IMG/VR virus record: IMGVR_UViG_3300047174_000068
Span: 1-27,981 of that record
Direction: 5' to 3' (one strand)
Length of the DNA stretch: 27,981 nt
From: a virus
The notes below the pieces were generated by a model. The model saw only the letters and a list, made by a program, of their open reading frames with translations, was not told where the DNA came from and did not search any database. Below are positions 1 through 27,981 of this stretch, piece after piece. A program made the translations under genes and the position numbers. The number at the start of each line of letters is the position of its first letter. Position 1 is the first letter of the stretch.

Positions 1-2712
1 AGGCAGTGCGTCGCGCATCTGCTTCATGGCATCGGCACGCGTGGATGATTTGTCGGAAGACGTCGCCGCGGTCCCGATCGGTTCAGCCGCTTCGCCCGGC
101 GACACATATGCTTCGCCTTTTACACGCGCGACAGCGGCTTGCATTTTGGCCTTTTGCTGCGCGCGCTTGGCGGCGGCCTGAGCCTTGAGCTGTTCTACTT
201 TGGACAGCGGCAGCGCGATCGGTTTTTTGGTGTCGCCCGACTGCGTCCATTGCTTGAACTCGTCAAACGGCATCTCGGTAATAGCGCCCATGCGCTTGGG
301 ACCGGACCCGTCCGAAAAACCGTTGTGGTAAGTAGCGATAGCATCCTGTTTGCTATCGAAACCGATCATCGCCTTGTGTTCGTCGAATTTGCCTGTGGCC
401 GGATCTTTCTGGTCGACCACGTAAACCGGCTTGCCGGCCGCGCCCTCGGCGCTGCCTGGTTTCACATACACATCGACGTGGTCGCCATCTGCGCCGGTCG
501 TGCCCCTGATGTATCCGTAGTCGGCCGGCATTTTGACCGACCACGGATTACCATCGGCACCAGTGCCCGACCGGATCGACCCGGCCTTGTTCTCGATCGA
601 CAGGTCGAGACCGCCGACCTTGACGCGCTCCTTGCGATAATTGCCGGCAGCTTTTTGAGCCTCGGTCGGCTCGGTCGGTTCTGTGGTTTCCGAGGGGGCA
701 GGAGTCCGCTCCGGCGTTCCACCGACCGGAGTAGCCCCCTGCCCCGCCGGACCCGCAGCAGCCGCTATCGCCTCGGCGCTCGGTCCCCGCTCAACAGGCG
801 TCCCGTCACCACCCGGAGCTGGTTCTGGTTTTACTACCGTTGTGTTCGCTGCGCCAGGTTTTTCGCCCGACGCGAATTGTGCGAGCAGATCGCCGTGCAT
901 GTCCCTGAGATCGGCGATCTTCATCGCCGCCAAGCCCTTGGGCGGGCTCGGGGACAAATCCTTGATCGCGGCGATCAACTCGGCGCGTGAAGTCGGACCG
1001 GCGGGCTTACTCTCCGCTGCGGGAGTTGGACTTTTAGGTGTGGAGGTCGGACCCGCGGCGACTTGCGCGGTTGGTGCTTCCGGCGCTCCCGGCGGGCCGC
1101 CCCCCGGCGGTTTGTTGATCTGCGTGCGCGAGTTAACGTCGATGCCGGGGGGCGGCCCCTGGTCGATCTGCGCCCGGCCTGTGGCCGGCACGTTGATCGT
1201 GGACGGCGGACGCGACGGCCCAGGCAGCGCCAAAGGCGGTTGCTCAGGCGCGCTCGGCTGCGGCTGCGCGAATATATCGCCTTGGCCCGGTTGCCGGTTG
1301 GCGGTGGGGTTGTCGCCGAACAAAGTCGTCTGGCCCGGCACTGCCTGTCCGGGTGCCGGTTCAGCGGGCGCGGGCGCCGGTGGCGGCCCCTGCGGGTTGC
1401 GCCCCAAAAGATCACCCTGCTGCGGCGTCGGTGGCAGGTCCAGACTACCCTGCGTGGCATCCTCGGGCAGACCCAGCGCGGTCTTGAGCGCGGCACTCGC
1501 CGCGGGCGTCACGGGTTCCTGGTCGACCTGCGCCGGGTTCTCGATCTCCGGGGTCTTGCCGTGAGTGCGGAACACACCGGCTCCCGCACCCAGGATCGCA
1601 CCACCCAGCGCACCGCCCGCGCCGGCCTCGGCTATCGCACCGGGGTCGTAGCCTTGTCTCAGGCCCGCCTGCTGCTGCGCGCTCTGGTTGATCCCCTCGT
1701 CGGCCGCCGCCTGGCCGCCCATCGTGGCGGCGCCCTCGGCAGCGCCGATGCCGAACCGCGCCAACGCGCTACGCTCGGCCGCGCCTGGAACACCGGCAGC
1801 GAGACCTTCACCGAGTAGACCGCCGCTGATCGCACCGGCCGCAAAATGTTCGGCCGCGAATGTCGGCGCGATCGCTGCAATAAGCTGTTTGCGCGCATCG
1901 GCATCGGACGCCCCGGTGTCGCGAAGATGCTTGTAAACGTCGGACTGGTTTAATTCGTCTTCTTTTGCGTTGTCGATCTCATCGACAAGCGAATTATACG
2001 CCTCGCCCATATCGAGCGTGCCGAACGAGCCCGCTGTCGTGCCGACGCGCGCCGCGGTCCCTGCCGCTGCCGCCGCACCCTCGGTGAGCACACCACCTAG
2101 AACCTTGGTGACCGCTTTGCCAACCAGGCCGCCCGGCAGCACTGCAAGCGCCGCCTGCGGAACGAGCCCCGCGACCGTGGCACCAATGTAGCTTTTCCAG
2201 CTTACGTCGCGGCCGGGCGATGGCGCGTCGGGGTCGAACAGGCTGGATTTGAGCGATGCCTGCGCCTCATCCGAGAGGCCGCCGATCGTGTCCTCGATAT
2301 GTTGTTGCAGCGCCTGCTTGCTGCGGTCGATCACGGCCGCGATCTGTGGATCTGCGCCGAGTTTATCTGCCGCGTATTTTGCAGCGCCAAGCGCCGCCTG
2401 GCCCATGCCGAGAGTGCCGGCCCAGACCTCGTCGCCGAACGCACGCAGGCCGGAGTGACCGCCCTCGGTGCTCGTGCCGCCGGCATAGTCCTCGGTGTAG
2501 GCGCTGTCGTCTTGTGGCTGACTAGCATCGCCGGGGTCGAAATTAGCGCCGAATTGCTGCGGTTGACTTCCTATCGTGGTAGGCAGCGCCTGATTAGGTG
2601 CCGGTTCGGGCATCGCGCGATAGCCCTGCCCGGCCGCGATCTCGGCCTGCTCCATATAATAATCATCGGGCGGTGCGCTGGCGTTGGTGCCTTGACCGAG
2701 AGCGCCGCTCAT
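1..2712 (-). CDS. Giant polyvalent virion protein, pyrophosphatase-like region, C-end beyond window
   Basis: An uninterrupted reading frame of 904 codons starts at ATG 2712 and runs off the left edge; I checked every codon for stops. The stop of the upstream gene (2713-2715) directly touches the ATG and no clear ribosome-binding site precedes it, so translation is probably coupled. Residues about 170-225 and two later stretches are Gly/Ala-rich and hydrophobic, like membrane-active internal virion proteins. Residues about 400-690 are Pro/Gly/Ala-rich linker. Around residues 690-830 lies a compact domain with D742-G-D-H-V-D747-V, which fits the soluble inorganic pyrophosphatase signature D-x-D-[PE]-x-D except for His at the Pro/Glu position. 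Such domains are known from the large polyvalent proteins of phages and conjugative elements, which are delivered with the DNA. Role inferred: injected with the genome. The rest of the protein cannot be judged here. Confidence 0.8.
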   Translation of the reverse strand, partial: MSGALGQGTNASAPPDDYYMEQAEIAAGQGYRAMPEPAPNQALPTTIGSQPQQFGANFDPGDASQPQDDSAYTEDYAGGTSTEGGHSGLRAFGDEVWAGTLGMGQAALGAAKYAADKLGADPQIAAVIDRSKQALQQHIEDTIGGLSDEAQASLKSSLFDPDAPSPGRDVSWKSYIGATVAGLVPQAALAVLPGGLVGKAVTKVLGGVLTEGAAAAAGTAARVGTTAGSFGTLDMGEAYNSLVDEIDNAKEDELNQSDVYKHLRDTGASDADARKQLIAAIAPTFAAEHFAAGAISGGLLGEGLAAGVPGAAERSALARFGIGAAEGAATMGGQAAADEGINQSAQQQAGLRQGYDPGAIAEAGAGGALGGAILGAGAGVFRTHGKTPEIENPAQVDQEPVTPAASAALKTALGLPEDATQGSLDLPPTPQQGDLLGRNPQGPPPAPAPAEPAPGQAVPGQTTLFGDNPTANRQPGQGDIFAQPQPSAPEQPPLALPGPSRPPSTINVPATGRAQIDQGPPPGIDVNSRTQINKPPGGGPPGAPEAPTAQVAAGPTSTPKSPTPAAESKPAGPTSRAELIAAIKDLSPSPPKGLAAMKIADLRDMHGDLLAQFASGEKPGAANTTVVKPEPAPGGDGTPVERGPSAEAIAAAAGPAGQGATPVGGTPERTPAPSETTEPTEPTEAQKAAGNYRKERVKVGGLDLSIENKAGSIRSGTGADGNPWSVKMPADYGYIRGTTGADGDHVDVYVKPGSAEGAAGKPVYVVDQKDPATGKFDEHKAMIGFDSKQDAIATYHNGFSDGSGPKRMGAITEMPFDEFKQWTQSGDTKKPIALPLSKVEQLKAQAAAKRAQQKAKMQAAVARVKGEAYVSPGEAAEPIGTAATSSDKSSTRADAMKQMRDALP
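316..326. repeat. Dispersed palindrome, one mismatch
   Basis: AAAAC-C-GTTGT followed by GGT; read as Tyr-His-Asn-Gly in the giant gene, a different frame from most intragenic copies. Confidence 0.45.
833..843. repeat. Dispersed palindrome, exact
   Basis: ACTAC-C-GTTGT; translated as Thr-Thr-Val-Val in the linker of the giant gene. Confidence 0.7.
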
Positions 2713-5700
2713 TTAGTTCAATGCCGAGTTGTTGGCTTGCTGGAAGCCAGGGCTGGAAGGGTGCCCGATGGTCGGGGCGGGTAGTGCGCGGCGCGGCGGC
2801 GCTGCCAGCTTCATGGTCTGCGCGAGCATACGGGACGTGCCTGGCGACAGATGTGCTACCGTCTGACCGTTTTTGTCGACCAGGATGCCGGACCCGTCCT
2901 GCGGGTTCATACGCATATGATAACCACCTGAATAGAGATGCCCGGCGACAAAGTCGGCTTCCTGCGTGCCTTTGCCGTTCATGCCGCGCAAATCACCAAA
3001 CACGGCGCGGGCAGCGGCGTTCTGTGTCGGATCGCCGATGGCGGCTACCGTGGGTGTGATCGCCGGCTTGCCCAGCTCCGCGTTGATCGTTTTCTGATCG
3101 GCCGGCACGCCATTGCTGCCCAGCGCACCCTTGCCCGACCGGATCGCCGCCGCATCTATCGTGGCGTCCGCGCGCGTCGTGGCGTTGGACTGGCTGGTGG
3201 CGTTTCTCGCGAGTGACTCGGCGTATTTTGCTCGTGTAGCCTCGCGGCGTGCCTCGACCATATCGCCGAGATAATTGCCGTGCTGCTGATAGAACGATGT
3301 CTGTGCGGCCGACTGCGCGTGCTGGTCCATGAGCTGGAGCGCCTTGTTCGGATCGCGCGTCTGGATCATCATGCTCGCGACCGCGCCCGGCGTGATCTGA
3401 AACGCCTTGCCAATCGGTTTGCCCGTGTTTTCATCGAGACGCTCGGCCCAGACCTGACCTTTATCATCCACGCCGAAACGACCCATCGTGCCATCCGGCA
3501 TGAACGCGTGCGCTTTGGCGAGGAATTGCGCGGCACTGACACCGTCGCCGGCCTGGAGCGCACCATAGGCACCACGCAAATTCTCGCTCATGCCCTGATG
3601 CTGGATCTGGTAAACCATGTCGCGAACCTGCATCGCGGAGTTGACGTCACCCTTGGACAGAAAATCCGCCATGAGATTTGTCTCGGAAGCAGTCCAGGTG
3701 CGCGTGAGCGGTATGTTCGGGTTTGCTTGCGCGAGCATGCGGATCACGCCGTTCGGACCTTCTTTCTGCGCCGCGGCGGCGATGGCGTCGGCGCTCGGCG
3801 TTTGCACCGGCGGGGCAAAGTTTTTCGGCGCGTCGCCGTTGAAAACTTTTAGCGCATAGTCGTAGGCATGCTGCGTCGCGGGGTTGGAGAAATCACCTTT
3901 GGCGACTGCGGCAGCCGCACCTGGCCCACCGTTGTAAGCGACCGCTTTGAGAAACGGATCAAGGCCGGCGACGGCCGGCGTGTTGTAGTAGCGTGCGGCC
4001 AGCTCTGCACCGCCGGCGACCGTGTCGGGATTGATCTCGTGTTTTGGATCAATCGAGTCGCGGGTCGCCGAATTGATCTGGAACGGCCCCATATCGGTTG
4101 TGCCATTGGCGTTGTAATTGCGGATCGGTTGCCCGTTTGATCCCAACACGACTTTTGTCGGGTCATCACCGCTTAGCGCCATTCCGCTTTCGACGTTCCA
4201 GTTTGCGGCGAGCATATCGGGCGGGACGTTGTATTTATGCGCAATCGCATCAATCGTTTGTGCGACGCGAGGGGCACGATCGTTCACAGCCGCCCAAGGA
4301 CGTCCGTCCACGCCGGGTGTCGGATAGGCGACCGGGGCCTCGCTCGCAACGCTCGGGCCTTTCTGGTCAGGTGTTACTTTGGCAGCCGGCGCCGGCTCTG
4401 TTGTCGTTGTGCCTCCCGGCGCCGTAATGGCGCCCTTGGCAGCAGGCGCTGATGCGGTGTTTGCCGTGGCCGCTTGTTTGGCGGGAGCTGGCGCGTCGGC
4501 CGCCGCATCTTTTGGGCTGGCGTCTTGCGGCTCCTTATTCGCGCCCTCAAGCCAATTCAACGCACTTTTGGCGGCGCCAATAGCGCCCGTAACGATTTTC
4601 TCCGGGTGATACACGCCCGGCCCATCAATCAATCCATCGCTCGATTTCGCGTCGCTTCCGTCATCTGTTTTTGCCGGCGGCAGAACGCGTGTGCCGGGTG
4701 GCAACGAGCCTTTGGGCTCGTCGGCGTAGGCTGTCCCGACCGGGTTCAGAGCACCCAGAATTTTCGACCCGATGCTGGCGCTCGGTGTGGGTTGCGCGGG
4801 TTGCACGGGCTGCGCGATCTGGTTCGTGCTCGGCGGCAGCATGGTAGCGCCAGGTTGGAGCATGCCGCGCGCGCGGTCTTGCTGGAGTGGGACAGAGTCA
4901 CCGGCGGCCGGCGCCGGATAGGTCATGCCCTGCTGCGCGGGCGCCTGGGTCATCGTCGCGCCGGGCTGGAGCATCCCTTGCGCACGAGCCTGGCGCATCT
5001 GCGGCGTGTCGGCCGCCTGGGGCGCAGGGTATTGCTGGTTCGGCACGTCCGGTGCCGCCGCGTCCGGGCCTTGCGACAAAGGCGCTCCCTGCGGCTGCCC
5101 TGGCAGCGCCGATGCCGCACCGGCAGTTTGATACATTCCTGGTTGTTGTGGTGGTTGCCCTGGCTGCGACGGTTGAGCAGGTGGGTTGGTTGGGAGTGCC
5201 TGGCCGGGCGCCGGGTCGCCGGGCATGCGCTGCGGCGGCGAGGACAACGACTCAGGTGTCGGCTGCTCGTCGGACGATGGTGGTGTCGTGCTCTGCGGCT
5301 GCGGCTGGCCCAGCGGCGGAGTAACGCTCGCGGTCGCCAGAGGGATGGCGGAACTCCCTACCGTAGTGAGATCCTTATCCATGTCGGCGCTGATTGACGC
5401 CGGCGTCCATATCTCAGTGCCGGTCGACGAGCCCTGCTTGCCCGTGCCGGCGCCCGCGGTGCTCGCCTGCGTAGTCTTTGGTAACGACGTGAGCGGCTGG
5501 GATATAACCGGCGCTACAGGCGCAGTCGATTGCGTCGGCGGGGACACCGTGGCCGCGGGCTGCCCATACCCACCATCCGACGTGGTGTCGATCTGGGTGG
5601 TGGATGCTTGAGCCTGGGGGTTTTGTTGCTGGTTTGCGTCGGCGGCAGCGATCTCAGCCGCGACACCCTGCGCATCCTGGTTCATGCGCACTTCTTGGTC

Positions 5701-5784
5701 GTATTCAAAATTCGCCTGGCGCGCGCGCTGGCCCGAACCATAAGCGTCCCAGAAATCAGCCCCGATGTTTGGATAAATGCCCAT
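2713..5784 (-). CDS. Virion-associated lytic transglycosylase / ejection protein
   Basis: 1023 aa. The N-terminal half (residues about 40-500) is low complexity, rich in Pro, Gln and Ala, with a repeated GMLQPGATM peptide. Residues about 505-640 form a soluble-lytic-transglycosylase (SLT) domain: catalytic Glu in the NVESG motif (E532), MGPFQIN (565-571) and the AYNGGPG motif (616-622). Known for the family: cleaves the MurNAc-GlcNAc bond of peptidoglycan. In podophages this domain sits on internal virion proteins that open a path through the wall during DNA ejection. The C-terminal third is helical and resembles the non-enzymatic part of such proteins. ATG 5784 lies 10 nt after the stop of the previous gene, with AGGA overlapping that stop. 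The stop TAA abuts the next ATG. A copy of the dispersed palindrome (5357-5367) lies in the N-terminal linker. Confidence 0.88.
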   Translation of the reverse strand: MGIYPNIGADFWDAYGSGQRARQANFEYDQEVRMNQDAQGVAAEIAAADANQQQNPQAQASTTQIDTTSDGGYGQPAATVSPPTQSTAPVAPVISQPLTSLPKTTQASTAGAGTGKQGSSTGTEIWTPASISADMDKDLTTVGSSAIPLATASVTPPLGQPQPQSTTPPSSDEQPTPESLSSPPQRMPGDPAPGQALPTNPPAQPSQPGQPPQQPGMYQTAGAASALPGQPQGAPLSQGPDAAAPDVPNQQYPAPQAADTPQMRQARAQGMLQPGATMTQAPAQQGMTYPAPAAGDSVPLQQDRARGMLQPGATMLPPSTNQIAQPVQPAQPTPSASIGSKILGALNPVGTAYADEPKGSLPPGTRVLPPAKTDDGSDAKSSDGLIDGPGVYHPEKIVTGAIGAAKSALNWLEGANKEPQDASPKDAAADAPAPAKQAATANTASAPAAKGAITAPGGTTTTEPAPAAKVTPDQKGPSVASEAPVAYPTPGVDGRPWAAVNDRAPRVAQTIDAIAHKYNVPPDMLAANWNVESGMALSGDDPTKVVLGSNGQPIRNYNANGTTDMGPFQINSATRDSIDPKHEINPDTVAGGAELAARYYNTPAVAGLDPFLKAVAYNGGPGAAAAVAKGDFSNPATQHAYDYALKVFNGDAPKNFAPPVQTPSADAIAAAAQKEGPNGVIRMLAQANPNIPLTRTWTASETNLMADFLSKGDVNSAMQVRDMVYQIQHQGMSENLRGAYGALQAGDGVSAAQFLAKAHAFMPDGTMGRFGVDDKGQVWAERLDENTGKPIGKAFQITPGAVASMMIQTRDPNKALQLMDQHAQSAAQTSFYQQHGNYLGDMVEARREATRAKYAESLARNATSQSNATTRADATIDAAAIRSGKGALGSNGVPADQKTINAELGKPAITPTVAAIGDPTQNAAARAVFGDLRGMNGKGTQEADFVAGHLYSGGYHMRMNPQDGSGILVDKNGQTVAHLSPGTSRMLAQTMKLAAPPRRALPAPTIGHPSSPGFQQANNSALN
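5357..5367. repeat. Dispersed palindrome, one mismatch
   Basis: CCTAC-C-GTAGT inside the transglycosylase gene. The 19 bp 5355-5373 are identical to 11395-11413, where the same sequence is a leader. Confidence 0.6.
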
Positions 5785-5794
5785 TTAGGTGGTC

Positions 5795-6721
5795 CTAATA
5801 ATACTGGCCTGTGTTCGCGTCGGGTTGCTCTTGCGCGCTACTACCACTCGACCCGCCGAACATTCCGCCGACCATCGACCCCAAGCCGCCGAACCCGCCG
5901 GCGCCCATTCCCAGGCCCAGCGCACCACCCCCGAAGCTCGCGATATCGTTCCAGAAACTCGCGGTGTTCTGGTTGTCCAGCTCGGCACCCTGGAGCCCGT
6001 TGTTGAAACCCATGTTGAGCCCGCTCATCGCGCCCGAGTTGGCGCTGATCGCCGAGTTGCCGAACGTGGCTGCGCCCGTGCTGGCACTGGCACCTGAACT
6101 GAGCGCGCTCGATGCCGCGCCGATGCCCGAGGCCCCTGCCCCGCTCGACGCACCGATGCCCGAGGTCACGCCGCTCAGCACCCCCTCCCCTAACTGCGCA
6201 GCCGCTTCCTGGAGCTGGAGCCCGGTGTTTTGGGTGTTGATGCGCGACTGTGTGCCGGCCGCCGCGGTCGCCGCCGCCTCGCTGATCGACGTGCCAAGAT
6301 CGAGCGCCCCGAACCGGGTCTGACTCGGGTCTATCCCGTAAGACTCCAGATTTTGCAGCGCGGTGTTTTTCTGCGCGCCGACCGAATTGGCGACGTCGGC
6401 CTCCGCCTGGCCGGCGTTGAGATTTTGCTGCGCGGTCGAGTCGTAATTCTCCGCCGTGTTTACAAATTGATCGTCGAGCGGCTGATAAACATCTTTATAT
6501 TGCTCGTAAGCGTTCTCCGCTTCCTCGTTGCCGAGGGTCGCGTTGGCTTCCTGGGTCTGCTCGTTCTGCGCGATATACGGTTCTTCGTTCGCATATTGCT
6601 TTTGCGCGAATTGATATTCCTGTTGTTGCAGGGCCAGATCCTGCTGCGCGATATTGGTGTCCGCCTGGATCAGCGGCGTGTAATTTGGCGTCGCCGGCGC
6701 CGATTGTTTCCCGCCACCCAT
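5795..6721 (-). CDS. Internal virion (DNA ejection) protein, T7 gp14-like role
   Basis: 308 aa. The first 150 residues are Gln/Glu/Ala-rich and helical (AQQDLALQQQEYQFAQKQY region), followed by a conserved-looking ESYGIDPSQTRF stretch, an Ala-rich segment, and a Gly/Ala/Ser-rich C-terminal third with a hydrophobic glycine run (about residues 265-295) that could enter a membrane. This layout is typical of small podophage internal proteins that form a trans-envelope channel during ejection. Assignment rests on composition, the GIDPS-type motif and position between tail and SLT genes, not on a catalytic motif. ATG 6721 shares its A with the upstream TGA (TGATG), so translation is coupled. Confidence 0.6.
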   Translation of the reverse strand: MGGGKQSAPATPNYTPLIQADTNIAQQDLALQQQEYQFAQKQYANEEPYIAQNEQTQEANATLGNEEAENAYEQYKDVYQPLDDQFVNTAENYDSTAQQNLNAGQAEADVANSVGAQKNTALQNLESYGIDPSQTRFGALDLGTSISEAAATAAAGTQSRINTQNTGLQLQEAAAQLGEGVLSGVTSGIGASSGAGASGIGAASSALSSGASASTGAATFGNSAISANSGAMSGLNMGFNNGLQGAELDNQNTASFWNDIASFGGGALGLGMGAGGFGGLGSMVGGMFGGSSGSSAQEQPDANTGQYY

Positions 6722-7182
6722 CAGGCGATCACCGGCTTGGGTGCCCAGAGCTTGCAGTTATGCTTGAGCCAGCGGCATTGATGCCGTTCCATGCTGAGTA
6801 TGATCAGGTCGCCATCCGGCACGGCATGTTTGATGCGCCCCTCGATCTGGAAACCTGCCCGGAGGTCTTGGGCCATGGCGATCTCATTGGTGGACGCGAC
6901 CGCGGCGATGACCTTGCGCACCGCGAGCTGGTTGAACGCGTAATCGAAAATCGTCCACATCAGGTCGCGCGAGCACCAGCGCGGGTCATCACCCGCCATG
7001 TGGACCTGGATGCTGGCGTGCAGGTAGCCCGAGAACACGAACCCGCCCAGACGGGTCTGACCGCGGTGAGCCATGAACACCACGTCGATGCCGGGAACGA
7101 ACACCCCGCTGGCGCGCGACATGACCCACTCGCCGTCGCCGGCGTGGTTGACGCGGATCGCTTTCACTACGGTAGTGGTCAT
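6721..7182 (-). CDS. GNAT-fold acetyltransferase-like protein in the tail module
   Basis: 153 aa. The C-terminal half has the N-acetyltransferase pattern: an RKVIAAVASTNEIAMAQDL stretch with a conserved Asn and helix, then GFQIEGRIKHAVPDGDLIILSMER, corresponding to the last strands of the fold (about residues 92-135). GNAT enzymes transfer an acetyl group from acetyl-CoA to amines; related genes are common next to podophage tail and ejection genes but their target is unknown. The start codon is followed at once by a copy of the dispersed palindrome (7166-7176), so the protein begins MTTTVVK. AGGGG about 6 nt upstream supports ATG 7182. The gene is 16 nt from the upstream stop and overlaps the next start by one base. 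Confidence 0.65.
   Translation of the reverse strand: MTTTVVKAIRVNHAGDGEWVMSRASGVFVPGIDVVFMAHRGQTRLGGFVFSGYLHASIQVHMAGDDPRWCSRDLMWTIFDYAFNQLAVRKVIAAVASTNEIAMAQDLRAGFQIEGRIKHAVPDGDLIILSMERHQCRWLKHNCKLWAPKPVIA
7166..7176. repeat. Dispersed palindrome, exact
   Basis: ACTAC-G-GTAGT followed by GGT; codons 2-6 of the GNAT-like gene, directly after its ATG. Confidence 0.75.
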
Positions 7183-7198
7183 GGAAGACCCCTATAGC

Positions 7199-8032
7199 TC
7201 AGGCGCTCACTCCGTTCCAGCACGGAATTGTGCTGGAACCGGGCGTCGTGATGGTGGCGGCGTTTGAGGGCGGGCTTCGACCGCCGGCATTGGTCGCGGT
7301 GAGGTAGTAGGTGTAGCTGGAGTTGATGCTGGTGCCGGTGTCCAGGTAGCTATCGGCGCCAGGCCCGGTATTGACGAGCACGGTGCAGGAGCTGAACGCC
7401 GTGCCCAGACCCGCACCGCGCCAAAGCGTGAGGCTCTCGATCGTGCTGTCTGTGTCGGGGGTCCAGGCGAGTTCGACTTCGGCGCCCACATAAAGCGTCG
7501 CGGTGAGACCGGTCGGGGCGCTCGGCGGCGGAACTGGCGGGGTGTAAGTCGTTACGTCGAAATCAAAAGTAAACATTTCCGGGTTTGGGTAGAATATCGG
7601 GTTTATTTCCAACTGCCCAAAACTCAAAGCCGGGCTTACGTTGTAACTACCCGAAACGGAAGACCCGTTGCATGACACGTTATATGTCATCAACGACGCC
7701 TCGTTTATTTCAAACTCCGCATTTACTATGGCCGTGCTGCTCGAAACCGTTTCGTTAAGAGCAGTTCCCGGAAGCGGGCCGCTCACCGAAATCGTTGTAG
7801 TGTGGCTTGAGTCGGCACCTATACTCTCATACAAAAAGCCGGTTATGTTCGTGCCGCCACCTTCTGGGTATAATTGCAGATATATAGTGTCGATAAATTC
7901 AATCGCTGTTATCGTAACACTCAACGAAATACTGTTCGATGTTTCGCTAAAAGTGCCGGAATAGCTCGTCGGCAGTGTGCCGTTGTTGCTAAGCGTGCCT
8001 GACGCCGAAAGAAGGCTTGTGCTGCCGGACAT
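7199..8032 (-). CDS. Tail fibre-type protein with C-terminal fibronectin III domain
   Basis: 277 aa from ATG 8032, which has AAGGA at 7 nt; that AAGGA overlaps the TAA of the upstream gene. The first 165 residues are Ser/Thr/Gly/Asn-rich and beta-strand-like, with no recognised domain. Residues about 170-270 look like a fibronectin type III module: SAPTGLTA start, a central LTLWRG strand, then SSYTYYLTATNAGGRSPPSN with the usual Tyr pattern. Such modules are common on exposed phage fibre or decoration proteins and may bind carbohydrate. Surface role is inferred from the domain and from the run of fibre genes it belongs to. A longer frame reaching 8077 lacks a ribosome-binding site and overlaps the neighbour, so it was not used. 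Confidence 0.65.
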   Translation of the reverse strand: MSGSTSLLSASGTLSNNGTLPTSYSGTFSETSNSISLSVTITAIEFIDTIYLQLYPEGGGTNITGFLYESIGADSSHTTTISVSGPLPGTALNETVSSSTAIVNAEFEINEASLMTYNVSCNGSSVSGSYNVSPALSFGQLEINPIFYPNPEMFTFDFDVTTYTPPVPPPSAPTGLTATLYVGAEVELAWTPDTDSTIESLTLWRGAGLGTAFSSCTVLVNTGPGADSYLDTGTSINSSYTYYLTATNAGGRSPPSNAATITTPGSSTIPCWNGVSA

Positions 8033-8042
8033 TGTGTGATCC

Positions 8043-8954
8043 TTACGGGGAAGAATACAACCATTGCCACAAATCAACTTCGACGTTCACGTCTTCTGAC
8101 CCGCCGCCCCAAGTCGCGTAGAACTGGTAGCCGTCGCAGCCGACACCCATTCCGGTGATAGTCCCAAATACAGAATATGAAGTGTCGCCCACCCCTATCC
8201 AATTGTTGTTTACGTTGTTGGGCGAGTAATAAAAATCAAGGTTTTCGCCCCCATCACTCAAATGGGCCTTGAACCATCCTGTTTTGGACGCGACAGGAAT
8301 GGCCGTGGGCGTGCTCACCAATGTTTGGCCGTTACTTGAATATAGCCTTAGCTGAACTTCTGCCGCGCCGCTATTTCCCGAGAAACCTACCGCGTAAATT
8401 CCGCTAGTGCCAACCGCAACGATGGCCGCTGAAAAAGCCTGCGGGTTATTCTCTAAGAAAAGCGGGGTAGCTTCTGCCAGCGCGATAACGGTGGCGGAAT
8501 TGGAGTTAGACGTCTGCCATTGGCACGCTAATCCGTTCGTGTTGCCTTGCAAGGGCAAAATGACTTGTAGCGGCCCTCCTGTGACCTGTTCCAAGGTCGC
8601 GGTGCCGATCGTGCTGTTTGCGATCGTGCCGGCTGAAAAATTTGTCGGGCCAGGCGGCGAGAAGGTGGTTGTGGTGCCGAACACCGGGCCGCCCGCAAAG
8701 CTGGCGCCCCCACCCCCACCAGGCAATTCGTTCACCGCGACCTGCTTTGCCACACCGCCGATAATGCCGATCAGGGTGTCAGTGCCGGTGATCGAACTGC
8801 TTGCGGGCAATTCCTCCAGCCCGGCGCTCAGCAAGCTCACGAGCCCCGCCAGCTCGCCGGTGCCCGCACCGCCCCCGTGTGTCACCACTACCGTAGTAGT
8901 CGTGCCCAGCGATGTGGCGGCTGGAAGTGCATCGAGTTCTATCGAGCCAGACAT
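8043..8954 (-). CDS. Putative tail fibre / receptor-binding structural protein
   Basis: 303 aa, not matched to a named family. Residues 1-100 are a Gly/Thr/Ser-rich stalk-like region including a GGGGGASF run; the remaining 200 residues look like a compact beta-rich head (many aromatic residues, ends DLWQWLYSSP), compatible with a fibre tip or a carbohydrate-binding domain. GAGGA a few bases before ATG 8954 supports the start. A palindrome copy (8887-8897) is translated as TTTTVVV near residue 20. It lies between two other fibre-like genes and ends at the Shine-Dalgarno sequence of the next gene. Function is by context only. Confidence 0.55.
   Translation of the reverse strand: MSGSIELDALPAATSLGTTTTVVVTHGGGAGTGELAGLVSLLSAGLEELPASSSITGTDTLIGIIGGVAKQVAVNELPGGGGGASFAGGPVFGTTTTFSPPGPTNFSAGTIANSTIGTATLEQVTGGPLQVILPLQGNTNGLACQWQTSNSNSATVIALAEATPLFLENNPQAFSAAIVAVGTSGIYAVGFSGNSGAAEVQLRLYSSNGQTLVSTPTAIPVASKTGWFKAHLSDGGENLDFYYSPNNVNNNWIGVGDTSYSVFGTITGMGVGCDGYQFYATWGGGSEDVNVEVDLWQWLYSSP
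8887..8897. repeat. Dispersed palindrome, exact
   Basis: ACTAC-C-GTAGT preceded by ACC (reverse orientation of the extended motif); 60 bp inside the fibre gene 8043-8954. Confidence 0.75.
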
Positions 8955-8972
8955 TTCATCCTCATATCACTC

Positions 8973-9650
8973 TCATAGCACCAAAGGCACACCGCCCACA
9001 GTCAATGTTGTTCCGCCTACTGTAAGGACCGTGGATGTCGATCCGCCGGAGGGACGCCACGCGGGCAACCCCGACACTACCGTAAGAACTTCACCCTCAG
9101 ACCCGATCGACAATACGTTCCAGGCTGATGCTCCACGGTATAGCATCATACCCGACGCATCGCCGAAAACGTGATCGAGGATCGCCGACATTGTGTTGGC
9201 GGTGGGCTCTGCGGTGGCACCGGATATGTTGCTCACCACATCGCCGTCACCGATAACGGAAAACGTCCCTGGCGGACCTTCTGGCCCTGTCGGTCCCGCC
9301 GGACCTTCTGGACCTGTCGGTCCCGCCGGACCTTCTGGACCCGCCGGACCTTCTGGACCCGCCGGACCTTCTGGACCCGCCGGTCCCGCCGGCCCTCCTA
9401 CCGCGGTGCCCTGGCTGCTCTCGGCGGCCGGTTTGGTCACGATGCCGAACTGGATCAGATCGTTGAACGTGACTGCCCGGTCGGTTGCTTTGCCGGCCGC
9501 ACCGGTGAGACTGTCGAGCACAATTTTGGCGCGTGCGAGAGTTTGAACCAGGCCCGGCAACGACGCTGTCGGCTTTGGCACAGTCGGCGTGTTCGGGTTT
9601 GGCGCCGGTCCCACGGACGGCAGGACGAGGGTCACCGATGTGCTAGACAC
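8973..9650 (-). CDS. Collagen-repeat tail fibre protein
   Basis: 225 aa starting at GTG 9650; the start codon lies inside the end of the upstream gene (8-base overlap, GTGTCTAG), with GAAAG a few bases before it, so translation is coupled. Residues about 86-128 are 14 consecutive Gly-Pro-X collagen-like triplets (GPA, GPE, GPT). The N-terminal 85 residues would be the virion-anchoring part and the last 95 residues, Gly/Thr-rich, a small C-terminal domain. Collagen-like triplets are an established feature of trimeric phage fibres. The DNA beneath is a tandem array of about 18-bp units, which allows length change by slippage. Confidence 0.7.
9076..9086. repeat. Dispersed palindrome, degenerate half-site
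   Basis: CACTAC-C-GTA is intact but the right arm ends AAG; in the C-terminal codons of the collagen-repeat fibre gene. Confidence 0.3.
9267..9395 (-). repeat. Tandem repeats encoding collagen triplets
   Basis: About seven tandem, partly degenerate 18-bp units of the type GGACCTTCTGGACCCGCC (plus strand), giving 14 Gly-Pro-X triplets. Confidence 0.75.
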
Positions 9651-11391
9651 GGGTCAGTTCTTTCATCGTGCTCGCGACCTGCACGGAATATATTTTTACA
9701 CGCGTTACTATTTCAAAATACCACTTAAACGCTTTGAACCCGCTAGGAAGCCGGAATATGCTTTGCTCGCCGGTGAGTGCGATCTGCATTACCTGTGCGT
9801 CATCCGCATACATCGTAAATTGCGCGTTTACACCCGAGGGGAGCGCCAGCGTCTCATCCGGGTTGTCCCATGTCGGCAGCGGCGCGAGTGTCGTTGATAC
9901 CGCCGGGTCAACGTCGATCTGCACCGCACCCAAGCTCGCCGGCGCCGGCAAATAAAACCACTTGCTGGTCCACCGGCACACACTCGGCTGCGTGTTCTGA
10001 CTGTCCCAACGGTATATTTTTTTATCGGCGCAGATATACGTGTCGCCCGTGTAAGGGTCGTTCCAGATGCACGTCGCGTTGAGCTGCGTATTGATCGGCA
10101 TCACGCCCTGGCGCTGATCCGCCATCTCGACAATGAAACCGTTGCCCTCGGTAACCAGCGCGAAATACTGCGTGCGATGACGACACGCTATGATCGACGC
10201 GGCTTGATATTCTATCAGCCACAAGTTCTTGGTAAAGTTGTTGATCGTGAGATTGGTCATACCGTAATAATTTAACATTACGAGACCGTTCTGCGAGGCA
10301 TAATATACCCCCAGCAGTTCGGTCACCACGGACCCGCGCGCGATGCACGGCTCATGCACCTGGATCTCGGTCAATGTGAAGTTCGCCGGCGCCGTGCCCG
10401 TGCCGGTGCTTGGCGTGCCTTGGGTGAGCACAAGATTGTCCTGCCAGACCGCGAGGGCCTGGATGGGGTATTTGACCGAAATATCGTATTCCGCCGGCCA
10501 CGCATGAGGGTAGTTCGGTTCGCAAAAATGGATCGTGTTTTGCGTAAACCCGATCAGCATGCCGCCGGGAAACGCAATGAGCCCGTCGAGCCCGGCCGGC
10601 GGTGACGCGAATTGTGCAGAATATAACGGTAGATTATTGACAACCTGCGTATCGAGACTCACGTCGTCATACCCACCCGATGGCGGCGGATCTGTCGAAT
10701 AATTAAAAAATGCCACGCGGTAAAACTGCGCACCCGTGGTCAGGCCCGTCACGGTCCGATACAGCCAGCACCCCACCACGTTGGGATAGTTCATGCCTGT
10801 AGGCGATGGGAGTCCCGTGGTCGGTATGACAACGGTCCACGTGCCGTCCGAAGCGCCCGCGACCACGGCGCTCGGGAGCGATGGCGAACTCTCCAGCCCG
10901 TATTGATCGACAAACGTAACACAATATGACCGGTCGACGTAGGGCACCACATCGGCCGCCGTGCCGCCGCTCGCGGTCACGGTCGGCTGGTAGATGCTGC
11001 TCGGCGCGGTGAAGCCCAGATTATATGGCGCCTGGCCGCCGATGATCCGGTCGTAGGTGTTGAAATAGGCGCCGTCGTCGGGGTTGGTCCAATAGATGCG
11101 CTGCTCGGTATCGTTAGCCAGCGGGCTCGGCACCGCGGAGCTAAACGGGCTCGGCAGCGGCAACCACGCATCCGGGCCGCCGGCACCGCTGGTGTCGGGA
11201 AACCGATAAGCTCGATCGACGGCCCCCGAAGTCGCGCTGAGATCCTTGATCAGCTCCAGGATCGGCAGCGCGTTGAGACTGCCACCGGCCAGGTCGACGT
11301 TGAGCGCGTCGGACGCCAGGTCATCCGGGATCAGACGCGGGTCTGTCTTGGGGATCAGGCCGCCAAAATTTTTGACTGCGAAGGCGACCAT
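9643..11391 (-). CDS. Large tail structural protein (nozzle-type, tentative)
   Basis: 582 aa. The N-terminus ([31 protein letters not shown]) matches a pattern I associate with podophage tail proteins in which a short segment about resolved loci and 'covered' positions precedes a large beta-rich body; the remaining sequence is rich in beta strands and Trp/Tyr and carries no enzyme motif. Size and position, after the connector genes and before the fibres, fit the tail nozzle (T7 gp12 role), but this is inference. ATG 11391 is preceded by AGGG with a 4-nt spacer; that AGGG is the edge of a palindrome copy (11397-11407), whose one mismatch creates the Shine-Dalgarno sequence. The stop overlaps the next gene's GTG start. 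Confidence 0.55.
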
Positions 11392-11396
11392 ATGTC

Positions 11397-11407
11397 CCTA
11401 CCGTAGT
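11397..11407. repeat. Dispersed palindrome, one mismatch, at ribosome-binding site
   Basis: CCTAC-C-GTAGT. On the minus strand the changed base creates the AGGG used as Shine-Dalgarno sequence of the gene starting at 11391. Confidence 0.65.
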
Positions 11408-11411
11408 GAGA

Positions 11412-11534
11412 TCACTTCTTTTTGGGCTTCATCTTCGCGTCGCCCTTTTTGATGTCCTTCTCGATCGTTTTCTTCATCGCGGCGTCCTGTTTCCTGTCGG
11501 CCGCCGGCGTGAGAAACGCGGGTTTCTTTGCCAC
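11412..11534 (-). CDS. 40-aa lysine-rich small protein
   Basis: Small frame read directly from the sequence: GTG 11534 to TGA 11412, 40 aa, starting (M)AKKPAFLTPAADRK and ending KMKPKKK, about one third Lys. The GTG comes one base after the stop of the upstream gene and has a G-run (GGGGG) about 8 nt upstream. It lies in a tight operon with no other frame explaining the 120 bases. Function unknown; very basic short proteins of this sort in head-tail operons may be minor virion proteins. A chance open frame is possible. Confidence 0.55.
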   Translation of the reverse strand: MAKKPAFLTPAADRKQDAAMKKTIEKDIKKGDAKMKPKKK

Positions 11535-11535
11535 G

Positions 11536-11754
11536 TCAGAGCCCCCTGCTCGGCATCTTCTTGGAGACGCCATTGCGCGAAACCGCTTTCTTGAGCGCGA
11601 TCGGCCAGCCGGGGCTGGTCGGACCGGGGATCGCTTTCTGCGGCATCGACTTGCCCGGATTACCGCCCGAGTTGTTCGCCGGGTTGGAGCCCTTGCTCGC
11701 CGGGTCGACCGAGGTCGGACCGATTTTGCCTTTGGGTATGCCTTTGAGTGCCAT
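11536..11754 (-). CDS. 72-aa basic small protein
   Basis: ATG 11754 with AAGGAG 8 nt upstream, a strong ribosome-binding site, giving 72 aa: MALKGIPKGKIGPTS...KKMPSRGL. Gly/Pro/Lys-rich, probably largely unstructured. The open frame extends further upstream to 11829, but only this start has a good site. Two GGTC-N-GACC palindromes (11627-11635 and 11713-11721) lie inside it, both reading Gly-Pro-Thr. The GPT-rich, basic style resembles the small proteins encoded at 17302-17933. Function not recognised; minor structural protein is a guess from context. Confidence 0.6.
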   Translation of the reverse strand: MALKGIPKGKIGPTSVDPASKGSNPANNSGGNPGKSMPQKAIPGPTSPGWPIALKKAVSRNGVSKKMPSRGL

Positions 11755-11770
11755 GGACCATACTCCTTTC

Positions 11771-11783
11771 ACTACATTGGTGT
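11771..11783. repeat. Variant element ACWACRTTGGYGT, copy 1
   Basis: ACTACATTGGTGT, a few bases upstream of the AAGGAG of gene 11536-11754, the same place that the true palindrome takes before the capsid gene. Confidence 0.45.
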
Positions 11784-11788
11784 TTAAC

Positions 11789-12910
11789 CTATTTGCCGAA
11801 CGCCGCCCAGCTACAGTTGCGGCCGACAATAACAGTTCCGTCTGTCGGACGGAACGCCTTGACGTTGAACCCGTTCAAGTCGATAGAATTGATGGAAATA
11901 ACGCACCCCGGATCGTCACCAGAACTATCACCAATGATCGTTGCGGTTATGCCGGATACCTGCGTTGTAAACGCGGTCGGGAAAGCGACGGTCGACCCCG
12001 TCGTGGTCATCCCGCATTGGAACATGGTTCCGTCCGGGAAATCCTGCTGATACAGCGACCCCGATAATTGATCCGCAGCGACCACGGGCAGACCATCCAG
12101 CGTGAGCGTGCCGGTGATATTCAGGTTGTCCGTGTTGACCTGGCCGGTGACCGAGAGCGTGCCGGTCATGGCGGTGTTGCCGGTTATATTGGCGTTGCCC
12201 TGCACCGCGAGATTGTCGGCGACCGTCAGGTTGCCATTGATCGTGACATTGCCCTGGATATTATTGACGTTCGCCGCGACTTCCCAGGCACTGCCGGACC
12301 AGACATATAGCTGATCCGTTGTGGTGTTGTAATAGCTATCGCCGGTCTCCAGCGCGGACCCGTCCGGCCGGGTGCTCGGTGCGGTGACGAAGGCGCCGCA
12401 ATAAAGCGTGTTGCCGCCGATCACACCATTGGCCGAGATCAGCGCCCACGCGTCGGTGTTCTGATATTCGTAAAGACCATTTGTGCTTGTGTTGTAATAG
12501 ATCATCCCAGGAATGAGTGACGTGCCACCTGGGGCGACCGTGGGGGCGCTGGAGAACGCGCCGATATAAAGCGGCGTCACGGTCGACGTCTGCGCCTGGA
12601 TCTGCGTCAGCACGCCGGCAGTGAGTCGGTTCGACACGGTCGTGGTGCCGGCGTTGAACGCCTGCGCGGTCGTGCCCTCCTGCGCGCGCACGATGGTCAG
12701 CGTGTCGCCTGAAATAGCGGTGCATTGGCATATTTCGCGCACCACGGGGTTGAGGCTGCGATCCTCCAGCGTGATCATAAAGACCTGGCCGGCGCTCAGC
12801 GTGGGAAAAAGCGCGCCGTCGCCCGTGGTGACTGTAATGCTCGTGGCGGCGGTGGTTATATTTCCGACCAGCAGCGACGTCGCATTATTCTTAAAAACAT
12901 AGGTTGTCAT
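11789..12910 (-). CDS. Tail fibre protein with beta-helix-like repeats
   Basis: 373 aa from ATG 12910, which overlaps the upstream stop as ATGA. Residues 1-100 (MTTYVFKNNATSLL...IVRAQEGTTAQAF) resemble the N-terminal module of many phage fibres: an RAQEGT-type motif closing a small attachment domain. Residues about 110-215 hold two copies of a YYNTxTxxLYxWxGxAW-like unit (LIPGMIYYNTSTNGLYEY and TGDSYYNTTTDQLYVW). Then comes a ladder of NLTV / NITG / TLSV / NLNITGTLTLDG repeats, typical of a triple beta-helix shaft, and a C-terminal domain of about 90 residues. A larger frame reaching 13492 is an artefact of the overlapping genes. Role: receptor-contacting or baseplate fibre. Confidence 0.75.
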   Translation of the reverse strand: MTTYVFKNNATSLLVGNITTAATSITVTTGDGALFPTLSAGQVFMITLEDRSLNPVVREICQCTAISGDTLTIVRAQEGTTAQAFNAGTTTVSNRLTAGVLTQIQAQTSTVTPLYIGAFSSAPTVAPGGTSLIPGMIYYNTSTNGLYEYQNTDAWALISANGVIGGNTLYCGAFVTAPSTRPDGSALETGDSYYNTTTDQLYVWSGSAWEVAANVNNIQGNVTINGNLTVADNLAVQGNANITGNTAMTGTLSVTGQVNTDNLNITGTLTLDGLPVVAADQLSGSLYQQDFPDGTMFQCGMTTTGSTVAFPTAFTTQVSGITATIIGDSSGDDPGCVISINSIDLNGFNVKAFRPTDGTVIVGRNCSWAAFGK

Positions 12911-13272
12911 GGCGACACCATCTGGATCTGGACCTCGACCGGCTTTTGTCGGTTGCTCGACCCCGTAATGACGAACTGCACCTGGTAGACAAGTCCGATC
13001 TGCCCGCTTTGCACGAAGCACTGGACCATGGTTCCGCCGATCAGCGTGTAGGTGCCCACCAGCGATAGCTGCTCGGTAGGGTCGATCACCGGCGGCGTGG
13101 GGCTGGAGAACACCGGCTGCGGCGGCCAGGGGCCGTTCCAGCTCGTGCCCAGGACGGTGATAGCCGGCACGGTCACCGCAGTGATGGTCTCGCCCGCATC
13201 GAGCCACTCTGCAAAATTCACCGTGAAGCGGCTGACCTGGAGCGGCTGCTTGTTGATGCGCCCGACTAGCAT
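12907..13272 (-). CDS. Small Ig-like phage structural protein
   Basis: 121 aa. FAEWLDAGETITAVTV at residues 21-36, then a short variable part, then GLVYQVQFVITGSSNRQKPVEVQIQMV at the end. This is the layout of a widespread group of small beta-sandwich phage proteins found next to head-tail connector genes, with the W..L..GE.I start and the G..Y.V...I..S.G....... end. ATG 13272 overlaps the upstream TAG (ATGCTAG); the stop overlaps the next ATG as ATGA. Function probably head or tail decoration/adaptor; not certain. Confidence 0.6.
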   Translation of the reverse strand: MLVGRINKQPLQVSRFTVNFAEWLDAGETITAVTVPAITVLGTSWNGPWPPQPVFSSPTPPVIDPTEQLSLVGTYTLIGGTMVQCFVQSGQIGLVYQVQFVITGSSNRQKPVEVQIQMVSP

Positions 13273-13502
13273 TTTGTTTTCCCCGGCGGGACGATGAACG
13301 TATCGGCATCTGGTGCGACGCTGAACTGGTCGGGATCAGGCTTGGCACAAAAAAGATCCGACAGCCCGCCAAGATAGAACAGCGGTTGGAAGAACATCGT
13401 CGCCAGAAAGAAGCTCGGGAAAAGCTGGGTGACCGTGGTCTGACTGCCGTCGACCTCGACCGCGTTGATCTCAAAACCGGAAGGATCGACAAACAGGGTC
13501 AT
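13266..13502 (-). CDS. 78-aa phage protein, connector region
   Basis: ATG 13502 overlaps the upstream stop as ATGA and gives MTLFVDPSGFEINAVEVDGSQTTV..., 78 aa. A central hydrophobic stretch (LFPSFFLATMFFQPLFYLGGL, residues about 30-50) could be a membrane segment or a buried core; the tail is hydrophilic. No family recognised. Tightly embedded between connector-type genes by 4- and 7-base overlaps, so co-translated with them. Confidence 0.6.
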   Translation of the reverse strand: MTLFVDPSGFEINAVEVDGSQTTVTQLFPSFFLATMFFQPLFYLGGLSDLFCAKPDPDQFSVAPDADTFIVPPGKTKC

Positions 13503-13903
13503 GGCGCAAAAATCCCCCGGTTGTCCCAAACGATCTGCACATTCGCGGACTCAGCCGGCTCGCCGAAATTCAGACCCTCGTTGACATACGCGACCAGCGG
13601 CCAGGTGCTCGATGCACCGCCGATGTCCTTGACGATCACGATCGCCTCGATGGCGCTTGTGGTCGCAACACCGGTGAGCGTGAGCGGCGCCGCCACAAAG
13701 GCACTGGAAAACGAATTGAACACCATTTCCAGCGCCTGGGGCACACATAGCTGCGCCCCGCTCGGGACCGCGGCCAGCGTCTGATCGGCCGCAAAATTTG
13801 GAGTGTATGTCGCGTTTACAAGCAAAACGTAAAACGAGTTTGAAGCGACATTGAACGATCCGTTCAACATCTGGTGCTGGATATCGGTATAGAGGCTGCT
13901 CAA
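13499..13903 (-). CDS. 134-aa connector-region protein with TTG start
   Basis: The open frame reaches 14170, but its first 90 codons lie inside the well-supported gene 13900-14526. The likely start is TTG 13903, which overlaps the upstream TGA as TTGA, the same 4-base overlap used by its neighbours, with a GGGGGG run about 10 nt upstream. Protein: (M)SSLYTDIQHQMLNGSFNVASNSFYVLLVNATYTPNF..., ending QIVWDNRGIFAP. The motif NSFYVLLVNATYTPNF..D followed by an alternating beta pattern resembles small phage tail or capsid decoration proteins seen after head-completion genes. ATG 13867 is the alternative start (122 aa). Function by position only. Confidence 0.6.
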   Translation of the reverse strand: MSSLYTDIQHQMLNGSFNVASNSFYVLLVNATYTPNFAADQTLAAVPSGAQLCVPQALEMVFNSFSSAFVAAPLTLTGVATTSAIEAIVIVKDIGGASSTWPLVAYVNEGLNFGEPAESANVQIVWDNRGIFAP

Positions 13904-14526
13904 TTTTTGCGCACCCCCCAAGCAAAGTATGGAAATCTCCAACCGGATTGCTGCGACGAGTTGAACCGCTCGGCCTGGTCCCGCGCCCGGCGAACCTCCG
14001 CGCGAAACTTGCCCATGTTGACCGACGCCATTTGCGGGTTGGTGTAGGGTTTCATCGGCGCTGCATAAAGCCGCGCGAGCGTGCCCGAGAGCATCGCCTC
14101 GAACCAAAGATCGAACAAAATGGGCGGCATATATCCGAAGTTTGTCGGCTTGAGCGCGGCCAGAACCCATCCCGTGATCGGTTGGGAAGTATCGCCCGTA
14201 TTGATCAGCAGCGCGGGCGGGTCGATCCTGTAATGCTGCATGCCGAGGCTCTTGAGCCCCAGCACGGTGAAAACCTCCATCTCACTACTGTAGGGATTGA
14301 AGTCGAGAAGTTGCTGACCAATGGCCAGGTTGAAATTCAGCTCTACTCGAAAATACGTGGAAAGCCGGCAGAACTCCTGCACGGTGTTCCATAGTTCCAT
14401 TTGCACCACAGGAAGCAGCACGCCCGGCACGTTGGCCTGGACGTTGTCGTAGACCCGGTCGGCCTGCGTCTGTAGGCCGCTGTCGACATATGCCTGCTCG
14501 GTGTAGTTGCCACTCGTGCCGCTCAC
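13900..14526 (-). CDS. Head-tail adaptor / tail tubular A-like protein
   Basis: 208 aa from GTG 14526, overlapping the upstream TGA as GTGA. Helical N-terminus with an LPVVQMELWNTVQEFCRLSTYFR stretch, beta-rich centre, then FDLWFEAMLSGTLARLYAAPMKPYTNPQMA and a basic C-terminal helix (FRAEVRRARDQAERFN). This is the general layout of podophage ring proteins that sit between portal and nozzle (T7 gp11 role). Identification rests on pattern and gene order; no catalytic residues are expected. Confidence 0.6.
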   Translation of the reverse strand: MSGTSGNYTEQAYVDSGLQTQADRVYDNVQANVPGVLLPVVQMELWNTVQEFCRLSTYFRVELNFNLAIGQQLLDFNPYSSEMEVFTVLGLKSLGMQHYRIDPPALLINTGDTSQPITGWVLAALKPTNFGYMPPILFDLWFEAMLSGTLARLYAAPMKPYTNPQMASVNMGKFRAEVRRARDQAERFNSSQQSGWRFPYFAWGVRKN

Positions 14527-14906
14527 GACTCGACCTTAATGATCTGGTTCACGAATTTCGTCATGAGCGTCTGCGCGCGCCCGTCGTCGGTGAACGTATC
14601 CTCGCGCAGCTCGGCGCGGCCGACCGTGTAATAAAGCGCCGCGTCATACATCGACTCGTCGAGCGGCCACGCCAGCGCGAAGTCGTTTTGAGAGTATATC
14701 GGCGACGCGTATCTGAGTCCCAGCCCGAGGAACACATCTGGCCGCTTGGCGCGGATCTCCCGGATCGCCGCGTTGATGAAGCTCACCAGATCAGCGTCGG
14801 AATAACGGTAGGACGAGCCCGCGGTCTGCACGGTGTCGTTGAGCAACGACCGTGCCTCCGCCACGAGCCCGCCTATCGTCAATGGCGACCCTGTTGGTGA
14901 TGTCAT
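14523..14906 (-). CDS. Head completion / adaptor protein
   Basis: 127 aa. The pattern LVAEARSLLNDTV...YRYSDADLVSFINAAIREIRAKRPDVF (residues about 14-60) is characteristic of a family of small phage head-tail connector proteins placed after the major capsid gene. The C-terminal half is helical (YDAALYYTVGRAELRED). No Shine-Dalgarno sequence is seen; ATG 14906 follows a stable GC hairpin (14914-14929), which could lower its expression relative to the capsid gene. Its stop overlaps the next start. Confidence 0.65.
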   Translation of the reverse strand: MTSPTGSPLTIGGLVAEARSLLNDTVQTAGSSYRYSDADLVSFINAAIREIRAKRPDVFLGLGLRYASPIYSQNDFALAWPLDESMYDAALYYTVGRAELREDTFTDDGRAQTLMTKFVNQIIKVES

Positions 14907-14913
14907 GGCAGGC

Positions 14914-14929
14914 GGGGGCCGAAGCCCCC
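14914..14929 (-). other. UUCG-tetraloop hairpin after the capsid gene
   Basis: On the minus strand GGGGGC-TTCG-GCCCCC, a C(UUCG)G tetraloop on a 6-bp GC stem, in the 30-nt gap between the major capsid stop and the next ATG. No T-run follows. Likely stabilises the 3' end of capsid mRNA or lowers downstream expression. Confidence 0.7.
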
Positions 14930-14936
14930 TCCCCTA

Positions 14937-15908
14937 TTAAGGGCCGGTGCCGCGAACGACGTAGAGCTGACCCAGCGCGGTATTGTCGATGGTCTTGTAG
15001 CCATAAACCTGCAACCCGCGCAGCAGCGTGCCGAACGTCTGCTCGCTGCGCAGCGTCTCGATCTTGGAGAGCTGGCTCGCGAACGTCAGGCCGTGGCTGT
15101 GACCAAAGAAGCAAAAGAACGCCTCGTTCGACCCTTCCGTCGCGGTGGGCAGCAAGTTCGACGCGAACAGCGTAAACCGGTCGATCATGCCCAGGCGCCC
15201 GTTGCGCAGCAAGGAGACGCCGTCACCCGAGATGGACGCTTCCTGCAACGCGGACTTCTTGACCATGCCGGCGAACCACGGCGGGATCACCAGCCAGCGG
15301 CCGGTCTCCGGGATGTTCTGCTCGTCCAGGCAGGTGCCCGCGTCGACGATCAGGTCGAGCACTTCGCTCGGCGTGACACTGACCGGGGTGCCGGTGACGC
15401 CCAGGTTGATGTTGCCTGAGATTTTGCCGGCTGTGGCGCCCCTGTTATACGCGCTGGCGGCGTTCTTGATCTGCCCCAGCACGTCGGTGTCGATCGCGAT
15501 CTTGAGCTGCTCGGAGGCGTCATCCGACCACATGCTGAGCTGGTTGATGTCGGACTGAACCTCCATTACGTCGTCGAGCACGGTGTTGAAATACTTGCCC
15601 TCGTTGATCTGCAACGTAACGATGTTGCTCGACGGGCGCTGCACCGCGAGTGCCTGGTCGGCATCGTATGCGTTGATCGTGATCGTCGGCTTGGTGCGGA
15701 TGTTGACCGTGTCGCCGTAGTTCTTGATCTCGCCCTCGTAATCGGTGTTGGCGATAGCGGCCAAAACCGTTGCGGCGTAGAATTTCTCGATGATCTTGCC
15801 GGACCAGATCTCCGGGATGAAAACCCCGGTGTAGAGCGGGTTAGGCGGGCTACCGAGATACGGAGTGCTGGCGACGGGGAACACTGACCCCGAAACTGTC
15901 CCTGACAT
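14937..15908 (-). CDS. Major capsid protein
   Basis: 323 aa. N-terminus MSGTVSGSVFPV, then FIPEIWSGKIIEKFYAATVLAAIANTDYEGEI, typical of the N-arm and E-loop of HK97-fold coat proteins, a long central region with DDASEQLKIAIDTDVLGQI (spine helix) and a C-terminal A-domain with GLTFASQLSKIETLR. It follows the scaffold gene and precedes adaptors, as expected for the coat gene. ATG 15908 has AAAGG at 9 nt, one of the better ribosome-binding sites in the operon, fitting high expression. A palindrome copy (15923-15933) abuts that site on the 5' side. Confidence 0.9.
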   Translation of the reverse strand: MSGTVSGSVFPVASTPYLGSPPNPLYTGVFIPEIWSGKIIEKFYAATVLAAIANTDYEGEIKNYGDTVNIRTKPTITINAYDADQALAVQRPSSNIVTLQINEGKYFNTVLDDVMEVQSDINQLSMWSDDASEQLKIAIDTDVLGQIKNAASAYNRGATAGKISGNINLGVTGTPVSVTPSEVLDLIVDAGTCLDEQNIPETGRWLVIPPWFAGMVKKSALQEASISGDGVSLLRNGRLGMIDRFTLFASNLLPTATEGSNEAFFCFFGHSHGLTFASQLSKIETLRSEQTFGTLLRGLQVYGYKTIDNTALGQLYVVRGTGP

Positions 15909-15922
15909 TGTCGTTACCTTTC

Positions 15923-15933
15923 ACAACAGTAGT
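15923..15933. repeat. Dispersed palindrome, exact to pattern, before capsid gene
   Basis: ACAAC-A-GTAGT followed by GGT; touches the AAAGG ribosome-binding site of the major capsid gene and overlaps the edge of the scaffold stop. Confidence 0.7.
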
Positions 15934-15935
15934 GG

Positions 15936-16988
15936 TTATTTCTGGCGGTAACGTCCATCGGCCTGGGCAGCAAAGAGATCCTGTTCGATCGCCGCGGCTT
16001 CCTGCTCGCGACCCCGATAATACCCCCGCTGCCTTTGACTGTAGAACGCGGTGACGTCTTGCGGCGTCCAGATGCGTTTCGCTCCCGGAGGGGGTGGATT
16101 GCCCGAAGCACCACGTCCCGGCGCTGCCAGCGTCTCCAAAGAAACATGAGCTACGGCCGGAGCGGGGGCGCCGGGGTTGTTCATGTCCTGGTTGGGCTGC
16201 TGACCTGTCGCCGCCATCTCCTTGGCGAACGCATCAAAAAAATTGACGACACGATTGCTGTCGCCGTTGGCATAAGCGGTCCGCATCATGACGAGCCGCT
16301 GCTGACCCGAAAACGGGTCGGTCTGGTTGAGCCAGTTGATGAACCTGTCGTCATCGTTCTGGACCCGCCAGTTTTTGCCGGTGCGCGCCTGCCAGGCATC
16401 GAGCGCGCTGTGAACGCGCTCCTGTGCCGTGGCCTGGGTCACCGCTTGTGTCTGTCCGCCAAGCTGCTTGATCTGCTTTTGCAGTTCGGCAATGACCGGA
16501 CCGTATTTCGCCTCGGCCCACGCTTGAGCCTTGTCCACCAGCTCACCGTATTCCTCGCGGTCCTTGGTGAGATCGAACTTGTTCTCGGCCGGCGCGGGCG
16601 TGGGTGCAGGGGCCGCCGGCGGTGTCTGACGCTGCAATAATTGCTGGATCGTCGTGTTCATCGCGTTGATCTGCGCGCGCAGCTCGACCGTCTCGCGGTC
16701 GTATTTGCCGCGCAGCGACTCATACTGCGCCTTGAAGTCGGGACCGGGTGGGGCCACCGATGCGGGCGCGGGCGCCGGAGGCTGTGCGGGTGCCAAGAAA
16801 TTCTGCTCCGCCGGCGTCGCATGCGTCGGCGGCGTGGCACCGCCCGGCGGGGCGGCGACCGGGTCCACTACCGTAGTGGTTGTGGGCTGCGCGACACCAC
16901 GCTGAATGTCGTTCGCCCGGTCGATCTGTTTTTGCACCGCCTGGGGCGGCTTTGGCGCATAGCGCGCGGCTGCATCACCGTCCGGCAT
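15936..16988 (-). CDS. Capsid scaffolding protein
   Basis: 350 aa from ATG 16988 (shares its A with the upstream TGA); a GTG one codon earlier is also possible, but the G-run upstream is better spaced for ATG. Residues 30-95 are Pro/Ala-rich; residues about 95-200 are Gln/Glu/Ala-rich helices (KAQYESLRGKYDRETVELRAQINAMNT), consistent with coiled coil. The C-terminus has IWTPQDVTAFYSQRQRGYYRGREQEAAAIEQDLFAAQADGRY, the FY..-GY.GRE-E...E.D...A...GR pattern common at the capsid-binding end of phage scaffolds. Acts inside the procapsid and is removed before packaging. A perfect 15-bp palindrome (16865-16879) is translated as TTTVVD near residue 40. Confidence 0.85.
   Translation of the reverse strand: MPDGDAAARYAPKPPQAVQKQIDRANDIQRGVAQPTTTTVVDPVAAPPGGATPPTHATPAEQNFLAPAQPPAPAPASVAPPGPDFKAQYESLRGKYDRETVELRAQINAMNTTIQQLLQRQTPPAAPAPTPAPAENKFDLTKDREEYGELVDKAQAWAEAKYGPVIAELQKQIKQLGGQTQAVTQATAQERVHSALDAWQARTGKNWRVQNDDDRFINWLNQTDPFSGQQRLVMMRTAYANGDSNRVVNFFDAFAKEMAATGQQPNQDMNNPGAPAPAVAHVSLETLAAPGRGASGNPPPPGAKRIWTPQDVTAFYSQRQRGYYRGREQEAAAIEQDLFAAQADGRYRQK
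16865..16879. repeat. Dispersed palindrome, perfect 15-bp form
   Basis: CCACTAC-C-GTAGTGG, the longest perfect copy, 110 bp inside the scaffold gene; translated as Thr-Thr-Thr-Val-Val. Confidence 0.8.
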
Positions 16989-17305
16989 CACTTAGCCCCC
17001 CTGCCCGATGTTTGCGGCGACTGGTCCGACTTTTTTGGTGCCGGGTCGGACTCTGCCGGGTCGTCGGGTAGACTGACCACGTTCTGGCGCTGGCCCGTGT
17101 AGGTCGCCTGCATGGCGACAAAGATGTCGCGAAACGCACGCGCGTAAGCGGTCTGCTCGACCCGATGGTCAGGGTCACACTCGATCGCCTTGTGGATCTG
17201 TCGATTGGCCAGCCGGGCAAACGCCGTGAGCATCTCCGGGAACGCCGGCGTGCCGCGCAGCTTCTGGATCGCGAGAACGGTCTCGTTGTCTAGGTTCAAG
17301 CTCAT
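16988..17305 (-). CDS. 105-aa protein between portal and scaffold genes
   Basis: MSLNLDNETVLAIQKLRGTPAF... The N-terminal 70 residues look helical and folded (FPEMLTAFARLANRQIHKAIECDP, then HRVEQTAYARAFRDIFVAMQA); the last 30 are charged and disordered. Similar small helical proteins often sit just before podophage scaffold genes, role unknown. ATG 17305 overlaps the upstream stop as ATGA; the stop overlaps the scaffold start. Two GGTC-N-GAC sites (17023-17031 and 17044-17052) lie in the C-terminal codons. Confidence 0.6.
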   Translation of the reverse strand: MSLNLDNETVLAIQKLRGTPAFPEMLTAFARLANRQIHKAIECDPDHRVEQTAYARAFRDIFVAMQATYTGQRQNVVSLPDDPAESDPAPKKSDQSPQTSGRGAK

Positions 17306-17622
17306 ACAATCACATCACTCTGGGTTTGATCGCCCGTGGGCTCCTTGGGGTAGAGTGTGTCACTACCGTAGTTGCCCATCGGGCCGGGACCGATGCCGCC
17401 CTGGCGCGGGCGCTTCTTGATGCCGCCGGAGCCTCCGCGGATCTCGTTCATGCCGGCGTGCGACACTGGCGCGGCGTTGGCGGCCGGCTGCGCGCCCAGC
17501 AACGAGTGGCCCTTGCCATACTGGCCCATCGACCGGCTGAGTGTGTCGCCGGGCGTGATAGTGTTTTTCTGACCCGGAAAGGTCAGACGTTGCATCTTGC
17601 CCGGCTTGCCGATGCCCTTCAT
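17302..17622 (-). CDS. 106-aa Gly/Pro-rich basic small protein
   Basis: ATG 17622 shares its A with the upstream TGA; a GTG one codon upstream is an alternative. MKGIGKPGKMQRLTFPGQKNTITPGDT..., rich in Gly, Pro, Lys, Ser and probably disordered. A palindrome copy (17362-17372) is read here as Asn-Tyr-Gly-Ser, a different frame from the Thr-Thr-Val-Val seen elsewhere. No family recognised; part of the portal-scaffold gene group and translationally coupled on both sides. Confidence 0.6.
   Translation of the reverse strand: MKGIGKPGKMQRLTFPGQKNTITPGDTLSRSMGQYGKGHSLLGAQPAANAAPVSHAGMNEIRGGSGGIKKRPRQGGIGPGPMGNYGSDTLYPKEPTGDQTQSDVIV
17362..17372. repeat. Dispersed palindrome, exact
   Basis: ACTAC-C-GTAGT in the gene 17302-17622, read as Asn-Tyr-Gly-Ser, which shows that the peptide is not what is conserved. 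Confidence 0.75.
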
Positions 17623-17933
17623 CACATCTCGCCCTTGCCGACGCCCTCGGTGGCGTAGCCCAGCTTGCTCCGGTCGTTCATCGGGTTCATGCGGCCGGCG
17701 TCCATGTTGGGTTTGCTACCCTTGGGGTAGGACCGGGATGACCCGGTCGGACCTTCGCCTTGACCCGAGGCAGGGCCGCCGGAAATCATCTCCAGCTTGG
17801 CCTCGCCCAGCTCCTTGGAGCCCGCCTTTCCCATGCTCATGGACCCGGCGTTGTCGGTCGGACCCTTTTTCGGGAAGACCGTTTTCTGGTCCTCGTAGTC
17901 GGTGTCGTCGGACGTCATCGGCATGTTAGCCAT
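17622..17933 (-). CDS. 103-aa Gly/Ser/Met-rich small protein after portal
   Basis: MANMPMTSDDTDYEDQKTVFPKKGPTDNAG... ATG 17933 lies inside the end of the portal gene (8-base overlap). Low complexity, polar, with many Met and Gly; no membrane segment. Three GGTC-N-GACC-type palindromes fall in or next to Gly-Pro-Thr codons. It resembles the next small protein downstream in style. Function unknown. Confidence 0.55.
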   Translation of the reverse strand: MANMPMTSDDTDYEDQKTVFPKKGPTDNAGSMSMGKAGSKELGEAKLEMISGGPASGQGEGPTGSSRSYPKGSKPNMDAGRMNPMNDRSKLGYATEGVGKGEM

Positions 17934-20100
17934 TGAACGGTGCTCCTTGCTGGAATGAGTTGACCGGCGGCGCGTTGTCGCTGTGCTGCGCCGGCGTGGG
18001 CTGGGGCGGCTGGTTGCCCATCGCCTGCTGCTGCGGGTTGTGTCCGCCCGGTTTGCCGTGGGTCGGACCGCCAGGTGGACCCCCCTGCCCTCCCCCCAAA
18101 GCTGCCTGCGCGGCCTGAACCTGCTTCTGCGCCTGTATTTGCGACTGTAGTGTTTGATCGTCCGGCACGATGTCGTCGGGTAGACCCAGACCCTGCGCCA
18201 GCGCGCGGAGCAGACGCGCGCGTCCGACCTCGCCGACGAGCTGGATATCCACCGGGTTGGACGTGAGCTGCAAAAACTGGAGCTGCTTCTGGCGCTCGGT
18301 ATCCTTGGCCGCGGCCACCCCGACGCCCTTGACCTGGATCTGCTCCTGGCCGGTGAGCATGCCGGACGTGTCGGTCAGCATGATCATGTCATACAGCTCG
18401 CGCAGACACGGTTCGAGCACATCGGCGTCGACGTTCGACGCCACGGTCTGGAGGATTTTGTCGGCGTTGCCCATGAGCTGGGAAAGCCCTGACGCGGTCC
18501 GACCGGCACCCGAGTTGACCCCCTGCCCCGTCATGTAGCGCGGCACGCCCGAGATGTCGTCGGCCAGCACGCCCATCTGCTGGTATACCTGGAGAAGCTC
18601 CTGCGCGTTGCTCTGCGGCTGGAAAAAACTGATCGGCTGACCGCCATTGCCGCCGGCCATCGGATCGCGGATCACATGCCAGCGTTTCCACGGATACAGC
18701 TCATCGGTGTCGGCGTTGGGTGCGACCGCGTCGTCGTCGATCACGACCTGCGGGCCTGAGCTAATGCTCATGTTGTTGACCAGCGAACGCAACGTCGCGT
18801 TGCTGACTTCCTGGATGTCCTCAAGAAGATCACTCAGCGCATGGCCGGCGACGGTGCCCGGCACCTTCTCGAAACTGGTCACGTAGTAGGGGTGGCGCTG
18901 GCGCAGCGACGGGTTGATCTGCGTCTTGATCGTGTAGCGCCCGATGACCCAGGTCTGCACCGAGTAATCCCGGTCCGGGTCGGGGATCATTTTCTGGTCC
19001 ACCCCGTATTGAAGCAGGGTCATACCCTGCATCCGACCAGTGTAGGCGAGGCAGTCGATGATGCCGGACTGGTTGAAATTAGGGTCTTCACGCCCCTCGT
19101 TGCGGGCCTGCTCGGAGTCCGTGGAGTCCCACCAGTCCCGGAACCCGTTCGGGTAGGACGTCAGCACCCCGCGGATCGCGTTCTGGTCATACCCCGGCAC
19201 ATCCATGAGTGCGTTCAGGTCTGCCCTGGTCAGACGCTGCCGCTCGATGATGTCAGCCTCGGAGATGTCGGACACGCCCGGCGTCCAGTAGATATTGAAC
19301 GGGCTCACCCGGTCCCAGCACAATGTCGGCGTTTGCCGCATGCTGGCTTGGTTGTTGATCCACTGGATTTGCGGCAGCATCCGCACGGTCGGACCTTTGA
19401 TGCACGCAAACGGAAAAATCGGCAGGTCGGTCAAAAACGCCCGCAGCGCCTCATAGAACCCGCCTTGGCGGAGAATATCCTCGACCTTGTTTGACGCCGA
19501 CGCTGCCTGCTCCATGGCCTGGCGCCGGGCCGCCTGCTCCGCCGAGTGCATCAGACCCATGACGCGCATATGCACCTGGTCCTGTATCACCGGCTGGCCC
19601 GCTTGCTTGAGGTTCGCGACCTCGCTGGCAACGAGCTGCATGATGTTCGCCCGGATCTCCGGTGGGACCGGCGGGTCTACCTGCGGGTCGATGTCCCACG
19701 GGCGCTCACCCGATAGGTAGACCTGGCGCAGCAGCGACGATGCACCGCGGCATTTGACGGCGACGATGCGGGCATACACCCGCGATCCGCCGAACTTCTG
19801 GATCTGTGCATATTGCTGGGGATTGTATTTCCCCTCAAACATGCGCTGGCAGCGCAAGAGCCGCTCGTTGAGCGGGTCGTCGCCCATATTCCGGGCGTTA
19901 CGAAATACGTTCCACTGTTTGTTGACGTAGGACGCGATGTCCGGGACGCCGCTATCGGGCGGCGGCACGACGGATGCCTGTGCGTCAAGCTGATCCTGCT
20001 TGGTGAGCGCGCCGCTCCCGACCACGCGAAGCAGGCCCTTGCGGGTCGCCACTGGCGGCGATGAACTGGTCTGACCTGGCAGTGCCTGCGGCACACCCAT
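17926..20100 (-). CDS. Portal protein
   Basis: 724 aa, nearly the same length as the P22 portal (725 aa). Features: YVNKQWNVFRNARN near residue 60, a clip/stem region with FACIKGPTVRML and SPFNIYWTPGVSDISEADIIERQRLTR, and late in the protein GVPRYMTGQGVNSGAGRTASGLSQLMGNADKIL, a pattern common to podophage portals (G..RTA.G.S.L). The C-terminus is Gln/Gly/Pro-rich. It forms the dodecameric ring at the packaging vertex and docks the terminase. ATG 20100 directly touches an AAAGG, a poor spacing; the in-frame GTG at 20094 would have a 6-nt spacer and may be the true start. First gene of the leftward late operon, divergent from terminase. Confidence 0.9.
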   Translation of the reverse strand: MGVPQALPGQTSSSPPVATRKGLLRVVGSGALTKQDQLDAQASVVPPPDSGVPDIASYVNKQWNVFRNARNMGDDPLNERLLRCQRMFEGKYNPQQYAQIQKFGGSRVYARIVAVKCRGASSLLRQVYLSGERPWDIDPQVDPPVPPEIRANIMQLVASEVANLKQAGQPVIQDQVHMRVMGLMHSAEQAARRQAMEQAASASNKVEDILRQGGFYEALRAFLTDLPIFPFACIKGPTVRMLPQIQWINNQASMRQTPTLCWDRVSPFNIYWTPGVSDISEADIIERQRLTRADLNALMDVPGYDQNAIRGVLTSYPNGFRDWWDSTDSEQARNEGREDPNFNQSGIIDCLAYTGRMQGMTLLQYGVDQKMIPDPDRDYSVQTWVIGRYTIKTQINPSLRQRHPYYVTSFEKVPGTVAGHALSDLLEDIQEVSNATLRSLVNNMSISSGPQVVIDDDAVAPNADTDELYPWKRWHVIRDPMAGGNGGQPISFFQPQSNAQELLQVYQQMGVLADDISGVPRYMTGQGVNSGAGRTASGLSQLMGNADKILQTVASNVDADVLEPCLRELYDMIMLTDTSGMLTGQEQIQVKGVGVAAAKDTERQKQLQFLQLTSNPVDIQLVGEVGRARLLRALAQGLGLPDDIVPDDQTLQSQIQAQKQVQAAQAALGGGQGGPPGGPTHGKPGGHNPQQQAMGNQPPQPTPAQHSDNAPPVNSFQQGAPFNG
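18141..18151. repeat. Dispersed palindrome, weak
   Basis: GCGAC-T-GTAGT near the 3' end of the portal gene; read as Thr-Leu-Gln-Ser. One arm mismatch and no flanking GGT, so it may be chance. Confidence 0.25.
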
Positions 20101-20113
20101 CCTTTCGTTGTTT

Positions 20114-20124
20114 ACTACGGTAGT
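20114..20124. promoter_or_regulatory. Dispersed palindrome in divergent portal/terminase control region
   Basis: ACTAC-G-GTAGT followed by GGTT, the only recognisable element between the leftward portal start (20100) and the rightward small terminase. On the minus strand a TGGACA lies upstream, as TTGACG does at 26955. The surrounding 21 bases (20108-20128) match 23227-23247 read on the other strand. Confidence 0.75.
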
Positions 20125-20138
20125 GGTTGTCCAGTATC

Positions 20139-20699
20139 ATGCGATGGAACTCTCTGCAACAACATTGGTGTAAGTTGTCAGAAACCATCGACCTGGCGAC
20201 CGTCGACGAGTATCCCGGTCATTTTGACGATCAGTTGCTTGGTCGTTTGATTAACGACGTCGCCAGGAAACTCTACACCAGCGAGGAAGTCGCCGCCCGC
20301 TATGGTCTTACCATGGACGGACTGCGGCGCATGCTGCGCCGGCCGGACGTGCTGCGCCGTGCCAGACGCGCCAAGGCGATGTTTGAGTCCGATGAGAACC
20401 TGCCCGATCAGGTGCGCAACCAGAGCCTCGTCGTCGTCAAAGAAAACATGGTCCACGTCGCGTCGATCTTCACGGACCCCAAGGCGACCGCTGCCCAGAA
20501 AACCGAGGCCATGAAGCTGTTCTCGCGCATGGGCGGCGTCGACGGGCTCGGCAACGACAAGGGCGAGCGCAGCACGTCGGCCCCCGTGTCGATCAATTTC
20601 AAGTTTGTCCACTCCGGTCAGACCGAGACGTTCACCGCGTCGGCCGCGCCGGTTGTCACGCTGGAGGCAGACCAGGATGTCGGACCAGGACAGCCATAA
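20139..20699 (+). CDS. Terminase small subunit (putative)
   Basis: 186 aa from ATG 20139. Residues about 46-70 (YTSEEVAARYGLTMDGLRRML) form a helix-turn-helix like the DNA-binding domain of small terminases; a helical oligomerisation region follows (KENMVHVASIFTDPKATAAQKTEAMKLFSRMGG). It is the first gene of the rightward terminase group. Start uncertain: ATG 20139 has no clear Shine-Dalgarno sequence; TTG 20175 follows a variant palindrome (20159-20171) and TTG 20127 lies within the 20114 site. Overlaps the next gene by 23 bases. The role is to recognise the packaging site; no packaging site could be identified. Confidence 0.65.
   Translation: MRWNSLQQHWCKLSETIDLATVDEYPGHFDDQLLGRLINDVARKLYTSEEVAARYGLTMDGLRRMLRRPDVLRRARRAKAMFESDENLPDQVRNQSLVVVKENMVHVASIFTDPKATAAQKTEAMKLFSRMGGVDGLGNDKGERSTSAPVSINFKFVHSGQTETFTASAAPVVTLEADQDVGPGQP
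20159..20171. repeat. Variant element ACWACRTTGGYGT, copy 2
   Basis: ACAACATTGGTGT, 35 bp after the divergent palindrome, in the leader or first codons of the small terminase gene. Confidence 0.45.
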
Positions 20700-20991
20700 A
20701 ATCGTCCCGATCTGGGAAGGCGTCGAGATCCCCAACCAGGCCGGCGCGAGCAATCAGGTCATAACGGCGCTGGAACTCGCGCTGGAGCGCGCCAGGCGCG
20801 GCGAGCTGACGGCAATCGCGATGGTCGCTGTCATGCCCAGCCGCAATGTATATCGCAGTTGGAGCCGAGGTCTGTGTGACCGCGCGACGCTGATTGGCGC
20901 CATCGAGTCGATGAAACACGAAATGATCGCCGAGTGGTTCGACGAGGTCCAGCCGGAAAATTACCCGATCGACATTGACCCCGCGTCGTGA
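20677..20991 (+). CDS. 104-aa conserved phage protein between terminase genes
   Basis: ATG 20677 has GGAGG 8 nt upstream, a strong site, although the frame is open earlier. MSDQDSHKIVPIWEG... then ALELALERARRGELTAIAMVAVMPSRNVYRSWSRG...LIGAIESMKHEM. The LERAR-GELTAIA-V-V-P pattern occurs in small proteins of unknown function that are frequent in tailed phages. Its stop overlaps the GTG start of the large terminase, so the two are co-translated. Confidence 0.65.
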   Translation: MSDQDSHKIVPIWEGVEIPNQAGASNQVITALELALERARRGELTAIAMVAVMPSRNVYRSWSRGLCDRATLIGAIESMKHEMIAEWFDEVQPENYPIDIDPAS

Positions 20992-22388
20992 GTTTCGACT
21001 ATTCCCCACCCAAGACGCTTGAGCAATACATGCTCAGTGACGCACTGGTCAGGTGCGCGGTCGGCCCTTTTGGCTCGGGCAAGACCATGGCGTCGGTGAT
21101 GGAGCTGTTGCGCCGGGCACGGACCCAGGCGCCTTACAAGGGAGTAAGATATTCACGTTTCGCGATCATCAGAAACACGCTCCAACAGCTCAAGACCACG
21201 GTTCTTGAAGACATCAAACAATATCTTAGTGATATTGTTGCATATAAAGTGACCGATCAAACCGTGCGCCTGCAATTCGCGCTGGATGACGGAACGAGCG
21301 TTCAGTCCGATTGGATCTTGATGCCGCTCGATACCAAAGAGGATGTGAAAAGACTGCTCTCCATGCAGCTCACCGGCGCCTGGGTCAACGAGGTCCGCGA
21401 AGTGCCGATCGAAGTGATCACCGCGCTGATCGGCCGCGTCGGGCGCTATCCCTCCAAGCTCATGGGCGGATGCACCTGGTATGGGATTATCCTCGATACC
21501 AACCCGTGGGACGTCGACTCCCCCTACCACGACAAATTCGTGCTCAATCCTGCCCGCGGCTGGCAGTTGTTTCACCAGCCATCAGGCATCGGCCCGCACG
21601 CCGAGAATGTCGAAAACCTGCCTTACGGGTATTATGAAAACCTGATGTCCGGCCGCGACACGGACTGGTCATCGGTGCATGTAGAAAGCGAGTGGGGGAC
21701 ATCGAACGCCGGCCAGGCCGTGTTCAGGCGGTCTTTCTACGCACCCGACCATGTGGTCGATCTGCCCGACGTGGTGGTCAATCCGGCCCGGCCACTCATG
21801 GTGATGATGGATTTTGGTCGGACCCCATCCGCCTTGATCGGTCAGACCGACGCGTATGATCGTCTTATAGTCTTTCAGGAAGTGGTCACCGAGGATATGG
21901 GCCTGGTGCAGATGGTGCGAGAGCGCCTAAAGCCGGTGCTCAACAGCGGTCCATATGTCAATCGCGCGGTGTTTGTCGTCGCGGACCCGTCCGGCGCGTT
22001 CAAAGGTCAGCTCACCGACGACTCGCCGTTCTCCGTCCTCAAAGATGAGGGGTTCATGGTCTACCCCGCGTCTACCAACGAGATCGAGCCCCGGCTGCGC
22101 GCCGTGGAAAAACGACTGTTGTTCAAAGCTATGGGACAACCTGGACTCCAGATAAATCGTGCGCTGTGCCCGACTCTTGTCATGGCGATGGGGTCTAAAT
22201 ACCGCTACCGGCGCAAGCAGACGGGTGTGCTCGACGATCTACCCGACAAGTCTCACCCATGGTCGGACGTGGCAGACTGTCTCCAGTATGGATGCCTGGC
22301 CGTGAGTTCTAACCTGGCGGGCAGGGTGCTTAGGCGCACCGCACCCCGCAATGCGGGGCCGGCGCCGAGTTATATGGGGTGGACCTGA
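20988..22388 (+). CDS. terL: Terminase large subunit
   Basis: 466 aa from GTG 20988, overlapping the upstream TGA as GTGA. ATPase: Walker A GPFGSGKT (residues 26-33) and Walker B-type GAWVNE (130-135) with catalytic E135. Nuclease (RNase H fold): D275 in MVMMDFGRT, D333 in VVADPSG, and D427/D430 in HPWSDVADCLQYG. This is a normal podophage TerL with all expected acidic residues. It drives DNA into the procapsid through the portal and cuts concatemers. It ends exactly where a leftward small gene ends (22389), so the two transcription units converge without a gap. Confidence 0.95.
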   Translation: MSFDYSPPKTLEQYMLSDALVRCAVGPFGSGKTMASVMELLRRARTQAPYKGVRYSRFAIIRNTLQQLKTTVLEDIKQYLSDIVAYKVTDQTVRLQFALDDGTSVQSDWILMPLDTKEDVKRLLSMQLTGAWVNEVREVPIEVITALIGRVGRYPSKLMGGCTWYGIILDTNPWDVDSPYHDKFVLNPARGWQLFHQPSGIGPHAENVENLPYGYYENLMSGRDTDWSSVHVESEWGTSNAGQAVFRRSFYAPDHVVDLPDVVVNPARPLMVMMDFGRTPSALIGQTDAYDRLIVFQEVVTEDMGLVQMVRERLKPVLNSGPYVNRAVFVVADPSGAFKGQLTDDSPFSVLKDEGFMVYPASTNEIEPRLRAVEKRLLFKAMGQPGLQINRALCPTLVMAMGSKYRYRRKQTGVLDDLPDKSHPWSDVADCLQYGCLAVSSNLAGRVLRRTAPRNAGPAPSYMGWT

Positions 22389-22547
22389 TTACTTGTTTCT
22401 AAACTCCAGCGCGGTCGCGATGCGGTCGAGATGGCTCTCCACACGCTCCACGAGCTTGATCGCCAGCATGGCCGCCTCGATCGCCTCGCGCGGCTCACCC
22501 TCACGCTGGAGCTGCTCGGCTATCAGCTCGGCCAGGCGCGATCTCAT
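22389..22547 (-). CDS. 52-aa helical small protein
   Basis: Short frame read directly: ATG 22547 (overlaps the upstream TGA as ATGA) to TAA at 22389-22391. MRSRLAELIAEQLQREGEPREAI... ending ALEFRNK; predicted as two amphipathic helices, highly charged. Coding-like: no rare residues, operon position, coupling to the hydrophobic gene upstream. Possible regulator or antiholin-like partner, but there is no specific evidence. Confidence 0.6.
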   Translation of the reverse strand: MRSRLAELIAEQLQREGEPREAIEAAMLAIKLVERVESHLDRIATALEFRNK

Positions 22548-22870
22548 GTCACGACTTTAAGCGGTGTGGGTGGCGTGGATGGGGCGGGGGGTTCGGGTAG
22601 TGGGGCAGGGGACGTCACAACGGTAGTGGTGACCGTGCCCGGCGCCGGGATGTTCTCGACCGCCTGGATGAGCTGGCCGACCAGAGCGGGCACACCCGAA
22701 CTCTCGGGGATGGCCAGCGCCACGGCGCCGGCCGCGAGCGTAGGCAGCGCATGCGCCACAGTGATGTCACCGGACACGACGGCGGTCGCCGTGCCGACGA
22801 GAGTAGCGATGCCGGCGATGCTCGTCGGTTGACGTAGCCACGCCACCACGCCGGTGAGCAGCCCCAGCAT
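22544..22870 (-). CDS. Holin-like hydrophobic protein
   Basis: 108 aa from ATG 22870, which shares its A with the upstream TGA. MLGLLTGVVAWLRQPTSIAG... two hydrophobic segments at about residues 17-33 and 38-54, then a Pro/Thr-rich tail. Small two-segment membrane proteins next to a lipoprotein gene are typical of lysis cassettes. No endolysin gene is visible nearby, so holin is a working label. The tail contains a palindrome copy (22617-22627) translated as TTTVV. Confidence 0.5.
   Translation of the reverse strand: MLGLLTGVVAWLRQPTSIAGIATLVGTATAVVSGDITVAHALPTLAAGAVALAIPESSGVPALVGQLIQAVENIPAPGTVTTTVVTSPAPLPEPPAPSTPPTPLKVVT
22617..22627. repeat. Dispersed palindrome, exact to pattern
   Basis: ACAAC-G-GTAGT followed by GGT; in the C-terminal tail of the holin-like gene, translated as Thr-Thr-Val-Val. 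Confidence 0.7.
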
Positions 22871-23211
22871 CAGTGCGCCGCCCCAGCTTGGGTGGGGGCG
22901 GGAGTGGCAGCGTCGGCACCCGCCGTAGTCGTGTGATGCACCGGCACCGTCGCCGCGGTATTCTCCACCGGGATCGCCGCGATCACCGCGCAAATCTTGT
23001 TGGCGTCAGCGATGGCGACTGCGTTGTGCGACACCAGGCTGGGGTCGACGCTCTCCAGATACACGACACCGGTCGCCTGGACCTGGCAATACACGCCGGC
23101 GTCCTGGATGGCGGTCGAGGTCGATGTGACCGGCACAAAACCGAGACTGCCAAGCCACTGACACCCGCTCAAACCCAGCGCGAGCAAAAGGGAAGCAAAA
23201 ATTTTTCGCAT
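22870..23211 (-). CDS. Small lipoprotein, possible spanin-type lysis protein
   Basis: 113 aa. N-terminal signal peptide with lipobox: MRKIFASLLLALGLSGC, acylated Cys at 17. The mature part is Ala/Thr/Val-rich with two further Cys residues and a Pro/Thr-rich end. Leftward cassette with the hydrophobic gene downstream suggests a lysis role (outer-membrane spanin), but outer spanins are usually shorter and this could instead be a superinfection-exclusion lipoprotein. ATG 23211 has GGGAG-like purines just upstream (minus strand GTGCTCCC is weak). A palindrome copy (23232-23242) lies 20 nt upstream. Confidence 0.6.
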   Translation of the reverse strand: MRKIFASLLLALGLSGCQWLGSLGFVPVTSTSTAIQDAGVYCQVQATGVVYLESVDPSLVSHNAVAIADANKICAVIAAIPVENTAATVPVHHTTTAGADAATPAPTQAGAAH

Positions 23212-23231
23212 GGGAGCACCACGGTTAAACC

Positions 23232-23242
23232 ACTACCGTAGT
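23232..23242. promoter_or_regulatory. Dispersed palindrome upstream of the lipoprotein gene
   Basis: ACTAC-C-GTAGT preceded by ACC, 20 nt before ATG 23211. In the direction of that gene it carries the same 21-base context as the copy before the terminase genes. Confidence 0.75.
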
Positions 23243-23341
23243 AAACAATTCCCGCTTTCTGAGCAACGCTATTTTTGTGATAGTTCTCCCCAGGCGCAAT
23301 CACGCGCCGGAGTCGCGTCGCTATGACGTAGAAAAACGAAA

Positions 23342-23359
23342 GGCGGCCAAAAGGCCGCC
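23342..23359 (-). terminator. Intrinsic terminator, leftward
   Basis: Perfect 7-bp stem GGCGGCC / GGCCGCC with a four-base loop; on the minus strand it is followed by TTTCGTTTTTC. It would end leftward transcripts from the 25.4-23.9 kb genes after they have crossed the winged-helix gene in antisense. Confidence 0.8.
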
Positions 23360-23508
23360 CTCCGGGAAAGATCAAGTTCCGCCGTCTGGAAACGGTCGAA
23401 CACGAGTTGTCGCAGATCTGATCCTTCCCGACATGCCGGTTTTTGGCAAGCCCTTTTTTGGGCTGGGCGGCGCTTTGTCTGAAATCTGTCATGGATTTAG
23501 GGGGTTTG

Positions 23509-23967
23509 ATGAAACGGGCGCGGCATCTCGTCCGCGATCGGAAGCTCACGCACAAGGCGTTCGCGGTGCTGGACACGATCGTGTTTGCTTGCCGGCAGCC
23601 AAGCCAGGACCGCGCCGCGGTCAGCTACACGAAGCTGTGTCGTCTGGCGGCAGTGTCTCGACCCACGGCAGTCGCGGCTGTGAAACAGCTCGTCGCGCTG
23701 CGGCTTCTCGCCAAGGAAAAACGTGGCGTGCTGGTGGTGTGGGGGCAGGGGTGGGCGTGGCGTCAGATCGCGAACGTATATGTGCTGATCTGCGAGTTAA
23801 GTCCGCGCCCGGTATATCAGAAGCTGGAATTAAAAAGAGGCCGACAAGAACGCGCGCAGGCATGGAGGGATGCCGCTCCGGTCTCTGGATGTGCGGACGC
23901 CGTCGAGTCGCTGGCTAATCTGCGGGCGCGGAGGGAGCTGGCGTTGGGCCTCGCCTGTCGCCGGTAG
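23509..23967 (+). CDS. Winged-helix DNA-binding protein
   Basis: 152 aa from ATG 23509 with AGGGGG upstream (short spacer); ATG 23491 is an alternative without a ribosome-binding site. MKRARHLVRDRKLTHKAFAVLDTIVFACRQ, then a helix-turn-helix at residues 38-70 (YTKLCRLAAVSRPTAVAAVKQLVAL), a beta wing (GVLVVWGQGWAWRQIANVYVL), and a basic C-terminus. The layout (KRAR start, LT.....VLD, HTH, ...N.Y.L) matches replication-type or regulatory proteins common on alphaproteobacterial plasmids and prophages. The only rightward gene in its neighbourhood; its 3' end overlaps the end of the leftward gene 23915-24298. Confidence 0.6.
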   Translation: MKRARHLVRDRKLTHKAFAVLDTIVFACRQPSQDRAAVSYTKLCRLAAVSRPTAVAAVKQLVALRLLAKEKRGVLVVWGQGWAWRQIANVYVLICELSPRPVYQKLELKRGRQERAQAWRDAAPVSGCADAVESLANLRARRELALGLACRR

Positions 23968-24298
23968 CGGCGCGCACCAGGTAGTCGAGCTGCCGGCCTA
24001 TGCCGACGATGCGTTCTTCGAGCACGGCGTAGTGCGAGGCACCTGCCGCGATGTTCTCGGCGTTGCGGTCGAGCCTGGTCGTGACGCGATTGATGTCCTC
24101 TTTGGTCGCGAGGTCTTCACGCATTTCTTTGATGTCCTGCTCTACCGAGTTCACGTCGTCGCGGATACTCTCCAGATCCTCCTTGACCTCTTTGCGCAAC
24201 TCCGAAATTGAATGGGATATGTATCGTTGCATACCGACCGCGGAGCCCACGAGTCCTAAGACCAGGAGCCCCGCCTGCATAAGTTCCTCGTCTGTCAT
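23915..24298 (-). CDS. Membrane-anchored coiled-coil protein
   Basis: 127 aa. Residues 8-26 (QAGLLVLGLVGSAVGMQRY) form one membrane segment; residues about 28-80 are a long charged heptad region (ISELRKEVKEDLESIRDDVNSVEQDIKEMRED), a clear coiled coil; the C-terminus is Pro/Ala-rich. Similar proteins in phages include XhlA-type haemolysin-like lysis partners and inner-membrane spanins, but the orientation and length allow other roles. ATG 24298 overlaps the upstream TGA as ATGA; the 3' end overlaps the convergent winged-helix gene by 53 bases. Confidence 0.6.
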   Translation of the reverse strand: MTDEELMQAGLLVLGLVGSAVGMQRYISHSISELRKEVKEDLESIRDDVNSVEQDIKEMREDLATKEDINRVTTRLDRNAENIAAGASHYAVLEERIVGIGRQLDYLVRAATGDRRGPTPAPSAPAD

Positions 24299-24645
24299 CG
24301 ACCGGGCGCAACGCCGCTCTGCACGGTTGGGTCATACGCTGCCATCTCCTTGAGGGCCGCCTCGACCATCTCGGCGATGAGCCAGGTGTCGCGGGTCGGC
24401 AGTCCATCAGCCTGGAGCAGTTTCAGCGTAAACTGCACGCCCTTGTTGACGGTTCCGGCCAACGCGGCGTTGTCGGTCACCCAGCGGGTGATCACAGGCT
24501 GGATGGCGATGGCCTCGTGATACACGCTGGCGGCGCCCATGCGGGCGTAAGTCGCGGCCTGGGCCACCCACGGGACGCTGGGCGAGGGCGGGGCAGGGAA
24601 GGGGGCCGCCGCCTCACGCACCCCGGCGGTCTCGCCGATGCTCAT
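24295..24645 (-). CDS. 116-aa protein of unknown function
   Basis: ATG 24645 with AGGGGG 8 nt upstream, where the G-run belongs to the repeated leader element (copy at 24656-24706). MSIGETAGVREAAAPFPAPPSPS, then a helical globular part (ATYARMGAASVYHEAIAIQPVITRWVTDNAALAGTVNKGVQF...LIAEMVEAALKEMAAYDP). No family recognised. The frame is open upstream through the leader element, but that part is best read as untranslated. Co-translated with the coiled-coil gene. Confidence 0.6.
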   Translation of the reverse strand: MSIGETAGVREAAAPFPAPPSPSVPWVAQAATYARMGAASVYHEAIAIQPVITRWVTDNAALAGTVNKGVQFTLKLLQADGLPTRDTWLIAEMVEAALKEMAAYDPTVQSGVAPGR

Positions 24646-24655
24646 AACACTGACC

Positions 24656-24706
24656 CCCTGCGGACTGCGCACGGGCGCGTCCTCGGGCTTGCGCGGTGCC
24701 CGCGCA
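24656..24706 (-). repeat. Leader repeat, copy A
   Basis: On the minus strand: hairpin GCGCGG-GCA-CCGCGC, then GAGGAC-GCGC-CCGT-GCGC-A-GTC (second hairpin), then CGCAGGG, which serves as Shine-Dalgarno for ATG 24645. Shares both hairpins with copy D. Confidence 0.7.
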
Positions 24707-24895
24707 TTATTTGCGCATCTTGGAGAGCGTCTCGGCGAACCGGGCCTCTTTGGCGACGCGTGAGTCCCCGCCGGCGGCAGCTTTGGCGATCTTGCTTTTA
24801 GGTATGGTCTGCCCGGCAGGCACACCCAGAGCCTTGTGGAGCGCGCCGGGCCGCTTGATCGCCTTGCTGATGTTGAGGGTCTTCTTGCCGGCCAC
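24707..24895 (-). CDS. 62-aa basic conserved phage protein
   Basis: GTG 24895 with GGAG 8 nt upstream: (M)AGKKTLNISKAIKRPGALHKALGVPAGQTIPKSKIAKAA... The core GALHKALGVP-G--IP-SKI--A recalls small Lys-rich proteins found in many tailed phages, function unknown. The frame is open upstream through two tandem 38-bp leader repeats, and ATG 24949 could also serve as start, but the conserved-looking part begins at KKTLNI. A GGTC-N-GAC palindrome (24897-24905) touches the start codon. Confidence 0.6.
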   Translation of the reverse strand: MAGKKTLNISKAIKRPGALHKALGVPAGQTIPKSKIAKAAAGGDSRVAKEARFAETLSKMRK

Positions 24896-24909
24896 GGGTC
24901 GGACTCCAG

Positions 24910-24947
24910 ATGTTGACGCCCTGCGGGCCGCGCACGGGCGCGTCCTC
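24910..24947 (-). repeat. Leader repeat, copy B (tandem unit 1)
   Basis: 38-bp unit; 36 of 38 bases match copy C, which adjoins it. It holds the GACGCGCCCGTGCGC hairpin and the GCAGGGCGTCA end, 15 nt upstream of GTG 24895. Confidence 0.75.
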
Positions 24948-24985
24948 ATGTTGACGCCCTGCAGACCGCGCACGGGCGCGTCCTC
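24948..24985 (-). repeat. Leader repeat, copy C (tandem unit 2)
   Basis: Second 38-bp unit. Because 38 is not a multiple of three, the two units are read in different frames, so the repeat is not kept as protein. Confidence 0.75.
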
Positions 24986-25013
24986 GGGCTAACCAATACT
25001 GGACTCATCGAAT

Positions 25014-25024
25014 ACTACCGTTGT
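25014..25024. repeat. Dispersed palindrome, exact, intergenic
   Basis: ACTAC-C-GTTGT between the stop of the ribbon-helix-helix gene and the tandem leader repeats. Confidence 0.7.
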
Positions 25025-25041
25025 GATTGCATGCGCAAGGG

Positions 25042-25410
25042 TTATCCCCCCTCCAGCCGAGAACGAATATGTCTCAGTAACGACCGGGTGATCGCGCGCG
25101 GCACGGGTTTGCCCGACATCCTCGATACACGCTCGGCGAGCGATGCCATTTCATCCAGCTCGATGATGGTGGTGTCGGGCGCGGCGGTCGCCGGCGCTAC
25201 CGGGGCAGGGGGGCTCGCACTCACGACCACGGGCGCTCGCGACGCGTTGAGATCCTCCTTGATCTGCGTGCGGATCGCGCGCGACATCCACGCCCCGAGG
25301 GGCAACCTGGCGCGCTGCGCCGCTTCGATCGCCGCGTTACGTTCTTCCGGCGCGATGTTTTTGATGGTCCAAGGCTTAATATTTTCGCTGCTCTCCACAT
25401 TCACATCCAT
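25042..25410 (-). CDS. Ribbon-helix-helix type DNA-binding protein
   Basis: 122 aa from ATG 25410 (ATG 25428 is an upstream alternative). Residues about 13-50 (PWTIKNIAPEERNAAIEAAQRARLPLGAWMSRAIRTQI) show the strand-helix-helix pattern of Arc/CopG-type proteins: alternating strand, AAI-AA helix, LG-W turn, then RAI helix. The rest is a Pro/Ala linker and a basic C-terminal helix (RSLLRHIRSRLEGG). Proteins of this kind repress their own promoters and often act in partition or toxin control. A promoter with three GTC-N-GAC palindromes lies directly upstream (25411-25467), which makes self-repression likely. No toxin or ParA gene is seen next to it. Confidence 0.65.
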   Translation of the reverse strand: MDVNVESSENIKPWTIKNIAPEERNAAIEAAQRARLPLGAWMSRAIRTQIKEDLNASRAPVVVSASPPAPVAPATAAPDTTIIELDEMASLAERVSRMSGKPVPRAITRSLLRHIRSRLEGG

Positions 25411-25419
25411 GGTCCGACC
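25411..25419. promoter_or_regulatory. GGTC-N-GACC operator candidate 1
   Basis: GGTCCGACC, a 9-bp odd palindrome directly before ATG 25410 of the ribbon-helix-helix gene. Confidence 0.6.
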
Positions 25420-25431
25420 CGGTCTCATTGC

Positions 25432-25440
25432 AGTCGGACT
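25432..25440. promoter_or_regulatory. GGTC-N-GACC operator candidate 2
   Basis: AGTCGGACT, self-symmetric, at the expected transcription start of the same gene; the outer bases change together (A..T in place of G..C), keeping the symmetry. Confidence 0.6.
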
Positions 25441-25467
25441 TTATGGATATGTCGGTCGGACCGTCAA
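25440..25467 (-). promoter_or_regulatory. Leftward promoter of the ribbon-helix-helix gene
   Basis: Minus strand TTGACG (25462-25467), 16-nt spacer, CATAAA (25440-25445, four of six). GTC-N-GAC palindromes lie in the spacer and just after the -10 box. Confidence 0.55.
25454..25462. promoter_or_regulatory. GGTC-N-GACC operator candidate 3
   Basis: GGTCGGACC between the -35 and -10 boxes. The three centres (25415, 25436, 25458) are 21 and 22 bp apart, about two helical turns, so dimers would sit on one face of the DNA. Confidence 0.65.
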
Positions 25468-25502
25468 GCGAGTGGTGCGAACCAAGCGAGACGCAGGCTA
25501 GC

Positions 25503-25533
25503 CCGAGGCCGAAGCGACAGCGCCGGCCGCAGG
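25503..25533 (+). repeat. 31-bp inverted repeat, left arm
   Basis: 31 bases starting CCGAGGCCGAAGCG and ending GGCCGCAGG, perfectly repeated in inverted orientation at 26835-26865. It ends in CCGCAGGGCGTCA, the same end as the leader repeats, and holds its own GGCC...GGCC hairpin. Confidence 0.8.
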
Positions 25534-25615
25534 GCGTCAGCACGAGGGTGTAAATGTTAGTGTTTGTTCTATGGGCCATAAGGAGGGGTGTAAACCACTG
25601 TCCCATCTACATTTC

Positions 25616-26014
25616 CTACCCTCCGCGATGCGTGTTCAACGCGCGGTTGGTCGCGCTTATGACCCCTCGCACCTGCTCTCGTATCACTTCTGGATCGTCT
25701 TGCACACGTTTGCCGTGCTGCGCGATCGTGAGGGCGCGCGCCAGCCCGTCGTGCGCTGCCTTGAGCCGCCGCAGCAGCTCCGCGATGTCACCATCGAGCG
25801 GGATGCGGATCTGAACACGAGTGTCGTCGTGCCCGTGTTTTACGCCCTGCGGACTGCGCACGAGCGCGTCCTCATGCTCGCGCGGTGCCCGCGCATCTTT
25901 TGCGGGTAGGTGGATTACATTTATATTTTTAGTCAAAGACGTCCTCGTTTTGCGACATTCACTACGTTGGCGTTCTATCATAATCACGCGGCACGTGGCG
26001 TCAATCACATACAA
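25616..26014 (-). CDS. Hypothetical protein, start uncertain
   Basis: Open frame of 132 codons from ATG 26014 to the stop at 25616. Only the last 70 residues look like a protein: TRVQIRIPLDGDIAELLRRLKAAHDGLARALTIAQHGKRV...EVIREQVRGVISATNRAL, an amphipathic helical domain after a short strand. The middle part is the translation of the leader repeat (25845-25896), whose other copies lie before start codons. By analogy the true start lies after the repeat, but no ATG, GTG or TTG is in frame there; GTG 25864 inside the repeat is the nearest. It may therefore be a decayed gene that has lost its start. Function unknown. Confidence 0.35.
   Translation of the reverse strand: MYVIDATCRVIMIERQRSECRKTRTSLTKNINVIHLPAKDARAPREHEDALVRSPQGVKHGHDDTRVQIRIPLDGDIAELLRRLKAAHDGLARALTIAQHGKRVQDDPEVIREQVRGVISATNRALNTHRGG
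25845..25896 (-). repeat. Leader repeat, copy D
   Basis: Same two-hairpin structure as copy A (GAC-GCGC-TCGT-GCGC-A-GTC) followed by CGCAGGGCGT, but no in-frame start codon follows, in line with a decayed gene downstream. Confidence 0.65.
25961..25973. repeat. Variant element ACWACRTTGGYGT, copy 3
   Basis: ACTACGTTGGCGT, between the start of the doubtful gene 25616-26014 and its leader repeat. Confidence 0.4.
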
Positions 26015-26050
26015 TTGAACGTCTGTTAAGTTAGGCTGTCATAGATTCGA

Positions 26051-26464
26051 TCACGCTTGTTTGCGTATCGAACGTATTGGCATTGCAGTATGTCTCGAAT
26101 GTTTAACGTCGGCCGCCTCCAGAAGTTCATCGCTGGGCACATAATGTTTTTCTTGTTTGACACTCGTGCGTTGTTTGATGTGGCCCTCCACCGTGCGCAT
26201 CTCGATAGAGATCAGTTCGCGTTCGAGCGCGCGGTTGATCGCGGCGTCGAGCCCGAAAGGAGAAGCGCCGAGGAACTTCGCGACCTGCCTGCGTGGGGGA
26301 TACGCATGCCCACGCAGATGCAGCTCCACAATCAGAGCGAGCAGTTTGCATGCGACCTCGGGTGGGCGTTTCATCCCGTAAACTGTTATATACTCATGTA
26401 TTTTTGCGATCATCGAACCGTCTAAAGGCGGAAACTGAAATATCGGGACCGCTTTGCGAGGCAT
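26051..26464 (-). CDS. Winged-helix regulator (putative)
   Basis: 137 aa. MPRKAVPIFQFPPLDGSMIAKIHEYIT..., with a helix-turn-helix at residues 56-88 (PPRRQVAKFLGASPFGLDAAINRALEREL) and a following beta wing with Lys/Arg (SIEMRTVEGHIKQRT), ending in a polar tail. This is typical of small wHTH regulators. No strong ribosome-binding site (AAGG 12 nt upstream of ATG 26464); ATG 26413 is an alternative. A dyad-symmetric sequence containing TATAA (26494-26511) lies 30 nt upstream and may be its promoter/operator. Confidence 0.6.
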   Translation of the reverse strand: MPRKAVPIFQFPPLDGSMIAKIHEYITVYGMKRPPEVACKLLALIVELHLRGHAYPPRRQVAKFLGASPFGLDAAINRALERELISIEMRTVEGHIKQRTSVKQEKHYVPSDELLEAADVKHSRHTAMPIRSIRKQA

Positions 26465-26493
26465 GCGCGAAAGACCTTAACCGTGGAACACGA

Positions 26494-26511
26494 CTCGTGA
26501 TATAACACGAG
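26494..26511. promoter_or_regulatory. Dyad with TATAA upstream of winged-helix gene
   Basis: CTCGTG-ATATAA-CACGAG, 6-bp arms; further pairing CGA/TCG outside a two-base bulge. An operator over a -10-like box 30 nt upstream of ATG 26464 is possible. Confidence 0.45.
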
Positions 26512-26567
26512 CGTCGCAATTTCTATATGCGTAAATATACGTATTGAAGTTAAATCGTAACAAGTTT

Positions 26568-26578
26568 ACGACGGTAGT
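26568..26578. promoter_or_regulatory. Dispersed palindrome after Xre-like gene
   Basis: ACGAC-G-GTAGT in a TTT...TTT context, 7 bases beyond the stop codon of the Xre-like gene and about 100 bp upstream of the winged-helix gene start (26464). Confidence 0.65.
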
Positions 26579-26585
26579 GTTTGTT

Positions 26586-26822
26586 TTATTTTTCTTCTTT
26601 TGTGGGCAGTTTTTTGAACGTCAGTTCCCACCCCAGCGCGCGGGCATATGCGTTCAAATTTTCGACTGTGGGCACAACACCCATGAACACCCATTGCTCG
26701 ACCATGCGCGGGCTGAGCCCTGCTTCGCGAGCTGTCGTCTCACGCTTCTTGTTCACGGCCAGGCGGTATCGCTCGATCTGATCGACCAGGGGGTTGATCG
26801 GGCGTTTCGGGCGACCTGGCAT
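26586..26822 (-). CDS. Xre/Cro-type repressor-like protein
   Basis: 78 aa. MPGRPKRP basic N-terminal arm (AT-hook-like), then a helix-turn-helix at about residues 28-48 (TTAREAGLSPRMVEQWVFMG) followed by PTVENLNAYARALGWEL, the usual helix 4 of the lambda-repressor-like fold, and a short charged tail. Cro-sized. AGGA 4 nt before ATG 26822. Palindrome copies lie just after its stop codon (26568-26578) and 130 nt upstream in a promoter (26955-26965), which makes it a good candidate to bind the dispersed palindrome; this is inference. Confidence 0.7.
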   Translation of the reverse strand: MPGRPKRPINPLVDQIERYRLAVNKKRETTAREAGLSPRMVEQWVFMGVVPTVENLNAYARALGWELTFKKLPTKEEK

Positions 26823-26834
26823 TATATCCTACGT

Positions 26835-26865
26835 CCTGCGGCCGGCGCTGTCGCTTCGGCCTCGG
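26835..26865 (-). repeat. 31-bp inverted repeat, right arm
   Basis: Exact inverse of 25503-25533, between a terminator and the ATG of the Xre-like gene (26822). The arms enclose about 1.3 kb with three leftward genes or gene remnants. Confidence 0.8.
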
Positions 26866-26875
26866 CCTAAAAAGC

Positions 26876-26906
26876 CCCCGCCGGGAGTTTGATAACACCG
26901 GCGGGG
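26876..26906 (-). terminator. Intrinsic terminator / possible attenuator, leftward
   Basis: CCCCGCCGG (26876-26884) pairs with CCGGCGGGG (26898-26906), 9 bp, loop 13 nt; on the minus strand GGCTTTTTAGG follows. It lies between the putative promoter at 26947-26974 and the Xre-like gene (26822) in the same direction, so it may attenuate that gene. Confidence 0.75.
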
Positions 26907-26946
26907 TTAGTTCACCTGCTCTTGGTTCCTGGGGGAAACCGTGGTG

Positions 26947-26974
26947 AGGGTATTACGACGGTAGTGGTCGTCAA
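26947..26974 (-). promoter_or_regulatory. Leftward promoter with palindrome in spacer
   Basis: Minus strand TTGACG (26969-26974), 16-nt spacer, TACCCT (26947-26952, three of six to TATAAT). The palindrome 26955-26965 fills the spacer, a classical repressor position. It would drive leftward transcription toward the Xre-like gene. Confidence 0.45.
26955..26965. promoter_or_regulatory. Dispersed palindrome in promoter spacer
   Basis: ACGAC-G-GTAGT followed by GGT, exactly between TTGACG and the -10-like box of a leftward promoter. Confidence 0.7.
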
Positions 26975-27126
26975 GGGGATTTTTAGGGTTACGGTTGTGG
27001 AAAGTTAATGAAGTGTAATTTTTTTGGGGTATGTGAGGGGAGCAGCTAATCAAAATAAAAATACAGGGGGGGCTATGTCCAACACCCCGCCCCGGTGCCG
27101 TGGCCACCCATGTCCAAGTATCATTT

Positions 27127-27137
27127 ACAACCGTCGT
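27127..27137. promoter_or_regulatory. Dispersed palindrome, exact to pattern, intergenic
   Basis: ACAAC-C-GTCGT followed by GGTTT, in the noncoding block before the rightward genes. Confidence 0.65.
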
Positions 27138-27201
27138 GGTTTCTACCGGTTCTCTGGTATGTCAGCCCCTGATTGGCAAGCCTAAGATTACACAGCGACT
27201 A

Positions 27202-27212
27202 GCAACCGTTGT
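27202..27212. promoter_or_regulatory. Dispersed palindrome, one mismatch, intergenic
   Basis: GCAAC-C-GTTGT, 75 bp from the previous copy, same noncoding block. Confidence 0.55.
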
Positions 27213-27236
27213 GCGATCGGACACAAGACCGCTTAG

Positions 27237-27257
27237 ACCGTGAGCACGTGCCACGGT
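27237..27257 (+). other. Hairpin upstream of ribozyme
   Basis: ACCGTG (27237-27242) pairs with CACGGT (27252-27257) around a nine-base loop that itself contains the palindrome GCACGTGC. It may be part of the folded leader of the rightward transcript. No function known. Confidence 0.4.
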
Positions 27258-27273
27258 ATGCGCGACAAGATGC

Positions 27274-27288
27274 GGGGCGTCACGCCCC
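27274..27288 (+). other. GC hairpin 5 nt before ribozyme
   Basis: GGGGCG (27274-27279), loop TCA, CGCCCC (27283-27288). No T-run follows, so it is not an intrinsic terminator in either direction. It ends 5 nt before hammerhead stem III and would protect the 3' end of the upstream cleavage product. Confidence 0.5.
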
Positions 27289-27293
27289 TGCCT

Positions 27294-27368
27294 GGGTCTA
27301 GGGCTTACGATCACAACCGTTGTGGTTTGTCAGCGCCCTACTGATGAGCCCCAACTAGGGCGAAACCC
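27294..27368 (+). ncRNA. Type III hammerhead ribozyme
   Basis: All conserved parts are present in order. Stem III 5' strand GGGT (27294-27297), cleavage triplet GTC with cut after C27298, stem I TAGGGC (27299-27304) pairing with GCCCTA (27335-27340), core CTGATGA (27341-27347), stem II GCCC (27348-27351) / GGGC (27358-27361) with six-base loop CAACTA, core GAAA (27362-27365), and stem III 3' strand ACCC (27365-27368), whose A pairs with T27297. The 10.1-11.1 pair is G-C as required. Stem I continues, after an internal loop, into an 8-bp helix made largely of a palindrome copy (27313-27323). Ends are in stem III, hence type III. Cleavage would give a 3' RNA starting at 27299 that carries the small gene at 27370. 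Identified from core motif and pairing only; activity not shown. Confidence 0.93.
27313..27323. promoter_or_regulatory. Dispersed palindrome inside hammerhead stem I
   Basis: ACAAC-C-GTTGT followed by GGTTT. In RNA it folds CACAA/TTGTG with a CCG loop and forms the outer helix of ribozyme stem I. Confidence 0.75.
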
Positions 27369-27369
27369 G

Positions 27370-27618
27370 ATGCCACATAGCAATGGTTTCCAAGAACCGG
27401 CGCCGGTTAAAATCAACGCGAAGTTTCTGCTCGCACCGCCGCCGCCCGACACCATTACGATACCGCCGGGTTTCATCATTACCAAATGCGCGGCTCGTAT
27501 CGCACACGGCGCGCGCAAGCCGCGATCGTATTGTCCTGGCGGTGCAACCGCCACAGGCGACGCAATCAATCGTGGCCAGCACTTCAAAGTTCGCAATCTC
27601 GCAGCTAAAGGATGGTAA
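27370..27618 (+). CDS. 82-aa protein downstream of hammerhead ribozyme
   Basis: ATG 27370 lies one base after stem III of the ribozyme; AGGG (27357-27360) at 9 nt is the only Shine-Dalgarno candidate and is part of ribozyme stem II. MPHSNGFQEPAPVKINAKFLLAPPPPDTITIPPGF... ending HFKVRNLAAKGW. Short, Pro/Ala-rich, with two Cys; no family recognised. First gene of the rightward group at the right edge, 4 bases before the next start. Early-gene status is inferred from its position opposite to the late operon. Confidence 0.55.
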   Translation: MPHSNGFQEPAPVKINAKFLLAPPPPDTITIPPGFIITKCAARIAHGARKPRSYCPGGATATGDAINRGQHFKVRNLAAKGW

Positions 27619-27622
27619 TATA

Positions 27623-27823
27623 ATGGCGTGCAAGGATGTAAATGATATGCGCGATAGTATTCGCGCTCTGTCGTTTGATTGTGCTCTTGATCGCCTGGAC
27701 TATAATCGGCGATTTATGCGTTCGCATACGCCCGCCGGAAGTAATTTTCACGCAGCACTTTGCGTGATCGTCGCTCTATACCGCGCGGAATTGTTCCGCC
27801 GGACCGGCTTCCGTCACTTCTGA
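27623..27823 (+). CDS. 66-aa small phage protein
   Basis: ATG 27623 with AAAGGA 10 nt upstream. MACKDVNDMRDSIRALSFDCALDRLDYNRRFMRSHTPAGSNFHAALCVIVALYRAELFRRTGFRHF, helical and rich in Arg and Asp; no family recognised. The open frame extends back to 27383 in another context, but the ribosome-binding site and the 4-base gap to the previous stop fix this start. Confidence 0.6.
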   Translation: MACKDVNDMRDSIRALSFDCALDRLDYNRRFMRSHTPAGSNFHAALCVIVALYRAELFRRTGFRHF

Positions 27824-27837
27824 AAGGACAACATACA

Positions 27838-27981
27838 ATGGCAACAGTTTCCACACAACGCGCCCTCGAAATAGGCGCGTTAATTCAATCGGCGGCGCTT
27901 CCCAGCGTGGGCGCGGCTGATGCCAAGGCCGAGGCGCGTCTTGTGCTCGAAGGCCGCGCCGAGGATGAACGTGGTATACGC
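27838..27981 (+). CDS. Hypothetical protein, cut by right edge
   Basis: Frame of 48 codons from ATG 27838 (AAGGA 10 nt upstream) to the window end without a stop: MATVSTQRALEIGALIQSAALPSVGAADAKAEARL... Ala/Glu-rich and helical. Third gene of the rightward group, 14 nt after the preceding stop. Too little is visible to assign a function. Confidence 0.55.
   Translation, partial: MATVSTQRALEIGALIQSAALPSVGAADAKAEARLVLEGRAEDERGIR

Follow-up and report, generated by a model that had tools for sequence, protein, structure and literature searches.

Positions 27293-27369 (plus strand) of the window, by which we mean the whole 27,981-base IMG/VR record IMGVR_UViG_3300047174_000068, form what is, judged from sequence and comparison, a genuine type III hammerhead ribozyme, for which self-cleavage is predicted. 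The motif, its conservation and synteny, and its adjacency to the AUG of a small gene, orf1, were established computationally. In the reading that we consider likely, the leader of the rightward early operon has this canonical hammerhead as its 3' end; the ribozyme is coupled to the orf1 ribosome-binding region and processes the leader during transcription. Most of the rightward early operon is absent from the window, because the record stops shortly past the hammerhead. The genome belongs to a podovirus-like tailed phage, with matches to the head-tail adaptor/portal, major head protein, internal virion protein and terminase families. The nearest isolates are Rhizobium phages, such as RHph_TM3_14A (62% identity in the major capsid protein and 41% in the terminase). 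This closest isolate carries neither hammerhead nor orf1, and a BLASTN search of the leader against phages and plasmids gave no match.

All parts of the ribozyme listed in the preliminary description (the GUC triplet, CUGAUGA, GAAA, stems I, II and III, the six-base loop and the U-G pair) were recovered base for base. Sequence and covariance-model alignment place the 5' strand of stem III, UGGGU, at 27293-27297, where position 27297 is U16.1, and its 3' strand, ACCCG, at 27365-27369; the stem has 5 bp, 27294-27297 pairing with 27365-27368 and U27293 forming a wobble pair with G27369. The cleavage triplet GUC (27296-27298) contains the UH required of a type III hammerhead, and the positions in both our own covariance model R1 and the Rfam model RF00008 identify C27298 as C17 (H17), with predicted self-cleavage on its 3' side. 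Stem I pairs UAGGGC (27299-27304) with GCCCUA (27335-27340) over 6 bp, and its distal part, 30 nt long (27305-27334), folds as an extended hairpin. The core CUGAUGA (27341-27347) is followed by stem II, GCCC-CAACUA-GGGC (27348-27361; 4 bp, 27348-27351/27358-27361), and by the core GAAA (27362-27365), in which A27365 is A15.1. Loops close stems I and II, and stem III opens toward the flanking sequence, which is the three-helix layout of type III. Loop II is CAACUA and loop I is extended; a tertiary contact between loops I and II is required for fast hammerhead cleavage at low Mg2+. Cleavage by ribozymes of the hammerhead family leaves a 3' product with a 5'-OH, and the predicted cut after C27298 would yield such a product beginning at U27299, the base that opens stem I. 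The fold of 27263-27405 also contains a hairpin, GGGGCG-UCA-CGCCCC (27274-27288), shortly 5' of the ribozyme.

The claim that chance does not explain this motif held up in two analyses. Dinucleotide-preserving shuffles of the whole window were scanned for CUGANGA and GAAA together with a UH triplet and with stems I/II/III no shorter than 6/4/4 bp, and an equally complete type III motif was present in only 1 of 7,257 shuffled windows; a looser motif with 4/3/4 bp stems occurred in 18 of them. Moreover, model R1, built from 42 phage type III hammerheads with the window left out, found exactly 27293-27369 as its sole match in the window (49.8 bits, E=7.1e-12), a test not wholly independent of close homologues, as the relative L001 is one of the 42 rows. 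The preliminary description had also regarded the lack of a covariance-model match above threshold as a ground for rejection, and here the Rfam result was divided. The type III family RF00008 (Hammerhead_3) was the best family on the 92-nt region 27285-27376, with 29.1 bits (E=6e-5); this is below its gathering threshold of 48.5, and nothing was found at gathering across the whole window, so that by the Rfam threshold the ground for rejection formally applies. At gathering, Rfam also missed six hammerheads of four relatives (L001, L011, L012 and L013) that score 43-69 bits with a dedicated model. Because these similar phage hammerheads are missed too, the threshold is insensitive here, and the score is a sensitivity limit rather than a structural failure. 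The same low score could be read as the sign of a chance or decayed hammerhead-like sequence, devoid of activity; such a reading is very improbable in view of the shuffles, the E-value of the dedicated model, and the covariation and intact core seen in the window, L001 and L012. Two other assignments were discarded: HH9, the best clan match of Rfam on 501 nt, gave way to type III on the tight region, and a type I fold formed through GAAACC/GGUUUC is without a stem I.

Comparison with related phages provided further evidence for the structure. L001, whose terminase is 72% identical over the aligned protein, was retrieved by terminase protein search alone and not by motif, and its type III hammerhead (9338-9390) occupies the syntenic position. 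L012 (terminase 60% identical) was retrieved by a pattern consisting of a hammerhead followed by ATG; it represents a homologous locus, as the first gene there is homologous to orf1, and the orf3 of L012 is 33% identical to that of L001 over 240 residues. In a terminase-profile search of viral contigs, a hammerhead was found among 80 terminase relatives only in the window, L001, L012 (the same as L167) and L150, although some of these loci are too short to reach the leader, and absence is not proven for every one. This absence from most terminase relatives speaks against the proposed leader processing. The hammerhead of L150 is degenerate (31.5 bits), with an additional U between CUGACGA and stem II. 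An alignment of the window, L001, L012 and L150 fitted to the model replaced a MAFFT alignment that had misaligned stem III. In these four rows, 98% of the pair cells hold standard pairs and 6 of the 14 pairs have changed on both sides, against 0-2 in slid controls; the family of four thus displays the helix covariation expected of a type III hammerhead. The pairing in L001 and L150 is informative because both were found by protein and not by motif. The near-perfect pairing counts of the 42-row alignment were not taken as proof, being partly circular, since those rows were chosen by pairing. The type III topology and cleavage site proposed earlier are thus backed both by the dedicated model and by syntenic hammerheads with compensatory changes.

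Six strict viral matches to GGGTC...CGAAACCC were also put through the pairing scans, and L007 alone passed as type III. L003, L005 and L006 represent a single repeated locus with type I pairing; L004 likewise passed only the type I scan, and L008 passed none.

Directly downstream of the hammerhead lies orf1 (27370-27618, plus strand; 82 aa), whose AUG begins on the base after the ribozyme, at a distance of 0 nt. It lies beyond a divergent intergenic region, and the gene order indicates that it would be the first ORF of its transcript. This gene context agrees with the leader position proposed originally and refines it, as the hammerhead ends one base 5' of the orf1 AUG. The operon continues with orf2 (27623-27823, plus strand; 66 aa), known as an open reading frame only, and with a partial orf3 (27838-27981, plus strand), which occupies the same position as orf3 of L001 and L012 and has weak similarity to them. 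For orf1 there was no match in Pfam or PHROG, and its structure prediction, with a pLDDT of 52, was uninformative. A profile search of the loci collected by then detected clear homologues only in the window, L001, L012 and L150; a later scan of the collection added L220 and L221. A small conserved ORF with R(K/R)VGGLRF lies close to the beginning of the early operon in L012, L170, L173, L174, L219 and RHph_TM3_14A (EVB41_027; L018 18202-18309), and was not seen in the window.

The hammerhead stands directly 5' of orf1 in the window, L001 and L012, at 0, 0 and 0-1 nt from the AUG, and a degenerate hammerhead lies about 24 nt 5' of orf1 in L150 and L221. In L001 and L012 this AUG is the first available start because an in-frame UAA precedes it, with four codons between the two; in the window the frame is open across the ribozyme, without an earlier ATG. 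In these three phages the interval between ribozyme and AUG is too small for a separate Shine-Dalgarno sequence. Sequence comparison suggests as the only candidate the AGGG at 27357-27360 (plus strand), in the loop and 3' strand of stem II and 9 nt 5' of the AUG; it is a weak Shine-Dalgarno sequence, and L001 and L012 have AAGGA at the matching position. L150, with its degenerate ribozyme, has a separate normal GGAG ahead of the orf1 AUG, and L220, which has orf1 and no hammerhead, likewise has an ordinary GGAG before the AUG. Relatives with neither the ribozyme nor a recognisable orf1 also have ordinary Shine-Dalgarno sequences. This natural comparison supports, and does not prove, that stem II may contribute the ribosome site. 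L150 contains copies of ACTACCGTAAT at 15910, 16256, 17117, 17826 and 18075, the first two immediately 5' of the Shine-Dalgarno sequence and ATG of rightward genes; the ATACSGGAGTAAC boxes of L012 and L173, which resemble them, include the Shine-Dalgarno sequence.

Prefix folding was used to follow the structure as the transcript lengthens. The native stems are present in the minimum-energy structure for transcript ends from about 27369 to 27385. Beyond this, GGUUUC (27385-27390, plus strand), complementary to GAAACC at 27362-27367, competes with the core and stem III, and once the transcript reaches 27392 the GAAACC/GGUUUC hairpin wins and stem III is lost from the minimum-energy fold; in the 27263-27405 context the margin is 2.5 kcal/mol. 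Cleavage would therefore need to be fast, and would be kinetically favoured during transcription. The competing hairpin encloses the AUG and is mutually exclusive with the ribozyme core; L012 has CGAAAC/GUUUCG at the corresponding place.

Stem I also carries a sequence element that recurs throughout the phage, as previously noted. The 13-bp palindrome CACTACSGTAGTG, with at most 2 mismatches, has 16 sites in the window against 0.31 expected (832, 5356, 7165, 8886, 11396, 14283, 15922, 16866, 17361, 20113, 22616, 23231, 25013, 26567, 26954 and 27312), and the last of these, CACAACCGTTGTGG, falls within distal stem I (about 27312-27325, plus strand). Four sites lie at distances of 11-20 nt from what appear to be the starts of leftward genes. 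The 11-bp core of the palindrome is enriched in L150 (22 copies against 1.65 expected) and L001 (11 against 0.81). The copies look like the operator set of a phage regulator. Stem I of L012 contains a related palindrome. In the L001 ribozyme, stem I is short and lacks a complete copy, which indicates that the palindrome is dispensable for the hammerhead motif.

The location of the candidate Shine-Dalgarno sequence within stem II, and of stem III next to the AUG, raises the alternative of a switch, in which the uncut hammerhead would hide the Shine-Dalgarno sequence and spacer, and cleavage, tuned by GAAACC/GGUUUC or by a palindrome-binding phage protein, would license orf1 translation. The competing hairpin and the stem I palindromes, each found in both the window and L012, fit this alternative. 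However, secondary-structure modelling did not reveal unmasking of the Shine-Dalgarno sequence by cleavage (unpaired 0.17-0.20 before and 0.22 after), and the pairing of the AUG changed little. Because these pairings barely change, a strict on/off switch of translation is unsupported by folding alone. Moreover, a GUUUC competitor is weak as a general feature (5 of 49 hammerheads against 1.7 expected), and the palindrome is chiefly a genome-wide DNA motif that is incomplete in the L001 ribozyme. We therefore regard a switch as unlikely.

The association with gene starts extends beyond this family. A gene-blind pattern gave 115 viral stretches, 80 of them listed, and 35 distinct hammerheads passed the pairing scan. 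Among the matches listed, an ORF of 50 or more codons with an ATG start lies no more than 60 nt downstream of 32 of these 35 phage type III hammerheads (23% for random sites on the same contigs); for 23 of the 35 the distance is at most 30 nt (random sites, 14%). A slightly stricter gene-blind pattern returned 11 stretches in 84,980 bacterial and archaeal genomes. An AUG that abuts the ribozyme (within 3 nt) is present in several phages that appear to be unrelated, namely L011, the L013 group, the L029 group and L017. L011 has three type III hammerheads on the minus strand (11748-11696, 11277-11225 and 9783-9731), each 0-2 nt before an ATG, and the middle one is followed by a 230-codon ORF.

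These observations also bear on a further possibility, that the purpose of the hammerhead is to liberate the 5' leader as a structured small RNA in its own right, any effect on orf1 being incidental. The 200-300 nt 5' of the ribozyme are partly conserved between the window and L001, which fits this possibility; one example is the GC-rich block CTATGTCCARCACCCC, at about 27074-27096 in the window and about 9022-9047 in L001. However, the ribozyme is linked to orf1 and its AUG, and less to the leader, and type III hammerheads stand at ORF starts across unrelated phages. Release of a small RNA thus appears to be a distinctly improbable main function.

The abutting cases suggest a broader hypothesis, namely that the hammerhead is fused to the ribosome-binding site, with stem II as Shine-Dalgarno sequence and the AUG abutting stem III, so that one RNA domain would both make the 5' end of the mRNA and set its translation, and that this arrangement recurs in several apparently unrelated phage lineages. 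These lineages would be the window with L001 and L012, L011 with its three copies, the L013 and L029 groups, and L017. AGG or GGA was found in the 3' region of stem II in all 11 genuine abutting cases and in 26 of 41 others (Fisher p=0.014), a comparison uncorrected for relatedness and partly shaped by the search patterns used to collect the hammerheads. We put this hypothesis forward tentatively, as possible and somewhat short of probable.

For the window, the ribozyme is likely to trim the orf1 mRNA and to shape its 5' end, a role suggested because the ribozyme-gene pair persists in two diverged relatives and, in degenerate form, in a third. With the polymerase at about 27369-27385, the ribozyme would fold and cut after C27298, and the upstream leader would be shed. 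The body of the mRNA would then carry a 5'-OH and open directly into stem I, a blunt hairpin starting at the first base; next would come stem II, with the sole Shine-Dalgarno-like stretch on its 3' strand, 9 nt from the AUG. Cleavage would also release the stem III strand ACCCG, which lies between this stretch and the start codon. In bacteria, 5'-terminal hairpins are thought to slow mRNA decay, and the likely benefit would be a 5' end that is uniform, decay-resistant and translatable, as a naturally occurring equivalent of the engineered RiboJ leader. We infer cleavage in vivo, stabilization of the mRNA and use of stem II as ribosome site.

Hammerheads are already known in phages. The window shares with RF00008 type III members (sTRSV, phage and bacterial members) the topology, the CUGAUGA...GAAA core, the G-U-C triplet and the three stems; unlike them, its stem I is lengthened by a 30-nt hairpin with the phage palindrome, and its 3' end is flush with a start codon. 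In the haloviruses HF1 and HF2, an early polycistronic transcript carries a hammerhead 13 nt 5' of its first ORF, and the 5' end of this transcript was mapped to a point no more than 3 nt from the cleavage site (PMC3088659). The ribozyme of the window is similarly located shortly 5' of what gene order suggests to be the first ORF of an early transcript, and with 0 nt to the AUG at 27370 it falls within the distance of at most about 15 nt that characterizes this kind of arrangement. However, HF1 and HF2 are archaeal viruses with a 13-nt gap and a helicase gene (PMC3088659), whereas the window has no gap, a small uncharacterised protein and a Shine-Dalgarno-like stretch in stem II. RiboJ, an engineered sTRSV type III hammerhead with a hairpin, increases mRNA levels about twofold and protein levels 2-10 fold (PMC6206723). 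As in RiboJ, a hammerhead stands between promoter and gene, and the predicted cut would leave a uniform 5' end bearing a hairpin; in RiboJ, however, a separate hairpin and RBS follow, whereas the phage version is natural and has its candidate RBS in its own stem II. In the open-access literature, with subscription papers mostly outside its reach, we found no description of a hammerhead flush with a start codon or of a Shine-Dalgarno sequence in stem II. The ribozyme belongs to a known class; what may be new is the flush-AUG arrangement.

What hammerheads do in bacteria and phages has been called an open question (PMC6155905). Our results tie phage type III hammerheads to gene starts, and in one family the ribozyme and its gene have remained paired in diverged phages, while those relatives that lack an intact ribozyme have ordinary Shine-Dalgarno sequences instead. 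This family and its Shine-Dalgarno-bearing relatives therefore make the function directly testable with simple reporters. If the proposed role is true, phages naturally use what synthetic biology introduced as the RiboJ leader.

Follow-up and report, generated by a model that had tools for sequence, protein, structure and literature searches.

Hairpin promoters of the N4 type are short inverted repeats with a 3-base centre that lie near gene starts. A second class of gene-start element acts at the level of RNA: type III hammerhead ribozymes occur in phages and bacteria, share an invariant core, a GUC triplet and an open stem III, and in phages occupy intergenic locations by a gene start (RF00008; Perreault et al. 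2011, PMC3088659). The hammerhead of the haloviruses HF1 and HF2 lies 13 nt upstream of the helicase start codon, and the 5' end of a transcript was mapped near its cleavage site (PMC3088659). A third class is represented by the stoperators of cluster A mycobacteriophages, which are asymmetric 13-mers present as many short, dispersed sites, with an excess in the intergenic spaces by gene starts (PMC9283540).

The locus described here resembles all three classes in part. The window (the whole 27,981-nt stretch analysed, record IMGVR_UViG_3300047174_000068) comes from a podovirus-like phage, of which it is a 28-kb fragment, and its portal gene (17926-20100, minus strand) matches the SU10 portal family. 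A search for named phages with DNA resembling that of the window found none, and by terminase the nearest named phages are Rhizobium phages, at about 41% identity. Relatives were gathered through portal and terminase searches, which gave 130 loci on partly shared contigs, all of them uncultivated. Our reading is that two gene-start elements probably overlap ahead of one small open reading frame (ORF) of the window, namely a type III hammerhead and a dispersed palindromic site that is putatively bound by protein as DNA.

A type III hammerhead abutting a start codon

The element at 27293-27369 (plus strand) combines a CUGANGA...GAAA core, a UH cleavage site and three stems of which stem III is open. 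It is, judged from its sequence, a genuine type III hammerhead with predicted self-cleavage, an assignment based on the core and three stems, synteny, shuffled controls and RF00008 matches in relatives. Its elements are stem III (UGGGU/ACCCG), the GUC cleavage triplet, stem I (UAGGGC/GCCCUA), the core segments CUGAUGA and GAAA, and stem II, which reads GCCC-CAACUA-GGGC at 27348-27361 (plus strand); the predicted cleavage falls between C27298 and U27299. Among 600 shuffled windows, a single one gave a hammerhead-like architecture, and 14 pairs were never reached. The minimum-free-energy fold of the region includes all three stems, and its folding energy is unremarkable alone (z = -0.42).

At the gathering score Rfam returned no match in the window, the RF00008 cut-off being a curated and not a mechanistic one. 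When the threshold was relaxed, the only model to match the window was the differently permuted HH9 (27 bits, E = 2.3e-4). The window presumably falls below the RF00008 score because its 42-nt stem I misfits the model. Taking the alignment to HH9, a type I model, as a true permutation was rejected in favor of the type III reading, which has perfect stems, synteny and RF00008 matches.

The start codon of the small ORF (27370-27618, plus strand; 82 aa) directly follows stem III. The ORF had no match in PHROG, and its homologues are found in the relatives L005 (62 aa) and L343 (92 aa), with a weaker match in G055/G077. The portal and terminase of L005 are 69% and 72% identical to those of the window, and the terminases of L343 and G077/G055 are about 58% and 61% identical, respectively. 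A hammerhead precedes this same ORF in all four phages, lying at 966-914 in L005 (minus strand), at 3261-3327 in L343 and at 18867-18817 of locus L399 in G077/G055 (minus strand). RF00008 matches the L005 copy with E = 1.1e-5 (39.6 bits) and the L343 copy with E = 0.014 (28.7 bits), against a gathering score of 48.5, while the G077 hammerhead has the core CUGACGA and one extra U ahead of stem II. The stem strands of the four ribozymes were matched by hand, automatic DNA alignments having misaligned stem I, and 59 of 60 cells proved to be paired (15 stem pairs in four phages). Several of these pairs have changed on both sides with pairing kept.

In three of the four phages (the window, L005 and L343) the ribozyme abuts the start codon (GAAACCCGATG, GAAACCTAATG). 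The 3' strand of stem II stands at Shine-Dalgarno distance from the ATG, with AGGG in the window (ATG at 27370) and AAGGA in L005 and L343, and we infer that this strand may serve as the ribosome-binding site. The hammerhead would self-cleave in the leader of a rightward transcript. The cut would fall after C27298, and the mRNA left behind would start with stem I, followed by stem II and, a few bases on, by the start codon. Such an mRNA would be freed of the stem III partner strand that masks the bases before the ATG. So close to the start codon, stem II and the likely ribosome-binding site share bases, which makes a role of these hammerheads in translation directly testable.

Type III hammerheads were also seen in unrelated viral contigs, at L302:3555 (plus strand) and at L176:11252 and L176:9758 (minus strand). 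In these an ATG lies 2 nt past GAAACC and the 3' strand of stem II is in the Shine-Dalgarno place. It may be that hammerheads are recurrently fused to ribosome-binding sites.

A dispersed palindrome at gene starts

The earlier note had described a genome-wide ACNAC-N-GTNGT palindrome, and the counts bear this out: ACNACNGTNGT has 15 exact matches in the window versus 0.26 +/- 0.58 in shuffles, and none of 100 shuffled windows had 15. Three exact copies fall within about 500 bp in the divergent intergenic region that holds the ribozyme (palindromic copies are given without strand). These are ACGACGGTAGT at 26955-26965, ACAACCGTCGT at 27127-27137, which is upstream of the ribozyme and has an aligned copy in L005 at 1232, and ACAACCGTTGT at 27313-27323, which is followed by GGTTT and lies within stem I just as the earlier note had it. 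Another copy (20114-20124) precedes the start of the portal gene by 13 bp. A further one (15923-15933), in the gap between the scaffold-like and major head genes, sits just upstream of a Shine-Dalgarno sequence and is in the same place in L006 (5935). Among the copies inside coding sequence, the one near the scaffold-like gene start is shared by the window, L005 and L006 and is conserved at the DNA level.

Whole records of many relatives are likewise rich in the palindrome when compared with a reversed-pattern control (20 to 1 in G016 and 14 to 0 in G021). When genes were called simply as longest ORFs, 25 of 74 sites fell between genes versus 7.5 expected, a 3.3-fold enrichment. A predicted start codon follows within 90 bp of 17 of these 25, commonly at 6-60 bp. 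Many copies fall within coding sequence, for example at window positions 7166, 16867 and 22617, L006:5023 and L005:9873, where they encode runs such as T-T-T-V-V. The flanks of the window sites are weakly asymmetric. Near-copies at window positions 5357 and 11397 have a common extended sequence, CCTACCGTAGTGAGATC, and may form a palindrome sub-class distinguished by its flank.

Two variants were found among the relatives. The G077 family motif, ACTACNGTAAT, has 20 copies, about a dozen of which precede an open start codon by no more than 25 nt, many of them by 8-25 nt. This variant is strongly biased in strand (17 copies to 3), which may parallel the orientation of stoperators with transcription (PMC9283540). 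The window palindrome, a putative repressor site, resembles the stoperators in its distribution, with many scattered copies and an excess between genes, but is an 11-bp near-perfect palindrome and belongs to another phage group. In the early-gene region of G077, the directional near-palindrome AACTACCGTAAT occurs many times, for example on the minus strand at 18814, 18468, 16910, 16335 and 14012 of locus L399 (G077:35500-55000), and looks like a stoperator-type or leader element. The second variant, the spacerless TACTACGTAGTA, occupies five distinct places in the relatives' records (G053:19474, 21174 and 21759; L006:3679; L343:3276), versus about 0.15 by chance on our own estimate. It coexists with the one-base-spacer family in two of those three phages.

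Whether the palindrome is read as DNA or as RNA can be judged from its arms. A hairpin function would make the arms covary, and those of the window copies do not: the variable arm positions are paired in 7 of 15 copies versus 6.5 expected under independence, and in 8 of 15 arm positions 2 and 8 do not form a Watson-Crick pair. Pooled across the genomes of relatives, the arms are paired in 46 of 64 sites versus 39 expected, an excess that can stem from mixing genomes with different preferred letters. The G077 motif ACTACNGTAAT is unable to form a full hairpin. A general function of the palindrome as RNA, one of the two options in the earlier note, is thus contradicted, and a general RNA-hairpin role was rejected. 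The same observation separates the palindrome from N4-type hairpin promoters, which it resembles as an inverted repeat with a 3-base centre, since its arms do not keep pairing. The palindrome is most likely a gene-start regulatory element and a putative protein-bound double-stranded DNA site. Alternatively, it may act in single-stranded RNA, as an element ahead of ribosome-binding sites. If it is a DNA site, copies at or just upstream of gene starts would be bound in double-stranded form by a phage regulator. An HTH_3 protein encoded at 26586-26822 is a candidate binder; it had no match in 41 relatives, and no binder could be linked to the palindrome. The comparison suggests that gene-start palindromes of an uncharacterised family are spread across a large group of uncultivated podoviruses.

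The palindrome in and beside stem I

Stem I of the window (27299-27340, plus strand) consists of UAGGGC...GCCCUA, an internal loop and an outer hairpin, and at 42 nt it exceeds every other credible stem I in a set of 83 distinct type III hammerhead candidates from viral contigs. RNA folding reproduced exactly the outer helix predicted by the earlier note, an 8-bp extension with a CCG loop at 27309-27327 (plus strand) that is built from the palindrome and its flank. Its strands are GAUCACAA (27309-27316) and UUGUGGUU (27320-27327), U-G and G-U pairs included.

Stem I is 14-22 nt long in 80 of the 83 candidates, the range of known type III hammerheads, from which the window also departs in having its stem I tipped by a genome-wide DNA palindrome and in scoring under the Rfam gathering thresholds. 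The only credible stems I above 22 nt are those of the window and L343 (31 nt), and both are tipped by ACNAC/GTNGT palindromes; a 98-nt candidate in L352 has weak stems and was taken as chance. Long stems I are thus rare and confined to this syntenic group among the candidates surveyed. The L343 tip carries TACTACGTAGTA and is the perfect palindrome TTACTACGTAGTAA, with window-type half-sites minus the central base. An exact copy of ACNACNGTNGT was not found in the 6.2 kb of L343, and its palindrome, with a spacer of 0 instead of 1, likely belongs to the site family of the window.

The other two syntenic ribozymes have ordinary stems I of 17 nt without a palindrome, and in both the palindrome or a near match lies close by. 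L005 has an exact palindrome, ACTACGGTTGT, just inside the ORF (12 nt past the ATG), and the 3' strand of its stem I together with the core contains a 10-of-11 match, ACAACCGTGCT. In G077 the one-mismatch near-palindrome ACTACCGTAAT lies between the ribozyme and the ATG, 11 nt ahead of the latter. A palindrome or near-palindrome is therefore found within or beside the ribozyme in all four phages, and from this comparison its presence by the ORF start is the constant feature, while placement in stem I is not. The earlier note had asked whether homologous stems I keep the palindrome; two do (the window and L343) and two do not (L005 and G077). It had also proposed that the link would be accidental if relatives had the ribozyme but lacked any palindrome, the palindrome family being present elsewhere. 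Such relatives were not encountered among the four, yet stem I plainly does not require the palindrome and, on sequence comparison, tolerates it.

How might a DNA site come to lie in a ribozyme? One possibility is plain coincidence, whereby a frequent palindrome fell into one stem I with no bearing on the ribozyme. The local density of copies is high enough that chance placement in a loop of about 30 nt would occur in 10-20% of cases, a rough estimate for the window alone, and the stems I of L005 and G077 are normal. The overlap is seen, however, in two of four syntenic ribozymes with differing palindrome sequences, the same two have the only credible long stems I among the 83 candidates, and even the stem I and core of L005 hold the 10-of-11 match. 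We consider coincidence unlikely on balance.

An alternative is that selection as RNA, for tertiary contact with loop II, gave the long stem I as an ordinary extended hammerhead stem, and that its likeness to the palindrome is secondary. Tertiary contacts between loop II and a stem I internal loop are standard in fast hammerheads (PMC3088659), and both long stems I have UU at the 5' side of the internal loop, as does the L005 loop. Selection for RNA pairing alone would not account for tips that are both exact ACNAC/GTNGT, or for the unpaired ACGU tetraloop of L343, which extends the DNA palindrome beyond what RNA pairing would demand (1 in 16 by chance). This alternative is scarcely probable.

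The reading that we prefer, and the best one in our judgment, is that the ribozyme accommodates a DNA site at the tip of stem I, the one position in it that tolerates self-complementary insertions. RNA transcribed from a DNA palindrome pairs with itself, its two halves being complementary, and the stem I tip can hold such a sequence without harm to the fold. A palindrome that needs room by the same gene start would find its natural place there. Support for accommodation comes from the four syntenic ribozymes found, and the alternative offered by the earlier note, a DNA site recruited into the ribozyme, is supported likewise by the ACTAC/GTAGT tip of L343 and by the palindrome or near match adjacent to the other two ribozymes. 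The ribozyme is predicted to be active, and a putative palindrome-binding protein may exert a regulatory effect. The locus offers a compact natural case of one short sequence with two readings: it probably serves as a site in DNA, and once transcribed it belongs to a catalytic RNA. The comparison of the four phages shows such overlap coming and going.

A more elaborate proposal, which the earlier note raised in outline, is that a regulator couples transcription to cleavage, either by pausing or repressing transcription when bound to the DNA or by altering cleavage when bound to the RNA hairpin. The palindrome lies inside the ribozyme, 46 bp upstream of the ORF start, and palindromes cluster at gene starts. 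A precedent for dual binding exists in TetR, a repressor reported to bind a selected RNA aptamer as well as its operator DNA (PMC7102968). Against coupling, the binder is putative only, two syntenic ribozymes are without the site in stem I, and copies elsewhere show no RNA-hairpin constraint, so that we regard it as very unlikely. Its strictest form, in which the same 11 bases are both a DNA operator and a regulated stem I tip through which one protein sets transcription and leader self-cleavage, is hardly to be expected.

Additional hammerheads and repeats

Outside the syntenic group, L320 was the sole other viral contig with a palindrome beside a hammerhead. It belongs to an unrelated AT-rich phage, its palindrome overlaps a stem III strand and is the single copy in 12 kb, and it was set aside. 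Bacterial genomes gave two loose pattern matches, neither of them hammerhead-like.

A dispersed direct repeat, GC-rich and up to 63 nt long (ACGCCCTGCGGACTGCGCACGGGCGCGTCCTC...), is also present in the window, with four copies around small minus-strand genes and positions at 24653-24715, 24916-25016 and 25842-25904. In L191, four closely related type I hammerheads are located at 11649, 12072, 12604 and 13138. They are spaced 420-535 nt apart and probably frame single genes.
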